From Acidobacteriota bacterium (lineage in GTDB: Bacteria; Acidobacteriota; Terriglobia; Terriglobales; Acidobacteriaceae): DNA of 64,000 bases. Position numbers and translations under genes: made by a program. The notes under the pieces were generated by a model. It saw only the letters and a program-made list of their open reading frames with translations. It was not told the DNA's origin and ran no database searches. Positions within the stretch are counted from its first letter, which is position 1. Every line of letters begins with the position of its first letter. Location: the NCBI GenBank assembly GCA_021816455.1, contig JAKAXU010000001.1:1-64000 (forward strand). Direction: 5' to 3'. Of this stretch, positions 1 to 64,000 are shown piece after piece.

Positions 1-135
1 TCAACTGGTCACGTAGACTCAGCAAAGACTACGAACTCCGTCATACTTCAGCCGAAACCATGATCCACATCGCCTTCGCTCATCTGCTCCTGAGACGATC
101 CACTTAGTTTCTGGACAGATTCTAAGAATACTCTC

Positions 136-933
136 TCAGCGACCGGGCAGGACGTAGGCGTCGAGATCGAGAAATTCGCGGACACGAGGATCGGAGCAGA
201 GTTCGAACTCCGATGCCGGACCGAAGAAACGCGCCTGACCGGATTCCAGAAAGAGGACACTATCGGCAAGTCGGCGTGAGAAGCGCATGTCGTGGGTGAC
301 GACGATACTGGTGAGACCAAGCTGAAGCTTGAGGCGCTGGATGAGATCTCCGATGAGTCGGGCGACAAGCGGATCGACCATGGTGGTGGGTTCGTCATAG
401 AGAATGGCGCGGGGCTGAGCAGCAAGGGCACGCGCGATGGCGACGCACCTCTTTTGTCCGGTGGAGAGGCTGGATGGCAGGGCGTCGCGCAGATCGGCAG
501 CATCGACGAGTTCGAGCATGCTGGCGACGAGCTGCTGGATCTGGTCTTCTTCGAGGTGGCCTGCCTCGCGCAGCGGGAAGGCGATATTTTCGCCGACGGT
601 GAGGGAGTCAAAGAGTGCGCCGTTCTGGAAGACCATGGTGACATCGTGGCGAACCTGCTGAAGAGCGCGCTCGTCCATAGTGGTCACTTCCCTGCCCTCC
701 ACAAGAACGGAGCCGGAGTCTGGTTTGAGGAAACCAAGGAGAATGCGCAGGGCGACGGATTTACCGACGCCGCTGCGGCCGAGGATGCAGAGGGTCTGGC
801 CACGCGGAATGTGGAAGCTGACGTGGTCGAGGACCACATGCGGACCGAAAGCGATGGAGACATCGCGGAACTCGATGAAAGGCTCGTGGCTGGTAGCGTT
901 GGCTGCAGAGAGATCGTGAGGGACTTCGGTCAC
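136..933 (-). CDS. MlaF-like ABC transporter ATP-binding protein
   Basis: Cytoplasmic ATPase of the Mla/Ttg2 class, which powers phospholipid or solvent-related lipid transport at the inner membrane. The 265-residue protein has Walker A GRSGVGKS at 52-59, a Q-loop glutamine near 103, Walker B ILYDE at 177-181 and a switch histidine near 214. The C-terminal DPRVREFLD segment resembles MlaF. The signature is LSTGQ (156-160) where LSGGM/Q is usual. The GTG start overlaps the mobA stop (GTGA). The gene is the last of a three-gene run (M20 peptidase, mobA, this ATPase), an unusual context for an Mla ATPase. No mlaE permease or mlaD gene is visible, though either could lie beyond the window edge. 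Family assignment is firm; the substrate is inferred. Confidence 0.85.
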   Translation of the reverse strand: MTEVPHDLSAANATSHEPFIEFRDVSIAFGPHVVLDHVSFHIPRGQTLCILGRSGVGKSVALRILLGFLKPDSGSVLVEGREVTTMDERALQQVRHDVTMVFQNGALFDSLTVGENIAFPLREAGHLEEDQIQQLVASMLELVDAADLRDALPSSLSTGQKRCVAIARALAAQPRAILYDEPTTMVDPLVARLIGDLIQRLKLQLGLTSIVVTHDMRFSRRLADSVLFLESGQARFFGPASEFELCSDPRVREFLDLDAYVLPGR

Positions 934-1610
934 ATTTCCAGAGTACGGGATTTTGCGCGCAGGGCAAAGAAATAGCGCATGAGAACAAGATCAGCCTGGG
1001 TATTGGCGCTGTGAAGCCAGAGAGAAGGAGTAATTGGATCAGCAGGAAGCTGAGCGGATTGCAGGAGGGATTCCAGACATGGTGCGTCCAACTGGCCAGG
1101 GGCGAAGGATTGCCAGAGACGGGAGCATCCAGAAGACTGAGCGAGCGCGGCAGTGACGGCAGGCAAAGCCGAGCAATGCAGAACGACGGGGAACGGCTGG
1201 AGCCGTCCGCTGACGCGCTGGCAGGTGACCACGGCACGCGTGAGACGAGCGCGCCGCTGGAGGCAGAAAAGCAGAGCTGAAGGAATCAGCGGCATATCTA
1301 CAGGAAGGAATACGGACCACTCGGCAGAGGAGGCTCGTAATCCGGCGTGGATGCCGGAGAGCGGTCCGGAGGCAGGGTGCTCGTCGGGAATAATGGGCGC
1401 AAAGCCGGCAAGCGCGTCTCCCCGGGCACCGGCGATGCGGGCAGTGAGGCCGACAGAGGCGAACAGATCAAGCATGAGCGCGATGAGCGGACGCTGATCG
1501 AGCAAGGCAAGAGATTTGTCGGAGCCGAAACGCGAGGCGTATCCGCCGGCGAGGATGAATCCTTCGGCGGAGAGTGCGTCTTCGTCCCCGTGTGGCACGG
1601 GATCAGGCAT
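930..1610 (-). CDS. mobA: Molybdenum cofactor guanylyltransferase (MobA)
   Basis: Predicted to transfer GMP from GTP to molybdopterin, making the guanine dinucleotide cofactor in the cytoplasm. The 226-residue protein opens with the nucleotidyltransferase loop LAGGYASRFGSDKSLA, close to the LAGGxSxRMGxDK consensus. It continues with DEHPASGPLSGIHAGL and the metal-binding VFLPVDMPLI segment (D in PVDMP). The start was set at the ATG at 1610, which overlaps the peptidase stop as ATGCCTGA. The longer reading upstream only shadows the peptidase gene. The C-terminal half is divergent, as is common in MobA. No other molybdopterin gene is in the window, so the placement between a peptidase and an ABC ATPase looks opportunistic. 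Confidence 0.82.
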   Translation of the reverse strand: MPDPVPHGDEDALSAEGFILAGGYASRFGSDKSLALLDQRPLIALMLDLFASVGLTARIAGARGDALAGFAPIIPDEHPASGPLSGIHAGLRASSAEWSVFLPVDMPLIPSALLFCLQRRARLTRAVVTCQRVSGRLQPFPVVLHCSALPAVTAALAQSSGCSRLWQSFAPGQLDAPCLESLLQSAQLPADPITPSLWLHSANTQADLVLMRYFFALRAKSRTLEM

Positions 1611-3006
1611 GGCGATCGGGGCGGAGGGTAGATGCGCGCTCCAGAAAGCGCAGGATGGACTCGATGCCCAGATGGAAGTTGTGGATGGAGAACTTCTCAT
1701 TGGGTGCGTGAAGGTTGTCGTCTGCCAGACCGAAGCCCATCATGACGCAGGGCAGGCTGAGATGGCGCTGCAGGTCGCCCACGATGGGGATGCTGCCGCC
1801 GGTGCGGACAAAGACAGTTTCCCTGCCCCAAACCTCGGTCATGGCCGAAGCGGAGGCGCGAATCCAGGGATTATCGACGGGGATCAGGCTCGGTTCCGCA
1901 GAATGAATGAGGCGGACTTCGACGGAAACACCGAGAGGGCATATCTGCTGAACGTATTCGCGGAAGCGACGGAAGGTATCCGCGGCGGTCATGTTGGGAG
2001 CCAGACGCATGGATGCTTTGGCGGTGGCTTTGGCGGGGATGACGGTTTTGGCTCCGACGCCGGTGAAACCGCCGGGAATTCCGTGGACGTCGAAGGTGGG
2101 CTGCGCCCAGAGACGTTCGAAGACGGAGAACCGCGCATCGCCGACGATGGCCTGGCAGCCAAGGACAGACTCGCGGAATTCGTCTTCGTTGAAGGGCAAT
2201 GATCGCCAGGAACGGAGTTCATCTTCAGCCGGCGGCTGCACAGTGTCGAGGATGCCGGGGATGAGTATGCGACCGGATTCGTCTTTGATTTTGGCCAGAA
2301 TATGAGCGAGCGCGTTGAAGGAGTTGGGAGCGGCTCCGCCGTAGCCAGAGTGAAGATCGACTCGGGCGCTGCGGACTTCAATCTCCGTGTAGATCATGCC
2401 GCGCAGTCCGATGCAGAGAGTGGGCAGTCCAGGCGCGAACATCGAGGTGTCAGAGACGATGCAAAAATCGGCGGCGAGATTTGCTGGTTTCGTCGCGACG
2501 TAGGCGGCGATGCCTTCGCCACCTACCTCCTCTTCTCCTTCGATGAGGAAGCGGACATTCAAAGGCAGGCTGCCGTGCGCGGCAAAGAGAGATTCGACGG
2601 CCTTGATGTGCATGAACATCTGGCCCTTGTCATCGACAGCACCGCGAGCGTAGAGGTTGCCGTCGCGCTCGGTGGGTTCGAAAGGCGGGGAAAGCCATTC
2701 GTCAAGCGGGTCAGGGGGCTGCACATCATAGTGGCCATAGAAGAGGACCGTGGGCGCGTCGGGTGCGTGGAGCCAGTCGGCGTAGACCAGTGGATGAGCG
2801 GTAGGCGAGGTTCCTGTGGTCTCGATGAGGTGTACGTTTTCCAGGCCGATGTGGGTCAGTTCTGCGGCGATGTGTTCGGCAGCGCGTCGCACGTCTTCGC
2901 GATGGTCCGGATCGGTGGAGACGGAGGGAATACGCAGCAGGGTCTTGAGTCCTTCGAGGAAGCGCGGCTGGTTCCGGCGGGCAAAATCAAGGGCAGTTGT
3001 GGTCAT
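1603..3006 (-). CDS. M20 family dipeptidase
   Basis: Zinc metallopeptidase of the M20 (carnosinase/CNDP/DapE-like) family, expected to cleave dipeptides or short peptides in the cytoplasm; no signal peptide is seen. In the 467-residue product the metal and catalytic motifs are FYGHYDVQP (H92), ARGAVDDKGQ (bridging D125), IEGEEEVGG (E159/E160) and a late DDNLHAPNEKF histidine. A lid/dimerisation domain lies between (about 190-340). The ATG at 3006 (MTTTALDFAR) was chosen because the 45 codons upstream have no family resemblance. It is the first gene of the operon with mobA and the MlaF-like ATPase. It is divergent from the NtrC-type regulator across 258 bp. Confidence 0.9.
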   Translation of the reverse strand: MTTTALDFARRNQPRFLEGLKTLLRIPSVSTDPDHREDVRRAAEHIAAELTHIGLENVHLIETTGTSPTAHPLVYADWLHAPDAPTVLFYGHYDVQPPDPLDEWLSPPFEPTERDGNLYARGAVDDKGQMFMHIKAVESLFAAHGSLPLNVRFLIEGEEEVGGEGIAAYVATKPANLAADFCIVSDTSMFAPGLPTLCIGLRGMIYTEIEVRSARVDLHSGYGGAAPNSFNALAHILAKIKDESGRILIPGILDTVQPPAEDELRSWRSLPFNEDEFRESVLGCQAIVGDARFSVFERLWAQPTFDVHGIPGGFTGVGAKTVIPAKATAKASMRLAPNMTAADTFRRFREYVQQICPLGVSVEVRLIHSAEPSLIPVDNPWIRASASAMTEVWGRETVFVRTGGSIPIVGDLQRHLSLPCVMMGFGLADDNLHAPNEKFSIHNFHLGIESILRFLERASTLRPDRHA

Positions 3007-3264
3007 ACAGTGGTCCTTTGTGAAAAACGCTTTTTGCAAGCGATGGTGCGGGGCTGGGATGCAATCCGAAAATTTCGTTGATGCGACTTTCGTTGTCCAG
3101 TGTCGGCAGCAAGAGTGCGGGCTGTCAACCGGAGGCTTCACGATGCGCCAGACGCACGAAGAAATCAGGGGGAGAAGGAAGAGTAAGGATAGACTGAGGT
3201 AGTGGCGAAATGAGGGCGGAATGCACCCGGAGCAGAGATCGCAGGAGATTCAGGGAGCGGCACG

Positions 3265-4662
3265 GTGACAACGCAAGGGTCAGTGAAAGTACTGATTGTG
3301 GAAGACGAGGTGCATGCCCGGCAAGGACTTGCAGAGCTGGTCAGCGACTGGGGGTATCGTACCGAAACGGCGCAGGACGGCCTGGAAGGTTTTGAAAAGG
3401 TGATTGCGTGGAGTCCGCAGATCGTGATTACGGACCTGAAGATGCCGCGCATGGATGGGATCGAACTGCTGATGAAGCTGGCGGATATGGGGGAATCACT
3501 GGCGGTGATCGTGCTGACGGCACAGGGTTCAGTGGAGTTGGCCGTGGACGCGATGAAACTGGGCGCGTATGACTTTCTTCCGAAGCCGGTGGATGCGACG
3601 CGGCTGAAGACGATCCTGACCAATGCGGTGAGGCAACGCGAGACCGAAGTGGAGCTGGAGGTAACCCGGAGACAGCTTCGACAGACCGGGGTGCTGGGAT
3701 CGCTGGTGGGGCAGTCGAAGCGGATGCGCGAGATCTTCGGATTGATCGAGCGAATTGCGGGATCCAATGTGTCGGTGTTGATTACCGGAGAAAGCGGGAC
3801 GGGGAAGGAACTGGTGGCACGGACCCTGCATGAGATGAGCGACAGGAAACGAAGACCGTTTGTGGCCATCAACTGCGCGGCGATTCCGGAGACGCTGATG
3901 GAGAGCGAGATCTTCGGTCACGAAAAAGGCGCGTTTACCGGCGCGATGGAACGGCGAGCAGGATGCTTCGAGCTTGCCGAGGGGGGCACACTGCTGCTGG
4001 ACGAGCTGGGCGAGATGCCAATCGGTACACAGGCCAAGCTGCTGCGCGTGCTGGAAGAGCGCAAGCTGAGGCGGCTGGGCGGAACGGCTGAGATTACCGT
4101 CGATGTGCGAGTGCTGGCAGCGACAAACCGGAATCCTGAGGAAGCAGTTGCAGCGGGTCAGTTGCGGGCGGACTTGCTGTATCGACTGAATGTATTTCAC
4201 ATTCAGATTCCCCCGCTGCGGGAGAGACCGGAAGATATTCCGCTGATGGTGGCCGCAATGCTGGAGGAGATGAATGCCAAGCATGGCCGCCGCGTCGCAG
4301 GGGTCGCGACAAGTGTGCAGAAGCTGTTGACTGCTTACGAGTGGCCGGGGAATGCGCGCGAGCTGCGGAACGCAATGGAGCGAGCGGTGATTCTGGCACC
4401 AGATGGCGGAGTGATCGAGGAAGCGCATCTGCCTCATGAACTAACGCGCGCTGACGTAGCAGCGGCTTCACTGCCCACCTGTGATGGTGTCCAGCTCAGC
4501 GTGGGAATGACGGTGGCGGAGGCTGAACGTAGGTTGATTCTGAAGACGTTGGAGTCGGCGGGCGGAAATAAGACACGCGCGGCACAGATGCTGGCAGTGA
4601 GTCTGAAGACGCTGCACAACAAGTTGAAGGAATACGGTCAGACGGATCGTCGGATGGAGTAA
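3265..4662 (+). CDS. NtrC-family sigma-54-dependent response regulator
   Basis: Transcriptional activator working with sigma-54 RNA polymerase. The 465-residue protein has an N-terminal receiver domain (phospho-acceptor D57 in [13 protein letters not shown]85, K107 in LPKPVD). An AAA+ domain follows, with Walker A GESGTGKE at 175-182, the sigma-54 contact loop GAFTGA at 222-227, Walker B LLLDELGE and the R-finger region [10 protein letters not shown] Fis-type helix-turn-helix ends the protein ([20 protein letters not shown], about 433-452). Translation starts at GTG after a GGGAG-like site. The sensor kinase starts 6 bp downstream, so the two form a cognate pair. rpoN itself lies 15 kb away in this window. 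Confidence 0.95.
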
Positions 4663-4668
4663 TAAAAG

Positions 4669-6582
4669 GTGCGGCTGAAGACAAAACTGGTGATTGCAAT
4701 CAGCGCGTTGGTCGTTGCGGTGGCGTCGGTGCTTTCGCTGCTGTATCTGGATCAACTGCTGGAGGCGACGATCAACCAGTCGTACGCATCGAATCTGCTG
4801 GTGGCGCGCGAGGTACGGTATGCGCTGCAACAGGCACTGGAAGCAGGGTTGCAGAATCAGGTGGTTCATCAGGGGGACGCCGCAGAACTGCGCGCGATGA
4901 CAGCCGACGCAATCCAGAACAACGCCGGGCTGTTGACCATGCTGAATGCGGTAAATCGCTATTCGCCGACGGTCTATGACATCAACATCGGCGACAGCGC
5001 GGACCACATTGTGTTGACGACAGGCGCGACGCCGGAGGATATGCCGCTGCCGATGCGGCCAAAGATCGAGAGCCTGCGCAATGGAAGCGTGTGGACATTG
5101 CTGCGGGTAGCGATGGGACCTCCGCAGGTCTATGATCTGATGCTGCCAATCGATCGCAACGGAAAGCCGTTTGTGACCGTACATGTGGGAGTGCAGACAA
5201 GCCTGTTGCGCGCACAGTACTCGCCGTGGATTCAGGCAGCAATTTCGTTGATGGGACTGGCGCTGATCACGGCGCTGGTAGCGGCGTTGGTGTTGAGCAA
5301 CCTCGCGCTGAAACCTATGGAAACGCTGAGCGCGCGACTGGATTACTGGACGCGGCAGGAAAAAAGCGCTCTGGGCCGGGGCAGCGAGCAAAAACTCAAT
5401 CAGAAAGGGGATACGGTTGCGCTGGTCACCAGCAAGATCGAGCAGATCGGGCATCGGATGCGCACGGTGGAGGATGTTTTTACGGCGCTGAAGGAAAATG
5501 TAAACCAGGTGCTGGGCAATTTGCAGGACGGACTGATGCTCTTTGCAGCCGACGGCCGCGCAGTGCTAGTGTCAGAGGCGGCGACCCGCATGCTGGAGCG
5601 AACGCAGGAGGATCTGCTGGGACGAACAGCACTGGAGATATTCTCCGGCGACGATCCACTGGATATGACGATATGCCTGGCCTGGAGCAGCGGCAGCCGT
5701 TTGACGCGTGAAGAAGCAATTGGAATGAGTGGGCGGCGTTTTGCGGTATCGCTGGAGTTCATTCAGGGTGGTCCTTCTGGCCGCGGATTAGGTGCGCTGT
5801 TGACGCTGCATGATCCCGAATCTGTGGAGGCAATTGAAACGGAATTGGAGATTTCGCGACGGCTGTCTGCGATTGGACGCTTGACGGCAGGCGTAGGGCA
5901 CGAGGTGAAGAATCCAATCAACGCGATTGTAGTTCATCTGGAACTGCTGCGAAATCGCGTGGGCGCCGGGCAGGAGTCTGCGCTGCGGCACCTGAACGTG
6001 ATTCAGTCGGAGATTCAGCGACTGGATCGTGTGGTACAGACGCTGGCGGATTTCTCGCGTCCGGTGGAGATTCATCTCGTGGAGCAGGATCTGCGAAAGA
6101 TCGTGGACGACGTCGTACTGCTGACGAAAGAGCAATATGCGCAACGAGGCGTACAGATTGCCTGTGAAGCCGCGCCCAGGCCGGTGACGGCCAAGGTGGA
6201 TGGCGACATGATCAAGCAGGCAGTTCTGAATGTGGCTTTGAACGGCGCGCAGGCGATGCCGGAGGGTGGAAAGCTGACGATCTCGATTTACGAACGGGAT
6301 AAGACGGCTGTAATCCATGTGCGGGACGAAGGCGTGGGCATTCCACAGGAGATGCTGGGCAAGATTTTCGACCTGTACTTTACTACGAAACATGAAGGAA
6401 GCGGGATTGGGTTGGCGATGACCTACCGCATCCTGCAATTGCATAAGGGTGAGGTCCACGTACAATCGGAAGTGGGTCGGGGAACGGAATTTGAGTTGCG
6501 CATTCCACTCTCTTCCGTGGATCGTGGACGGCAGCTCGCACTGGCTCCTGTTGTGGCGGAAAGCCAAAGGGCAATAGGATGA
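4669..6582 (+). CDS. Membrane sensor histidine kinase, partner of the NtrC-type regulator
   Basis: 637-residue inner-membrane kinase. TM1 spans about 7-27 and TM2 about 188-210. They flank a periplasmic sensor region of about 160 residues. A HAMP-like linker (ALKPMETLSARL) and a PAS-like domain (about 275-385) follow. The dimerisation box is LTAGVGHEVKNPINAI with phospho-accepting H411. ATPase motifs are the N box NVALNGAQAMP (N525), G1 DEGVGIP and G2 GSGIGLAMTY, ending in a typical GTEFELRIPL segment. The start is GTG, 6 bp after the regulator stop, and the stop overlaps the lipoprotein ATG. The periplasmic sensor domain is not recognised, so the signal is unknown. Confidence 0.95.
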   Translation: MRLKTKLVIAISALVVAVASVLSLLYLDQLLEATINQSYASNLLVAREVRYALQQALEAGLQNQVVHQGDAAELRAMTADAIQNNAGLLTMLNAVNRYSPTVYDINIGDSADHIVLTTGATPEDMPLPMRPKIESLRNGSVWTLLRVAMGPPQVYDLMLPIDRNGKPFVTVHVGVQTSLLRAQYSPWIQAAISLMGLALITALVAALVLSNLALKPMETLSARLDYWTRQEKSALGRGSEQKLNQKGDTVALVTSKIEQIGHRMRTVEDVFTALKENVNQVLGNLQDGLMLFAADGRAVLVSEAATRMLERTQEDLLGRTALEIFSGDDPLDMTICLAWSSGSRLTREEAIGMSGRRFAVSLEFIQGGPSGRGLGALLTLHDPESVEAIETELEISRRLSAIGRLTAGVGHEVKNPINAIVVHLELLRNRVGAGQESALRHLNVIQSEIQRLDRVVQTLADFSRPVEIHLVEQDLRKIVDDVVLLTKEQYAQRGVQIACEAAPRPVTAKVDGDMIKQAVLNVALNGAQAMPEGGKLTISIYERDKTAVIHVRDEGVGIPQEMLGKIFDLYFTTKHEGSGIGLAMTYRILQLHKGEVHVQSEVGRGTEFELRIPLSSVDRGRQLALAPVVAESQRAIG

Positions 6583-7142
6583 AAATCTGGTTTGGAAGCG
6601 GAAGCATGCTGCTGCTGGTCGTGCTGACAGGCTGTCGACAACAACCGCCGCAGCCACTGAAGAATGGCCTGCTGGCTCCTGAACTGGAACAGGCGCGCCC
6701 GGCAGAGGCGAAGCTTCCAGAGGTATTCAGCATGCCGGCACGCGATGTGGTGGACCCGATGGAGCTGCCGACGGTGACGCTGGCCGAGAGCGAAGCCACG
6801 CCGGAGCAGACTCATCGCCCGACGCATAGAATTGCCCATCCGCAGGATGATACTGCGGAGCAGGAAGCTGCGAATCTGCAGCCGGTGGTGAGCGCGATCG
6901 GAAATCTTTCGACGGGAGCAACCGATAGCTCGGCGCCCTACAGGATCAGCGCGTGGATTACGCAAACGGAGGATACGCTGGATCATATCCATCGCACTCT
7001 GACAAGGCAGGAGCAGCATACGGTGGCGCAGATTCGAGAGTTCCTGAAAGAAGCGCGCACGGCTTTGAACAGCGGCGACTCCGATGGAGCGCAGACGCTG
7101 ACGAACAAGGCCAGCATCCTGCTAAGGGAGCTGCATCCGTGA
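6579..7142 (+). CDS. Predicted lipoprotein in the sigma-54 two-component operon
   Basis: 187-residue protein with a lipoprotein signal: hydrophobic MLLLVVLTGC with lipidated Cys19. The middle (about 25-105) is Pro/Ala/Glu-rich and low in complexity. The C-terminal third (about 120-187) is helical: ITQTEDTLDHIHRTLTRQEQ, then alternating Ala/Leu/Thr helices that could form a coiled coil or a TPR-like hairpin. The ATG overlaps the kinase stop by 4 bp (ATGA), so it is surely co-transcribed with the regulator and kinase. I do not recognise the family. An accessory role in signal sensing is inferred only from the operon. Confidence 0.75.
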   Translation: MKIWFGSGSMLLLVVLTGCRQQPPQPLKNGLLAPELEQARPAEAKLPEVFSMPARDVVDPMELPTVTLAESEATPEQTHRPTHRIAHPQDDTAEQEAANLQPVVSAIGNLSTGATDSSAPYRISAWITQTEDTLDHIHRTLTRQEQHTVAQIREFLKEARTALNSGDSDGAQTLTNKASILLRELHP

Positions 7143-7149
7143 GGAGGCG

Positions 7150-7182
7150 AAGCGTGCGGGCAAAGAACGCGCCCGCACGCTT
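7150..7182. terminator. Bidirectional hairpin terminator between lipoprotein and S10 peptidase genes
   Basis: Perfect 12-bp stem AAGCGTGCGGGC (7150-7161) with its complement at 7171-7182 and a 9-nt loop. It sits 8 bp after the lipoprotein stop and 8 bp before the convergent peptidase stop. The flanking T run is short, so termination strength is uncertain. The core GCAAAGAACGCGC recurs in the hairpin at 12320-12356. Confidence 0.6.
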
Positions 7183-7190
7183 TGAGAGGA

Positions 7191-8753
7191 TTACTTCGCC
7201 TGGTCGTAAAAGCCGTCGAGATCCTTGCGGAAGCTCTTCAATGCGGCGACGTTGAGATAAACCATGTGCCCGGCTGGATAGTAGCCGAAGGTAATGTTTT
7301 TGCTGAGCGCCTGACTGATGCCCATATGTGCAAGCTCCCACTCGGTGGCACGGAAGGGCGTGGCCAGATCATAGAGTCCGTTGGCGGAAAAGACGTGCAG
7401 ATGCGGGTTTTTCCGCATGGTATCGCCGAGATCGCCTGCGACATAGGGCCGAGCCTGCTCCCTCATGAAGCCGTAACTCATGCCTGCGGCCTGATGCTTC
7501 CAGTCCCAATTCTGGATCAAACCTGGTCCACGAAGCTGGTAGGTCTCTTTGCTGGTGTATTTCAGGTCGTTCTGCAAATAATCCTGAAATGCGGCGACAA
7601 AGGCACCGGTGATGCCTGTGGAGGAGGGATCGTAGCCAGGAACGTCGCCAGCTTCTTCGGCATCGGGGCCTTCAAAACGCGCGTCGTAGCGGCCCAGAAT
7701 GTCGTTTTGATCGCGTAGCAGCTCTTTGCGAAAACGCGAGGGCGAGATACGCAGATTGCACTCTTTGATGAAGGTGGGCGAAACGCCGATGAAGGCGCTC
7801 ATCTGGCTGGCGATGGAATCGGTCTGTGCCTGGCTGAGGGCATTGCCTGCATAGAGCGCCTGGGCATAGGGCCCACTTGCGAACTCGCGTGCCTTCTGGA
7901 CGAAGGCGAGAATATCGGCGGGCTTGCTCTGAACCTTATTGTAGTACCAGGCAATGGCGGCGAAGCTTGGGAAATCGGTCAGGAAGGTGTTGTCGAGACC
8001 GGGCGATCCGGCGTTGTAATTCAGGATTGAGGAGAGCAGCACAATGCCGTTGAGCTGGACTCCGGCGGAGTTGAGCGTGGCGGAGAGACCGGCGGAGCGC
8101 GTGGTTCCGTAGGATTCGCCGAAGAGGAATTTGGGCGAGTTCCAGCGATTGTTGACGGTGAGATAGCGGACGATGAAGCGGGTGAAAGCGGTCAGATCCT
8201 CATCGACGCCGGCTACATCCTTGATGGTTCCCTTCCCAACCGGACGGGAGAAACCGGTGCCCGGAGCATCGATGAAAACGAGGTCAGAGCGATTGAGTAG
8301 AGTGTACTCGTTGGGCACGATTTTGTAGGGCGCGTTGTGGGTGGCATCCGGACTGTCGGTGACGACGCGCATGGGACCGACGGAACCCATGTGCAACCAG
8401 ATGGACGCCGAGCCTGGGCCGCCGTTGTAAAGAAAGGTGATCGGACGGGTCTTTGCGTCGGCTCCATCCAGCGTATAGGCAACATAGAAGATGCTGTGAT
8501 ACGGCTCTTCAATCTCGTCATGCGCCATGCGAGAGATGAGCAGGTTGCCGGCGGTGGCTGTGTAGTGCAGGGTCTGGCCGGCGACGGTCATCTGATGCTC
8601 GGTGACGGACCTGATCTCCTGCGGAATGGGGATTTCTTTTGTTGCCGGGGGCGTCGCATCGGAATGGGGTTCGGTTGGGCGGCCCTGGGCGGCAAGCGGC
8701 AATGCACCGAGCAGCACGAAGGAAGCGAAAAGAAGCGGAAAACGGTGATACAC
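7191..8753 (-). CDS. Secreted S10 family serine carboxypeptidase
   Basis: 520-residue exported peptidase expected to remove C-terminal residues from peptides in the periplasm or outside the cell. A signal peptide (about 1-22, LLGALPLAAQG) is followed by S10 hallmarks. These are the oxyanion segment FLYNGGPGSAS (107-117), nucleophile S214 in FGESYGTTRSAG, Asp462 in ANGLYDLATPF and His496 in YPAGHMVYL. The start is GTG, supported by an AGGAGG site 9 bp upstream in the transcript. The gene is alone and convergent with the two-component operon. S10 peptidases active at low pH are common in acidobacteria; this is background knowledge, not something visible here. Confidence 0.92.
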   Translation of the reverse strand: MYHRFPLLFASFVLLGALPLAAQGRPTEPHSDATPPATKEIPIPQEIRSVTEHQMTVAGQTLHYTATAGNLLISRMAHDEIEEPYHSIFYVAYTLDGADAKTRPITFLYNGGPGSASIWLHMGSVGPMRVVTDSPDATHNAPYKIVPNEYTLLNRSDLVFIDAPGTGFSRPVGKGTIKDVAGVDEDLTAFTRFIVRYLTVNNRWNSPKFLFGESYGTTRSAGLSATLNSAGVQLNGIVLLSSILNYNAGSPGLDNTFLTDFPSFAAIAWYYNKVQSKPADILAFVQKAREFASGPYAQALYAGNALSQAQTDSIASQMSAFIGVSPTFIKECNLRISPSRFRKELLRDQNDILGRYDARFEGPDAEEAGDVPGYDPSSTGITGAFVAAFQDYLQNDLKYTSKETYQLRGPGLIQNWDWKHQAAGMSYGFMREQARPYVAGDLGDTMRKNPHLHVFSANGLYDLATPFRATEWELAHMGISQALSKNITFGYYPAGHMVYLNVAALKSFRKDLDGFYDQAK

Positions 8754-8875
8754 GTTTGTGATCCTCCTGAGGGATACAAGCTGTTCTGGACTGAAAGAAA
8801 GACAGGCGATCGGATTGATGCCCGCCGAATGCCGTACAGGATAGCATGCGGCGGTAGGGTGGATTTAAGGGGTAG

Positions 8876-9778
8876 TTATCGCTCGCCCCATTTGAGCTTA
8901 CTGCGCAGCGCATCGAAGAATCCGTTGCCGCCGAGACGGATGAGGCGAATGGTTTGATCGGAGCGACGGCAGCGCAGCTCATCGGCAGGATGCAGGTCAA
9001 TCGCCTGCTGACCATCAACGGTGAGCAGGATATGGCTGGATGCGCTGGAGCGCGAGCCACCGACGCGAAGTGTGAGCGCGGAATCTCCAGGAACGACCAT
9101 CGGGCGGAGCGTGAGCAGGTGGGGGCAGATGGGCGTGATGACCAGCGCATCGACGCCGGGAACGAGAATCGGGCCATTGGCGGCCAGGGTGTAAGCCGTG
9201 GAGCCGGTGGGCGTGGAGACGATGACTCCGTCGGCGCGAAAGTTCGCGGCCGTCATGCCGTCCAGCTCGATGCTGAACTCACCCATGCGTGCGATGGACG
9301 CTTTGGAGAGCACCATATCATTGACGGCTTCCAAAGACTGAACACAGCTTCCGTTGCGCCAGACCTCTCCATGCAACATGGTGCGGGCGTCGATGGAGCA
9401 GCAGTCCTGGCACCAGCCTTCAAGCGTCTGATAGAGATCGGCGAGGCGAACTTCCGTGAGAAAACCGAGTGAGCCGAGATTGACGCTGAGAATGGGCGTA
9501 CGATAGTGGGCGAAGATGCGTCCGACGGAGAGCAGTGTCCCGTCACCGCCAAGAACAATGACTAGCACCGGTTCGAGTTGCGGCATATCCTCGCGATCGA
9601 GAACAGTGGGACGATCTCGCAGGGCAAGTGTGGAGTTCAGCGAAGGTGCGAGATAGGAGGCGCTTTCGCGGTCGAGGACCGGCTCGAAGGAACGCGCCTG
9701 AAGCCACGCCGTCAACTCCGGGATGAGCTGGCGCAGCTCTTCTTTTTGCGGTTTGGAGACGATGGCAATGCGCTGCAT
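8876..9778 (-). CDS. nadK: NAD kinase
   Basis: Phosphorylates NAD to NADP in the cytoplasm. The 300-residue protein carries the GGDGT motif (77-81, D79 catalytic), the NLGSLGFLTE segment (100-109), FRADGVIVSTPTGSTAY and late glycine-rich motifs of the diacylglycerol/NAD kinase fold. The start is the ATG at 9778 (MQRIAIVSKP), typical of the family. A longer in-frame reading runs backwards through tlyA but gives unrelated residues and was discarded. It lies 46 bp downstream of tlyA on the same strand. The tlyA-nadK pairing is common in bacteria and supports an operon. Confidence 0.93.
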   Translation of the reverse strand: MQRIAIVSKPQKEELRQLIPELTAWLQARSFEPVLDRESASYLAPSLNSTLALRDRPTVLDREDMPQLEPVLVIVLGGDGTLLSVGRIFAHYRTPILSVNLGSLGFLTEVRLADLYQTLEGWCQDCCSIDARTMLHGEVWRNGSCVQSLEAVNDMVLSKASIARMGEFSIELDGMTAANFRADGVIVSTPTGSTAYTLAANGPILVPGVDALVITPICPHLLTLRPMVVPGDSALTLRVGGSRSSASSHILLTVDGQQAIDLHPADELRCRRSDQTIRLIRLGGNGFFDALRSKLKWGER

Positions 9779-9824
9779 CTGGCTCTCAGTGTATCCCAGG
9801 TGGGCACGCTCGATACGGAAGCAG

Positions 9825-10682
9825 CTATCCGGCGGGAGCGGAGTTTTGCGGCAGATACGCATGCAGAAGGAATTCGACGTTTCCTTCCGCGCCGGTGATG
9901 GGCGAGGGAATGGTTTCGATGGCTGTGGCGTTGAGACCGACCATACACTCGGCGACACGTTCAATAGCAAGCCGGTGCGCCGTGGGATCACGTACGATGC
10001 CGCCCTTGCCGACGTGTTCGCGGCCCGCTTCGAACTGCGGCTTGACGAGAATGACGGCCTCCGCGAGTGTTGGGGCGGCTGCCAGGACAGCCGACAGCAG
10101 AAGCGTGGCGGAGATGAAGGAGACGTCCATGACAAGCAGGGTCGGGACGGGCCGGGTTGGCACGGGGTGCGCCGTTGCGGATGGACCAGGATGGGCGGAT
10201 GCGCGATGCCCAGGCGATTCGGAATCGGGGAACGAGCCGGTTCCGGCGAAGAAGCCGGGCGGCAGCAGACGCGCATTGGTGCGCTCGTAAAGGTAAACAC
10301 GTGGATCGTTGCGCAGGAGGACGGCAATCTGGCCGAATCCGGTATCGACGCAGGAGACGGTGGCGGCTCCATGCTGCAGGAGGCAGTCGGTGAATCCACC
10401 GGTGGAGGTTCCGATATCGAGGCCATCGCGTCCGGTGACGGGAATTTTCCAGTGGCAAAGCGCAGCTTCGAGCTTGAGACCGCCGCGGCTGACGTAACGC
10501 TGCTGCTCGCCGAGAATGCGCAGCACGGAATCGACCGGGATGGCTGAGCCGGGCTTGTCCACCTTCTGCTCGTTGACGAGGACGCGACCGGCGAGGATGA
10601 GGGCGCGGGCGCGCTCGCGGCTGGGAACCAGGCCGCTTTGCACAAGGTGCTGATCGATACGGATTTTGGCCGAAGCAGACAA
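9825..10682 (-). CDS. tlyA: TlyA family 2'-O-ribose rRNA methyltransferase (hemolysin A family)
   Basis: Predicted SAM-dependent rRNA cytidine 2'-O-methyltransferase. The 285-residue product has an N-terminal S4 RNA-binding domain (about 6-65, RIDQHLVQSGLVPSRERAR) and an FtsJ-like fold with the SAM loop LDIGTSTGGFTD (88-99). Other motifs are the D113 region, MDVSFIS (185-191) and the LVKPQFEAGRE motif. A Pro/Ser/His-rich insertion of about 35 residues (145-181) sits between the SAM site and MDVSFIS; most TlyA proteins lack it. The start codon is TTG at 10682 with GGAT upstream. It leads the pair with nadK and is divergent from the ECF sigma gene. Confidence 0.9.
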   Translation of the reverse strand: MSASAKIRIDQHLVQSGLVPSRERARALILAGRVLVNEQKVDKPGSAIPVDSVLRILGEQQRYVSRGGLKLEAALCHWKIPVTGRDGLDIGTSTGGFTDCLLQHGAATVSCVDTGFGQIAVLLRNDPRVYLYERTNARLLPPGFFAGTGSFPDSESPGHRASAHPGPSATAHPVPTRPVPTLLVMDVSFISATLLLSAVLAAAPTLAEAVILVKPQFEAGREHVGKGGIVRDPTAHRLAIERVAECMVGLNATAIETIPSPITGAEGNVEFLLHAYLPQNSAPAG

Positions 10683-10862
10683 CGGAGTGTATCCTTAATC
10701 TTCTACCATGAGCGGTACAGAAGCGCGAGACAGGCTAAGGTCAGGATTCCTGGGGAGAACTGATTCCAACCAGTTACATTTCGGATTGAAAGTTGTAGCA
10801 GACAAATCCAAACTCCTGCCAGAAACGTATGAAAGACAGGTAGGCATCGGATCGCGATAGTA

Positions 10863-11402
10863 ATGGACGTCAGGCAGAATATAGAAGATGCCGAGTTACT
10901 GGAAGCCGTTGCGCAGCAGGATGAAAGCGCGATGGCGGAGTTGTTCGATCGGTACTCCAGACTAGTGTATGCGATCTCGCTACGCGTGCTGAAGGAGCCG
11001 TCGCTGGCGGAAGACGTGATGCAGGAAGTTCTGCTGCAGGTGTGGCGCAGTCCGGGAGGTTTCATCGCGCAGCGCGGAAGCCTGGCTTCGTGGCTTGCGG
11101 TGGTGGCACGGAATCGGTCGATCGATGTGTTGCGCCGAAGAGCGCATCAGGAACCGCTGGATGGATTGACCATTCCGGAGCCGCGATCGATGGCGCGTTC
11201 CGTGGAAGATGAGTTGCTGATGAGCCAGGTGAGGGGTGCTGTAACGCAATTGCCTGTGGAGCAGCAAAGCTCATTGCAGATGGCGTATTTTGATGGACTG
11301 AGCCACACGGAGATCGCCGAGCGCACAGGCATTCCGCTGGGAACCGTGAAGACGAGGATTCGCGCCGGGCTGATGGCGGTGAGAAAGGTTCTGGAAGTAT
11401 GA
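10863..11402 (+). CDS. ECF-type RNA polymerase sigma factor (SigK-like)
   Basis: 179-residue sigma-70 family factor. Region 2 spans about 15-85 (FDRYSRLVYAISLRVL, then LAEDVMQEVLLQVWR, the -10 recognition helix area). Region 4 spans about 120-175 (LPVEQQSSLQMAYFDGLSHTEIAERTGIPLGTVKTRIR). Regions 1 and 3 are absent, as in ECF factors. The next gene, a zinc anti-sigma factor, overlaps its stop by 4 bp, so the pair is co-expressed and the factor is presumably held inactive until a stress signal. The ATG lies in a 180-bp gap with tlyA; there is no strong ribosome site upstream. Confidence 0.93.
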   Translation: MDVRQNIEDAELLEAVAQQDESAMAELFDRYSRLVYAISLRVLKEPSLAEDVMQEVLLQVWRSPGGFIAQRGSLASWLAVVARNRSIDVLRRRAHQEPLDGLTIPEPRSMARSVEDELLMSQVRGAVTQLPVEQQSSLQMAYFDGLSHTEIAERTGIPLGTVKTRIRAGLMAVRKVLEV

Positions 11403-12211
11403 CGACGCGCAACCAGGTTCATATTGAGGAAGACGATCTGGTCCAGTATGCGCTGGGAAGTATGCCGGATGCCCGCTTATTTCAACTGACTGCGCATATT
11501 TCGATGTGCGCGGAGTGCCGCGGCGAAGTAGATCGATTGCGCGGCGCAATGGCCGCGTATGGAGCGACGACGGAACTGGCTGAACTGCCGGAGGGTGCAA
11601 AAGACCGTTTCATGAAGCGCCTGCATAAGGAGAGTTCCCGCGCAAAGGCCTCTTCGGCTGAGATTCCCGCCTCCTCGTCGGCGCGAAGGTTCTTTGCCTG
11701 GACGAATTCCCCGCTGCCGTTTCAGGTGATCTCCGGTGCTCTGGCGGCAGGCATGCTCTTCTTTGCCTACGATGACGCGATGCATTATCACGAGATGCGC
11801 CAGATGATTCCTGAGGTGGCGCGCTTTGAAGCGCAATCGGCGCGTCTCTCCGATCTGGAGCAGTTCCTGCAAGGGAACAATATTCAGGCGGTTTCCCTGC
11901 ACCCCAAGCCGGTGGACCAGACTCAGCCAGAGGGCCATGCCCTCTACTCCTCTCGCCTGGGAAAGCTGGTGTTTACAGCTTCGAATTTGGCTCCTGTGCC
12001 GGACGGCAAAGCGTATGAGCTGTGGATTCTGCCGAGGAACGGCGGCGCGCCGATTCCGGCGGGCATATTTACGCCGGGGCGGGATGGGAATGCGGCGGTT
12101 ATCTATCCGCAGATTCCGGTCGGAGTAGATGCTGCGGGATTTGGCGTAACACTGGAAAAAGCCTCCGGATCGAAGACCCCGACGTTGCCAATTCTCTTGA
12201 GCGGTGAATAA
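11399..12211 (+). CDS. Membrane anti-sigma factor with zinc-finger and RskA domain
   Basis: 270-residue partner of the upstream sigma factor. The N-terminal anti-sigma zinc motif HISMCAEC fits Hx3Cx2C (H33, C37, C40). One TM helix lies at about 106-124 (PFQVISGALAAGMLFFAY). The extracytoplasmic C-terminal domain (about 185-270) carries the RskA hallmarks AYELWILPRNG and IPAGIFTPG. By analogy with RskA, regulated proteolysis would release the sigma factor; this is known of the family, not seen here. The ATGA overlap with the sigma gene indicates translational coupling. Confidence 0.9.
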   Translation: MTTRNQVHIEEDDLVQYALGSMPDARLFQLTAHISMCAECRGEVDRLRGAMAAYGATTELAELPEGAKDRFMKRLHKESSRAKASSAEIPASSSARRFFAWTNSPLPFQVISGALAAGMLFFAYDDAMHYHEMRQMIPEVARFEAQSARLSDLEQFLQGNNIQAVSLHPKPVDQTQPEGHALYSSRLGKLVFTASNLAPVPDGKAYELWILPRNGGAPIPAGIFTPGRDGNAAVIYPQIPVGVDAAGFGVTLEKASGSKTPTLPILLSGE

Positions 12212-12319
12212 TCCAAGAGACAATCAGGGCAGGTTGCGATGCAGAAGGTCTGACACGAGCAGCGGACGCGGCTCATACTTTTTTCTGAGGTTAACGGGCG
12301 GGGGGGGAAAGTCATGCTC

Positions 12320-12356
12320 CCCCATCCTTTGCGCAAAGAACGCGCAAAGGATGGGG
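12320..12356. repeat. Perfect 15-bp stem hairpin, REP-like or terminator
   Basis: Stem CCCCATCCTTTGCGC at 12320-12334, loop AAAGAAC, and exact complement at 12342-12356. It lies between the convergent anti-sigma and beta-propeller genes, so it may act as a terminator, but no long T run follows on either strand. The core GCAAAGAACGCGC (12333-12345) is identical to that of the hairpin at 7160-7172, which suggests a dispersed repeat family. Confidence 0.6.
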
Positions 12357-12392
12357 CACTCATATCTGTGAGCCGTTGACTTGGAAAATGCT

Positions 12393-13916
12393 TTAAAGCT
12401 GCGTCGGGTCCAGCTGGCGGCAATTCTGGATGGTGATCGCCGCACCGGCTGAAGTGAAATCTCCCGGCGGCAGATTGCAGGGCTGCCCTGCTCCGGGCAG
12501 GCGGCTGACCGTGTTTACATTGTTGTTGATCGTGTCCGGAGAGGTCGTTCGCACATCGACAGCATTGCCGGAGACCAGGACATTGGTGCCAACGATATCC
12601 TGGTCGGTGCGGATGATGGTGACATACGGGCTGTCCGGAGAGACGACGTAGACCTTGCCGTAGAGCGAGGTCAGCGTGGAGACGACCGTGCGTGGATGAC
12701 CATTGACGGCAAGGGTTTTTTCCACCGTGTGGCTGATCATGTTCACAATAGTGACGGTGCTGTCGGACTGGTTCGCGACGTATGCGCGGCTGCCATCAGC
12801 AAGGACGGTGACCGAAGCGGGATTGTGCCCGACGGGGACGGTATAGGTGGTGCCAAAGGTCGGGCTATCGTTGCCATATTCGTCGAGACTGACGTCGATG
12901 ATACTGATCGAGTCTCCGTCGTAGTTAGCAACGACGAGTTGCTGCGTAGCCTGGTTGTACTCGGCATAGACGGGGCCGGCGTGAGCCAGGCCATTCGCGG
13001 GGCTGAGCGGGAGACTGGGATGACAAGTGACGAGCTGGCCGTTCTGGTTGTCAAACGGGGCGCAGCTATCGATGGCATTGATCTGGCTATTGATGACCGA
13101 GACCGAGTCGCTTCCGCGATTGAGAACGAAGACACGCTGGCTGTCCAATGACCCGACGGCGTAATCCGGACAGACGCCGACCTGGATATGCGAAGAAACG
13201 GAGTAAGTGGCCGACTCGATACCGTCGGCTGTGCCGGTGGGCAGCGAGGTCGAATAAGGATCGATGTTGCAGGCGACTCCGCCCTGAACGGTGTTGCCAT
13301 CGAGAGAGATGGAGCTGAGATAGGGGATGTTCTGCGAGATGGAGTAGTAGCGCTGGGCCTGTGGAACGCCGACCATCGTGACCGGGGACTCATCGACGGG
13401 AACGACGAGCTTGAAGGCGTCGGGTGAGCCGGTGAGTACGTCAACCTGGTTGGCATTGACATCCAGCGCGTAGAGGCCAACCGAACCAGAAAAAAGATTC
13501 ACGACCGGATCGATCCCTGTATAGGGACTGAGCGTGCTGAACTGGACGTTTTTCTGCTGAAGATTCGTGCTGACCGGGATATTAGCCACGGTGCCGTCGC
13601 TGTCCAGAGACCAGGCCTGTGAGCCGCCTGAACTCATGGTGAAGGCGATGGGAGTTGGCCCGAGTGGCGAAGTGGCCATGATGGAATCGCCGGAGAAGTC
13701 AATGACCGTGCCGATACCGAGCACACTGGTCGAGGGCGCTGAGACGACAAAAGCATAGGCCGAGGGAAGCTGTGCCGGTCCCGCGGAGACGATCGGGTAA
13801 GTCACTGGGCGATAGTTGCTGCCGCAGGCTGTAAGCGCGAGCGCGACCGCGGCAACCAGAGACAGCCTGACCAGAGAACTTTTCGACTGAGAAAAAGGGT
13901 GAGACGTATCACTCAT
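12393..13916 (-). CDS. YncE-like YVTN beta-propeller lipoprotein
   Basis: 507-residue exported lipoprotein: hydrophobic LVAAVALALTAC with lipidated Cys31. From about 210 onward it has repeated beta-propeller blades of the YVTN/YncE type (QRVFVLNRGSDSVSVIN, LVVANYDGDSISIIDV, RAYVANQSDSTVTIVN). The first 200 residues look like more divergent blades. Such proteins usually act as cell-surface binding or scaffold proteins; ligand unknown. The tail contains a Cys pair (GQPCNLPPG...IQNCRQ) that could form a disulfide. The gene is monocistronic, convergent with the anti-sigma gene and divergent from DUF92. Confidence 0.85.
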   Translation of the reverse strand: MSDTSHPFSQSKSSLVRLSLVAAVALALTACGSNYRPVTYPIVSAGPAQLPSAYAFVVSAPSTSVLGIGTVIDFSGDSIMATSPLGPTPIAFTMSSGGSQAWSLDSDGTVANIPVSTNLQQKNVQFSTLSPYTGIDPVVNLFSGSVGLYALDVNANQVDVLTGSPDAFKLVVPVDESPVTMVGVPQAQRYYSISQNIPYLSSISLDGNTVQGGVACNIDPYSTSLPTGTADGIESATYSVSSHIQVGVCPDYAVGSLDSQRVFVLNRGSDSVSVINSQINAIDSCAPFDNQNGQLVTCHPSLPLSPANGLAHAGPVYAEYNQATQQLVVANYDGDSISIIDVSLDEYGNDSPTFGTTYTVPVGHNPASVTVLADGSRAYVANQSDSTVTIVNMISHTVEKTLAVNGHPRTVVSTLTSLYGKVYVVSPDSPYVTIIRTDQDIVGTNVLVSGNAVDVRTTSPDTINNNVNTVSRLPGAGQPCNLPPGDFTSAGAAITIQNCRQLDPTQL

Positions 13917-14034
13917 TCAATGATTTTCCTGCTTACTTTCCGATTGTAAATCACGCATCCGGCTGAGCCGGAAATCCTGGGATAAGAAGAAAACCGGATG
14001 GTTCCCAAACGAACAACTAGTGGAGGAAAACCCG

Positions 14035-14062
14035 GCGGAAAACTGTTCTGCGGAAAACTGTT
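14035..14062. repeat. Two 13-bp direct repeats upstream of the DUF92 gene
   Basis: GCGGAAAACTGTT occurs at 14035-14047 and again at 14050-14062, a 15-bp period (about one and a half helical turns), ending 11 bp before the proposed start. It could be an operator or a chance tandem duplication; no regulator is known. Confidence 0.4.
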
Positions 14063-14073
14063 AGGTTGGACGC

Positions 14074-15048
14074 ATGAGGGAGACGAATCGGAAGCAACAG
14101 GGAGAGGGGCGAACGGGCCGTTCCAGGCCCCAAACTTCGCAGCTCCTGGAATCGCGGTCATGGATGTCGCGCATGGTCCTGCTGCTGGTGGCGCCATGGA
14201 CGGCGGCGCAGTGCGTGCTGCAATTTCACGCCTGGGAACAGACGGAGCCGAGCGTGGCATGGATCACGCTGGGGATGTGCGCGCTGCTGGGCGGGCTGGT
14301 GTGGCGACTGCGCGCGGGGACGCCTGGAGCGGCAGCGATGGGCGCGGCAATCACCGCATGCCTTATCTGGGGGACAATCCAGTTTCCTTACACCGACTGG
14401 TTGCGTTCGGCACTGACGCCGCTGCTGGTGACCCTGGCTCTGACGCTCAGCGCAACAAGGCTCGGACGACGCTGGCGGAAAAAACGAAACAGTCACACCG
14501 AGATCGATTTCGAGGAAGCTCACCGGGGACGCGATGCGGCACAGGTAGCTGCAAATCTAGGCGGGGCGGCTATATCGGTCACGCTGGTTCCGTTTGCGCC
14601 TGCGGTGGTGGCGCACAATCCAAATTTTGCAGCGTTGATTGCCTATGCAGTGTTGGCCGAGGCAGCAGCCGATACGGTCTCCTCCGAGCTGGGGCAGGCA
14701 TTTGGCGGAACTCCACGCATGATCACAAATTGGCGTCGCGTGGCTGCTGGGACAGACGGCGCAGTGACGTTGGAAGGCACACTCGCAGGACTTGCTGCTG
14801 CGGGAATGGTGGCATTGGCGGGCATCTGGACGCTGACGGGCGCGGTGCGCGGACAGTGGCTGGGCCTGGCGCTAATTCTGGTGGGTGGCGTGGCGGGATG
14901 GGTCTTCGATAGTCTTCTAGGAGCGGTTGTTGAACGGCGCGGATGGCTGAACAACGATGCGGTGAACTTCGCGAGCACGGTCTGCGCGGGAGCTGTGACG
15001 CTGGAGTTGGCGCGGGGATTGGCGGCGCTGATGCTGTGGCAGGGCTGA
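14074..15048 (+). CDS. DUF92 family integral membrane protein
   Basis: 324-residue polytopic membrane protein, about seven hydrophobic segments. The DUF92/TMEM19 core lies in the second half: AEAAADTVSSELGQAFGG followed by ITNWRRVAAGTDGAVTLEGT, then GWVFDSLLGAVVERRGW and NDAVNF. Some family members are phytyl-phosphate kinases (VTE6); whether that applies here is unknown. The first 30 residues are polar and the ATG at 14164 is an alternative start. The gene stands alone, convergent with the Ser/Thr kinase 21 bp away. Confidence 0.8.
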   Translation: MRETNRKQQGEGRTGRSRPQTSQLLESRSWMSRMVLLLVAPWTAAQCVLQFHAWEQTEPSVAWITLGMCALLGGLVWRLRAGTPGAAAMGAAITACLIWGTIQFPYTDWLRSALTPLLVTLALTLSATRLGRRWRKKRNSHTEIDFEEAHRGRDAAQVAANLGGAAISVTLVPFAPAVVAHNPNFAALIAYAVLAEAAADTVSSELGQAFGGTPRMITNWRRVAAGTDGAVTLEGTLAGLAAAGMVALAGIWTLTGAVRGQWLGLALILVGGVAGWVFDSLLGAVVERRGWLNNDAVNFASTVCAGAVTLELARGLAALMLWQG

Positions 15049-15069
15049 AGCTTCGAACACAGGCACAGC

Positions 15070-17535
15070 TCATCCTGCGTTGGAGGCGTCCAGCAAGCGC
15101 TGCCAGGTTTTCTGATTGCGCCGATGGGATTTTTTGAGGTCGTCAAGAATTCGGCTGAAATCGGCGTTGGTGCGGAGGTTGTTCCAGGCGGGATTTTTCT
15201 GGAACCAGGGATAGTTCTCGTTGCCGAGATAGATAGCGCGGCGCAGCCAGTGGAGCGCTTCGCCGGAGTCGCCTTCGACTGCGAAGTAAGAGGCCAGGCG
15301 ATATGCCATCTCGCTGTCGGCTTCAGCGGCTACCAGAGTATCTTCACCGAGCAGCGTTGCGGCCAGCGCGCGCTCGCCGGCCTGTACGTAGCAGAGTGCA
15401 AGCGTGGGCACGGCGATACGCATGGAGCTGTCGTCGTGGATAACCTCCTCCAGAATGTCGATGGCGTTGCGGAGGTTGCCCAGACGCATGTGCTGGTAGG
15501 CCAAAGAGGTGCGCAGCAGTGGGTGCCTGGGTTCAAGTGCAAGCCCTTTGGCAAGCTCATCCCCGGCAACGTCGAGCTGATTTTGATAATGGTAGACGCG
15601 GGCGCGATGATTGTAGAGGATGGCTGCGCTGGCCGGATTCAGTTTGAGTGCCTGGCTGAACTGCGCTAGCGCCTCATCGTACATGCCGTCCAGCCTCAGC
15701 GTGATTCCCGCGACCAGATGAACGCTCCAATCGTTCTCCGCCTGGCTGAGCAGATTGGCGATGCCGTAACGCGCCGATTCCTTGTCACCGCGCGAGAGAA
15801 GCATGTAAACGCGGTAAAGATTGGCCTCGGTCGAATCCGGGTCGATGGCAAGCGCGCGATCTAAGGCGCGGCGCGCGCGCATTAGGTGAATCTGGCCTGC
15901 AAAGCCGTGGCGGGCATACTGCAATTCTGCTATGCCGAGACCGCTCCACCCGGAGGCAAACTCCGGCTCCTTTTCGGTGACCCGTTCGAAGAGCATTGTC
16001 GCTCGTTCCAGATCGGAGCGTGAACCGGTGCGCGTCATGAATGAAGTCAGCAGGGCACGCGCCTGCAGATATTCCTCGGAAAGCATCTCCGGAAGTGAGC
16101 CTTCGCGGTGGGCTGGAGACTCTGCCGTGGAGACGCGCTGCTCGACGCTTCCGATAGCCTGCAATGCTGCAAATACCTCGCTGGAAATCTCATTCTGCAC
16201 GGCAATCAGGTCGAAGGATTCCACGTGAATAGCGGCGCCAGCGCGCAAGCTCTGGCTCTGCACGTCCAGAAGCTGCCAGTTCAGATCAAAGCCTTTGTCG
16301 GAGCGCATGAAGTTGCCTGCGAGCACGTGCGTGACCAGCAGCCGCTGCCCGATGGCAAGCGGATCAAGCTGTGCCGGACCAAGACCCATCAGCGAGCTGG
16401 ACGGACGGACAACGAGCGAGGGTATGCGCGCCAGTCGCGCGGCGATGGCGTCGGCGAGTGCGAATCCGTAGAGCGGCGCAACCGACTCGGTGCTGAGATT
16501 CTGAAAGGGAAGGACGACGACGGAGTTCTGGCGCGGCGCATCAGCAGTGGATTCACGGAATCGCTCGGCGAGCATGGAAAGAAAACTGGTGGCGCGTTTT
16601 TCCGCTTCAGGACCGGAGGGAATCAGATTCGCGGCGGCATCGCCGGGGATGCCGCCGGTTTCAAGCTGCATCGCCTTCATGATCGTCTTCAAGGCTTCGC
16701 GGACCTCGGCGGCGGAGGCGTAGCGTGAAGCCGGATTCTTTTCCAGGCAGTTGGCGATGACGCTCTTCATCTCCGGAAGAATCTCAGGCACAATCTCGGA
16801 CAAGTCGGGTGGGTTGACAAACTGAATGGCGCGAATGATCTGGAAATCTTCGGCGTCTGGACGCGCAAAGGGATGGCGTCCGCTGACGAATTCATAGAGC
16901 AGAACGCCGAGTGCCCAGACATCGGATTGTACGCTGGACTGGCCGGTGACAAACTGCTCGGGAGCCATGTAGCGGATTGTTCCGCCACGCGCCGTATAGG
17001 TTTCCGCAATGGAAGCATCCCGCGACACCGAAGGTTTGGACGGATCAAAGTTCGCTTCGTCCGGACGCAGACGACGGGCCAGTCCGAAATCAAGAATCTT
17101 GACCAGACCCCCATCGGTGAGCATGACGTTCTGTGGCTTCAGGTCGCGATGAAAGATGCCCAGCGAATGTGCGGCGTGCAGCCCATCGGCGATCTGGATG
17201 CCGACCGAAAGCACCAGTTGCACACTGGATGCGCCGCGCGCGATGAGTGCGTCGAGCGACTGCCCGGGAACGAACTGCATGACGATGAAGGCTTCGTCCC
17301 CGCTTTCGCCAATTTCATAGATCCCACAGACATTCGGATGCTCGATGGCAGAAGCCAGACGTGCTTCGCGCAAAATAGTGGTCCGCATCTGCTGCTGGGT
17401 GAGCAGGCCGCGACGTAGAATCTTGAGTACGACTGGGCGCATGAGCAGCGTATCGTTGGCCAGATAGACCACTCCACTGCCGCCGGCGCCCAGGCGACGC
17501 AGAATTTCGTAGTGCTCGATGACACGACGCTTCAT
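15070..17535 (-). CDS. Serine/threonine protein kinase with TolB-like region and TPRs
   Basis: 821-residue Hanks-type kinase. Kinase domain about 8-270: glycine loop RRLGAGGSGVVYLA, lysine K38 (VVLKIL), catalytic HRDLKPQN (D131), DFG at 149-151, and GGTIRYMAPEQF. Residues about 330-460 resemble the N-terminal domain that precedes TPRs in acidobacterial kinases and CadC-like proteins (VVVLPFQNLSTESVAPLYGFALADAI). From about 490 to the end there are TPR-like helical repeats (SGWSGLGIAELQY, ALKLNPASAAILYNHRARVYHYQ). No TM helix is obvious, so it is probably cytoplasmic. The protein substrate is unknown. It is divergent from the TPR/retropepsin-like gene across 99 bp. Confidence 0.92.
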   Translation of the reverse strand: MKRRVIEHYEILRRLGAGGSGVVYLANDTLLMRPVVLKILRRGLLTQQQMRTTILREARLASAIEHPNVCGIYEIGESGDEAFIVMQFVPGQSLDALIARGASSVQLVLSVGIQIADGLHAAHSLGIFHRDLKPQNVMLTDGGLVKILDFGLARRLRPDEANFDPSKPSVSRDASIAETYTARGGTIRYMAPEQFVTGQSSVQSDVWALGVLLYEFVSGRHPFARPDAEDFQIIRAIQFVNPPDLSEIVPEILPEMKSVIANCLEKNPASRYASAAEVREALKTIMKAMQLETGGIPGDAAANLIPSGPEAEKRATSFLSMLAERFRESTADAPRQNSVVVLPFQNLSTESVAPLYGFALADAIAARLARIPSLVVRPSSSLMGLGPAQLDPLAIGQRLLVTHVLAGNFMRSDKGFDLNWQLLDVQSQSLRAGAAIHVESFDLIAVQNEISSEVFAALQAIGSVEQRVSTAESPAHREGSLPEMLSEEYLQARALLTSFMTRTGSRSDLERATMLFERVTEKEPEFASGWSGLGIAELQYARHGFAGQIHLMRARRALDRALAIDPDSTEANLYRVYMLLSRGDKESARYGIANLLSQAENDWSVHLVAGITLRLDGMYDEALAQFSQALKLNPASAAILYNHRARVYHYQNQLDVAGDELAKGLALEPRHPLLRTSLAYQHMRLGNLRNAIDILEEVIHDDSSMRIAVPTLALCYVQAGERALAATLLGEDTLVAAEADSEMAYRLASYFAVEGDSGEALHWLRRAIYLGNENYPWFQKNPAWNNLRTNADFSRILDDLKKSHRRNQKTWQRLLDASNAG

Positions 17536-17634
17536 GACTGCTTTCAGTGTAGCGGGATTGCACTCACGGACGTCTCACTTCTTCAGGTATGAGGACAGAT
17601 GCCGATTTGAAATGGTCTCTGGTAGCTTTTCTGT

Positions 17635-19206
17635 ATGACAATTTGGAGGGTGGGGGGCATCGAGATACGGAAACTCCCCGGCGCAGGCTTCTCTGGATGG
17701 TTGACGATTCCGTTGACGGCGATGATGCTGTGCGCTGCGATGCGCGGACAACAGACACAGACCAGCCCGGTAAAGCCTCCCGGGGCGGTACAGCTTGCTC
17801 CGACGCCCCCTGGCCCAATCCAGGCAGATCCTGCGTATTCCATGCCGACTGCGGTTGGCTCTTCACAGCCCGGCGGGACGCAGGCACCCGCTAAGCCTAC
17901 CGAGCAGCCCTCCACCCAGCCGGGATTGCACGTGGCCACCGGCTCGGTGATCGGCGATGAAACCAGTCAGACGCAGCGCATGCTGAGACTGATCGAAGAT
18001 TTGCAGTTTCATCATCTGGAACAGATGCTCGAAGACGCGCATGACGGGAAGGACGCACTTCCGGCCGAGCAGCAACAGTTTCTTCAGGGCATTCTGGCAA
18101 ACCGCAAAAACCATCCGGAGGAGTCGATCCGTGCGCTTGAGCCACTGATTCCCTCCATCGCAGCATCCGGCAACGTGACCGAAGAAAAACTCGCGCGCCA
18201 GGCGCTGGCCGAGGACTACCTGCGCAGCGGCAGGCTGGCCGATGCTGCTACAGCTTATAAGGCTCTGGAATCACGCATAGGCAAACATCTGACGCAGGAT
18301 GAGCAGGATGATCTGGAACAGCCGTTAAAGCTTTTGCCGCTGGCCGCCGATCATCCACCGATGACGGTGCAGGCCGCCGCGCCGTTTTCGCTTCCCTATG
18401 AACTGGACCCACTTGGCTTGACGGATATTCCGGTCTTTGTGGACGGAGTTTCACACTCCTGGATGCTCGATCCGACAGAGCCGTTCAACCTGATCAGCAG
18501 TTCCACAGCGCACGAAGTTGGTTTGACGCTCTCGGCAGAGACCGCCACCATTCATTCGCTGACGGGCAGAGCGATGACTGTGCATTCGACGGTTATCCCA
18601 AGGCTGACGCTGGGCAACGTGACCTATCGCAACATGACCGCGTTTGTCTTCAACGATGCGGACTTCGCTTTTCCGGAATCCGGCTATCAGGTGCGCGGCG
18701 TGCTGGGCTATCCGGTGGTTTCCGCTCTGGGTAGCCTGACGGTGACCTCGGACGCGACGATTCAAGTGCAGCCCAGGACGGGTGGCGAGCGCCTGACCGA
18801 CGGCGCACCGTTTTATCTGGATGGAGAACGCGTGCTGGTTGCGCTGGGCAAAGCCGACGGAGCCGACGACCGCCTCTACGCGGTGGACGCAGCAGGTCAG
18901 CAAAGCTATCTGACGTCGCGGTTTTTCTCCGAACACGCACCCGCGTTTGCGCAAAGCAGAATGCAGCTTCTGCACCTGACCGGAATGGAGAATGCTCCCC
19001 CGGTTCCGGCTTATCTTGCGCAAACTGTACGACTGGAAGTGGGCAAAAAGGTGGTTGTGATCCACGATATTCAGGTGTTGACGCAACCGCTCGATGGAAC
19101 GGCAAACGACGACACTTATGGAACACTCGGTGTCGATGTCCTACAGCAGTTTGCCAGCTATGCCTTCGATTACAGAACGATGCGCTTCACCGTTTCTCCG
19201 CACTGA
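17635..19206 (+). CDS. Secreted TPR-linked retropepsin-like protein with altered active-site motifs
   Basis: 523 residues. A signal-like segment (about 20-40, WLTIPLTAMMLCAAM) precedes a Pro/Gln-rich linker. A helical TPR-like region (about 105-225) is followed by two retropepsin-like aspartyl protease folds. The first has HSWMLDPTEPFNLIS, where active enzymes have xxLDTGA. It continues with VGYPV-like GVLGYPVVSAL. The second has LYAVDAAGQQSYL in the matching place, and ends with TYGTLGVDVLQQF. Both aspartates remain, but the following T-G residues are lost (D-P-T and D-A-A), so activity is doubtful. It may be a binding protein. It faces the TPR kinase gene divergently. Confidence 0.75.
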   Translation: MTIWRVGGIEIRKLPGAGFSGWLTIPLTAMMLCAAMRGQQTQTSPVKPPGAVQLAPTPPGPIQADPAYSMPTAVGSSQPGGTQAPAKPTEQPSTQPGLHVATGSVIGDETSQTQRMLRLIEDLQFHHLEQMLEDAHDGKDALPAEQQQFLQGILANRKNHPEESIRALEPLIPSIAASGNVTEEKLARQALAEDYLRSGRLADAATAYKALESRIGKHLTQDEQDDLEQPLKLLPLAADHPPMTVQAAAPFSLPYELDPLGLTDIPVFVDGVSHSWMLDPTEPFNLISSSTAHEVGLTLSAETATIHSLTGRAMTVHSTVIPRLTLGNVTYRNMTAFVFNDADFAFPESGYQVRGVLGYPVVSALGSLTVTSDATIQVQPRTGGERLTDGAPFYLDGERVLVALGKADGADDRLYAVDAAGQQSYLTSRFFSEHAPAFAQSRMQLLHLTGMENAPPVPAYLAQTVRLEVGKKVVVIHDIQVLTQPLDGTANDDTYGTLGVDVLQQFASYAFDYRTMRFTVSPH

Positions 19207-19263
19207 AAGGGTGTCGAGGAGAAAATGTCACCTATGGATGCAGAGAGCACACCGAGGCCGAGC

Positions 19264-20889
19264 TCAGCGGCGCTTTCTTCGTTGATGCGTGGAGGGGATG
19301 CGCAGGTCTTCGCGATATTTGGCAACCGTTCTGCGTGTGACCTGAATCCCCTGTGCCTGAAGAAGAACAGCAAGCTGATCGTCGGTGAATGGGCGCGAAG
19401 GGTCTTCATCCTCGATGAGCTTGCGAACTTTGCGCTTGAGCACAACGAGCGGCGTATCGGCGCCCTCCGGCCCGTTTGCACCCTCAGAGAAAAACGCGCG
19501 TAGTTCGATGACACCCTGTGGAGTATGCGCGTACTTGTTGGCAACCGCGCGGCTGACGGTGGACGGATGCACACCAAGTTCTTCGGCCACTTCCTTGATC
19601 ATCATTGGGCGCAGAGCTTCAATTCCCTGCTCCAGAAAATCTTCCTGGCGTCGAATGATGACCTCGCAGGTGCGCAGGATAGTGCTTTTGCGCTGGGCGA
19701 TATTGCGCATCAACTGCATGGCTGAGCGCAGCCTGTCCTTCACGTAGTCCCGTACTTCTTTTTCTGTGGACTTGGCCAACAGCATCCGCCGATAGCGATG
19801 ACTGAGACGCAGGCTCGGTACATTCTCCTCGTTCATGAGCGCAACCCACGTATTGTCGCGCTTGATGAAAGCAACATCTGGCTCAATCCACTGCGTTTCG
19901 CAGTTGCTATAGCGCGCGCCAGGACGCGGGTCCAGCGAACGAATCAGATTGAGCACATCGACAGCTTCGGGCTGCGTACATCCAGCGGCTTTCGCAATTT
20001 CGCGCGGATCAAGATGCGCCAGCAAAGCGAAATGTTTCTGAAGCACCACTTCAGCAATCCCAAAGATGCACCTTCGATGCTGAAGCTCCTGCTCAGCGGC
20101 AACGTGGAGGCTGTGATGCGGCGAGTGAGCGTGGCTTGCCTGAGCGCCAGGCGTGTCGCTCTCATCGTGACTCTGGTCTGCTTGCGTAGCGTGCCGAGGT
20201 GCCTCGGATGAACCATAGAGAGCGTCCAGCTCCTGCAATTGCGCGCGAATCTGAATCTGAAGGCATTCGCTCAAGCTGCGCGCGCCGACACCGGCTGGAT
20301 CGAGCGACTGAACCACCTGAAGGGCAGCGGCCAGCTGCGCGCACACTTCCGCAGAGTTGTGTGAAACCGACTGCGCATAAGCCTCCGCAAGTTCTTCCAA
20401 AGGAGAACAGAGGTATCCATTTTCGTCCAGATTGCCGATCAGAAAATCCGCAGCCTGCGCAACCACTTCCGACAGGGTCAACGCACCAAGCTGCCACTGG
20501 AGGTGGTCGAAAAGAGAGACAGGACGCGATAAAAACTGTTCGAATCCAGGCTTTTCCATATCTTCGAACTCACGCTGTGAGCGAAAGCCGGGGTCGAGAT
20601 ACTCTTGAAAATAGCTGCCGAAATCGATCTCTTCGAAAGAATCGGCAGCGGGGGTATCCGCCGATTGCGAAGTAAGTTCGCGATCCGCTTCCTGCTGTTC
20701 GACGCCTTCGAGCATCGGGATGGATTCGTCCATCTCTTCCAGAAGCGGATTTTCAGCGATTTCATTCTGGATCATTGCCGCCAGCTCGAGCTTGTTCAGC
20801 GCCAACACACTGACCATCTGCATCAGGCCAGGCGTGAGGATCTGGCGCTGAGAAATCTTCAGATTGAGTCGAGGCTGCAACAGTGGCAT
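19264..20889 (-). CDS. rpoN: RNA polymerase sigma-54 factor (RpoN)
   Basis: 541-residue sigma-54. The Q-rich activator-interacting region I is at the N-terminus (LNLKISQRQILTPGLMQMVSVLALNKLEL). An acidic region II follows, then core-binding and HTH segments (KEVAEELGVHPSTVSRAVANKY), and the RpoN box at the end (RRTVAKYREDLRIPS). The ATG at 20889 (MPLLQPRLNLK) matches the family start; a GTG 69 bp upstream is possible but less likely. It follows lptB as in many Gram-negatives, but the usual hpf/raiA neighbour is absent and the gene is convergent with the retropepsin-like gene. It would serve the NtrC-type activator at 3265. Confidence 0.95.
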   Translation of the reverse strand: MPLLQPRLNLKISQRQILTPGLMQMVSVLALNKLELAAMIQNEIAENPLLEEMDESIPMLEGVEQQEADRELTSQSADTPAADSFEEIDFGSYFQEYLDPGFRSQREFEDMEKPGFEQFLSRPVSLFDHLQWQLGALTLSEVVAQAADFLIGNLDENGYLCSPLEELAEAYAQSVSHNSAEVCAQLAAALQVVQSLDPAGVGARSLSECLQIQIRAQLQELDALYGSSEAPRHATQADQSHDESDTPGAQASHAHSPHHSLHVAAEQELQHRRCIFGIAEVVLQKHFALLAHLDPREIAKAAGCTQPEAVDVLNLIRSLDPRPGARYSNCETQWIEPDVAFIKRDNTWVALMNEENVPSLRLSHRYRRMLLAKSTEKEVRDYVKDRLRSAMQLMRNIAQRKSTILRTCEVIIRRQEDFLEQGIEALRPMMIKEVAEELGVHPSTVSRAVANKYAHTPQGVIELRAFFSEGANGPEGADTPLVVLKRKVRKLIEDEDPSRPFTDDQLAVLLQAQGIQVTRRTVAKYREDLRIPSTHQRRKRR

Positions 20890-21017
20890 ACGAATGACCC
20901 GCGAGGAATGCAAGTTCAGTGTAAATCCGCGAGAGAAAGCGCGCAGATTTCCTGACACAATTGACGCAAAACCGTTCCAGAATGGTTCTGTCTCGCAATG
21001 AAACAGTCAACGGCACT

Positions 21018-21749
21018 TCAATTGAGTGTGAAGCCTTCTCCAAGGTAGATGCGCCGGACATCGGGATCGCTGCCTAGTTCGCGCGGAGTTCCGGTGCGGA
21101 AGATATGCCCTTCGGCGATGATGTAGGCGCGATCGGTGACTGATAGGGTCTCCCGGACATTATGATCGGTGATGAGAATTCCAATGCCGCTCAATTTGAG
21201 GTCGAAGATAATTTTCTGCAGGTCCAGCACAGCGATCGGATCGATACCGCTGAAGGGTTCATCGAGCAGCAGAAAACTGGGTTGGATGCAAAGGCAGCGT
21301 GCGATCTCCACGCGACGACGCTCGCCGCCTGAGAGCGCGTAACCACGCGTGGAGCGAATGTGGCGCAGGTTCAACTGCTGAATCAGGCGGTCAGTTCGAT
21401 TCTTTCGCTCATGATCTGATATGGGCTGGTTTTGCAGAACTGCGAGAATGTTCTCCTCGACGGTCAGTTTACGAAAGACAGAGGGTTCCTGCGGAAGATA
21501 GCTGATGCCGTGATCCCTTGCACGCAGATACATGGGAACGTGGGTAATCTCATGGGCATCGACAAGAACCTGACCGGAGTCCGGGCGTACCAAGCCGACG
21601 ATCATATAAAAACTGGTGGTTTTTCCGGCTCCGTTCGGCCCGAGCAGACCGACAACTTCTCCACGCGAAATGGAGACACTGACGTCGCGGACCACCTGAC
21701 GTCCGCCGTAACTTTTGGCAATTTTTTCTGCGGTCAGAGTATGTATCAT
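21018..21749 (-). CDS. lptB: LPS export ABC transporter ATP-binding protein LptB
   Basis: ATPase that drives LPS extraction from the inner membrane by LptB2FG. The 243-residue protein has Walker A GPNGAGKT (37-44), Q-loop YLPQEPSVF, signature [13 protein letters not shown], Walker [13 protein letters not shown] and switch H in TDHNVRET. This FSGIDP block is characteristic of LptB. It lies 33 bp downstream of the LptC/OstA-like gene and 128 bp upstream of rpoN, the classic lptC-lptA-lptB-rpoN order. Confidence 0.95.
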
Positions 21750-21782
21750 GCGAGGCTGCGTTCCGCGAGTCCTGCAATCAGT

Positions 21783-24275
21783 CTAACGCGGCGAGCGTGA
21801 CGACTTTGTAACTCCTTTGGCATCTATAATATGAATACTGTCATTGTCGAGGTGGAAACGGATGACACGACCGGAGACCGTCCCACGGAACTGATCGTTC
21901 AATTGCGGGTTTTTCTCCGAGGTTCCCTGGAGCACCGCAGTTGCATCGTCACTGGTGTACTGGAGGGTTTCTCCGCTGCCGGTGCGTCCTGGAGCTTGAA
22001 AACGCACTCCACCGCTGCAGACCATGCGGTCCACTGCGGACAGACCCTGCTGGTCGTGCGTTGCAGATGCGGGCATGTCCGAACGAAGGTAGACGCGAAT
22101 CTCCCTGGACTGTATCTGAGCAGGGCCTCCGGGGCTGGCGGCAGAAACCGTGACCTGCTGCATCGGTTCTGCCAGGAAGACGGCAAGATTCTCGGCAAAA
22201 GATTCATGCACGGACCCACTGGTGAAACGCAACAAGCGCGAGTCAGGACCGGTATGAAGCGCATGCGCGGAGCTATGCACAGCGGATGGACTTGCCTGGC
22301 TCTGCGGAGCCTCGGCAAGTACCGTGAGCACGGGACGCGCGCTTCCTGCGCTCCACGCATCGAGCGTCTGGAGCAAGCGATTCAGAAGGACGGTCGGCGC
22401 TGTGATTGAGTTTGCCTGCTGCCAGAGACGCACAGGGACCAAAGACTTGCCGGTAAATTGAAGTTGTTGCGTCTGCCCTGTCCACGTCGCGGCGTCGGCA
22501 AGTACATGTACAGGCGAAGCTGTTTCCGCACTAGCGCTGGTGGAGTTGGCAGGCGCAATCCAGACAGCCTGCACTGCCTGATGCGCATTGGCGCTTTCGG
22601 TCGAGCGATTCAGATCGATGGTGGTGGCTGTAAGCGAGAAGTTATCGCCCAGCAGGCGTGGAGGTGCGCCCGGAGTCCCGGTCAGATGCAGCATCTCCGA
22701 AGCTCCATCGTAGTCGGACCGCGCGGCATAGGCGTGAATCGTAGTCGGAGACTGGCCCGCCTGAGAAGCAGCGCGTGTGGCTGTGACTTGCACATGACCG
22801 CTTTGCACGATGTGTTCAATCTGATCGTTATCGGAACCTGCCGGGGAAGGTTGCTTGACACGGCTCGGTTGCGAATTGCGGGAAACATTCTTCAACTGCG
22901 CATCCAGCGTATCGGAGTCGCTGATCCAACGGCTCGTCCAGTGATTCCCTGATCCGGCGATCTGGCGATACTCCGTGTGACCGTTTCCCACAACACGGCG
23001 CAGGATCCCATCGGGAGAAAACATTGCCTGCATCCTATCTGCAGCAAGTGATGAACTCTGCTCTGGTCCTGCATCGGGTACCGTAACGGAGGTAACACGG
23101 ACGCCGCCTTCGCCATGAATTTGCTGAAGCACTGTTGCGCGTCCGAGATTGGAATGGGCGGAGTTGCTCGAAGCCGGGACGAACTGCAAATCCGCAGTTT
23201 CGGAACGCCATTCGCGCGTGATAGTTGTCGATGAGCTGCGTGGTGAGAGCACGATCTCCCGATCGCGCAGAAAGGCACCGTTCTGCAGTCGGCTGGTTTG
23301 CAGATTGCCATTGGCGTCGAAATGAAGCAGTGCGATAGGTGCCGTTCCGCTGAGCGACTGGTGATTGTCACTGAACTGAAAGCTTGTGCCTCCGGACATC
23401 ACTCCCGATTGTGGCTGGTTACGCGGGTTGAATTGAAAGGTTGCCAAAAGCGAGTGCGCCTCTGCATTGGAACGAGAGTGCAACACAACTCCGTCGGAGC
23501 CTTCCAGCGTCGCCATGGAACCATCGGCGCGGAAGAGAATATGTGCGAGTCCGGTGGAAGCAGTTCCACTGCTGTATTCGGCGTGCATATTGCGCAGAAT
23601 CGCGCTTTGCGAAGCACGCTCCAGCTCCGCATGCTCTGCCTGAATGGCCACGGGGGTCGATTTCTGCTGCAGACGAATCTTCACCGCGGAGTTGAGCGTC
23701 AATTGCCCGTGAGCGGCATCATAGACCGCCCCGACCGCCGACCCGCTCCCCTGCTGCAAAAGAAAATCGAGTGGATTGCCAGTTGAAGCGACTTCGCTTT
23801 TCTGGTCGAAGGTGAGTCCGCTGGTGCGGATGCGGATGGAGGGCGAAGTTGTTTGCTTGGAGCTGGCAGTGGTCGAAGGATTATGCACTTCGATTTCGAC
23901 CGCACCTTGCGCGACTGCCAGACCAGAAGACTGGTTGTATTGAAATTCGTCGCCACGAATCGTATCTTCGGGCTGACCTTCCGGAGTGAAAAACTCGATG
24001 CGAACATTGTGGAGCATGGTTTCGCCGCTTTTCCGCGTCTGCTCGGCCCGCTCGGCATGGATACGAAAGAGAGTTTTGCCGCGCCTCATCTGCGTGTAGT
24101 CGAACTGATTGGCCTGCAACTGAATGTCTGCACCCAGTCGACGCGGAAGATCCTGCAGGATCATGTGGCGCTTCCACTGGCCAGAAAGCAGAAACCCGAC
24201 AACGGCAATGAAGATCAGTGATCCTGCAATCAGAATGAGATTGCGTGCGTGCTCGATACTGAGGAAGGATTTCAT
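21783..24275 (-). CDS. Giant LptC/LptA (OstA)-like LPS transport protein
   Basis: 830 residues. One N-terminal TM anchor (about 12-30, NLILIAGSLIFIAVVGFLLS) is followed by an LptC-like periplasmic region (about 35-200: RIHAERAEQTRKSGETMLHNVRIEF, DTIRGDEFQYNQSSG). Repeated beta-jellyroll OstA/LptA-like stretches follow up to the end (HVQVTATRAASQ, LTATTIDLN, CSGGVRFQAPGRTGSGETLQYTSDDATAVLQG). LptC and LptA are each usually about 180-200 residues, so this is a fusion/expansion that could bridge the periplasm. Its position just upstream of lptB supports the role. The ATG at 24275 was chosen (MKSFLSIEHARN); upstream codons look non-coding. Domain boundaries are by eye. Confidence 0.8.
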   Translation of the reverse strand: MKSFLSIEHARNLILIAGSLIFIAVVGFLLSGQWKRHMILQDLPRRLGADIQLQANQFDYTQMRRGKTLFRIHAERAEQTRKSGETMLHNVRIEFFTPEGQPEDTIRGDEFQYNQSSGLAVAQGAVEIEVHNPSTTASSKQTTSPSIRIRTSGLTFDQKSEVASTGNPLDFLLQQGSGSAVGAVYDAAHGQLTLNSAVKIRLQQKSTPVAIQAEHAELERASQSAILRNMHAEYSSGTASTGLAHILFRADGSMATLEGSDGVVLHSRSNAEAHSLLATFQFNPRNQPQSGVMSGGTSFQFSDNHQSLSGTAPIALLHFDANGNLQTSRLQNGAFLRDREIVLSPRSSSTTITREWRSETADLQFVPASSNSAHSNLGRATVLQQIHGEGGVRVTSVTVPDAGPEQSSSLAADRMQAMFSPDGILRRVVGNGHTEYRQIAGSGNHWTSRWISDSDTLDAQLKNVSRNSQPSRVKQPSPAGSDNDQIEHIVQSGHVQVTATRAASQAGQSPTTIHAYAARSDYDGASEMLHLTGTPGAPPRLLGDNFSLTATTIDLNRSTESANAHQAVQAVWIAPANSTSASAETASPVHVLADAATWTGQTQQLQFTGKSLVPVRLWQQANSITAPTVLLNRLLQTLDAWSAGSARPVLTVLAEAPQSQASPSAVHSSAHALHTGPDSRLLRFTSGSVHESFAENLAVFLAEPMQQVTVSAASPGGPAQIQSREIRVYLRSDMPASATHDQQGLSAVDRMVCSGGVRFQAPGRTGSGETLQYTSDDATAVLQGTSEKNPQLNDQFRGTVSGRVIRFHLDNDSIHIIDAKGVTKSSRSPR

Positions 24276-24300
24276 GACGGGTGCAAAAACGAGCGAAGCC

Positions 24301-24912
24301 TCAATGAACTCGGTTGAGGCGCGCCTGAAGCCGTGCTGCAAGCGACTCACCCAGCTCCGACCAGAGCAGACGCGACGATGGCTCGGTCTCCTTCTGCAAC
24401 GACTCAACGAGCGCGATCAATTGACGGATGTTTTCCTCAATGCAGCGGAGGGCATGGGGATTGAGCGTAACTTCCTCCTGAAGAAACGCGTCGTCGCTGC
24501 CAAAATCGATGCGAATATGACCGTCCTGCGTCCAGGCTCCGTCGTCGAACTCAGGTCCGTAAGCGAGCACTCGGACAAGTCGGCGGCGACGCGTCCAGCC
24601 TGTTTCGGAATCCTCCGCTTCATCCTTCTCCCAAAGATACCAGCCTATCTGGAACTCGCAGGCGTCGTCGGCATGAAACAATTCGAGCGCCTCCGCGACG
24701 GCGTGATCGATCCTGGCGGCATGTTCACCTGTGCCGTAAACCTCCTGAAACGAAGCCGACTCGCGCCAGTTCACGGGCCAGACGGTCACGGAAAATACGC
24801 CTAGCTCGCCGCCATGTACCGCAAACTGCGTGAGCACGAGTTGCAGCTTCTCCTCAAGCGCTTCGATGCGCATCTGTGGATACCAGAGACTCAGTGAGAT
24901 GGAGTCGGACAT
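24301..24912 (-). CDS. Conserved hypothetical protein upstream of lptC/A
   Basis: 203-residue soluble protein, acidic, Trp- and Glu-rich. No signal peptide, TM helix or motif that I recognise. It alternates beta-like stretches (QLVLTQFAVHGGELGVFSVTVWPVNW, FQIGWYLWEKDEAED, RRLVRVLAYGPEF) with a C-terminal amphipathic helix (HALRCIEENIRQLIALVESL). It ends 25 bp before the LptC/OstA-like gene on the same strand, so co-transcription with the LPS transport genes is likely. Function unknown. It is divergent from the MetX-like hydrolase. Confidence 0.65.
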   Translation of the reverse strand: MSDSISLSLWYPQMRIEALEEKLQLVLTQFAVHGGELGVFSVTVWPVNWRESASFQEVYGTGEHAARIDHAVAEALELFHADDACEFQIGWYLWEKDEAEDSETGWTRRRRLVRVLAYGPEFDDGAWTQDGHIRIDFGSDDAFLQEEVTLNPHALRCIEENIRQLIALVESLQKETEPSSRLLWSELGESLAARLQARLNRVH

Positions 24913-24992
24913 GACTCTTTCATTTTAGACGCTGCAGCCAAACACACAATGCGTCGTAATGTGCGCAAACTCCGATTGATATACTGCGACCC

Positions 24993-26063
24993 ATGCATAC
25001 TTCCCGCATCCCCGTTCGTCTTTTCTTCGTGGCACTGCTGCTCGCCTTTCCTCTGCTCCTTTTCTTTGCATCGACGCGTAAGGCCTCCGCTTTGCAGAAC
25101 ACGGAGGGCGAGCAGCAGTTTGCAAAGCTCGGCACCTGTCCTCTTGCAAGCGGAGAAAAGGTGCTTGACTGTCGCATTGGCTATCGCACGTGGGGCAACA
25201 AGAACGCAGACAATGTTCTTCTTGTTCCGCTCTGGTTCACTGGCACAACGGCGCAGCTTGCCAATTCGGTTGGCCGGGGCAAGCTACTCGACTCCTCGCG
25301 CTACTTCATCGTCGGCATCGATCCACTAGCCAATGGCGTCTCCAGTTCGCCGTCGAACAGCAAAATGCAGCCGCGCATGACGTTTCCGGCAATCACGATA
25401 CGCGATATGGTCGAGACGGAATACACGCTGGCGACAAAGACTCTGGGGCTGAAACATGTGCACGCCGTTGTGGGCATGTCGATGGGAGGCATGCAGACCT
25501 TCGAGTGGATGGTCGCGCATCCGGATTTCATGGACGACGCGGTTCCAATTGTCGGTTCGCCGCGGCTGACCGCCTACGACCTGTTGCTGTGGCAGGCGGA
25601 GATGGATGCCATCCGCTCCAGCCCAGCATGGAGGATGGGCAATTACAAAGAGAATCCGTCAATCCCGATGGTACAGATTCTACACGCCATGAACATCACT
25701 ACGCCGCATCACTACGCCGATACGGTCGCCCGCGAAGCCTTCCCTGCAATCTACTCCGGATATGGCAACTGGAATGCCGACGGATTTGACACCAACGATC
25801 GCCTTTATCAACTGGAAGCGATGATTCACCAGGACGTGGCGCGCGGAGGCAGCCTGGAGGAAGCGGCGCAGCGTGTGCATGCCAAGGTGTTGGCCATCGT
25901 ATCCGAACAGGATCACATGGTGAATCCTGGCCCAGCGCTTGCCTTCGCGCCGAAAATTCACGCCCAAGTACTCATGCTGCACTCCGACTGTGGACACCTT
26001 GCGCCGAACTGCGAGGCACCCACCGTCAGCACTGCAGTGAACCAGTTTCTGAGTGCGAAGTGA
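24993..26063 (+). CDS. Exported MetX-like alpha/beta hydrolase
   Basis: 356 residues of the homoserine O-acetyltransferase (MetX) branch of alpha/beta hydrolases. Nucleophile S163 in VVGMSMGGMQTF, Asp307 in IVSEQDHMVNP and His335 in SDCGHLAPN complete the triad. A hydrophobic N-terminus (about 8-33, VRLFFVALLLAFPLLLFFAS) looks like a signal peptide or anchor, which true cytoplasmic MetX lacks. The MetX-specific N-terminal segment with GDxxNAVLVxHALTG is replaced by ADNVLLVPLWFTGTT. It is therefore more likely a periplasmic hydrolase or acyltransferase than a methionine enzyme. Monocistronic and convergent with glyS. Confidence 0.8.
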   Translation: MHTSRIPVRLFFVALLLAFPLLLFFASTRKASALQNTEGEQQFAKLGTCPLASGEKVLDCRIGYRTWGNKNADNVLLVPLWFTGTTAQLANSVGRGKLLDSSRYFIVGIDPLANGVSSSPSNSKMQPRMTFPAITIRDMVETEYTLATKTLGLKHVHAVVGMSMGGMQTFEWMVAHPDFMDDAVPIVGSPRLTAYDLLLWQAEMDAIRSSPAWRMGNYKENPSIPMVQILHAMNITTPHHYADTVAREAFPAIYSGYGNWNADGFDTNDRLYQLEAMIHQDVARGGSLEEAAQRVHAKVLAIVSEQDHMVNPGPALAFAPKIHAQVLMLHSDCGHLAPNCEAPTVSTAVNQFLSAK

Positions 26064-26090
26064 TCGAAAAGGAACGACGGCAGCGACACT

Positions 26091-28169
26091 TCAGGCTTGA
26101 ACAATCTCAGCAAAATCGGCGATGCCGGAGATGCTGACAAGGACCGATTCGATCAGCCGCAGCCGTGCCGCGCGCAAAGCTGCATCCGGCGTCATGACCA
26201 TGATCTTCGAGAAGAATGCATCGACCGAAGGGGCCAGGCTGGCGATGGCTTCCAGCGCCTGCCGATACTGATGAAGCGCGCGCAACTCGCACACCTGCGC
26301 CGCGAGTCGCGCAGAGGCGGCGAACAACGCCTGCTCCTCCGGTTCGGTCAGCAGCCGATCGTCCGCTTCTGCCCATTTGTTTCCAGCCTGCCGTGCCTGT
26401 TCGAGGATATTGCGAATGCGCTTGTATGCTGCAGCCACCACCATGAAGTCGGTCGAGCCGCGGACTGCACTCAAAGCCTCACAACGCGCGCACGCATCGG
26501 GAACGTCGTCGGCGTCAGAGGCCATCACGGCAGCAATTACATCGTAGGCGAAGCCCCGATTTTCCTTCAGGTAGAAGCCAAGACGTTCGCGCAGGAACAG
26601 AGCAACTGACGCCTCCGGCTGCCCGGTTGCGGCAATCAGTTCGCTCAGTCGCAATGGAAACGCCGACTCCGCCAGAATGCGCACGATGGCGTTGCCCGCG
26701 CGGCGCAGTGCGAAAGGATCGCGCGAACCGGAGGGAATGTTGCCGATGGAAAACATCGCAGCTATGGTCTGCATGCGGTCGACAAGGCCGGTGATCTGTG
26801 CCTCGATGGTCTGCGGGATCGGGTCTTCGGAAGAAGCGGGCAGATACTGCGCGTAAATTGCGGAAGCGACCGTCTCACTCAGTCCCTGCGCCTGCGCATA
26901 GAGACCGCCGACGATACCCTGAAGCTCAGTAAATTCCTTCACTAACTCGGCCGTAAGATCCGTTTTTGCCAGTAAAACTGCCTGCAACAGTGCCACATGA
27001 TCGAGCACTTTGCCGCGGCTTTGCAGCGTCTTGCCGATGACCTCGGCGATGCGCAGGTTCTGCTCTGTTTTCCAGAAGTAGCTTCCGAGGTCTTTCTGGA
27101 AGGTGACAGATCGCAGCAATTCCACTCGCTCGGTCAGAGGAATTTTCTGATCGGCATTCCAGAAAAACTGCGCATCTTTGAAGCGCGAGCGCAACACACG
27201 TTCATTGCCGTGGCGGATAATCGCCTGTCCCTCGTCATCGACTTCGGTGTTGAGTACAGTGAGGAAGTACGGGAGCAATGCACCGCCCGCACCCTCCACG
27301 GCGAAGAATTTCTGATGGTCGCGCATGACAGTGACCAGTACTTCCTGCGGCAGTCCGAGATATTCGCTTTCAAACATGCCGCAGAGTACCGTCGGCCACT
27401 CCGTAAGATGGACCACGGTCTCAATCAACTCTTCATCTTCGCGCCATCGCCCCTGCGGGATGATTCGCGTCACGCGATCGAGCGCCTTGCGGATGACGTG
27501 TCGGCGTTCGACTGGATCGACCAGCACGAATACCTCGCGCAGGCGCTGCGCGTAATCTGTTGCACGGTGAAGGAGGACTGGCTCATCGCCATGCAAAATG
27601 CGATGTCCGCGAGTAGAGGCTGCGGCTGTCTGTCCGGCGAAGGAAAACGGAATCACTGTGGAATCGAGCATGGCGATGAGCCAGCGCACCGGGCGCACAA
27701 AGCGCTCCGGCTTACCTTCGCGCCAGTACATATTCTTTGGCCAGTAGAGTCCGGAGACGCAGGCAGGAAGCATAGCGGCAAGAATCGCTGACGCAGCTTC
27801 TCCGCGGCGCAGCACCGTTGCGCCGACGTACTCGCCTTTCGGCGTGGCGACTTTGCGAAGCGCATCAACGGAGACTCCCACCTTGCGAGCGAAGGCTGTG
27901 GCAGCAGCAGAAAAGGCATCCTGTTGCCATGCAATCTTCCAGGAAGGTCCAACGACCTCCTCCTGCACATCCGACTGCTGTGCTTTGAGTCCGGAGGCGA
28001 GCGCTGCAAGCCTGCGCGGCGTCGAATAGCTTACGATCTGCGAAGAAGACTCCAGCAGACGCTGCTCGCGCAGAAGCGACTCCACGCGCTCGGCAAGTTC
28101 CTTCTGAGCAGCGGCTAGCATGCGGGACGGAATTTCTTCCAGTCCGATCTCAAGCAAGAAATCAGGCAT
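26091..28169 (-). CDS. glyS: Glycyl-tRNA synthetase beta subunit
   Basis: 692-residue beta subunit of the bacterial alpha2beta2 glycyl-tRNA synthetase, which contributes tRNA recognition. The N-terminal [18 protein letters not shown] is diagnostic. Further family blocks are [54 protein letters not shown], an HD-like stretch ([16 protein letters not shown]) and a C-terminal anticodon-binding-like helical domain. The ATG at 28169 overlaps the glyQ stop (ATGCCTGA), so the subunits are translationally coupled. Confidence 0.95.
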
Positions 28170-29160
28170 CTGTGTTTTCTCTTTCGGCAGCCTGTTGCTG
28201 GCTGGTATATGCCCTGGCGACACCTACTGCGAGAGCACGAATCCGTGCAATCACGCCGACGCGCTCCGTCACGGAGATGGCTCCGCGGGCATCGAGCAGA
28301 TTGAAGAGATGCGAACACTTCAGGCACAGGTCGAAAGCGCTGAGCAGCGGATAACGGCGAATCTGCGCGGCATCGGTAAGGTCCGCAAGCGTGGAGGCTC
28401 CGTCGATGAGCGCCTGGCACTCGGCCTCATAGAGCCGCAGATGCTCCCAGAGCTTTTCCACATCCGCATATTCAAAGTTGTAGACGGAGAAATGCAACTC
28501 ATCTTCGAGCCGGATATCGCCGTAGCGTATCTCATTTCCAGTTGTCGGATCGCGCATCCAGACGATGTCGTAGATGGAATCGACGTCTTGCAAAAACGCG
28601 GCGATTCGTTCCAGCCCATAAGTAATCTCCGCCGTGATGGGGTCAAGATCGATGCCGCCACACTGCTGGAAGTAGGTAAACTGCGTAATCTCCAGTCCGT
28701 CGAGCATCACCTGCCATCCGATGCCCCAGGCGCCCAGCGTCGGCGACTCCCAGTTGTCTTCCTCGAACTTCAGGTCGTGACGGCGAAGGTCAATGCCAAT
28801 CGCCGCAAGAGACTCCAGATAAAGCTCCTGAACGTTGGTCGGCGGCGGCTTCAGAATAAGCTGAAACTGGGTGTGCTTGAAGAGGCGATTGGGATTCTCG
28901 CCGTAGCGGCCATCGGCGGGACGACGCGAAGGCTGCGCGTAGCCGATGCGATAAGGCCGCGGGCCGAGCACACGCAGAAAGGTCTCCGGCGCCATCGTGC
29001 CAGCGCCAACCTCGACATCGTAAGGCTGCTGGAGAACGCAACCACGCGAGGCCCAGAAGGTTTGCAGGCGAAATAACAGTTCCTGGAACGTGAGTGGTGC
29101 TGCGGGCTGGCCGAAATCGGCTGCTGCGCCTGAGGCGGAAAGAGTGTGAGATCCAAGCAT
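28162..29160 (-). CDS. glyQ: Glycyl-tRNA synthetase alpha subunit
   Basis: 332-residue catalytic alpha subunit. Characteristic segments: [64 protein letters not shown], and [19 protein letters not shown]. The start is uncertain. The ATG at 29160 has no ribosome site; tandem GTG codons at 29175-29178 lie downstream of an AGGA and would add six residues. It follows recO by about 30 bp and overlaps glyS by 8 bp, giving the operon recO-glyQ-glyS. Confidence 0.94.
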
Positions 29161-29191
29161 GCGGGAGGCTATCACCACGAATAGATTGTCC

Positions 29192-29977
29192 TTATTCTAA
29201 CGTAGTTGCAAGACTGGTCTCGGAATGCGGCACAACACTTGTCGCCAGGCGACGGAGCGCCTCTGCCGTGCGCAGGCGCCGCTCCAGATGCCGTTCCAGG
29301 GACTGGATCGCAAATCTGCGCAGGTCCGCCCCACGTTGCGCGCTCCATGGTTGCACGGCAAACTCTGCGATCGGGGATCGAAGCATGCGCTGCGCCAGAT
29401 GCAGAGATTCCGGCGAAAGAGGCGCACTGGCCGACATGGCGTGAAGTCGACAGAGCAGGCCATCGGCGGAGGGATGAAACCACGCCCCGGATTCGAGCAC
29501 AGAGGAGGAACAGACTGTGCAGACATGCAGATCGGGCAGCCAGCCCATCAGGCGTGTCATCCACAGGGAAAAATAGGTAATGGAAGGCCAAAACTGACCG
29601 GCGGCAGAGTGGTTCAGGACCGTTGTCATCAGACGGAACGCCACCTCTTCCGGGTTGCGATCCGGCAGCGCCTGTTCCATCACCTCCACATAAAAACTGA
29701 GCGCCGTCATGCGCGCGTAATCTACCGGCGTCCGCAGGGGTGAAGTAATCAGGTCGAAGTGATCGATGCGCACCAGATCCTGCCGGGGGCGATCCGCAAA
29801 GGTGGCGCGCACCTCGGTCATCATCTCCAGCGCGCCGCCAAAGCGGCGGCGGCTCTTCAGTGCAGATTTCGCCACGCCCTTCAGCTTACCAAAGTCGCGT
29901 GTAAGAAAACTGACGATGAGATCTGCTTCGTTCACAGGCCACACACGCAGAATCACGGCATCACTGGAAAGCTGCAT
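29192..29977 (-). CDS. recO: DNA repair protein RecO
   Basis: 261-residue recombination mediator that loads RecA in the RecFOR pathway. An N-terminal OB fold is visible ([33 protein letters not shown]...). A helical domain and a zinc-binding-like region follow: CTVC near 154-157 and a later LLCRLH. The second pair reads C-x2-H rather than C-x2-C, so the zinc site may be altered. It is the first gene of the recO-glyQ-glyS operon, with a 381-bp gap to carA. Confidence 0.9.
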
Positions 29978-30358
29978 CGTCGCTGCTCCTTCGATATCCT
30001 CTCAGAGCGCTATATGAGGGATGCTTTCCGGGGCAAGGTCAGGTGACAGCACTCACGCTCAGTTCAGCATCTTGTACCCCAGTTGTTTCTAAGCTGCTTC
30101 TATTGAAACATATGGGGCTCTCGTCGGGAGTTCCACTCCCATGGAAGTTCAAGGCTTCATAGATGGAACTGTGAATAGAGCGAGCAACCAGAGGAGTGAC
30201 ACGCAAAAGCTGTTATAGTTGTTGAGGTAACGGCTTCAATGGTCATGAGACCCTCTTCAGCAAATATTCAGCAAAATGTGAAACAAGAAAAAACGCTGAT
30301 AATAAAGAGGATGGCATGATTTGAAGTGGACCGATTGAATCCACTCCTTGGAGACGCG
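29978..30358. other. Intergenic region between recO and carA
   Basis: 381 bp without a convincing gene, holding the divergent promoters of the recO and carA operons. It is A+T-richer towards carA. A possible -10 (TATAGT near 30218) lacks a matching -35. GGAG at 30350-30353 is the carA ribosome site. No clear terminator/antiterminator pair for pyrimidine attenuation was recognised. Confidence 0.5.
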
Positions 30359-31504
30359 ATGCAAGCGACTCTTGCGCTCGAAGACGGGCGCATCTTTGCA
30401 GGCGAAGGATACGGAGCTCCGGGCGAAGCCTTGGGTGAAGTGGTCTTCAATACTTCTCTTACCGGCTATCAGGAAATCGCAACCGATCCATCCTATGCCG
30501 GGCAAATCGTGGTCATGACCAATCCCCAGATTGGCAACTACGGCACCAACGAAGCGGACAATGAGGCGGCCAAACCCTATATCGAAGGGTTGATCGTGCG
30601 CGAGTTTTCGCCTGTCAGCTCGAACTGGCGCTCCGAGCGCGTCACCGACGAGTACATGGAGCGATACAACGTTCCAGTGCTTGCCGACATTGATACACGC
30701 GCGCTGGTCCGACATCTGCGCACCCATGGCGTCATGCGTGGTTGCATCTCAACCGTGGACTCTAATCCTCAGTCGCTGATCGCCAAGGCGCGTTCCATTC
30801 CACGCATGGACGGAATGGATCTGGCGCGCGTGGTCTCCACTCCATCACCGTACACCTTCGCCTCTACCGATGCACTTGCGGAGACAGACGATCCGCTGCT
30901 GCTTGCGCCTTCCGCTGATGCTAAGGATCAGCCGCTGCTTCACGTCGTGGCCTATGACTTCGGCATCAAGCGCAACATCCTGCGCATGCTCACACGCGAA
31001 GGATGCCGCGTAACCGTGGTGCCAGCGCAGACGACCGCAGACCAGGTGATGGAACTGAAACCGGATGGAGTCTTTCTGTCCAACGGCCCGGGGGATCCGG
31101 AACCAGTCGACTACGCGGTGAAGGCCATTCGCCAAATGATGGGCCGCGTGCCGATCTTCGGAATATGTCTGGGGCATCAGTTGACCGGACTTGCGCTCGG
31201 CGGGAAGACCTACAAGCTGAAGTTTGGCCACCATGGCGGCAACCATCCTGTAAAGAATATGACCAATGGCAAGGTGGAGATTACAGCGCATAACCATAAC
31301 TTCGCCGTCGATCCGGAAAGCATCAACGCCAACGAGGTGAAACTCACACACGTGGACCTGAACGATAACACGCTCGAAGGCTTGCGGCATAAGTCACTGC
31401 CGCTTTTCAGCGTGCAGTACCACCCCGAGGCCGCGCCGGGACCGCATGACAGCAACTACTTGTTTCACGACTTTCGTCGGATGATGGAGGAGTGGAAGGG
31501 ATGA
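30359..31504 (+). CDS. carA: Carbamoyl-phosphate synthase small subunit
   Basis: 381-residue glutamine amidotransferase subunit that supplies ammonia to CarB for pyrimidine and arginine synthesis. An N-terminal CPSase small domain ([25 protein letters not shown]) precedes a class I GATase domain with nucleophile C270 in FGICLGHQL and a late His in [12 protein letters not shown]. The ATG at 30359 was chosen because GGAG lies 5 bp before it. A GTG 33 bp upstream lacks a site. It is separated from carB by about 0.8 kb of unrelated DNA, which is unusual for carAB. Confidence 0.95.
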
Positions 31505-31922
31505 GCGGGCTCGGGCATTCCGGCGGTGAGTTTATCGGGGAGGATTTATTGACCCATTCAGAGATCTCTGAATGGGTCTTAAGTCGGAAGGCACCAGCTA
31601 GACTACGCGCTGATTTTGGATGCTCGGGTGTCTATCGCTACGTTTCAAAGAATTTAGGGATAAGGATGGGGCGCACCAGTCATGTTACGTCGGAAAGTCG
31701 AAGAATGTTACAGTTCGCATTCGCCGGCACTTCAGGCCAGCAAAGAATGCTGTAAAGCGCAATGAGCGTGACAAAGTTCGGATGAAATCAGGTTGGAACG
31801 TCAACGGTAAGTCTCTGGGTTCGAAAGGTAATTATGTGCTGCAGATTCTTACCATCAAAGGTGAGGTGGATTTCTGCGGTGTTGCGCCCACGCAGGATAG
31901 TTTTGACGATGTGTTTCGTTGA
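31501..31922 (+). pseudogene. Frameshifted GIY-YIG nuclease-like gene between carA and carB
   Basis: Two reading frames together resemble a small GIY-YIG endonuclease domain. Frame one starts at the ATG overlapping the carA stop (ATGA, 31501) and gives [17 protein letters not shown]...CSGVYRYVSK. The second frame, open to 31922, gives FRDKDGAHQSCYVGKSKN and VTVRIRRHFRPAKN. GVYRY matches the GIY element, CYVG the YIG element and the Arg in VRIRRHF the conserved Arg, but they sit in different frames. A one-base change near 31648-31660 would restore about 140 codons. A catalytic Glu is not clear near the C-terminus (YVLQILTIKGEVDF). The DNA is A+T-richer than its neighbours. A sequencing error or a decayed gene are both possible. 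Confidence 0.6.
31551..31578. repeat. 28-bp perfect palindrome
   Basis: GACCCATTCAGAGA at 31551-31564 is followed directly by its exact reverse complement to 31578, with no loop. It lies 47 bp after the carA stop, within the first frame of the nuclease remnant. No T run follows. It could be a hairpin in RNA, a binding site, or a trace of insertion. Confidence 0.7.
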
Positions 31923-32039
31923 GTGTTGATCGAAAATTGGGCGGTGCTCTTCTCGCGATTCTGATAGGCTCCGTCCAATGAACAGACAGGGGGAAAAGCG
32001 CAAGACACCGCTCTGGGTTGCAGCTCGTAAGCGGAAATG

Positions 32040-32066
32040 AAGGGTACGGACTTTAGCCCGTCCCTT
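32040..32066. repeat. REP-like hairpin with ACTTTAGC loop
   Basis: AAGGG (32040-32044) pairs with CCCTT (32062-32066) and ACGG (32046-32049) with CCGT (32058-32061), with one bulged T and the loop ACTTTAGC. The form (pyrimidine-rich arm, TTTAG loop) resembles dispersed palindromes seen in acidobacterial intergenic DNA. This is from memory of the group, not tested here. Confidence 0.5.
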
Positions 32067-32087
32067 TCAACCTAAAGCAGGCTTCAA

Positions 32088-32181
32088 TCCAGCAGAAGCA
32101 ACTTTTATTCAAGCTGGAGGTCGTACCGTTCTAGCTGGAAATGGTTTTATCCCAGCAGAAGCTGGCACCTTTCAAGCTGAA
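32088..32181. repeat. Imperfect direct repeats CCAGCAGAAGC-n-TTCAAGCTG
   Basis: A 31-bp unit at 32088-32118 recurs at 32151-32181 with the same internal spacing. CCAGCAGAAGC is conserved in both, then a variable middle, then TTCAAGCTG. A partial copy (TTCTAGCTGGAA) lies between them. The units sit between two hairpins of similar design, so the whole looks like one composite element. Confidence 0.5.
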
Positions 32182-32202
32182 TCAACAGTTGAGGAGAAAA
32201 GT

Positions 32203-32230
32203 AAAAGACGCGACTAAAGCCACGCCTTTT
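32203..32230. repeat. Second REP-like hairpin with ACTAAAGC loop
   Basis: AAAAGACGCG (32203-32212) pairs with CACGCCTTTT (32221-32230) at 8 of 10 positions around the loop ACTAAAGC. The 8-nt loop mirrors that of the hairpin at 32040-32066. It ends 76 bp before carB. Confidence 0.45.
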
Positions 32231-32306
32231 CAGAGCAAAAGCCATGACGCAATTTCAGCCGATGACAACGAAGTGCCAACTTTGAAGCAAGGGAAACCGA
32301 AGAAAC

Positions 32307-35600
<3,294 letters not shown>

Positions 35601-35604
35601 CAAC

Positions 35605-35642
35605 AAAAGTCGCTGCGCTACAGCCCTGGCGGAGCGACTTTT
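35605..35642. terminator. Bidirectional terminator between carB and GH3 genes
   Basis: AAAAGTCGCTGCGC (35605-35618) pairs with the segment ending AGCGACTTTT (35629-35642), with a single mismatch and a 10-nt loop. The A-rich and T-rich ends make it work on both strands for the two convergent genes. Confidence 0.8.
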
Positions 35643-35663
35643 GGTTTTCCGCGATCCTGCTGT

Positions 35664-37910
35664 TCAGTGGGACTCCGGCCCGTAGCTTCCGCTGCTGCTC
35701 ACCTCAACGGTCGTGCTCACAGGCAGCGCGTCGGACGAGCCGCCCGCGAGCAGTTTTACCGGCTCCTCTTCGACGCGCCATCGGTGTGTCGCTGTGTCCC
35801 AATACGCCAGGTCATGCGCGCGCAGTGTCATTTGTACATTCACGGATTGTCCAGCGACGACATGTACGCGCTGAAAAGCTTTCAGCTCGAGTTGTGGTCG
35901 TGTCACAGCGGAGTGCTCGTGCCTGACGTAGAGTTGAACCACCTCGTCGCTGTCGCGCGTGCCGGTGTTGGCCACGGTCACCGTCACGCCCACTTCGCCA
36001 TCGGCTGGCATCGACTTTGAGCCAGTCGTCATCCCCTTGTATGCGAATGTGGTGTAGCTTAGTCCGTAGCCAAATGGATAGAGAGGTTTGAGCGCACTGT
36101 ACATGTACGTACGCCCATGCAGCAGGTTGTAGTCCATCATCGGCAGCAGTTGCGCGTCTCCCGTGGGCCAGGTCTGCACCAACCTTCCTGCAGGGGAGTA
36201 CGCACCGAAAAGTACATCCGCCAGTCCATTACCCAGCTCCTCACTGTTATGTGTCAGGTGGACGATCGCGGGCAGATGCTCCTGGCTCCAGTCGATAGCG
36301 TAAGGAAAGCTCGAAAGCAGTACTTCCACCGTGTGCGGGTTGGCCGCGTAGACAAGCTTCACGAGCGATTCCTGCTCCAGGGAGATGGTCTTTCGATCCA
36401 CTGCTTCGCGTCCGTTGCTCGGCGTGTCGCACTGCTTCCAGCGCGTTGCATTGCAGTAGGGGTGATTGCCCACGACCACAATCGCCACATCCGCCTGCCG
36501 TGCAGCGGCAACTGTTGCCGCTGCGTCATCGCCCTTTTCAAAGAGAACCTTTGTTCCAGGCGCAACCGCATTGCGAATTCCATCCAGCGCGGAGACCGAA
36601 TATGCCGGTGTGCCGGAGTACCAGTCGAGGAGCACCTGATCCGCCCAAGGTCCAATCACCGCAATCGTCTTGATCTTCGTCTTGTCCAGCGGCAACGCCT
36701 GGTTTTCGTTTTTCAGCAGCACGATCGACTCGTCAGTGGCCTTGCGAGCCAGGGCTTTGCTGCTTGCACGCTCCCACGGTGGAGTATCTGCTGTGCGTCC
36801 GATCTGCCCGTACGGATCGCTTGCCGCCGAGATGCCGGCGGGCGTCTTTCCGTCGTAAACGGAGTCGAACTCGCCCAGCCAGTAGAAGACGCGCAGCAGC
36901 CCGCGCAGGGACGCATCAATCTCTGCTTCTGAGATCGTCCCGTCGCGCACCGCTGCGCGCAAATCTCCCCGATACGTGTCCAGAAATGTGTTGATGCCTG
37001 CTTTCACCGCCGCCGCAGCGCCCTGCTCCTTATTCGGAAAACTCTTGTGCGCCGTTACCAGCAGCCCCAGTGCGCCGCCATCGGTGCAGATGATCCCATC
37101 GTTGCCCCACTCCTTCACCATCACGTTTTTCAGGACAGGATTGATCATCATCGGCACGCCGTTCCATGAGTTGTAGGCTGCCATCACCGCGCGCGAGCCG
37201 CCAAGCTGGAACCCCATGCGAAACGGTACCGAGTAGTATTCGCGAAAGAGGCGCTCGTCGAAATCCGACGACGAGGATTCACGATCGTCCTCATTTTCAT
37301 TGGCCAGGAAGTGTTTCATCAGGGACGCCGCCTGCCAGTGTGTCGCGTCCGGTCCCTGCAGCCCATGCTGGAAGGCGACGGCCATCGTGCCCACCAGATA
37401 AGGATCCTCTCCCATCGACTCTTCGCTGCGGCCCCAGCGCGGGTCGCGCGCCAGGTCCACATTCGGGGCACGCACAATCAGCCCGCCGCGATCATACTTC
37501 GCGCTCTGATAAATGTATCGCGCCTCGTACCCTTCCAGCGCGCCTACCTGCTGCATCAGTGCCGGATCCCAGGTATTGCCAAGCCCGCGCTCCTGTGGAA
37601 AAGTGGTCGTCGGCAACACATTCTTTCCACGGCCTTCCCAATGCGCCGGTCCGCCCAGCGCCAGCCCGTGCAGTCCCTCCACCTGTCCACTGAACTCCAG
37701 CCCCAGACGCGGAATCTTCGGCTGTCCGCCCATCAGCGAGATCTTTTCATCCAGCGTCAATCGGCTCAGCAAATCGCTGATCCGCGCCTCGCGATCCAGC
37801 TTCTGATTGCGAAATGGATAATCTGTGCGTACGGCTGCCGTTGCGGGCAACATCGCGGCTGCTACAGTAAGGGAAAGAGCTGCAACTTTGGAAAAACATA
37901 GATGCATCAT
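35664..37910 (-). CDS. Secreted glycoside hydrolase family 3 (beta-glucosidase/xylosidase)
   Basis: 748-residue exported enzyme acting on beta-linked glucosides or xylosides. A signal peptide (about 1-26, VAALSLTVAAAMLPATAA) precedes the GH3 TIM-barrel: VEGLHGLALG, APNVDLARDPRWGRSEESMGEDPYL, KHFLANENEDDR. Nucleophile D277 sits in GIICTDGGALG. The alpha/beta sandwich (about 400-600, TIAVIGPWAD, HNSEELGNGLADVLFGAYSPAGRLVQTWP) follows, then a fibronectin III-like domain (about 660-735, VTVANTGTRDSDEVVQLYV). It lies 71 bp downstream of the tesA homologue on the same strand, but is probably functionally unrelated. Exact sugar specificity cannot be read. Confidence 0.93.
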   Translation of the reverse strand: MMHLCFSKVAALSLTVAAAMLPATAAVRTDYPFRNQKLDREARISDLLSRLTLDEKISLMGGQPKIPRLGLEFSGQVEGLHGLALGGPAHWEGRGKNVLPTTTFPQERGLGNTWDPALMQQVGALEGYEARYIYQSAKYDRGGLIVRAPNVDLARDPRWGRSEESMGEDPYLVGTMAVAFQHGLQGPDATHWQAASLMKHFLANENEDDRESSSSDFDERLFREYYSVPFRMGFQLGGSRAVMAAYNSWNGVPMMINPVLKNVMVKEWGNDGIICTDGGALGLLVTAHKSFPNKEQGAAAAVKAGINTFLDTYRGDLRAAVRDGTISEAEIDASLRGLLRVFYWLGEFDSVYDGKTPAGISAASDPYGQIGRTADTPPWERASSKALARKATDESIVLLKNENQALPLDKTKIKTIAVIGPWADQVLLDWYSGTPAYSVSALDGIRNAVAPGTKVLFEKGDDAAATVAAARQADVAIVVVGNHPYCNATRWKQCDTPSNGREAVDRKTISLEQESLVKLVYAANPHTVEVLLSSFPYAIDWSQEHLPAIVHLTHNSEELGNGLADVLFGAYSPAGRLVQTWPTGDAQLLPMMDYNLLHGRTYMYSALKPLYPFGYGLSYTTFAYKGMTTGSKSMPADGEVGVTVTVANTGTRDSDEVVQLYVRHEHSAVTRPQLELKAFQRVHVVAGQSVNVQMTLRAHDLAYWDTATHRWRVEEEPVKLLAGGSSDALPVSTTVEVSSSGSYGPESH

Positions 37911-37981
37911 GCAAGAACCTCAAAAAACACGCGTCTATCCGGCAGGTAAATCGATACCCGAAGAGACTACCACAGCCACGA

Positions 37982-38605
37982 CTAACGCAACAGCGGCTTC
38001 AGGTACGGGAGCATGTGCTCTGCAATCATCTCCGACCCTTTCGCAGTAGGATGAATCCCGTCTGACTGGATTGTTCCCCGAATCGTGTAAATCCCGTCAT
38101 AGATCATGGGCATCCGCAACACATGTTCCGCGCGTGCCACCTCCACAAAAACCTGTTGAAAGCTGCGCACATAATCCGGCCCATAATTCGGCGGCAGGGT
38201 GATGCCCACCAGCAGCACACGAATCTTCGCCGCCTGCAACCGGCTCACGATCTCCATCAGGTTTGCGCGCGTGCGATGGACGTCGATTCCGCGTAATCCG
38301 TCGTTGCCGCCAAACTCCACCACCACCACCTGGGGATGCAGCGCCAAAATCGTCGGAAGCCGCGTCAGCGCATCGGTCGTTGTATCGCCGGGAACTCCCC
38401 GGTTGATCACACGATACAGAATGTGACGCGCGGCGAGCAGTCGGTTCAGATCCTCTGGGTAGCTGTCGCTCTCCTTCAGGCCGTAGCCCGCCGTGATGCT
38501 GTCTCCAAAACAAACCACCGTCTTTTGCGTCTCGGTGGCAGACATCGGCGTCCAAATAATGCAGACTGCAATAAGAACAGAAATCGCAACTCGGAGCGTT
38601 TTCAC
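37982..38605 (-). CDS. tesA: GDSL arylesterase/lysophospholipase (TesA-like)
   Basis: 207-residue SGNH hydrolase exported by an N-terminal signal (about 1-23, AISVLIAVCIIWTPMSA). Block I CFGDSITAGYG holds nucleophile S36. The GxND block is EFGGNDGLRGI and the C-terminal DGIHPTAKG supplies Asp and His. It hydrolyses acyl esters and thioesters in the periplasm in known homologues. It is divergent from ybbA-ybbP across 74 bp, the same arrangement as tesA-ybbAP in E. coli, which supports the assignment. Confidence 0.92.
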   Translation of the reverse strand: MKTLRVAISVLIAVCIIWTPMSATETQKTVVCFGDSITAGYGLKESDSYPEDLNRLLAARHILYRVINRGVPGDTTTDALTRLPTILALHPQVVVVEFGGNDGLRGIDVHRTRANLMEIVSRLQAAKIRVLLVGITLPPNYGPDYVRSFQQVFVEVARAEHVLRMPMIYDGIYTIRGTIQSDGIHPTAKGSEMIAEHMLPYLKPLLR

Positions 38606-38679
38606 GAGTTCAGTCTACCGTGAGCCTCTCAATTCGTGTTGTATCCGGTTTCAGGCCCGGCCCTCAGGAGTGAAAACAA

Positions 38680-39384
38680 ATGATTGAAGTGCGCGGAGTG
38701 CGCAAGTGGATTGAGCATCTCGACCGCCGCGTTGAAATCCTCCGGGGAATCGACCTTTCGATTCCGGCCGGACAGTTTGTCGCCATTGTCGGTGCGAGCG
38801 GCAGCGGAAAGAGCACGTTGCTCGGTCTGCTTGCCGGTCTTGATACCCCGAGCGAAGGGGAAATCCTGCTCGACAACTCTCCAATTCACTCGCTCGACGA
38901 GGGAGCGCTTGCGCGCATTCGCGGGCGCAAGCTGGGCTTTGTCTTTCAGTCCTATCAGTTGATCCCCACGCTCACGGCACTTGAAAATGTCCTGCTCCCA
39001 TTCGAGCTGAATGCATGGGGTGATGGCATTGAGCGCGCCCGCTCTTTGCTCCGTCAGGTGGGCCTGGAACAGCGTATGGATCACTACCCCGTGCAGCTTT
39101 CCGGTGGGGAGCAGCAGCGCGTGGCTCTGGCGCGCGCCTTCATCATGGACCCTCCCATCGTCATGGCCGACGAGCCGACCGGAAACCTCGACTCCGCCAA
39201 CGGAAATCGAGTGCTTGACCTCTTGCTTCGCCGCAATCGCGATGCCGGGACCACGCTTGTCCTGGTCACCCACGATCCACAGATTGCCGCGCTGGCTCAT
39301 CGACGCATCACTTTGCGCGACGGACGGATCGTCGAAGATGTGCAGACGATCAGGGATGAACAACCTGCACTGGAGCGCCTCTGA
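38680..39384 (+). CDS. ybbA: ABC transporter ATP-binding protein (YbbA/LolD family)
   Basis: 234-residue ATPase of the MacB/LolD type. Walker A GASGSGKST, Q-loop FVFQSYQLIPTLTALENV, signature LSGGEQQRVALARA, Walker B IVMADEPTGNLD and H in VTHDPQ. It overlaps the start of the FtsX-type permease (TGATG). With the tesA homologue it forms the conserved tesA/ybbAP block. Its cargo is unknown; a role in releasing envelope lipids is proposed for the family, and is inference here. Confidence 0.92.
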   Translation: MIEVRGVRKWIEHLDRRVEILRGIDLSIPAGQFVAIVGASGSGKSTLLGLLAGLDTPSEGEILLDNSPIHSLDEGALARIRGRKLGFVFQSYQLIPTLTALENVLLPFELNAWGDGIERARSLLRQVGLEQRMDHYPVQLSGGEQQRVALARAFIMDPPIVMADEPTGNLDSANGNRVLDLLLRRNRDAGTTLVLVTHDPQIAALAHRRITLRDGRIVEDVQTIRDEQPALERL

Positions 39385-41957
39385 TGGCCGCCCATGCACT
39401 TTCCTGGCGGCGTGCCGCCACCATTGCCATGCGTGATCTGCGCTCCGCACCTGGAAAATTTCTGTTCGTTGTGCTCTCGGTCGCCATCGGCGTAGCAGCG
39501 CTTGTGGGTGTCCGCGGATTCAGTGAGATTTTTCGCGCCACGCTTAGCCGTGAAGCGCGTTCGCTCATGGCCGGCGACCTTAGCGCGCGCACCAATCAGC
39601 AGCCGACAGAAGCCGAACGCTCAGCCATCCACGCACTCGACGCCGAATCGATTCGCACGACCTGGGTTACCGAGATGATCTCGATGGCCTCGGTTCCGCC
39701 CGATCCTGTTCCGCTTCTGGTCTCCCTCAAGGTCGTCGATCCTGCGCAGTATCCCTACTATGGAGCCGCTGTTCTCGATCCCGATCAGCTACTTGGCGCC
39801 GTACTCACCACCGACTCCGTCGTGGTGGCCGAAGAGTTTCTCATCCGCATGCACGCCCACGTCGGAAACTCGATCAAGCTCGGCAGCCGCCGCTTTCGTA
39901 TAGCTGCGGTCCTGCGCCAGGAGCCGGATCGCATCAGTGCCGGTGCCGGTCTCGGACCACGCGTCATGATCTCCCGCGCCGCATTTCAGAGCACGGGCCT
40001 GCTTGCTCCCGGAAGTCGCGCCACAGAACGTTTGCTTGTCGAGTTGCCCGCATCCATGCAATCTCCATCTCAGATTGCCGCCGTGCGAGCGCGCCTGGAA
40101 TCAATCCTCCCACAGGCTCAGGTCATCGACTATCGCGAGGGTAATCCTGCACTCACCGAGGGTCTCGATCGCGCCACCTCGATTCTCAGCCTCATCTGCC
40201 TGGTCGCGATGGTGCTTGGTGCCATCGGTGTAGCCATGTCCATGCACGCGCATCTTGGCCAGCGCATAGAGGTTCTGGCCATCTTCAAGTCGCTTGGCGC
40301 GGATTCCTCGGATATGCTGCGCATCTTCCTTCTTCAGACGCTCGGGCTTGGCTTCCTGGGCGCAATGCTCGGCGTCCTCGCCGGACTTCTCGTGATGACT
40401 GCGCTTCCACTGCTCTTCGGAGCGCTGCTTCCGGTTCACACGAACTTCACTATGCCCTGGAGATCGCTTCTCTCCGGCTTCAGCGTTGGCATGCTCACCA
40501 CGCTGCTCTTTTGTTTGCCTCCGCTGCTCGATGTTCGCAATGTCCGCCCCATTCTTGTTCTGCGCCGCGCCGTCGCCGCTACGGAAGCACGGAGTGGCTT
40601 GAGCTGGCCGCGCAGGATGCTTGCTCGCAAAGCCCAGTTTGCGGCTGCCCTGGTCACTGTCTCCGGCCTTGCACTCATCGCCTTCCGGCTTACGGAATCT
40701 CCTGTCGTCGCACGCGACTTTACCATCGTTCTTGTCTCCGTACTCCTGGTTCTGCTTGCCGTCTCTGCAGGATTCTTGCGTCTTCTGCGTGCCTTGCTGG
40801 ATCGGGTACGCCTGCGCCTGCCGCAAGCTGTTCGTCTTGGCCTCGCCAACCTCTACCGTCCCGGCAATCAGTCTTCCGCAGTGATGGCTGCACTTGGAGT
40901 CGGCGTCATGCTCATCCTTTCGGTCTTCCTCGTACAGCGCGAGGTGCTCACAGAGATTCAACAATCCGCTGCGCCTACACTGCCCAATCTCTTCCTCATC
41001 GACATGACCGGGCCGCAGCTTCCCGGCGTCGCGCATTTTTTTCACCAGCAGACCGGCGTCAGCGAGTCGCTGGAACTGCTTCCCGTGGTCACCGGTCGTT
41101 TTCTCGCCCTCAACGGAGTTCCTCTCGATCAGATACGCCATACGCACATCCCGCGCCGCGTACTGGAGAGTGCAACTCTCAGTTGGGCGGACGAAATTCC
41201 AACCGGAGACAAACTCGTCGCTGGCCAGTGGTGGACTAACTCCAACGCTTCCGCCATTGCCATCAACCAGAGCATCGCCGACCGCATTCATGTCGGGGTT
41301 GGCTCTGTCGTTGATCTCGAAATCGCCGCGCAGATACACCACCTCACGGTCGTTGCTCTCTTCCACGCCGATCAACAGCATATTGCCGCTCGCAGCGGAT
41401 TCCTGCTGCCTTCGGGATTGCTCAAAGACGCCACTGCCATCTGGTACGGAGCCGTGCGCGTTGATCCGGCGCGCATTCCGCAGATCGAGCGCTCGCTCTT
41501 TCAGCTTTATCCCACCATTACCGTCGTCAATCTCGCCGACGTGCTCACGCGAATCGAAGCCGTCGTTGACCAGATCACCTACGTCATCCGTTTTCTTGCA
41601 GGATTTTCCATCTTCGCAGGTCTCGTCATCCTCGCTTCGTCCATCGCCGGCACCCGCTTTCGCCGCACGCGAGAGACGGTCGTACTGAAGACTCTGGGGG
41701 CAACACGCCGCACCATCCTTGCGGTTTACTCGGTTGAGTTCTTCGTTCTTGGTACGCTTGCCGCACTCGTTGGAGTTTGCTTCGCCAACCTGCTCACTCG
41801 CGTTCTCGTCCAGCGGATGCAGATTCAATGGCACATGGAATGGAGTGCGGCTGTTGTCGCCATTTTCGTTACAGCCGTGCTCGCAACCATCACCGGATGG
41901 GTTGCAAGCCATCGTATCCTCGGCTTGCGCCCCCTGCAGATTCTCCGCGAAGAGTAA
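39384..41957 (+). CDS. ybbP: FtsX-like ABC permease (YbbP family)
   Basis: 857-residue inner-membrane protein with two FtsX modules. An N-terminal TM (PGKFLFVVLSVAIGVAALVGVRGF) is followed by a large periplasmic domain (about 55-250). Three helices follow (SLICLVAMVLGAIGVAM..., LGFLGAMLGVLAGLLVM...), a second set with central TMs (about 430-530), a second periplasmic domain and C-terminal TMs (FLAGFSIFAGLVILASSIAGTRF, TLAALVGVCFANL). It ends with LGLRPLQILREE, typical of the family. It pairs with ybbA by overlap. Confidence 0.92.
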   Translation: MAAHALSWRRAATIAMRDLRSAPGKFLFVVLSVAIGVAALVGVRGFSEIFRATLSREARSLMAGDLSARTNQQPTEAERSAIHALDAESIRTTWVTEMISMASVPPDPVPLLVSLKVVDPAQYPYYGAAVLDPDQLLGAVLTTDSVVVAEEFLIRMHAHVGNSIKLGSRRFRIAAVLRQEPDRISAGAGLGPRVMISRAAFQSTGLLAPGSRATERLLVELPASMQSPSQIAAVRARLESILPQAQVIDYREGNPALTEGLDRATSILSLICLVAMVLGAIGVAMSMHAHLGQRIEVLAIFKSLGADSSDMLRIFLLQTLGLGFLGAMLGVLAGLLVMTALPLLFGALLPVHTNFTMPWRSLLSGFSVGMLTTLLFCLPPLLDVRNVRPILVLRRAVAATEARSGLSWPRRMLARKAQFAAALVTVSGLALIAFRLTESPVVARDFTIVLVSVLLVLLAVSAGFLRLLRALLDRVRLRLPQAVRLGLANLYRPGNQSSAVMAALGVGVMLILSVFLVQREVLTEIQQSAAPTLPNLFLIDMTGPQLPGVAHFFHQQTGVSESLELLPVVTGRFLALNGVPLDQIRHTHIPRRVLESATLSWADEIPTGDKLVAGQWWTNSNASAIAINQSIADRIHVGVGSVVDLEIAAQIHHLTVVALFHADQQHIAARSGFLLPSGLLKDATAIWYGAVRVDPARIPQIERSLFQLYPTITVVNLADVLTRIEAVVDQITYVIRFLAGFSIFAGLVILASSIAGTRFRRTRETVVLKTLGATRRTILAVYSVEFFVLGTLAALVGVCFANLLTRVLVQRMQIQWHMEWSAAVVAIFVTAVLATITGWVASHRILGLRPLQILREE

Positions 41958-41987
41958 TTTTTTCGGCAGCGTCCTCCGTCGTCCGCG

Positions 41988-42016
41988 AAAAAAAAGAGCC
42001 TCGCGGTCCGCGACTC
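41988..42016 (-). terminator. Rho-independent terminator of the metal-efflux operon
   Basis: On the minus strand GAGTCGCGG-AC-CCGCGAGGCTC-like pairing (42016 to 41996) is followed by eight Ts (41995-41988). It begins just past the czcA-like stop at 42018. The stem core is 6 bp plus an outer GAG/CTC with a bulge. Confidence 0.75.
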
Positions 42017-42017
42017 G

Positions 42018-45000
42018 TCAGAACTCCTCCGCCGTATCGACCTTCGGCAGCGAATCCGTATCGCGTGCGACCCAAACGTACAGTGTCGGTAACAGGAAAA
42101 TGCTCAGTACCAGGTCTGAGATCAGTCCGCCCACAATCACGATGGCAAACGGACGCTGTGAGTCCGATCCGATGCCGTGTGACATAGCCGCTGGTAGCAA
42201 TCCAAGCGTTGCCACCAGCATGGTCATCATGATGGGACGAAGTCGCAGCACTGCGCCTTCCACGGCCGCTTCCACAATATTGCTTTCTGCGTCTTCCTCC
42301 ATGCCTTTGCGTCGCGCACGCAACTGATTGATGTATTCCAGCATGATGACGCCTGTCTGCACGGAGACGCCGAAGAGCGCCAGAAATCCCACCCCCGACG
42401 AGACGCTGAAGTTGGTGTGCGTGATCCACAGGGCCAGCAAACCTCCCACGCGGGCCATTGCCACGTTCACCAGAATCAGAATCGCCCACTTGAACGATCC
42501 GTACATCGAGTAAAGGATGATGAAGATCAGCAGCACGGTGATCGGCACAATGATCAGCATCCGGGCTTCGGCGCGTACTTCGCTCTGATACTCACCCTCC
42601 CAGCCGATGTGGTATCCGCGCGGCAAAGGAACCTCTGCATTTACATTCTGAATGGCCTCCTTGACGGCGTCGCCCAATGCACGCCCCCGGACGCTGTATT
42701 TGATCGCGACGTAACGCTCGTTATTTTCACGGTAGATCTCCGAACCTTCATCGGCTTCGTGAATCGTACAGAGTTGAGACAGCGGGACGCGTTCACCCGT
42801 TGGCGAGAGCAGAAGAATCTTGTCGATTGCTTCGTGCGTATTCCTGTATTGCGGCAGATATCGCAGTGTCAGATTATAGCTTTGCTCTCCTCGGAGCACC
42901 TGTGTCAGTGCCGTCCCTCCCACTGCCGTTTGCACGGCATCCTGAATATCGGCGACGTTGATCTGGAAGCGCGCTGCTTTTTCCCGATCCACTTCAATAT
43001 CAAGGTCGGGTTGACCTGTCACCTGGAAGACTCCCAGGTCAGTAATGCCGCGTACATTGCGCATCACAGTCGCGACCTGCGTTGCGATGTCTTCGAGTTG
43101 ATGCAGATTCTGCCCATAGATTTTGGTCGCCAACTCGCCCTTTACTCCGCTCACAGCCTCTTCCATGTTGTCTTCAATAGGCTGAGAAAAACCCCACACA
43201 ACGCCGGGAATCGATTCCTGAAGCTGTTTGTTCATGGAAGCGATCAGGTCATCTTTGTTCTGGTGGAAGACCGGACGCCACTGTTCCTTCGGCTTCAGTC
43301 CCACGAAGTACTCAATATTAAAAAAACCCGTGTGATCCGTGCCATCGTCCGGACGCCCGGTCTGGCTTGTGCATACAGTTGTCTCTGGATAAGAGCACAA
43401 AATCCGTCGCGCACGATTTGCCACGCTCACGCCCTCATCCGGGCCTGCGCTCTGCGCCAGCGTTCCGCGTACCCACAGTGCTCCTTCATCCAGGTGCGGC
43501 AGAAACTCCGAGCCAATCACGCCGCCAACTGCAAGATAGATAGCAAGCACCAGGCTCAACACGCCCACACTTACCGTCACATAGCGATGATGAATCGTCC
43601 AGAGCACCGCGCGGCGGTAGTGCTCGGTGAGGTACGCGACAATTGGGTTCTCCCACTCCGATGCGCCTTTGCGGAACAACAATCCGGAGAGTACCGGAGC
43701 AATCACAATGGAATAGATCAGCGCTCCCAGCAGCGCGAAGGATACCGTCCACGCCATCGGGCGGAAGAGTCTTCCTTCCACGGCCTGCAGCGTAAAGATC
43801 GGCAGATATGCTGAAATAATGATCAGGATTGCGTAAAAGACCGGTCGTTGTACCTCAATCGCCGCGTCGCGCACACACTCCAGCGGTGCTCGCGCTCCGT
43901 CCTTGTTGTGGTTCAGGTGGCGGATGATGTTCTCCACCATGACGACCGCGCCATCCACCACCATGCCGAAGTCCAGAGCGCCGAGCGAGAGCAGATTGGC
44001 CGGTATATGTTTCAGGTCGAGGCAGATCGAGGCGAACAATAACGAAAAAGGAATCGTCAGTGCGACGATGAATGCTCCTCGTGCATTTCCAAGAAACAAA
44101 AACAGAATCAGCACCACCAGAATGATGCCTTCAGAAAGGTTGTGCAGCACCGTATGCGTCGTAAAGTGCAGCAAGTCGCTTCTGTCGATGAACGGCACGA
44201 TCTTAACGCCCTGCGGCAGAATCTTGCTGTTCAGCTCAGCTACTTTCTGGTGAATGCCTTCCAGTACCGGTTGTGCATTGGCTCCCTTCAGCAGCAAAGC
44301 AATACCGGAAACAGCATCGGAATTATCCACCAGCGTGCCGTCTTCACGGTGATACGTCTTGCCGAACTGCCCCAGCCGGATCATCGGACCCTGCTCGACA
44401 ACTGCGATATCTTTCACTCGAAGTGGTGTTCCGGTTTTGGTATAGATGACTGTGTTTTCAATATCTGTAATGTTGCGTACCAGCCCGACTTCGCGGATAT
44501 TGATCTGCTGTTTTCCCGCCTGGATGAAGCTACCGCCGCCGTTCGCGTTGTTGTTTGTCAGTTGCTGTTCTACCTGGCTCAGGCTGAGGCCGTAGGAGAT
44601 CAGCTTATTCGGATCGAGTCGCACCTGATACTCACGCGTCGGACCGCCAAACGGATTTGTATCCGGCACGCCAGGCACCGATTTCAGATTCTTCTCCACC
44701 ACCCACGTTTCCAGCGACTTGAGATTCATCGCGTCATACGCAGGATTCGTGCTGTCCAGGGTGTAGAAGTAAATCTGTCCCACCGGACTCCAGTCGGTTC
44801 CCATCTGCGGCGTCACGCCGGGCGGCAGCGCCACCTGCGACAAATGCTCCAGCACCCGCTCGCGGTTTTCAAAGTTCGTCGTATCCTCGCCAAAAACCAG
44901 CTCCACCGTGGACAGTCCAAAGATGGACCATGAACGTACATGCGCCACGCCGGGTATGCCGTTCATCGCCACTTCCAGCGGAATCGTAACCTGCTGTTCA

Positions 45001-45182
45001 ATCTGCTCCGCGGAGATGCCCGGCCATTGCGCGATCACGTCCACATAGTTGTTGGCCACATCCGGATATGCCTCAACCGGAAGACGATGAAATGAGACAA
45101 TTCCCCAAGCCAGCAGCAGAAACGCTCCTGCCAGCACCAGGAAGCGATTCTGCAGCGCGAAATCAACAACTCTGCGGATCAT
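42018..45182 (-). CDS. CzcA-type heavy-metal RND efflux pump, inner-membrane subunit
   Basis: 1054-residue proton-driven exporter, the inner-membrane part of a tripartite metal pump. N-terminal MIRRVVDFALQNRFLVLAGAF starts TM1. Porter blocks include GISAEQIEQQVTIPLE and GRPDDGTDHTGFFNIEYFVGL. TM4 carries ALDFGMVVDGAVVMVEN with D404, D410 and E417. That DFG-VDG-VEN signature is the one described for CzcA-like pumps of divalent cations (Co, Zn, Cd, Ni), rather than the CusA Cu/Ag type; the metal is thus inferred. The ATG at 45182 overlaps the adaptor stop (ATGA). The order 130-aa protein, outer-membrane factor, adaptor, pump is one operon. Confidence 0.93.
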   Translation of the reverse strand: MIRRVVDFALQNRFLVLAGAFLLLAWGIVSFHRLPVEAYPDVANNYVDVIAQWPGISAEQIEQQVTIPLEVAMNGIPGVAHVRSWSIFGLSTVELVFGEDTTNFENRERVLEHLSQVALPPGVTPQMGTDWSPVGQIYFYTLDSTNPAYDAMNLKSLETWVVEKNLKSVPGVPDTNPFGGPTREYQVRLDPNKLISYGLSLSQVEQQLTNNNANGGGSFIQAGKQQINIREVGLVRNITDIENTVIYTKTGTPLRVKDIAVVEQGPMIRLGQFGKTYHREDGTLVDNSDAVSGIALLLKGANAQPVLEGIHQKVAELNSKILPQGVKIVPFIDRSDLLHFTTHTVLHNLSEGIILVVLILFLFLGNARGAFIVALTIPFSLLFASICLDLKHIPANLLSLGALDFGMVVDGAVVMVENIIRHLNHNKDGARAPLECVRDAAIEVQRPVFYAILIIISAYLPIFTLQAVEGRLFRPMAWTVSFALLGALIYSIVIAPVLSGLLFRKGASEWENPIVAYLTEHYRRAVLWTIHHRYVTVSVGVLSLVLAIYLAVGGVIGSEFLPHLDEGALWVRGTLAQSAGPDEGVSVANRARRILCSYPETTVCTSQTGRPDDGTDHTGFFNIEYFVGLKPKEQWRPVFHQNKDDLIASMNKQLQESIPGVVWGFSQPIEDNMEEAVSGVKGELATKIYGQNLHQLEDIATQVATVMRNVRGITDLGVFQVTGQPDLDIEVDREKAARFQINVADIQDAVQTAVGGTALTQVLRGEQSYNLTLRYLPQYRNTHEAIDKILLLSPTGERVPLSQLCTIHEADEGSEIYRENNERYVAIKYSVRGRALGDAVKEAIQNVNAEVPLPRGYHIGWEGEYQSEVRAEARMLIIVPITVLLIFIILYSMYGSFKWAILILVNVAMARVGGLLALWITHTNFSVSSGVGFLALFGVSVQTGVIMLEYINQLRARRKGMEEDAESNIVEAAVEGAVLRLRPIMMTMLVATLGLLPAAMSHGIGSDSQRPFAIVIVGGLISDLVLSIFLLPTLYVWVARDTDSLPKVDTAEEF

Positions 45183-46339
45183 TGGGCCTCCAGAGTTGCT
45201 TCCAGTTGCAAAATGTCGCCGACCATCTGTTGTCCGGGCGCTATGCCAGACAGAATCTCCTGCCTGCCGCCGCTGATCGAGTCTCCCAAGTCCACCTGAA
45301 CTCTGCGGAAGCGGCCATCTCCCGTCGGTACATACACCCAATCTTCGTCGTGAAGATGTAACACGGCTGTGGCTGGAATGACTGCAAGCGTCTTCTTGTT
45401 CAGCGAGTCAATCGTCGCAGTAACAAACATACCCAGTTTCAGCAGTCTGTCCGGATTCTCCACCTCGATGCGTACTTTTGCCGTGCGGATATTTGGATCA
45501 AGAATTGGACCGATGTCGCTGATCGTTCCATGCAATACCTTATCCGCAAAGGCATTCGGGTGAATCATGACTTTTTGCCCGAGCTGAATCCTGTGTAGAT
45601 CGTTCTCGTACACATCGCAGATCACCCATACCTTTGAGAGGTCGGCAATCGTAAATGCCGTTGAGGAGCCGGAAAAATTCACGCCAGCAGCTGCTGCATT
45701 CGTCACGTTCTGTGCAACGATCACTCCGGAGATTGGAGCGTACACATCCTCAATCGTCGTCGGACGATTCTTGTCGGCACCCAATACCTGGAGTTGTTGT
45801 TCGGCGGCTTTCAGGTCGGCCAGTGCATCCTGTTCCGTGTCGTCGGCTTGCTCCAGCATGCTCTGCGCGATCGCTCCATGGGCATATAGATCCTTGGCGC
45901 GGACGTATGCCTTGTTGGCCAGCTTCTCATCGTTGACGGCCTTCAGATACGTATCAAATGCATTCGTGATGTCCGGGCTTTGCACGCGTAAAAGCAACTG
46001 TCCCTTTTTCACGTTGTCGTCCAGCCGCGCGCGGATGTCCACGACCTTTCCGCTAGCCAGCGAGATCACCGGAACCTCGCGGGAAACATCCGGATTCACG
46101 CTTCCGGTCACATTCAGCGTGTCATAAGTCTGATATGCCTCCGCTGTCGTCAGCTTGAAGTTCTCCGGGTGTGGAACAGCAACCGTTTCGCCGTTGCTCA
46201 CCTCGACCACCTTAGCCTGCTGCACCATTCCGGATGCTGGATTGAACGATTTCTTGCATGCGCTGATCCACAGCATTCCCGCAACCACTCCCGCAATCGT
46301 TACAAATCGGCCAGTCTTGAAAGTCAGAGATCGTTTCAC
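45179..46339 (-). CDS. CzcB-type periplasmic adaptor of the metal efflux system (lipoprotein)
   Basis: 386-residue membrane fusion protein linking pump and outer-membrane channel. GTG start; lipoprotein-like signal ending WISAC (Cys28). A split lipoyl domain (VPVISLASGKVVDIRARLDDNVKKGQLLLRVQSP and YAPISGVIVAQNVTNAAAAG) brackets a coiled-coil hairpin (about 130-190). A beta-barrel (KVWVICDVYENDLHRIQLGQKVMI) and a membrane-proximal domain (VYVPTGDGRFRRVQVDLGD) follow. Start and stop overlap the flanking genes by 4 bp. Confidence 0.93.
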   Translation of the reverse strand: MKRSLTFKTGRFVTIAGVVAGMLWISACKKSFNPASGMVQQAKVVEVSNGETVAVPHPENFKLTTAEAYQTYDTLNVTGSVNPDVSREVPVISLASGKVVDIRARLDDNVKKGQLLLRVQSPDITNAFDTYLKAVNDEKLANKAYVRAKDLYAHGAIAQSMLEQADDTEQDALADLKAAEQQLQVLGADKNRPTTIEDVYAPISGVIVAQNVTNAAAAGVNFSGSSTAFTIADLSKVWVICDVYENDLHRIQLGQKVMIHPNAFADKVLHGTISDIGPILDPNIRTAKVRIEVENPDRLLKLGMFVTATIDSLNKKTLAVIPATAVLHLHDEDWVYVPTGDGRFRRVQVDLGDSISGGRQEILSGIAPGQQMVGDILQLEATLEAQ

Positions 46340-47661
46340 TGAATCACCTCGCGTCCTACGGCCAGATTGAGCTGCGCCGTCGCCGTCAGATATGTCCCCA
46401 CCAGTTGCAGATAAGACAGTTGCACAGTGCGGTAATCGCTCTGCGCGTTCAGAAAATCCATTAGCGATGCTCCGCCATGCTGATACGCATACGTCACCGT
46501 ATCGCGCACCCGTGTGGCCTGCGCACGATACTGGTCGCGATACGGCCTCAGCAGCGCAAGCTCGCTTCGCACCTGTTCGTACGCGCTGTCCACATCGCTG
46601 AAGACCTGTGACCGGGCTGCTTCGGTCAACTGCTGGTTACGCTCGATATCAATTTGCGTGCGTTTCTTCTCGCCCTGATTACGATCGAAAATCCGGATCG
46701 GAATCGTTACGTTCACGCCCACGTAGGTAGGCAACGGAGGGTTCGCGCCCGAATCCACTGCAAATGTAGGGTCCGCTGATCCATTCGCCTTCGCCAGCTT
46801 GTAATTTGTTTTTGCCTGTTCTACCGACTGCAGCGCTGCTTCCAGATCCGGCCGCGCCTGCAATGCTGCCTGCTCAAAACTGTCCAACGTCTGCAAATTC
46901 GAAGAAAAATCAAACTCCCCCGTCACATCGAAACGATCCACGGGCGTTCGGTCATCCAAAAGTTGCAGCAATGCAATCTTCTGCGACCGCAGATTCACCG
47001 TAGCGGCTTCAATCTCCGACTCATACTGCACCCGCAGCAACTCAATTCGATCCAGATCGATCTGTGCCAGATCGCCCGCCTTGAAGCGCTCTTTGCTGAT
47101 CTCAATAATGTGGTCGTAGTACGCCAGATCGGCCTTCGCCAACTCCAGAACAGCCTTTGCCTCCAGCGTCTGCACAAACGCCACGCGCAGGTTATACATC
47201 AGGTTGCGTTCCAGATCTTCATGAAGTGACCCCGCAATCCGCGAACCTTCCTTTGCGCTTTCCAGTCGCAGCTCTCGCTTGTGCTCCCGCTCGTGCAGAT
47301 AGCTAATCGAGCCGGTCGTCAGCGCGTTGGTCAGTGGACGGTAGTTCGTGGTATCCGTGTTCGGATCGATATGCGGCGCAAACGGATACAACTGGTCGTC
47401 AGTGAACGACATGGTAGGGTTCGGTCGGAGATACGCCGTAATCTCTTCCGCGTGCATCTCGTCCACGTTCAACGCATCGGCTTTCAGCGTGGGGTTTGCG
47501 GATTCGAACCGCGCTTTCACCTGTTCCCAGGTCATTGTCTGCTGCGTACCGGTTGCGGTGGTTGGACTTCCCGGTGGTGCCGTCTGGGCGTTTAAGCATG
47601 CAGCCTGAAATGCAGCGGCAAGAACGCAGCAAACGGCCCATGAATACAAAATTCGTTTCAT
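46336..47661 (-). CDS. CzcC/TolC-type outer-membrane efflux channel
   Basis: 441-residue outer-membrane factor. Signal peptide about 1-25 (VCCVLAAAFQAACLNAQ), then two repeats of the OEP helical domain with long coiled coils (about 150-230, LEAKAVLELAKADLAYYDHIIEISKERFKAGDLAQIDLDR; and about 350-430). The turn GVNVTIPIRIFDRNQGEKKRTQID is typical of the metal-resistance CzcC branch. The start at 47661 (MKRILYSW) was preferred over 30 bp upstream. It overlaps the adaptor gene by 4 bp. Confidence 0.92.
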   Translation of the reverse strand: MKRILYSWAVCCVLAAAFQAACLNAQTAPPGSPTTATGTQQTMTWEQVKARFESANPTLKADALNVDEMHAEEITAYLRPNPTMSFTDDQLYPFAPHIDPNTDTTNYRPLTNALTTGSISYLHEREHKRELRLESAKEGSRIAGSLHEDLERNLMYNLRVAFVQTLEAKAVLELAKADLAYYDHIIEISKERFKAGDLAQIDLDRIELLRVQYESEIEAATVNLRSQKIALLQLLDDRTPVDRFDVTGEFDFSSNLQTLDSFEQAALQARPDLEAALQSVEQAKTNYKLAKANGSADPTFAVDSGANPPLPTYVGVNVTIPIRIFDRNQGEKKRTQIDIERNQQLTEAARSQVFSDVDSAYEQVRSELALLRPYRDQYRAQATRVRDTVTYAYQHGGASLMDFLNAQSDYRTVQLSYLQLVGTYLTATAQLNLAVGREVIQ

Positions 47662-47742
47662 AAGCGCCTTCTTTGTCGCTCTCGCGAGCAACAGGATAGG
47701 AATGCAGAAAATTGTCAGAGAGTAGAGATGAGCGGAGTGCTG

Positions 47743-48135
47743 TCAGGCCATTGGCGGAGGTCTGCTGAACGGAAGCTGAATAAATCCAGTGTGACCTGGC
47801 GTTCCGTCGGTGCTCTTCGAAAGTAGATCGTTGCCTTGCTTCGCCTGAAACTCATACACCGGCGGAGCAGGCGCGGCGCAGGTTGGTGTGCAGATGTGCG
47901 GCTGGTGTGCGTGGCCGTCCTGTGCACGACGCGCGCAGCTATCCATTTCGGTCGTCATCTGCGCAGCCACCAGGTCATCGCTCAGCGAAATCACCGGCAG
48001 CAGCAGCAAAATCGCCACGCCCAGGCACAGCGCCTGCTTTCTCCGCGACGCATGCTCATGTCTCGGCAGCAGAAACCACGCAGCCAGCATCGCCAGCCCC
48101 GTCGCGCCCCAAACCAGATTGAGCAACAATTCCAT
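47743..48135 (-). CDS. Small Cys/His-rich membrane protein leading the metal-efflux operon
   Basis: 130 residues. Two hydrophobic segments, about 3-22 (LLLNLVWGATGLAMLAAWFLL) and 35-52 (ALCLGVAILLLLPVISLS), each flanked by charged residues (RHEHASRRK). The C-terminal 75 residues lie outside the membrane core and hold CARRAQDGHAHQPHICTPTC: three Cys and three His within about 20 residues, plausible as a metal-binding site. It starts 82 bp before the channel gene and on the same strand. I do not recognise the family. A role in sensing or delivering the exported metal is inferred from position and composition only. Confidence 0.7.
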   Translation of the reverse strand: MELLLNLVWGATGLAMLAAWFLLPRHEHASRRKQALCLGVAILLLLPVISLSDDLVAAQMTTEMDSCARRAQDGHAHQPHICTPTCAAPAPPVYEFQAKQGNDLLSKSTDGTPGHTGFIQLPFSRPPPMA

Positions 48136-48431
48136 TGCTTAGCCTGATTCTACCTGAGATTCCTTTGAGCTACCTTCAATTTCTTATCACCGGGATAAGT
48201 TTCCAGCAGGAGATGCCTGTCTCTTTGCATTGGCAATCCGCGACATCAACTCATGCCGGAAGTGGGGTTGCAAGTTGCACCGGGAATAGTCTCTGGAATT
48301 GCCACAGAAGCAAATCGACAGTCGCATTGGAAGCATGCCGGAAATCCGCGCGCAATGCGTCCTGGTTCTTTGGAAGACGGCGTTGACCACTTCTCGGCAT
48401 TCGCTTTATGATTGGATAGTCACTGGAACAC
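48136..48431. other. Gap between the metal-efflux operon and tRNA-Gln
   Basis: 296 bp. It should hold the promoter of the efflux operon on the minus strand, though none was clear. The tRNA-Gln promoter lies at its right end. No gene is supported. Confidence 0.5.
48383..48412 (+). promoter_or_regulatory. Sigma-70 promoter of tRNA-Gln
   Basis: TTGACC (48383-48388) and TATGAT (48407-48412) with an 18-bp spacer, about 20 bp before the tRNA 5' end. It is the best housekeeping promoter in the window. Confidence 0.75.
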
Positions 48432-48505
48432 TGCCCTCTCGTTCAATGGTAGGACAACTGCCTCTGGAGCAGTCTATCGGGGTTCGAATCCCTGGGGGGC
48501 AGCCA
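48432..48505 (+). tRNA. tRNA-Gln (anticodon CUG)
   Basis: 74 nt cloverleaf. Acceptor TGCCCTC pairs with GGGGGCA (one T-G). The D stem is GTTC/GGAC. The anticodon stem ACTGC/GCAGT has loop CTCTGGA, giving anticodon CTG. The T arm is CGGGG-TTCGAAT-CCCTG (one G-T). Discriminator G and CCA are encoded. A sigma-70 promoter lies just upstream. Confidence 0.95.
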
Positions 48506-48616
48506 ATCACGCACTTCCCTGTATTTTTCGAATATCCTCTCTCTTATTTCCCAAAAATTCAACGAATTGTAGGATTCTTGCGTGCGCAAGCGTCCGAAAT
48601 GTGTCCTTCATCCCTT

Positions 48617-48766
48617 TCAAAAGTGGGGTCCTGCTGAATCCCCCGCCTCAGAGTACGGTTTCTTCGACAAAGAGATTGTAATCCGCGCGCGTTCATAGCG
48701 CGTTTCGACGGTCACTCCCTGTTCCTCGTCAAGAATGCAACGATACGTCGTGGTTGGTAGCAGCAT
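48617..48766 (-). CDS. Possible small protein or gene remnant (49 aa)
   Basis: ATG at 48766 and TGA at 48617. The product reads like protein, not random: MLLPTTTYRCILDEEQGVTV, then an alternating beta-like TRYERARITISLSKK. No ribosome site is clear and no family is recognised. It may be a remnant of a longer gene. Reported at low confidence because the composition is gene-like and the region has no better explanation. Confidence 0.25.
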   Translation of the reverse strand: MLLPTTTYRCILDEEQGVTVETRYERARITISLSKKPYSEAGDSAGPHF

Positions 48767-48847
48767 GACGCGGTTTGTCTTTGGTTCTGGATGAAAAGCG
48801 AGTTTCTGTGGCCTTTTTCAAGCGCCGTTGAGTCGCTCCTCTACCGG

Positions 48848-48875
48848 TTGACAATCATGCGCACGGCGCTATAAC
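48848..48875 (+). promoter_or_regulatory. Orphan sigma-70-like promoter
   Basis: TTGACA (48848-48853), 16-bp spacer, TATAAC (48870-48875). The hexamers are near consensus but no plus-strand gene follows; transcription would run into the 3' end of ppk2. A small RNA or antisense transcript is possible, or it is chance. Confidence 0.45.
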
Positions 48876-49044
48876 TCAACTCAGGATAGCGGCCTATCTA
48901 GCGGCGATTCCTTCCGCTCCTGTAGGCGCGAACCACCTGACGCGACGCTCCTGCTGCGCCTCAGGAGATAACTTGCGCGCATCCTCTCGTTCCATACCCC
49001 GATGTATGCAATCACCCACGAAAATCCGGATTTGTTTGCCGAAT

Positions 49045-49908
49045 CTATAACTCTTCGCGGATGGCATTGAGTTCTTTGAGGCGCTTTGGGCTGGACTTTG
49101 GATACTGCAACTTTAAACTTTCGAGAGTGTCGAGGACGATGCGGGAGACGATGAGGCGAGCATCCTGTTTGTCGTCGGCGGGAACGACGTACCAGGGGGA
49201 GTCTTTGGTGCTGGTTGCGCTGAGACATTCCTCGAATGCCTTGACGTAATCGTTCCAGAATTCTCTCTCCTTGATGTCGGAGGCACTGAATTTCCAGTTT
49301 TTGTCCGGCTCATCAATTCGTTCGAGAAAGCGCCGTGTCTGTTCCTCTTTGGAGAGGTGAAGAAAGATTTTGATAATTTTTGTGCCGTTGCGATGGAGGT
49401 GTTTTTCGGAATCGACGATGGAGCGATAACGGCCTTCCCAGAAGGCCTTGCGACGACGGGGATGGTCTGTTTCGCTCTCGTCGTCCAGCAGGTTGGGATG
49501 GACGCGCACGATCAGCACTTCTTCGTAATAGGAGCGGTTAAAGATGCCGATCTGTCCGCGTGGCGGGAGCAACCTGCTGGTGCGCCAGAGAAAATCGTGT
49601 TGAAGCTCTTCGGCGTTGGGCTGCTTGAAGCTGGAGACCTGACAGCCCTCGGGATTGACGCCGGACATGACGTGGCGAATGGCACCATCCTTGCCCGCAG
49701 CGTCCATGCCCTGAAAGATGATCAGGAGCGCGTAACGGTCGGCTGCGTAATGAAGTCTTTGCAGGGAGCTTAATTCCGCGACGTGGTGTTCGAGAGTCTG
49801 TTTATAGTGCTTTTTCGATTCGCAGAGCTTGTCTATTTTGGTGGGATGAGCAGCGAGATCGAGCTTCTTTGCTGGGCGAATGCGGAATGGTTCGGATTGT
49901 ATTTTCAT
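49045..49908 (-). CDS. ppk2: Polyphosphate kinase 2 family phosphotransferase
   Basis: 287-residue PPK2 enzyme that phosphorylates nucleotides with polyphosphate or makes polyphosphate. Walker A-like GMDAAGKDG at 67-75. The lid motif is [42 protein letters not shown] and [11 protein letters not shown] are hallmark segments. The pattern fits the polyphosphate:nucleotide phosphotransferase class that acts on AMP/ADP; the exact class is inferred. The ATG at 49908 has a GGGAGG site 6-11 bp upstream. A much longer open frame upstream is not coding. Divergent from the P-type ATPase. Confidence 0.93.
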
Positions 49909-50277
49909 GCTATTCCTCCCTGTTTCAGGGACACGGTCCGGAAATCCGGGCAACGAGCCAGCCTGGTTCATGGAACAAATCGACTTTCGCAGAGTACGCA
50001 GAGGATTTGATTCAGACTGTGCAGTCTTGCTCGCAGTGCGGAGCGCGACTGCCTTTGGAATGACTTGGATTGCACAGTTATGTTGCGAAGGAATGTGGGA
50101 GTCTGAGTTTTGCGCAGAAAGACAGGCGAGTTGCAGAGCCGCGCCAACTGGCGAAATGCGCGCTCTGATAAGACGCCTCGGGAAGCAGCCGCTGACGGAC
50201 ATTTTTTCCGAGAGCAACAAAACAGGACCGCGCATGCTCGTGAACAAATAATCAGCAGAAGGATGAGGATCCGGACG
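49909..50277. other. Divergent regulatory region between ppk2 and the P-type ATPase
   Basis: 369 bp holding promoters for both genes. GGGAGG for ppk2 lies at its left end and GAGGA for the ATPase at its right end. No further element was recognised. In-frame codons upstream of the ATPase start look non-coding. Confidence 0.5.
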
Positions 50278-52665
50278 ATGTCTACAGAGACAGCAGCAAC
50301 TCCAACGCCAGCAGTGGCACCGGCGAATACCGATGCTAAGCCCACACCAGCGGCCACTCCGAGCCAGGGGCTGACCAGCCAGGAGGCTGGGCAACGGCTG
50401 GCAAAGGACGGTCCGAATGCGATGCCGGATACCTCGGCTCACCCGTTGCGTAATGCTTTGGTAAAGTTCTGGGCACCTGTGCCGTGGCTGCTTGAGGCCG
50501 CGATCATTTTTGAAATTGTTCTGCACAAGTATTTTGAAGCCGGGGTGATTGGCGGGCTGTTGGTGTTCAATGCGGCGCTGGCATATTTTCAGGAGAGCCG
50601 CGCACAGGCAACGCTGAAAGCGTTGAAGGGGAAACTTGCGCTGAATGCATCGGTGAAGCGTGATGGGGTGTGGAAGACCGTTCCGGCGGCGCAACTGGTG
50701 TGTGGCGATGTAATCAAGCTGTCGCTGGGCGGTGTGGTGGCGGCGGATGTACACCTGATCGATGGTTCTGTATCCCTGGATCAATCGATGTTGACGGGGG
50801 AATCGTTGCCCGTGGAGGGCGGCGCGGGCACGGACACCTTTGCGGGCGCTCTGGTGCGACGCGGCGAAGCAACTGGCACCGTTGTTGCAGTAGGAGTTCA
50901 CACGAAGTTTGGTCGCACTGCGGAACTGATTCAGACTGCGCACTCGGTCAGTTCGCAGCAGCGAGCGGTGCTGCGAATTGTGCGAAATTTGGCGATCTTC
51001 AACGGTTGTGTGATTGTACTTATCGGGTTGTATGCGTATCTGCACCAGATGGCGTGGAGTGAGACAATTCCGCTTTTATTGACTTCAATTCTGGCGGCAA
51101 TCCCCGTGGCCTTGCCTGCAACGTTTACGTTGGCAGCAGCGATAGGAGCGCGTGCGCTGGCGAAGATTGGCGTGTTGCCGACGCGACTATCTGCGGTGGA
51201 TGAGGCCGCAACGATCAACGTGCTGTGTTCCGATAAAACGGGGACGCTGACCGCAAACGAGCTGACGGTCGCCACGGTGAAGGGGTTTGCCGGCAGCGAT
51301 GAGGCGCATGTGCTTGGACTGGCCGCACTGGCCAGCTCAGAGGGTGGGCAGGACTCTGTGGACGCGGCGATAAGAAATGCCTCGAAAAGCAAGCCCGCGT
51401 CGGACCTGCCGAAGCTGACAAAGTTCATTCCGTTTGATCCGGCGAAGAAGACTGCGGAAGCCACGGCGACGGACGGCAGCGGTGCCACACAGAAGATCGT
51501 GAAAGGTGCGTTCTCGGTTATCTCGGCGATGGTGGCAGCGAACCAGGATGCTACGACTGAGGCAGGTGAGTTAGAAAAGCAGGGATTTCGTGTTCTTGCA
51601 GTAATCGCCGGGCCAGAGAACGCCATGCAGATGATGGGTCTGATTGCATTAAGCGACCCTCCACGCTCGGATTCCGCACCGCTGATCACGGAGTTGAAAG
51701 CGCTGGGTGTACGCACGGTGATGGTGACGGGCGACGCGCCGGCGACGGCAGAGATTGTGGCGAAAGCCGTGGGACTGGAAGGAACGATTTGCCCGCCGGG
51801 TGCAATTCCAGACACAGTCAAGCCAGCGGATTATGCCGTATTTGCGAGTATTTTGCCGGAAGGAAAATTCAACCTCGTGAAAGCCTTTCAGAAGGGCGGG
51901 CACACGGTGGGAATGTGTGGTGATGGAGCGAACGATGCGCCCGCGCTGCGTCAGGCGCAGATAGGGATTGCCGTGTCGACTGCAACCGATGTTGCCAAGT
52001 CAGCGGCGGGAGTGGTGCTGACCCAAGCTGGACTGGCGGGCATTGTAGCGGCAGTAAAAGAGGGTAGAACAACGTTTCAGCGCATCCTGACGTACACGCT
52101 GAACTCCGTGGTGAAAAAAATCGTTCAGGTACTTCTGCTGGCGGTGGGTTTGATGCTGACAGGACATGCCGTGCTGACACCGATGCTGATGGTGATTGTG
52201 ATGATCACGGGCGACTTTCTGGCGATGTCGCTGACGACGGACCTGGTAAGACCATCGCAGAGTCCAAACTCGTGGCAGATTGGCCGGATCACAACAGCAG
52301 GAGCCGCCGTTGGAGCTTGCTTCCTTCTATTTTGCACGGCAGTGCTATGGTTCGGGCGATCCTATCTGCATTTTGGAGTACCGGAGTTGCAGACGCTTTG
52401 TGTGGTGTCGATTGTGTATGGCAGCCAGGCAACGATCTATGCGATGCGTGAGCGGCAACACCTGTTCGGATTGCGCCCGAGTACATGGCTGGTTGTGTCA
52501 AGCATAGCGGATATTTCGATCATCTCGATCCTTGCTCTGCGCGGAATTGCGATGGCTCCGCTGCCGATCTCTATTCTGGCAGGAGAACTCGGTGCGGCGT
52601 TTGTTTTTGGAGTGTTGATCGACGCAGCGAAGATTCCCATTTTCAAAAGCCTGAAAATATCCTAG
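50278..52665 (+). CDS. Proton-type P-type ATPase (P3A-like)
   Basis: 795-residue cation pump. The Ala/Pro/Thr-rich N-terminus (1-30) precedes an N-domain [20 protein letters not shown]. Further motifs are the TGES dephosphorylation loop ([10 protein letters not shown]), PVALP in TM4 (276-280), phosphorylated D319 in [13 protein letters not shown] nucleotide binding, [10 protein letters not shown] and [12 protein letters not shown]6 and its exit read [24 protein letters not shown], closely matching plasma-membrane H+-ATPases, with an Asp in place of the ND pair. Proton export is inferred from this. The start at 50278 follows GAGGA. Divergent from ppk2. Confidence 0.92.
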
Positions 52666-52701
52666 CTGAGTCATTAATCGATATGGGTCACGGGCAGTGG
52701 C

Positions 52702-53778
52702 TCACGGTTCGTCGCGGTAGATGCCGACCACAGGAGTACCGCCCTCAGCAAGTCGAGCGCGGAACATACCCGGAGTATTGAAGCTCCATGCCATCTGGCC
52801 GTCGGGAGCGATGGCGATGACGCCACCATCACCGTGGATGGGAGCAAGCTGTTTCTGAATGACGAGATCTGCGGCTGCCTGTAGCGTCATGCCTCGGTAC
52901 TGGACGAGGGCGCAGATCGTCCGGGCGACGGTGTAGCGGATGAAATACTCGCCGATGCCGGTACCGGAGACTGCGCACGACTGATTGGAGGCGTAGGTGC
53001 CTGCGCCGATGATCGGCGAATCTCCGACGCGATCCCAGCGTTTGGCGGTGAGGCCGCCAGTGGAAGTGCCTGCGGCTACGTTGCCGGCGCGGTCGAGCGC
53101 GACGACGCCGACTGTGCCGTATTTATGGTTGTCGGGCGTCTCAAAGAATGCCGCATCGTGAGCGGGTGCGGGTGGCGCTCCAGCGGGGCGAGGCGGGATC
53201 GGCAGATGCTCACGCTTCAGTTCCCGGACGAGGCTCTCCCAGCGACGCTCGGTAAAGAAAAAAGACGGCGGAACCTGCTCCAGGCCGACGGAGGCTGCAA
53301 ACGCGTCTGCGCCAGGGCCGACGAGCATGACGTGAGGCGACTTCTCCATGACGGCGCGTGCCAGCGAGATGGGGTGGCGTGTGCGCGTGACGTCGGCAAC
53401 CGCTCCTGCGGTCATGGTTTTGCCGTCCATGATGGCGGCGTCGAGCTGATTGGTCCCGTCAGCGGCAAAGACCGCGCCGCGACCGGCATTGAAGAGCGGG
53501 TTGTCCTCAAGAATGCGAATGGCCGCTTCAACAGCATCGACCGAAGAGCCGCCTCGATCGAGCACGGAGGCGGCGGCGTGCAGAGCCTCCGAGATGCCTG
53601 CGCGGTATTCTTTTTCCGCCTCCGGGGTCATGGAGTTCCGTTCGATGACCCCGGCTCCGCCATGGAGGACTACGGCCCATTTGTGAGTGGTTCTGGCGGA
53701 TGAGGCGGACGGGGCGGGCGACTGAGCAAATGTGGGAGTGATCATGGCAAGAAGAAAAAGCAAAAGCATGCGTTGCAT
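52702..53778 (-). CDS. Exported isoaspartyl peptidase/L-asparaginase (Ntn hydrolase)
   Basis: 358-residue precursor of the plant-type asparaginase family. It self-cleaves before Thr222 in HKYGTVGVVALD, which then acts as the nucleophile. The substrate segments RWDRVGDSPIIGAGTYA and SGTGIGEYFIR are present, as is HGGAGVI at the N-terminus. A signal peptide (about 1-18, LLLFLLAMITPTFA) sends it out of the cytoplasm, whereas E. coli IaaA is cytoplasmic. It lies 6 bp after the amidohydrolase stop, so the two are one operon for breakdown of peptides or isoaspartyl products. Confidence 0.93.
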   Translation of the reverse strand: MQRMLLLFLLAMITPTFAQSPAPSASSARTTHKWAVVLHGGAGVIERNSMTPEAEKEYRAGISEALHAAASVLDRGGSSVDAVEAAIRILEDNPLFNAGRGAVFAADGTNQLDAAIMDGKTMTAGAVADVTRTRHPISLARAVMEKSPHVMLVGPGADAFAASVGLEQVPPSFFFTERRWESLVRELKREHLPIPPRPAGAPPAPAHDAAFFETPDNHKYGTVGVVALDRAGNVAAGTSTGGLTAKRWDRVGDSPIIGAGTYASNQSCAVSGTGIGEYFIRYTVARTICALVQYRGMTLQAAADLVIQKQLAPIHGDGGVIAIAPDGQMAWSFNTPGMFRARLAEGGTPVVGIYRDEP

Positions 53779-53784
53779 GAGCGT

Positions 53785-55116
53785 TTACCTCGCGGGTGCA
53801 CGGAGATCGTTGCGGATGACGGCGCCATCCTTCATGACGAAGGCAACATGGGTAACGGCGTGAATGTCCTGGAGCGGGTTGCCGGGCACCGCGATGATGT
53901 CGGCGTCAAAGCCGGGCTTGAGCTGACCCATCCGATCCTGCCAACCTAAAAGACGCGCCCCGTGCAGCAGATCGGCGCGCAGCACATCGGCGGGCGGCAT
54001 GCCGTACTTCACCATCAGGACGAATTCCCGCGCCTGGGTGCCGTGTGGGAACGGGCCGACGTCAGAGCCTACAGCCATGGGAACTCCGGCGGCTAGCTGC
54101 TGATGAAACTGCTGTATGTGGTAGTCAAGCATGGCGCGCTCAGCAGCGGCAGCCGTTGGGGAGCCGGCGTGATCGGTGAAGTATTCGCTGATGGCAAAGG
54201 TGGGCACGGCATAAATCTGTTTTTCACGCATCAGCTTCATCGTCGCATCGCTCAACTGGTAGGCGTGATCGATGGATGCAACCCCTGCGGTCGCTGCGTA
54301 GAGCGCGCCCGGCTCGCCAGTACAGTGGACGCCGACGGTAGTTCCCATACGCGCGGCTTCCCGCACAGCGGCAGCCAGTTGAGACTCAGAAAACTGCCAG
54401 GGCGTACGAAATTGACCGTTCTGAAGCGAGTCTGCGCCGGTCTCGTAGATTTTGACAAAACTTGAGCCTTCCTTTAGCTGCTCGCGGATGACGGCGATCA
54501 GTTCCTCGGTGTTGTTGGCGTAGGTGGCATTCGAGGAGATGTGCTCGGCAGGATTGAAATGGATGGCATCTTCATGGCCGCCGAGGATGCTGATTGCGTT
54601 GCCGCTGATGCGCATGTGTGGGCCGGGGATCAGCCCGGCATCAATGGCGTTGCGCACGGCGGTATCGGCCGATCCGGCGCCTTCCGTTCCCATGTCGCGC
54701 TCGGCGGTGAAACCGGCCAGCAGGTCCGCGCGGGCCGCCAACTCGGCATAGATTGTGCGCTCGGGAACGGACTCAACGACCGTCTGCATATCTTCCGCGC
54801 CGGGATGCAGAAACAAATGAACATGCGCGTCGATGAGGCCGGGCATGAGCGTGGTGTCGCCGAGATCAAGAATCGTGACGCCCGGAGAATGAGGAACGGA
54901 CGCGCCGACCTGAGCGATCCGCCCGTCGCGCACAAGAACTTCTCCAGGCGACTGCACCGTTCCCTGCTCGACATTTAGCAGGCGTGCGGCATGGAGGATC
55001 ACAGCGGAAGATTCTGGAGTCGCATCGGAGGGGGACTGGCTGTGAAGCGGCGATATGCCGAAGCAGACGACAAAAATCGACAGAACCGCGCGGACTATCG
55101 TGGGACGGGGAAACAT
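53785..55116 (-). CDS. Exported metal-dependent amidohydrolase (imidazolonepropionase-like)
   Basis: 443-residue amidohydrolase with a signal peptide (about 8-27, VRAVLSIFVVCFGISPLHS). Metal ligands: DAHVHLF (HxH), a Lys in FVKIYETG, HCTGEPG, ASIDHAYQ and D in AVGSDVGPFPHG. The N- and C-terminal beta-sandwich is typical (VRDGRIAQVG, GFDADIIAVPGNPLQDI). Substrate unknown; family members hydrolyse cyclic amides or dipeptides. The ATG at 55116 starts the signal peptide; an open frame continues upstream without family resemblance. First gene of the pair with the isoaspartyl peptidase. Confidence 0.9.
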   Translation of the reverse strand: MFPRPTIVRAVLSIFVVCFGISPLHSQSPSDATPESSAVILHAARLLNVEQGTVQSPGEVLVRDGRIAQVGASVPHSPGVTILDLGDTTLMPGLIDAHVHLFLHPGAEDMQTVVESVPERTIYAELAARADLLAGFTAERDMGTEGAGSADTAVRNAIDAGLIPGPHMRISGNAISILGGHEDAIHFNPAEHISSNATYANNTEELIAVIREQLKEGSSFVKIYETGADSLQNGQFRTPWQFSESQLAAAVREAARMGTTVGVHCTGEPGALYAATAGVASIDHAYQLSDATMKLMREKQIYAVPTFAISEYFTDHAGSPTAAAAERAMLDYHIQQFHQQLAAGVPMAVGSDVGPFPHGTQAREFVLMVKYGMPPADVLRADLLHGARLLGWQDRMGQLKPGFDADIIAVPGNPLQDIHAVTHVAFVMKDGAVIRNDLRAPAR

Positions 55117-55425
55117 GGCCCGATAGTAAACTATCCAGAACAGATTTGCCGCAAGGAAAAGAGCAAAAGTGCGGAAGAAATGATCCGGTTGAAGAGGAAC
55201 TCCGCGATGCCCGGTGGGATACCGACGAAGCAGATGGACAGGCCTAAGCCTTGGTTCGTCTGGGAGTAAGCAAAAAACTGAAGCCTGCGTGTCAGCGACG
55301 GAATCCAATTCACGTCTTATAAAGAAGGCCGTTCCTTCACGGAATTCTCGAATCATCCTTCCGGATTGACCACTGCCGGATTGATCTTCCGCAGGATCAT
55401 TTTCGAGCAAGATTGAGGAGTCTTT
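55117..55425. other. Divergent region upstream of the amidohydrolase
   Basis: 309 bp. A 60-codon minus-strand frame (55131-55313, GTG start) has a hydrophobic stretch GIPPGIAEFLFNRIISSALLL that could be a membrane segment, but it has no ribosome site and no known family. Otherwise it should carry promoters for both flanking operons. GAGGAG at 55415-55420 is the ribosome site of the next gene. Confidence 0.4.
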
Positions 55426-56265
55426 TTGCGACCACTCTGGTGGCTTATTCTTGGGCTGATCGCCATCCCCGCGCTAGGACAAAACGATTCCAGCCAATGC
55501 TCTCCTCTGCCCGACGCTCCGGTGGTGATGCTGAATCCGACCGATGGAGCAGCCATGGCATCCGCTTCCGCGCCACAACAGCTAACCGCTGCTGCGACCT
55601 CCGGACAGCAACCGGGCGGAGAGCAGTCCTCGACGACGTCGACCAGTGCTGAGCACCCGGACGTGGATCCCAGGGAGCGGCAACCCAAGCGCATCCTGGG
55701 GATGATGCCGAATTATCGCGCTGTGAGCGCCGGAGAGACACCACCGCCGCCCTCTGCAAAAGAGTCCTTCAAGCTGGCAACGGTGAACAGCTTCGACTAT
55801 TCCGCGATTATCTTCACCGGCCTCACGTCACTGCTGGCCGAGGGCACGAACACACATCCGGACTTTGGCAAAGGCATACCGGGCTTCTGGGCTTATAGCT
55901 GGCGCGGTTTCATCGACAAAACGGATGGCAACTATCTGGTCGTCTTCGCCCTGCCCACCGTGTTGCACGAGGATCTGCGCTACTATGCGATGGGGAACGG
56001 AGGGTTCAAGCGCCGCATATTTTATGCAGCCACCAGTGTACTGATTGCGCGAAATTACCAGGGCGAGAAGACCTTCAGCGGAGCCGAAGTCTTTGGTCGC
56101 GCAATTGCGCAGGGTGCCTCCATGCTCTACTATCCTGACCGGGACAACACGATTGGCGCACTCTTTGCCCGATATGGCTATTCCGTTGGTCGCGATGCTA
56201 TTACAGCTACCTTCCGCGAATTCTGGCCCGACATTTCAACGCATGTGCTGCATCGGAATCCATGA
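55426..56265 (+). CDS. Unknown exported protein, RILGMMPNYRAVSAG family, copy 1
   Basis: 279 residues, TTG start 5 bp after GAGGAG. Signal peptide about 1-19 (LWWLILGLIAIPALGQ), then a low-complexity Ser/Thr/Ala/Pro region (about 25-80). The conserved block QPKRILGMMPNYRAVSAG (about 86-103) is followed by a domain of about 170 residues rich in aromatic residues and glycine (ATVNSFDYSAIIFTGLTSLLAEGTNTHPDFGKG, YYAMGNGGFKRRIFYAATSVLIAR, FGRAIAQGASMLYYPDRD). The alternation fits a beta-rich or membrane-associated fold. I recognise it as a recurrent acidobacterial family but no function is known. It is the first of two tandem paralogues. Confidence 0.8.
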   Translation: MRPLWWLILGLIAIPALGQNDSSQCSPLPDAPVVMLNPTDGAAMASASAPQQLTAAATSGQQPGGEQSSTTSTSAEHPDVDPRERQPKRILGMMPNYRAVSAGETPPPPSAKESFKLATVNSFDYSAIIFTGLTSLLAEGTNTHPDFGKGIPGFWAYSWRGFIDKTDGNYLVVFALPTVLHEDLRYYAMGNGGFKRRIFYAATSVLIARNYQGEKTFSGAEVFGRAIAQGASMLYYPDRDNTIGALFARYGYSVGRDAITATFREFWPDISTHVLHRNP

Positions 56266-56404
56266 CACTACGCGTGGGAATCTGAGGATACGCAGCATTG
56301 GAGATGCAATGCAAGGCAAAATGACGCAGAGTTCACGCTGGACTGCTTACCAGAATGGCGTCCGAAGCATCTAAAGGAAGATACCTGATTTGTCTGGAGG
56401 TTCA

Positions 56405-57340
56405 TTGCGTTTTTCGGCTGCAGTCTTAGTGTGCGTCTTCACCTTTCCCGCCCTGGCACAATCCACATCGATGAAGAGTGTTCTGCCCGATGCTCCTGAA
56501 GCCCGTCTGGCAGCAGACAGCGCGCCTGCGAACGGCACGGCGACGATGGACGGGGAGAATTTAGCCCTGTTGCATTGGGCAATACCGGATGGAGGCCAGC
56601 CGACCGCCGCCTCGTCGGCAGCGACCTCGGCGACAGGATCACCGTTCAGCAGTTCCCTCGGCGATACATTCGGCGGATATGGGCAGGCGACGCAGGCAAG
56701 CGGGAAGACCATCCCTCCGGACGAACAGCAGCCGAAGCGAATTCTGGGAATGATGCCCAACTATCGGGCGGTAAGTGCGGGCGTGCGACCGCCTCCGCCG
56801 GGCCCGAAGGAATCTTTCATCATCGCGACGGAAAACAACTTCGATTACTCGCAGTTTGTCTTTGTGGGACTGACTTCGCTGATGGCCGAAGGAACCAATA
56901 CGCATCCGGAGTTTGGCAAAGGTGCCGGCGGCTACTGGAGTTACTACTGGCGCGGATATATTGATAAGTCCGACGGCGATTACCTGATTATCTTTGTCTT
57001 CCCGACGCTCTTCCGTGAAGATGAGCGCTACTTTGCAATGGGACAGGGTGGATTCTGGAAACGAGTCTATTACTCCGGGTCTTCGGTTTTCATCACTCCG
57101 AATTACCACGGCAAGAACACCTTCAACTGGGCGGAAATACTGGGCCGCGGAGTCTCCCAGGCCGTCTCGCTCACCTATTACCCATCGGCCGTAGCGGCAC
57201 CGTCTTCTTATATGAGCAAGTTCGGCTATGCAGTGGGACGCGACGCGCTGACCAACGTCTTCCGCGAGTTCTATCCTGACATGGCGCGTATCGCCTCACG
57301 CCCGTTTCATCATAAACATAAGAAACAGAAATCGAGTTAA
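56405..57340 (+). CDS. Unknown exported protein, RILGMMPNYRAVSAG family, copy 2
   Basis: 311 residues, TTG start 4 bp after GGAGG (56396-56400); an in-frame TTG at 56390 has no such site. Signal about 1-19 (FSAAVLVCVFTFPALAQ) and a longer low-complexity linker (to about 110) precede QPKRILGMMPNYRAVSAG and a domain clearly homologous to copy 1 (NNFDYSQFVFVGLTSLMAEGTNTHPEFGKG, RYFAMGQGGFWKRVYYSGSSVFI, VGRDALTNVFREFYPDMARI). The tail is His/Lys-rich (HHKHKKQK). It follows copy 1 by 139 bp and ends 1 bp from the convergent udgB stop. Function unknown. Confidence 0.82.
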   Translation: MRFSAAVLVCVFTFPALAQSTSMKSVLPDAPEARLAADSAPANGTATMDGENLALLHWAIPDGGQPTAASSAATSATGSPFSSSLGDTFGGYGQATQASGKTIPPDEQQPKRILGMMPNYRAVSAGVRPPPPGPKESFIIATENNFDYSQFVFVGLTSLMAEGTNTHPEFGKGAGGYWSYYWRGYIDKSDGDYLIIFVFPTLFREDERYFAMGQGGFWKRVYYSGSSVFITPNYHGKNTFNWAEILGRGVSQAVSLTYYPSAVAAPSSYMSKFGYAVGRDALTNVFREFYPDMARIASRPFHHKHKKQKSS

Positions 57341-57341
57341 C

Positions 57342-58070
57342 TCAGGGAATTCCTGCGAGTTTGCGCGCCTGCAGGAAGACGGCGCGAAACATCGGTTCGG
57401 TCAACCGACCGGTGTTTGTGTTCTGCAGGGAGGGATGATAGCTGGCAAGCAGAAATCGTCCATCGGGCAGGCGGTACTCCGCCCCATGAGCAAAGGAGAA
57501 CTCGGCGCGTGAGGTCAACATACCGCAGCGCAGATAGACACCGAGCGCGGCCTGGAAGCCGATGCGGCCCAGGCAAACGACCACTCGCAGGCGTGACAGA
57601 AGCGCGAACTCCTGATCGAGCCAGGGAGCACAGTTGTGCAACTCCTCGGGAGTGGGTTTGTTGTCCGGTGGCGCGCAGCGGGCGGCAGCGGTAATCCAGA
57701 GATCGGTAAGCGTGAGACCATCGTCGCGATGCGTTGCGTCCGGCTGCGAGGCGAAGCCGGTGCGATGCAGGACGGGATACAGAAAATCGCCGGAACCATC
57801 GCCGGTGAAGGGTCTGCCGGTGCGATTGGAGCCGTGCGCGCCAGGCGCAAGTCCGACAACCAGCACGCGCGCCTCGGGATCGCCGAAGGATGGCACAGGA
57901 CGTCCCCAGTACTCCCAGTCGCGCCACTGGCGGCGACGCCGAAGCGCAACTTCCTCGCAGTACCGACGCAGGCGCGAACAGCGCTCGCAGGCCACGATCT
58001 GTCGATTCAGGGCTTCCAGTGTGGGGAGTGCTCGCGAATCGGTGGAACTCTGGGAATCACTGCGCTTCAT
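57342..58070 (-). CDS. Family 5 uracil-DNA glycosylase (UdgB-like)
   Basis: 242-residue base-excision repair enzyme. Motif A reads GLAPGAHGSNRTGRPFTGDGSG and motif B SYHPSLQNTNTGR, the pattern of UdgB enzymes that remove uracil and other deaminated bases. Family 5 lacks the polar catalytic residue of other UDGs in motif A, as here. An N-terminal pair of Cys (ACERCSRLRRYC) and later Cys residues fit the family iron-sulfur cluster. The start was set at MKRSDSQ (58070); upstream codons are unlike the family. Divergent from the epimerase gene. Confidence 0.92.
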   Translation of the reverse strand: MKRSDSQSSTDSRALPTLEALNRQIVACERCSRLRRYCEEVALRRRRQWRDWEYWGRPVPSFGDPEARVLVVGLAPGAHGSNRTGRPFTGDGSGDFLYPVLHRTGFASQPDATHRDDGLTLTDLWITAAARCAPPDNKPTPEELHNCAPWLDQEFALLSRLRVVVCLGRIGFQAALGVYLRCGMLTSRAEFSFAHGAEYRLPDGRFLLASYHPSLQNTNTGRLTEPMFRAVFLQARKLAGIP

Positions 58071-58177
58071 GGCACGATTGTAGTGGGTCGGTTGCGCAGA
58101 CTTCGCAGCGTCGCAATGACGTAGAATGGCATCCACTGCAATTTTCGGTGCGGATTCAGGTATAAGAGGCGAAGTCG

Positions 58178-59347
58178 ATGAAGAGAAGTCAGGTTGCTGT
58201 TTATGCGCTGTTGCTGACGGGATGGTTGAGCGCCGCTTGTGCTCCATTTGCGGTGGCACAAGGCCCGCAGTCCGCAGTGCGGATCAATGGGGAAGCACCG
58301 GTAACGTTGAGGCGGACACACACGCCCGACGCGACGAAACCGGAGTTTACAGGCATTACCGTGATGCCGGGTCGCGGCATGGAAGTGCAGCAGATCACGG
58401 CCTGGTTCCCGGGCAAAGGCGAGATGCACGTGCTGGCATCGCCAGATTTGAAACAGACGGCATCCATGCTGAACAATCGGGACACGGCCAACGGCGACCT
58501 TGGGTACAGGTTGGGCGCGGCATTCCTGTTCCCTTATCCGAACCGGATTCGCGGAAAACTGTCTTCTGACGGAAAGATGCTGACCGCAGTATGGAACGGA
58601 CGCAGCGTCACACTACCGGCAAACAACGTAGGCGCACACCCCGGAGCTGAGCGGCACGCGATGCACGGATTGATTCTGAAGGGTAAAGTGACCGACGTCC
58701 GAGTGACGCGCACCGCAGCGGGCGGAACGATTACGGGCATCCTTCATTGCGGCGATTTCGGCGGACACTGGTTCTCCAGCAGCGATCTTTCCTATACGAT
58801 CACGCTGACGGCGACGAACGTAGAGGTCTCCATCGCGGCGAAAAACGTGGGGAACGCGAGCGAGCCGGTGGCGCTCGGCTGGCATCCTTATTTTGCGCTT
58901 CCGAGCAAGGACCGGAAGCAGGTTCGGCTGCACATTCCAGGCAGTGTGCTAACGGTTGTGGACAACTACGACAATGTCTTCCCAACGGGCAAACTGATGC
59001 CGGTGGCAGGAACCGCGTATGACTTCCAGGCTCCGGACGGCAAGGCTCTGGGCGGACAGTTCCTGGACGACAATTTCAGTTCCCTGGAGCGCACGAAAGG
59101 CGCTGTCGTCGTGAAAGTTCTCGATCCGGCAGCGCATTACGGAGTGGAAATTGACGGCCTGTCGCCGGAAATTCGCACGGTGCAGGTCTATGCGCCGCCG
59201 ACGCAGAATTTTGTGGCCGTCGAAGACCAGTACAACTTTGGAGACCCGTTCGGCAAGGAGTGGGGCACGATGAATACGGGAATGGTGACGCTGGCACCGG
59301 GCAAAAGTACGCAATGGCGGGTGCGTCTGGGACTGCTGCAGCCATAG
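58178..59347 (+). CDS. Secreted aldose 1-epimerase (galactose mutarotase family)
   Basis: 389-residue mutarotase-like enzyme interconverting alpha and beta anomers of sugars. An N-terminal signal (about 5-27, VAVYALLLTGWLSAACAPFAVA) predicts export; Cys21 is near a weak lipobox. The family's histidine lies in LGWHPYFALP and a late Glu in AHYGVEIDGLSPEIRTVQVYAP. The strand-rich fold and length fit GalM. A GAGGCGAAG site precedes the ATG. It is monocistronic. Periplasmic mutarotases would act with imported or extracellular sugars such as those released by GH3 enzymes; this is inference. Confidence 0.88.
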   Translation: MKRSQVAVYALLLTGWLSAACAPFAVAQGPQSAVRINGEAPVTLRRTHTPDATKPEFTGITVMPGRGMEVQQITAWFPGKGEMHVLASPDLKQTASMLNNRDTANGDLGYRLGAAFLFPYPNRIRGKLSSDGKMLTAVWNGRSVTLPANNVGAHPGAERHAMHGLILKGKVTDVRVTRTAAGGTITGILHCGDFGGHWFSSSDLSYTITLTATNVEVSIAAKNVGNASEPVALGWHPYFALPSKDRKQVRLHIPGSVLTVVDNYDNVFPTGKLMPVAGTAYDFQAPDGKALGGQFLDDNFSSLERTKGAVVVKVLDPAAHYGVEIDGLSPEIRTVQVYAPPTQNFVAVEDQYNFGDPFGKEWGTMNTGMVTLAPGKSTQWRVRLGLLQP

Positions 59348-59425
59348 GCCAGCCGTGAACCCTGCCGTAAACCCTGATCCGGGGCGGTCTGTTCCATAAT
59401 ACTGAACCCTTATCCAGCGACGCGT

Positions 59426-59454
59426 TTGACCGCCTGCGGCAAGGCTCTTACCAT
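59426..59454 (+). promoter_or_regulatory. Predicted promoter of the tig-clpP-clpX cluster
   Basis: TTGACC (59426-59431), 17-bp spacer, TACCAT (59449-59454), 126 bp before the chosen tig start. Plausible sigma-70 promoter; not proven. Confidence 0.45.
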
Positions 59455-59580
59455 GGAAGATGACGTTTCCCTGCCCGGATTTTGAGCAGCGTCGTCCCTG
59501 TGCGCAAACGACGCAGCCCGGGGAGCACGCGGTCGGCTGGGCGAGTACGGAAGACGGACCCACACTGGAAGGCACACACA

Positions 59581-61014
59581 TTGAGTTCTGCAGAAACGAT
59601 TGACACCGCCCCCCACGCTGAGACAGCCCCGGAAGAGACGCTCGCAGCAGGTTATGAAGAGCACAATAGCCACGAAGGCCATCCTCACGACAGCCACAAC
59701 CATGAAGGTCACGACCATGCCGGGCACACACACGGGCCGGTCCTGAATCCGGAATGTGTGCGCGAGGTGAAGCTCGAAGCCTCGACCGAGGAAGTCGATG
59801 CAGCCTTTGCCCGCGTGCTCAGGGAGTACAAAAAGTTCGCCAAGATTCCGGGATTCCGCGCCGGAAAGGTTCCGGAGACCGTGGTGCGACGCCGCTTTGC
59901 CGAGCAGATTCGCAAGGATGTAGTGGAGAGATTGTTGCCGGAGCGTTTTCAGGCGGCGATCCAGGCCGCCGGACTATTGCCCGTCTCGCAGCCACAACTG
60001 ACCCAGTTCACTCTTGAAGAGGGCAAGGCGCTTGAAGGCACAGCGGTCTTTGAGGTGGTTCCTCCGATCTCAATCGACGGATATCGGGAGGTAACTGTTC
60101 CGAAGTTGCCGGTCACCGTGAGCGAGGAAGAGTTCCAGCGCGAGCTGAAGCAGTTGCAGGAGTCGCGAGCTACTGTGGAGAACGTCGAAGAGGATCGCGC
60201 ACTGGCCGATGGCGACTGGGCCCAGATCAGCTTCCACGGCGAAGCGCAGGCAAGCACTGCGGACGCGCCCGAGCCGGTCGACGGCGAAAATTCGCTGGTG
60301 GAAATTGGCGGGGAGCAGACACTGCCGGCCTTCACCGAGGCGCTGCGCGGAGCAAAGCCGGGCCAGGAGATTCAGGCTGAGGTGGTATATCCAGCCGACT
60401 ATCAGGAGACTCGACTGGCAGGCAAGACCGTCACGTATACGATCGAGGTGAAGGCGATCAAAAAGCGTACTTTGCCGGAATTGAACGACGCGTTTGCGCA
60501 GGAGCTGGGCGACTACGAGAACCTTGCCGCGCTGGAGACACGCATTCGTGAATTCCTGCAGGCAAACAAGGAACGCGACAATGAGCAGCGGACACGCGAA
60601 GCTCTCTTCGCCAGGCTCGCCGAGCAGTTCCCCTTCCCCGTCCCGGAGACACTGGTGCAGCAGCAGGTGGACGCACGGCTGGACCGTGGACTGCGTGCGC
60701 TGGCATCGCAGGGCATGAGTGCGGAGATGATGCGGAAGCTGGACTTCGCGCGGCTGCGCGGAGCACAGCGCGATGCGGCGCTGCAGGAGGTAAGAACCGC
60801 TCTGCTGCTGGATCGGATTGCCGAGGCTGAGGGAATCGAGGTGACCGACGAGGAGTTCGAACAAGAATTGCAGATCGCCGCCTTGCAGTCCCGCGAACCG
60901 CTGGAGAGCCTGCGGTCGCGTTTGACCCAGGACGGTGGACTGGCTAGAATCCGAGAACAGATCAAACGGGAAAAAACCGCCAGCGCACTTTCTCAGCGAA
61001 TGCCCGCTGCCTGA
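59581..61014 (+). CDS. tig: Trigger factor chaperone with a His-rich N-terminal extension
   Basis: Ribosome-associated chaperone and peptidyl-prolyl isomerase, 477 residues. The ribosome-binding motif is IPGFRAGKVPETVV (about 96-109). A PPIase (FKBP-like) domain (about 205-300, GDWAQISFHGEA) and the long helical C-terminal arms follow. Residues 28-51 hold ten histidines in pairs (HNSHEGHP, HDSHNHEGHDHAGHTH), absent from usual trigger factors and reminiscent of metal-binding tails of SlyD and HypB. The start was set at TTG 59581 after GGAAGG; an in-frame TTG 99 bp upstream gives a basic, non-family extension. The His tract is inside the protein with either start. clpP and clpX follow. Confidence 0.93.
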   Translation: MSSAETIDTAPHAETAPEETLAAGYEEHNSHEGHPHDSHNHEGHDHAGHTHGPVLNPECVREVKLEASTEEVDAAFARVLREYKKFAKIPGFRAGKVPETVVRRRFAEQIRKDVVERLLPERFQAAIQAAGLLPVSQPQLTQFTLEEGKALEGTAVFEVVPPISIDGYREVTVPKLPVTVSEEEFQRELKQLQESRATVENVEEDRALADGDWAQISFHGEAQASTADAPEPVDGENSLVEIGGEQTLPAFTEALRGAKPGQEIQAEVVYPADYQETRLAGKTVTYTIEVKAIKKRTLPELNDAFAQELGDYENLAALETRIREFLQANKERDNEQRTREALFARLAEQFPFPVPETLVQQQVDARLDRGLRALASQGMSAEMMRKLDFARLRGAQRDAALQEVRTALLLDRIAEAEGIEVTDEEFEQELQIAALQSREPLESLRSRLTQDGGLARIREQIKREKTASALSQRMPAA

Positions 61015-61136
61015 TAAAGTCGCGCGATTTATAACCTGCATTTCCGAAATCCAATCCGGGATGCATCCGTTACTAACAAGCATCACCAGACCGCCGGAGC
61101 GCGACAGTCGTTCCGGCAAAATGAGAGAATAGCGGA

Positions 61137-61727
61137 ATGGCACTGGTTCCCATGGTGGTTGAGCAGACGAGTCGCGGCGAGCGCGCCTACGACATTTACT
61201 CGCGTCTGCTGCGCGACAACATCATCTTCCTCGGCACGCCGATCGACGACCAGATTGCAAATCTGGTCGTCGCTCAAATGCTGTTTCTCTCCGGCGAAGA
61301 CCCGGAGAAGGATATCCAGCTCTATATCAACTCGCCGGGCGGATCGATCACCGCCGGACTTGCCATCTACGACACGATGCAGTTCATCAAGAACGACGTG
61401 GTGACCTATTGCATCGGTCAGGCAGCGAGCATGGGTGCGTTTCTGCTGCTGTCCGGAACCAAGGGCAAGCGATTCGCGCTTCCAAACTCGCGCATTCTGA
61501 TTCATCAGCCCTCGATGGGCGGACTAAGCGGTCAGGCGACGGACATCGACATTCACGCGCGGGAGATTCTGCGCATTCGCGAGATTACCAATACGCTGAT
61601 GGCCAAACACACCGGACAGACGCTGGAGCAGATCGAGCGGGATGTGGAGCGCGATTTCATCATGAACGCGCCACAGGCGAAAGAATACGGTATTATCGAT
61701 GAAATCATCGACAGGCCGCGAAGCTGA
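61137..61727 (+). CDS. clpP: ATP-dependent Clp protease proteolytic subunit
   Basis: 196-residue serine peptidase that forms the double heptamer degraded-substrate chamber. Catalytic S98 in [12 protein letters not shown]123 in [10 protein letters not shown] and D173 in ERDFIMN. The N-terminal axial segment ([23 protein letters not shown]) is standard. It follows tig by 122 bp and precedes clpX by 45 bp, the classic tig-clpP-clpX order. Confidence 0.97.
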
Positions 61728-61772
61728 TTCAGAAACGCAGTTGGGGACAGAGCGTAGCGGGAGGATGCAGGC

Positions 61773-63050
61773 ATGAAAACTCGTTCGGGACCGGAAGACA
61801 CATTACGGTGTTCGTTCTGCCACAAGTCGCAGGACGCTGTCGCCAAGCTTATCTCCTCGCCGAGCGACTATCCTCGTGCTTACATCTGCGACGAATGCGT
61901 TGCGGTGTGCAATTCCATCCTGGAGGATGACCGCTCGGATGCGAGTCCATCCAGTTCTCCGTCGCACCTGCCGAAGCCGCAGGAGGTGAAAGCCTTCCTC
62001 GACGAATACGTGATCGGACAGGACCAGACCAAGAAGAAGCTCGCAGTCGCTGTTTACAACCACTACAAGCGCATCCAGATGAATCGGATGCGCAACAACG
62101 ATATCGAGCTTGCAAAGTCGAATATTCTGCTGCTCGGGCCGACCGGCTCTGGGAAGACGCTGCTGGCGCATACGCTGGCCAAGATGCTCGATGTGCCGTT
62201 CGCCATTGTGGACGCGACAACGCTGACCGAGGCGGGCTACGTGGGCGAGGACGTGGAGAACATCATCCTCAAGCTTCTGCAAGCGGCCGACGGTGATGTG
62301 GCACGCGCGCAAAGCGGAATCATCTATATCGACGAGATCGACAAGATCGGTCGCAAGGACGAGAATCCTTCCATCACGCGCGATGTCTCCGGCGAAGGCG
62401 TGCAACAGGCGCTGCTGAAGATTCTGGAAGGCACAGTGGCCAATGTTCCGCCACAGGGCGGACGGAAGCATCCGCACCAGGAATTTACCGCGGTCGACAC
62501 GACGAATATTTTGTTCATCTGCGGCGGGGCGTTTGTGGGGTTAGAGCGTGTGATTGGCCGTCGCATCGGCAAGAAGGCGCTTGGCTTCAAGGCAAATGAA
62601 ACCGCGGAAGTGGACGGCGCGCTTGCACTGCGTCCGCAAAGGGACACTGAGCTGCTGCGCCAGGTCGAACCGCAGGATCTGATCAAGTACGGTCTGATTC
62701 CAGAGTTTGTGGGCCGTCTGCCGGTAATGGGCGTGCTGGAAGAACTGGACGAAGCGGCTCTGGTCGAGATTCTGACCAAGCCCAAGAATGCGATTCTGAA
62801 GCAGTACCAGCGACTCTTCGAGTATGAGAATGTGCATCTGCACTTCACCGCGGATGCAGTGGGCGCGGTGGCACGCGAGGCGCTGCGGCGCAAGGTGGGA
62901 GCGCGCGGACTACGCATGATTCTGGAAGAACTGATGCTGGATCTGATGTATCATCTGCCGAACAGCAAGCGCGTGCGCGATCTGGAGATCACGCGAGAGA
63001 TGGTCGAGCGGCGTGACCTGTCGCTGTCGCTGCTGGAAAAGGCAGGCTGA
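61773..63050 (+). CDS. clpX: ATP-dependent Clp protease ATPase subunit ClpX
   Basis: 425-residue AAA+ unfoldase. N-terminal zinc-binding domain CSFC...CDEC (C13, C16, C39, C42). Walker A is in [14 protein letters not shown], Walker B in [13 protein letters not shown]. The [11 protein letters not shown] and ALLKILEGT blocks are present, and [19 protein letters not shown] closes the C-terminal domain. GGGAGGA lies 9 bp before the ATG. Pairs with clpP. Confidence 0.97.
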
Positions 63051-63148
63051 CAGAGCTTCCTCGTCGGTAATCCCGGCTAGCGAATCACCCTGCGAAGTAA
63101 GACGGTTTGCGCTTGACACGATTGGCGACAATCGCAGAGGCTGGGTGC

Positions 63149-64000
63149 ATGCCCCGCATGCCCCAGTTCCGCAAATTGCTTCTTCTCACTTCCCTTCTTG
63201 CAGTTTTCACTTCGCTTCTTTCGAGCTCCGGCTCCGCGCTGGAGCGACAGCCATCGGCGACATATCATGGTCGGCGCGTGGCGTTGGGAAACGCACTGCA
63301 TGGGGGTGTAGCGATTCTGTTTGCCGCAGAGGAGCCGCTGCTGGACTTCATGCCCTATCGGCAGGATGCAGACTTCTATTACCTGACGGGATGGAATGAG
63401 CCGGGTGCAGCGCTGTTGGTGGCCGGTCCGGATGTGGATGCCAGACCCGCTCGTCCCTATCGAGAGATTCTTTTCCTGCCCACGCGCAATCTTCGCATGG
63501 AGAAATACACCGGCGTGAAGATGGATGCGGCGACTCCGAATGCCGCCGCGCTTGCCGGTGTGGACGAAGTGATGCCCATGACTGCGTTGCCGTCAGCGCT
63601 GAATGGGATGATCGCAGCGGACCGTCAGGTGGGCGCAAATCTCTGGACCCATCCAGACTCGGAGCAGGCGACTGCGCTGCTCTCCTGGACGTCGGCAACG
63701 CTCGGCAACTCCGCCCCGCTGAAGGCGCGCGACCTGACACAACTGACTACGCCGCTGAGGCAGATCAAGGACGCGGGCGAGATTATTCTCCTGACCAAGG
63801 CAGCCGAGGCTTCGATGGATGCGCAGCGACTGATGTTCCGTTCCGTGAAGGCAGGCGTGACGGAGCGCGCGGTGGCTGGTGAAATGATCGCGCGCATGAT
63901 GGAGAATGGCTGCGAGCGACCGTCGTACGCGCCGATTGTCGGCTCCGGAATCAACTCGACGACGCTGCACTACTCGGAAAACTCGGCTACGATGCGCGAT
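63149..64000 (+). CDS. Secreted Xaa-Pro aminopeptidase (M24), partial at window end
   Basis: 284 codons are visible and the frame is open at the window edge. An N-terminal signal peptide (about 6-25, FRKLLLLTSLLAVFTSLLSS) is followed by the aminopeptidase P N-terminal domain (GNALHGGVAILFAAEEP, YRQDADFYYLTGWNEPGAALL, LRMEKYTGVK). The start of the M24 pita-bread domain follows (LRQIKDAGEIILLTKAAEASMDAQ, YAPIVGSGINSTTLHYSEN). The metal-binding residues lie beyond the edge. It removes N-terminal residues before proline; export suggests a role in peptide use. A second in-frame ATG at 63158 is an alternative start. It lies 98 bp after clpX. Confidence 0.88.
   Translation, partial: MPRMPQFRKLLLLTSLLAVFTSLLSSSGSALERQPSATYHGRRVALGNALHGGVAILFAAEEPLLDFMPYRQDADFYYLTGWNEPGAALLVAGPDVDARPARPYREILFLPTRNLRMEKYTGVKMDAATPNAAALAGVDEVMPMTALPSALNGMIAADRQVGANLWTHPDSEQATALLSWTSATLGNSAPLKARDLTQLTTPLRQIKDAGEIILLTKAAEASMDAQRLMFRSVKAGVTERAVAGEMIARMMENGCERPSYAPIVGSGINSTTLHYSENSATMRD

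Follow-up and report, generated by a model that had tools for sequence, protein, structure and literature searches.

A histidine-rich N-terminal extension on trigger factor in Acidobacteriaceae, a candidate metal-binding tail

What could ten histidines within 24 residues be doing at the front of a trigger factor, and do they belong to the protein at all? The question is raised by the tig gene of the window, the stretch of 64,000 nucleotides from an Acidobacteriota bacterium (Acidobacteriaceae) that was analysed here. A sequence-only reading of the window had named the product of this gene a trigger factor and given its coordinates and the histidine count, all of which were confirmed (Table 1). 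Pfam places Trigger_N (PF05697, E 5e-33) at residues 58–192, FKBP_C (PF00254) at 207–291 and Trigger_C (PF05698) at 315–470; Trigger_N with the GFRxGxxP signature, an FKBP-type PPIase domain and Trigger_C identify the protein as a trigger factor, and its top PDB match is 1t11. Ordinary trigger factors (E. coli 1w26; 1t11) share these three domains and the ribosome-binding signature. The difference lies ahead of them: the distance from start to signature is exactly 42 residues in 39 of the 61 loci scored elsewhere in the phylum, versus 90, with a His tract, here. A promoter scan returned two promoter-like sites against 0.3 expected, one of them upstream of tig (59426–59454), and the same scan returned no terminator-like sites. 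The only Rfam match at gathering score within the window is a tRNA gene at 48432–48502 (+).

Table 1. Features at the tig locus, in coordinates of the window
Feature	Coordinates	Strand	Evidence or remark
Shine-Dalgarno-like GGAAGG	59567..59572	+	8 nt ahead of start codon; AAGG at 7–8 nt in 15/15 genus members
TTG start codon, then conserved SS(A/T)ET-like motif	59581..59583	+	TTG picked in 15/15 genus members
N-terminal extension, residues 1–51	59581..59733	+	Predicted disordered; acidic, His-rich, no Lys/Arg
His tract, residues 28–51, 10 His in 24	59662..59733	+	Sequence count
tig, trigger factor, 477 aa	59581..61014 (stop included)	+	Pfam Trigger_N, FKBP_C, Trigger_C; PDB trigger factor matches
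Trigger_N ribosome-binding domain	59752..60156	+	Pfam; GFRAGKVP signature at residues 91–98
clpP	61137..61727	+	Downstream neighbour of tig; Pfam CLP_protease
clpX	61773–63050		After clpP; Pfam AAA_2 with zf-C4_ClpX

Histidine is otherwise scarce in the window protein, with one at residue 12 and only one across residues 56–477. The chance of at least 10 His in 24 residues is about 4e-7 (binomial, 3% His, multiplied by 454 windows), and among the 281 stop-to-stop frames of at least 100 aa in the window the His-densest 24-mer is the tig tract (runner-up 8 His). No tandem repeat was found in the tract DNA, and expansion of a DNA repeat was rejected as the origin of the tract. An AlphaFold2 model (12 sequences) gave pLDDT values below 50 at residues 1–51, with no other segment of at least three residues scoring so low; beyond residue 51 the fold is for the most part confident (mean pLDDT 81.3, pTM 0.62). 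In the model the tail adjoins the folded N domain. The tract was correctly placed before the ribosome-binding domain by the sequence-only reading: it lies just ahead of Trigger_N within the predicted unfolded tail, and its end is about 40 residues ahead of the GFRAGKVP signature.

The same reading had put the start codon upstream of the tract. No in-frame ATG lies between the TTG codon and the folded domain in the window sequence; an in-frame GTG at residue 60 falls on the first predicted strand. Start codons were picked throughout by the best Shine-Dalgarno score, a procedure whose picks for L075, L089, L092, L129 and L130 are probably wrong. GGAAGG was present in all 14 upstream stretches inspected from the genus. 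A downstream start was ruled out by the conservation of the TTG codon with its Shine-Dalgarno sequence in all genus members and by selection on the extension (dN/dS below 1, see below), so that the upstream start stands. TTG or GTG was also picked in 66 of the 70 other family loci, with or without a tract. In the phylum's other families such starts were picked in 18 of 61 loci and ATG in 43. Motifs resembling LSSTET, LTSAET or VSPTET mark the picked start in most Acidobacteriaceae loci outside the genus. Because this start motif also marks tract-less members of the family, the tract seems to be flanked by an old start motif on one side and an old domain on the other. Separately, the near family-wide non-ATG start of tig (loci L029–L137, L205) may hold down or regulate its translation.

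The sequence-only reading had named two findings that would refute it, a real start downstream of the tract and confinement of the tract to a single strain, and it withstood both. The tract was found in 15 of 15 genomes of the window's genus and at wider occurrence in the family, which excludes an oddity of one strain. The family sample comprised 80 genomes, about one per genus with two from the window's genus, of which 76 contained Trigger_N; 73 were scored, leaving out the four without a match, the fragments G042 and G068, and G053, which is cut at a contig end (a contig end also truncates the scored G041, locus L039). A stretch of 24 residues with 5 or more His was present in 23 of these genomes; the count was 3–4 in six and lower in 44, the 3 His of L091 being counted from codons upstream of its picked start. 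Outside the family, 102 genomes of the phylum had a match and 62 loci were inspected; one, L175, lacks the signature, and none of the 61 scored had a His-rich stretch between picked start and domain. L142, L162 and L182 reach 5–6 His in 24 only with codons ahead of the picked ATG and were not counted; in L182 the picked ATG is preceded by other in-frame ATGs.

A tree built by a quick method from the N domain, with the extension removed (101 rows, 146 columns), left 54 of 98 inner branches open. Of the 43 rows that reach 5 His or more, 39 fall into a single clade of 44 rows (SH-aLRT 99), whose other members are four intermediate rows and one poor row. The remaining four tract rows fall in two places, L047/L114/L133 (support 99) and L033 beside the tract-poor L032 (88). 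The tract can be reduced within the clade, because His-poor members occur inside it (L051 with 2 His in 24; L082, L089, L101 and L131 with 3–4). Parsimony on this tree, with intermediates left out, required four changes, which may be read as a single principal gain, two additional ones and a loss; the alternative is losses in place of gains. In both separate tract lineages an ATG comes after the tract, and their starts are therefore less sure.

Within the genus, composition is kept more strictly than sequence. The extensions of 14 full-length members span 48–60 residues and contain 8–16 His, 9–13 Asp plus Glu, and 0–1 Lys plus Arg, while length and order vary among them with many indels. The domain-proximal end is best kept, and in the window's closest relatives the best-conserved part is GHDHAGH.H.PVLNP.C, next to the domain. 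Median dN/dS was 0.26 for the extension (67 of 91 pairs usable) versus 0.10 for the core (88 of 91), figures that are rough because dS is near saturation. These data bear on the idea that the extension is a neutral low-complexity spacer, disordered and with a His content that drifts without function. Its variable length and sequence, and the few His-poor members of the clade, are what such a spacer would produce; the extension dN/dS below 1, even as a rough value, the retained counts of histidine, acidic and basic residues, the lack of a tandem DNA repeat that could generate the tract, and its repeated origin on this chaperone all speak against it. We regard a neutral spacer as improbable.

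Where else do such tracts occur? In the window genome the DNA pattern for H.H..H.H had 41 matches versus 11 for a reversed control. When the frames around all 41 were inspected, most of the dense ones were overlapped by longer open reading frames, and three matches lay in trigger factor. Some long frames with the pattern hold 5–7 His in 24 (e.g., L279, L290, L294, L349), as counted from sequence alone. Gene-like frames with at least 8 His in 24 were trigger factor, L273, L286 and L300. L273 (contig C12) and L286 (contig C23; a partial match, to the later part only) are Cation_efflux/ZT_dimer exporters with His-rich C-termini. L300 (1438–1707, minus strand, contig C49) is an 89-aa frame with 11 His in 24 and no Pfam match, and its start looks by eye like a signal peptide. 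A scan of a genome collection with HNHEGHDH among its patterns also gave look-alike tracts in a ZnuA (L026) and in a CusB/HlyD-type adaptor (L019). Judged by these sequence matches, tracts like that of trigger factor occur in metal-handling proteins, namely the ZnuA, the CusB/HlyD-type adaptor and cation exporters of the window genome.

The HDH and GHDH spacing common to tracts in metal-handling proteins weighs against a metal-free account of the tail. Acidobacteriaceae live in acidic habitats and are acid-tolerant, and a His/Asp/Glu polyampholyte would gain positive charge as cytosolic pH falls, with an effect on solubility or on binding of ribosome or client. The many histidines and acidic residues and near lack of basic ones in the 14 genus members suit such a pH-sensitive tail. 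Against it, the 44 scored family genomes in which no 24-residue stretch reaches 3 His show that many members do without one. We hold this account, too, to be improbable.

Several known proteins offer close parallels. SlyD combines an FKBP-type domain with an unstructured metal-binding C-terminal tail, which is His-rich in H. pylori, and according to a review the tail is needed for hydrogenase maturation (PMC7055735). Like SlyD, the window protein is a folding helper with an FKBP-type domain, and the metal binding of its tail is proposed from sequence resemblance; unlike SlyD, a free-standing PPIase–IF protein with the tail at its C-terminus, it is a full trigger factor with the tract at the N-terminus, and no link to HypB was seen. 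The His-rich region of HypB from Bradyrhizobium and Rhizobium binds Ni and also Zn, Cu and Co, and storage or buffering has been suggested for it, according to the same review (PMC7055735). HypB likewise has its His-rich stretch near the N-terminus, but it is a hydrogenase-maturation GTPase, and no GTPase domain was among the Pfam matches of the window protein up to E 0.001. Mycobacterial GroEL1, a member of a general chaperone family as is trigger factor, ends in an HDHHHGHAH-type tail, and peptides from this tail are reported to bind Cu(II) (PMC10170517). GroEL1 is a chaperonin with a C-terminal tail and one of two mycobacterial GroEL families, whereas in the window genome the Trigger_N search gave the tailed trigger factor and no other match. 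Helicobacter pylori HspA, described as a GroES with a His/Cys C-terminal extension that sequesters metal (PMC7840056), resembles the window protein as a housekeeping chaperone with a lineage-specific extension; it differs in being a GroES homologue and in an extension that is C-terminal, rich in Cys as well as His, and associated with nickel.

The likeness to SlyD and HypB had led the sequence-only reading to suggest a nickel link, and this part of it found no support. The corresponding proposal is that the tail delivers nickel to NiFe-hydrogenase or another nickel enzyme in place of SlyD. Trigger factor, like SlyD, does have an FKBP-type domain, and a SlyD query gave no matches in the 80 family genomes, a result that is uninformative because the query had no positive control. 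HypB above its curated cut-off was found in 36 of the 80 family genomes. Among the tract-bearing genomes 8 of 23 had it and among the rest 25 of 50, some of these assemblies being incomplete (Fisher p 0.31), so that no association between tract and HypB was seen and a NiFe-hydrogenase link was rejected. HypB above the cut-off was absent from the window genome (86.5% complete) and from the second genus member, and was missing in 15 of the 23 tract-bearing genomes, nine of these 15 being at least 97% complete. A NiFe-hydrogenase role of the tail is unlikely, and nickel delivery as a whole appears very improbable to us.

We favour, with moderate confidence, the view that the extension is a translated, disordered tail on trigger factor that binds transition metal and serves as a tethered metal buffer. 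The elements pointing to it are the conserved TTG start, the predicted disorder, the kept His/Asp/Glu make-up, the clade-wide occurrence and the look-alike trigger factors described below, and we infer transition-metal binding because the tail resembles those of HypB, SlyD, HspA and GroEL1. The alternating H-D-H and G-H-D-H units would offer weak, reversible sites for several Zn(II), Co(II), Cu(II) or Ni(II) ions. Trigger factor is an abundant protein located at ribosomes and nascent chains, and for this reason the tail could buffer metal in the cytosol, taking up what is loosely bound in the vicinity of new chains or passing it on. Its mode of action would be like that of the SlyD, HypB and GroEL1 tails, but not dedicated to NiFe-hydrogenase. 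Zinc is a first guess for the bound metal, solely because zinc-type transporters account for most of the other His tracts that were identified.

Outside Acidobacteriota, trigger factors came from the same genome-collection scan with HNHEGHDH among its patterns; its hits are look-alikes by design and give no rate across bacteria. C-terminal His-rich tails were found on trigger factors of Ilumatobacteraceae (L013) and Ignavibacteriae (L014), and a short C-terminal tract in Ruminococcus (L012/L206). In bacterium nzgw470 (L016) and in Paceibacterota (L017) the tract separates Trigger_N from Trigger_C, and FKBP gave no match. Relatives were surveyed in the family of L013 and the order of L017 (54 and 50 genomes with matches, 30 loci examined each) and in the Ruminococcus family (59 genomes with matches, 30 loci examined). 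Among the matches listed, and in addition to the starting loci named above, at least 5 His in a C-terminal 24-mer were present in 12 of 30 loci of the L013 family, and an interdomain tract in 7 of the 28 scored loci of the L017 order, where scoring covered all of the 29 additional loci but L216, and L226, with 6 His only far upstream of the domain, was left uncounted. None of the 29 other Ruminococcus-family loci among the matches listed reaches 5 His, and the L012 tail is isolated. Trigger factor domains were checked by Pfam in L013, L014, L016, L017, L230, L238 and L253: L230 and L238 have trigger factor domains with no FKBP match, and L253 has Trigger_N and Trigger_C. By sequence comparison, a His tract on trigger factor recurs in other phyla, and its position does not.

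Some further features of these proteins were seen in passing. Ilumatobacteraceae-type loci (L013, L246, L252, L253, L265, L266, L270) have long His/Asp tails with up to 13 His in 24, and in Paceibacterota-type proteins with no FKBP match (L016, L017, L230, L238) a His-rich insert separates the N and C domains. Two to five Trigger_C matches were counted in 32 of 59 genomes of the Ruminococcus family, and trigger-factor-like paralogues seem common there.

The changing position bears on the sequence-only suggestion of a tail acting at the tunnel exit. The tail does adjoin the ribosome-binding domain; the claim attached to its position is weakened by the C-terminal and interdomain tracts of other phyla. 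A strict version would make the tail a switch, in which bound metal alters the docking of the adjacent ribosome-binding domain and metal status thereby controls nascent-chain folding at the exit. The short distance to the signature, the contact with the folded N domain and the superior conservation of the domain-proximal motif in the closest relatives agree with such gating. The tract nevertheless varies freely in length, and with the C-terminal or interdomain placement seen in other phyla the tracts have no common ribosome geometry. We consider a metal-gated switch rather improbable. A broader possibility is that in several phyla trigger factor has repeatedly become a metal sensor or buffer tethered to the ribosome, with the His-rich arm placed N-terminally, C-terminally or in the middle, and that it couples metal availability to the handling of nascent chains. 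We put this forward as a tentative idea that is unlikely in its full form; if it were true, metal homeostasis and co-translational folding would be linked in a way absent from the papers found.

Chaperones with His-rich metal tails are already known, and we call a trigger factor with one apparently new within the literature searched: no paper on a His-rich trigger factor was found by title, start of abstract and term counts in a collection covering few subscription journals. Should the tail bind metal, as the buffer reading has it, the main ribosome-associated chaperone of this acidobacterial group would double as a metal buffer, and a similar solution would have arisen in unrelated lineages. 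Metal buffering would then be placed where proteins are made, and an effect of metal status on co-translational folding would be directly testable.
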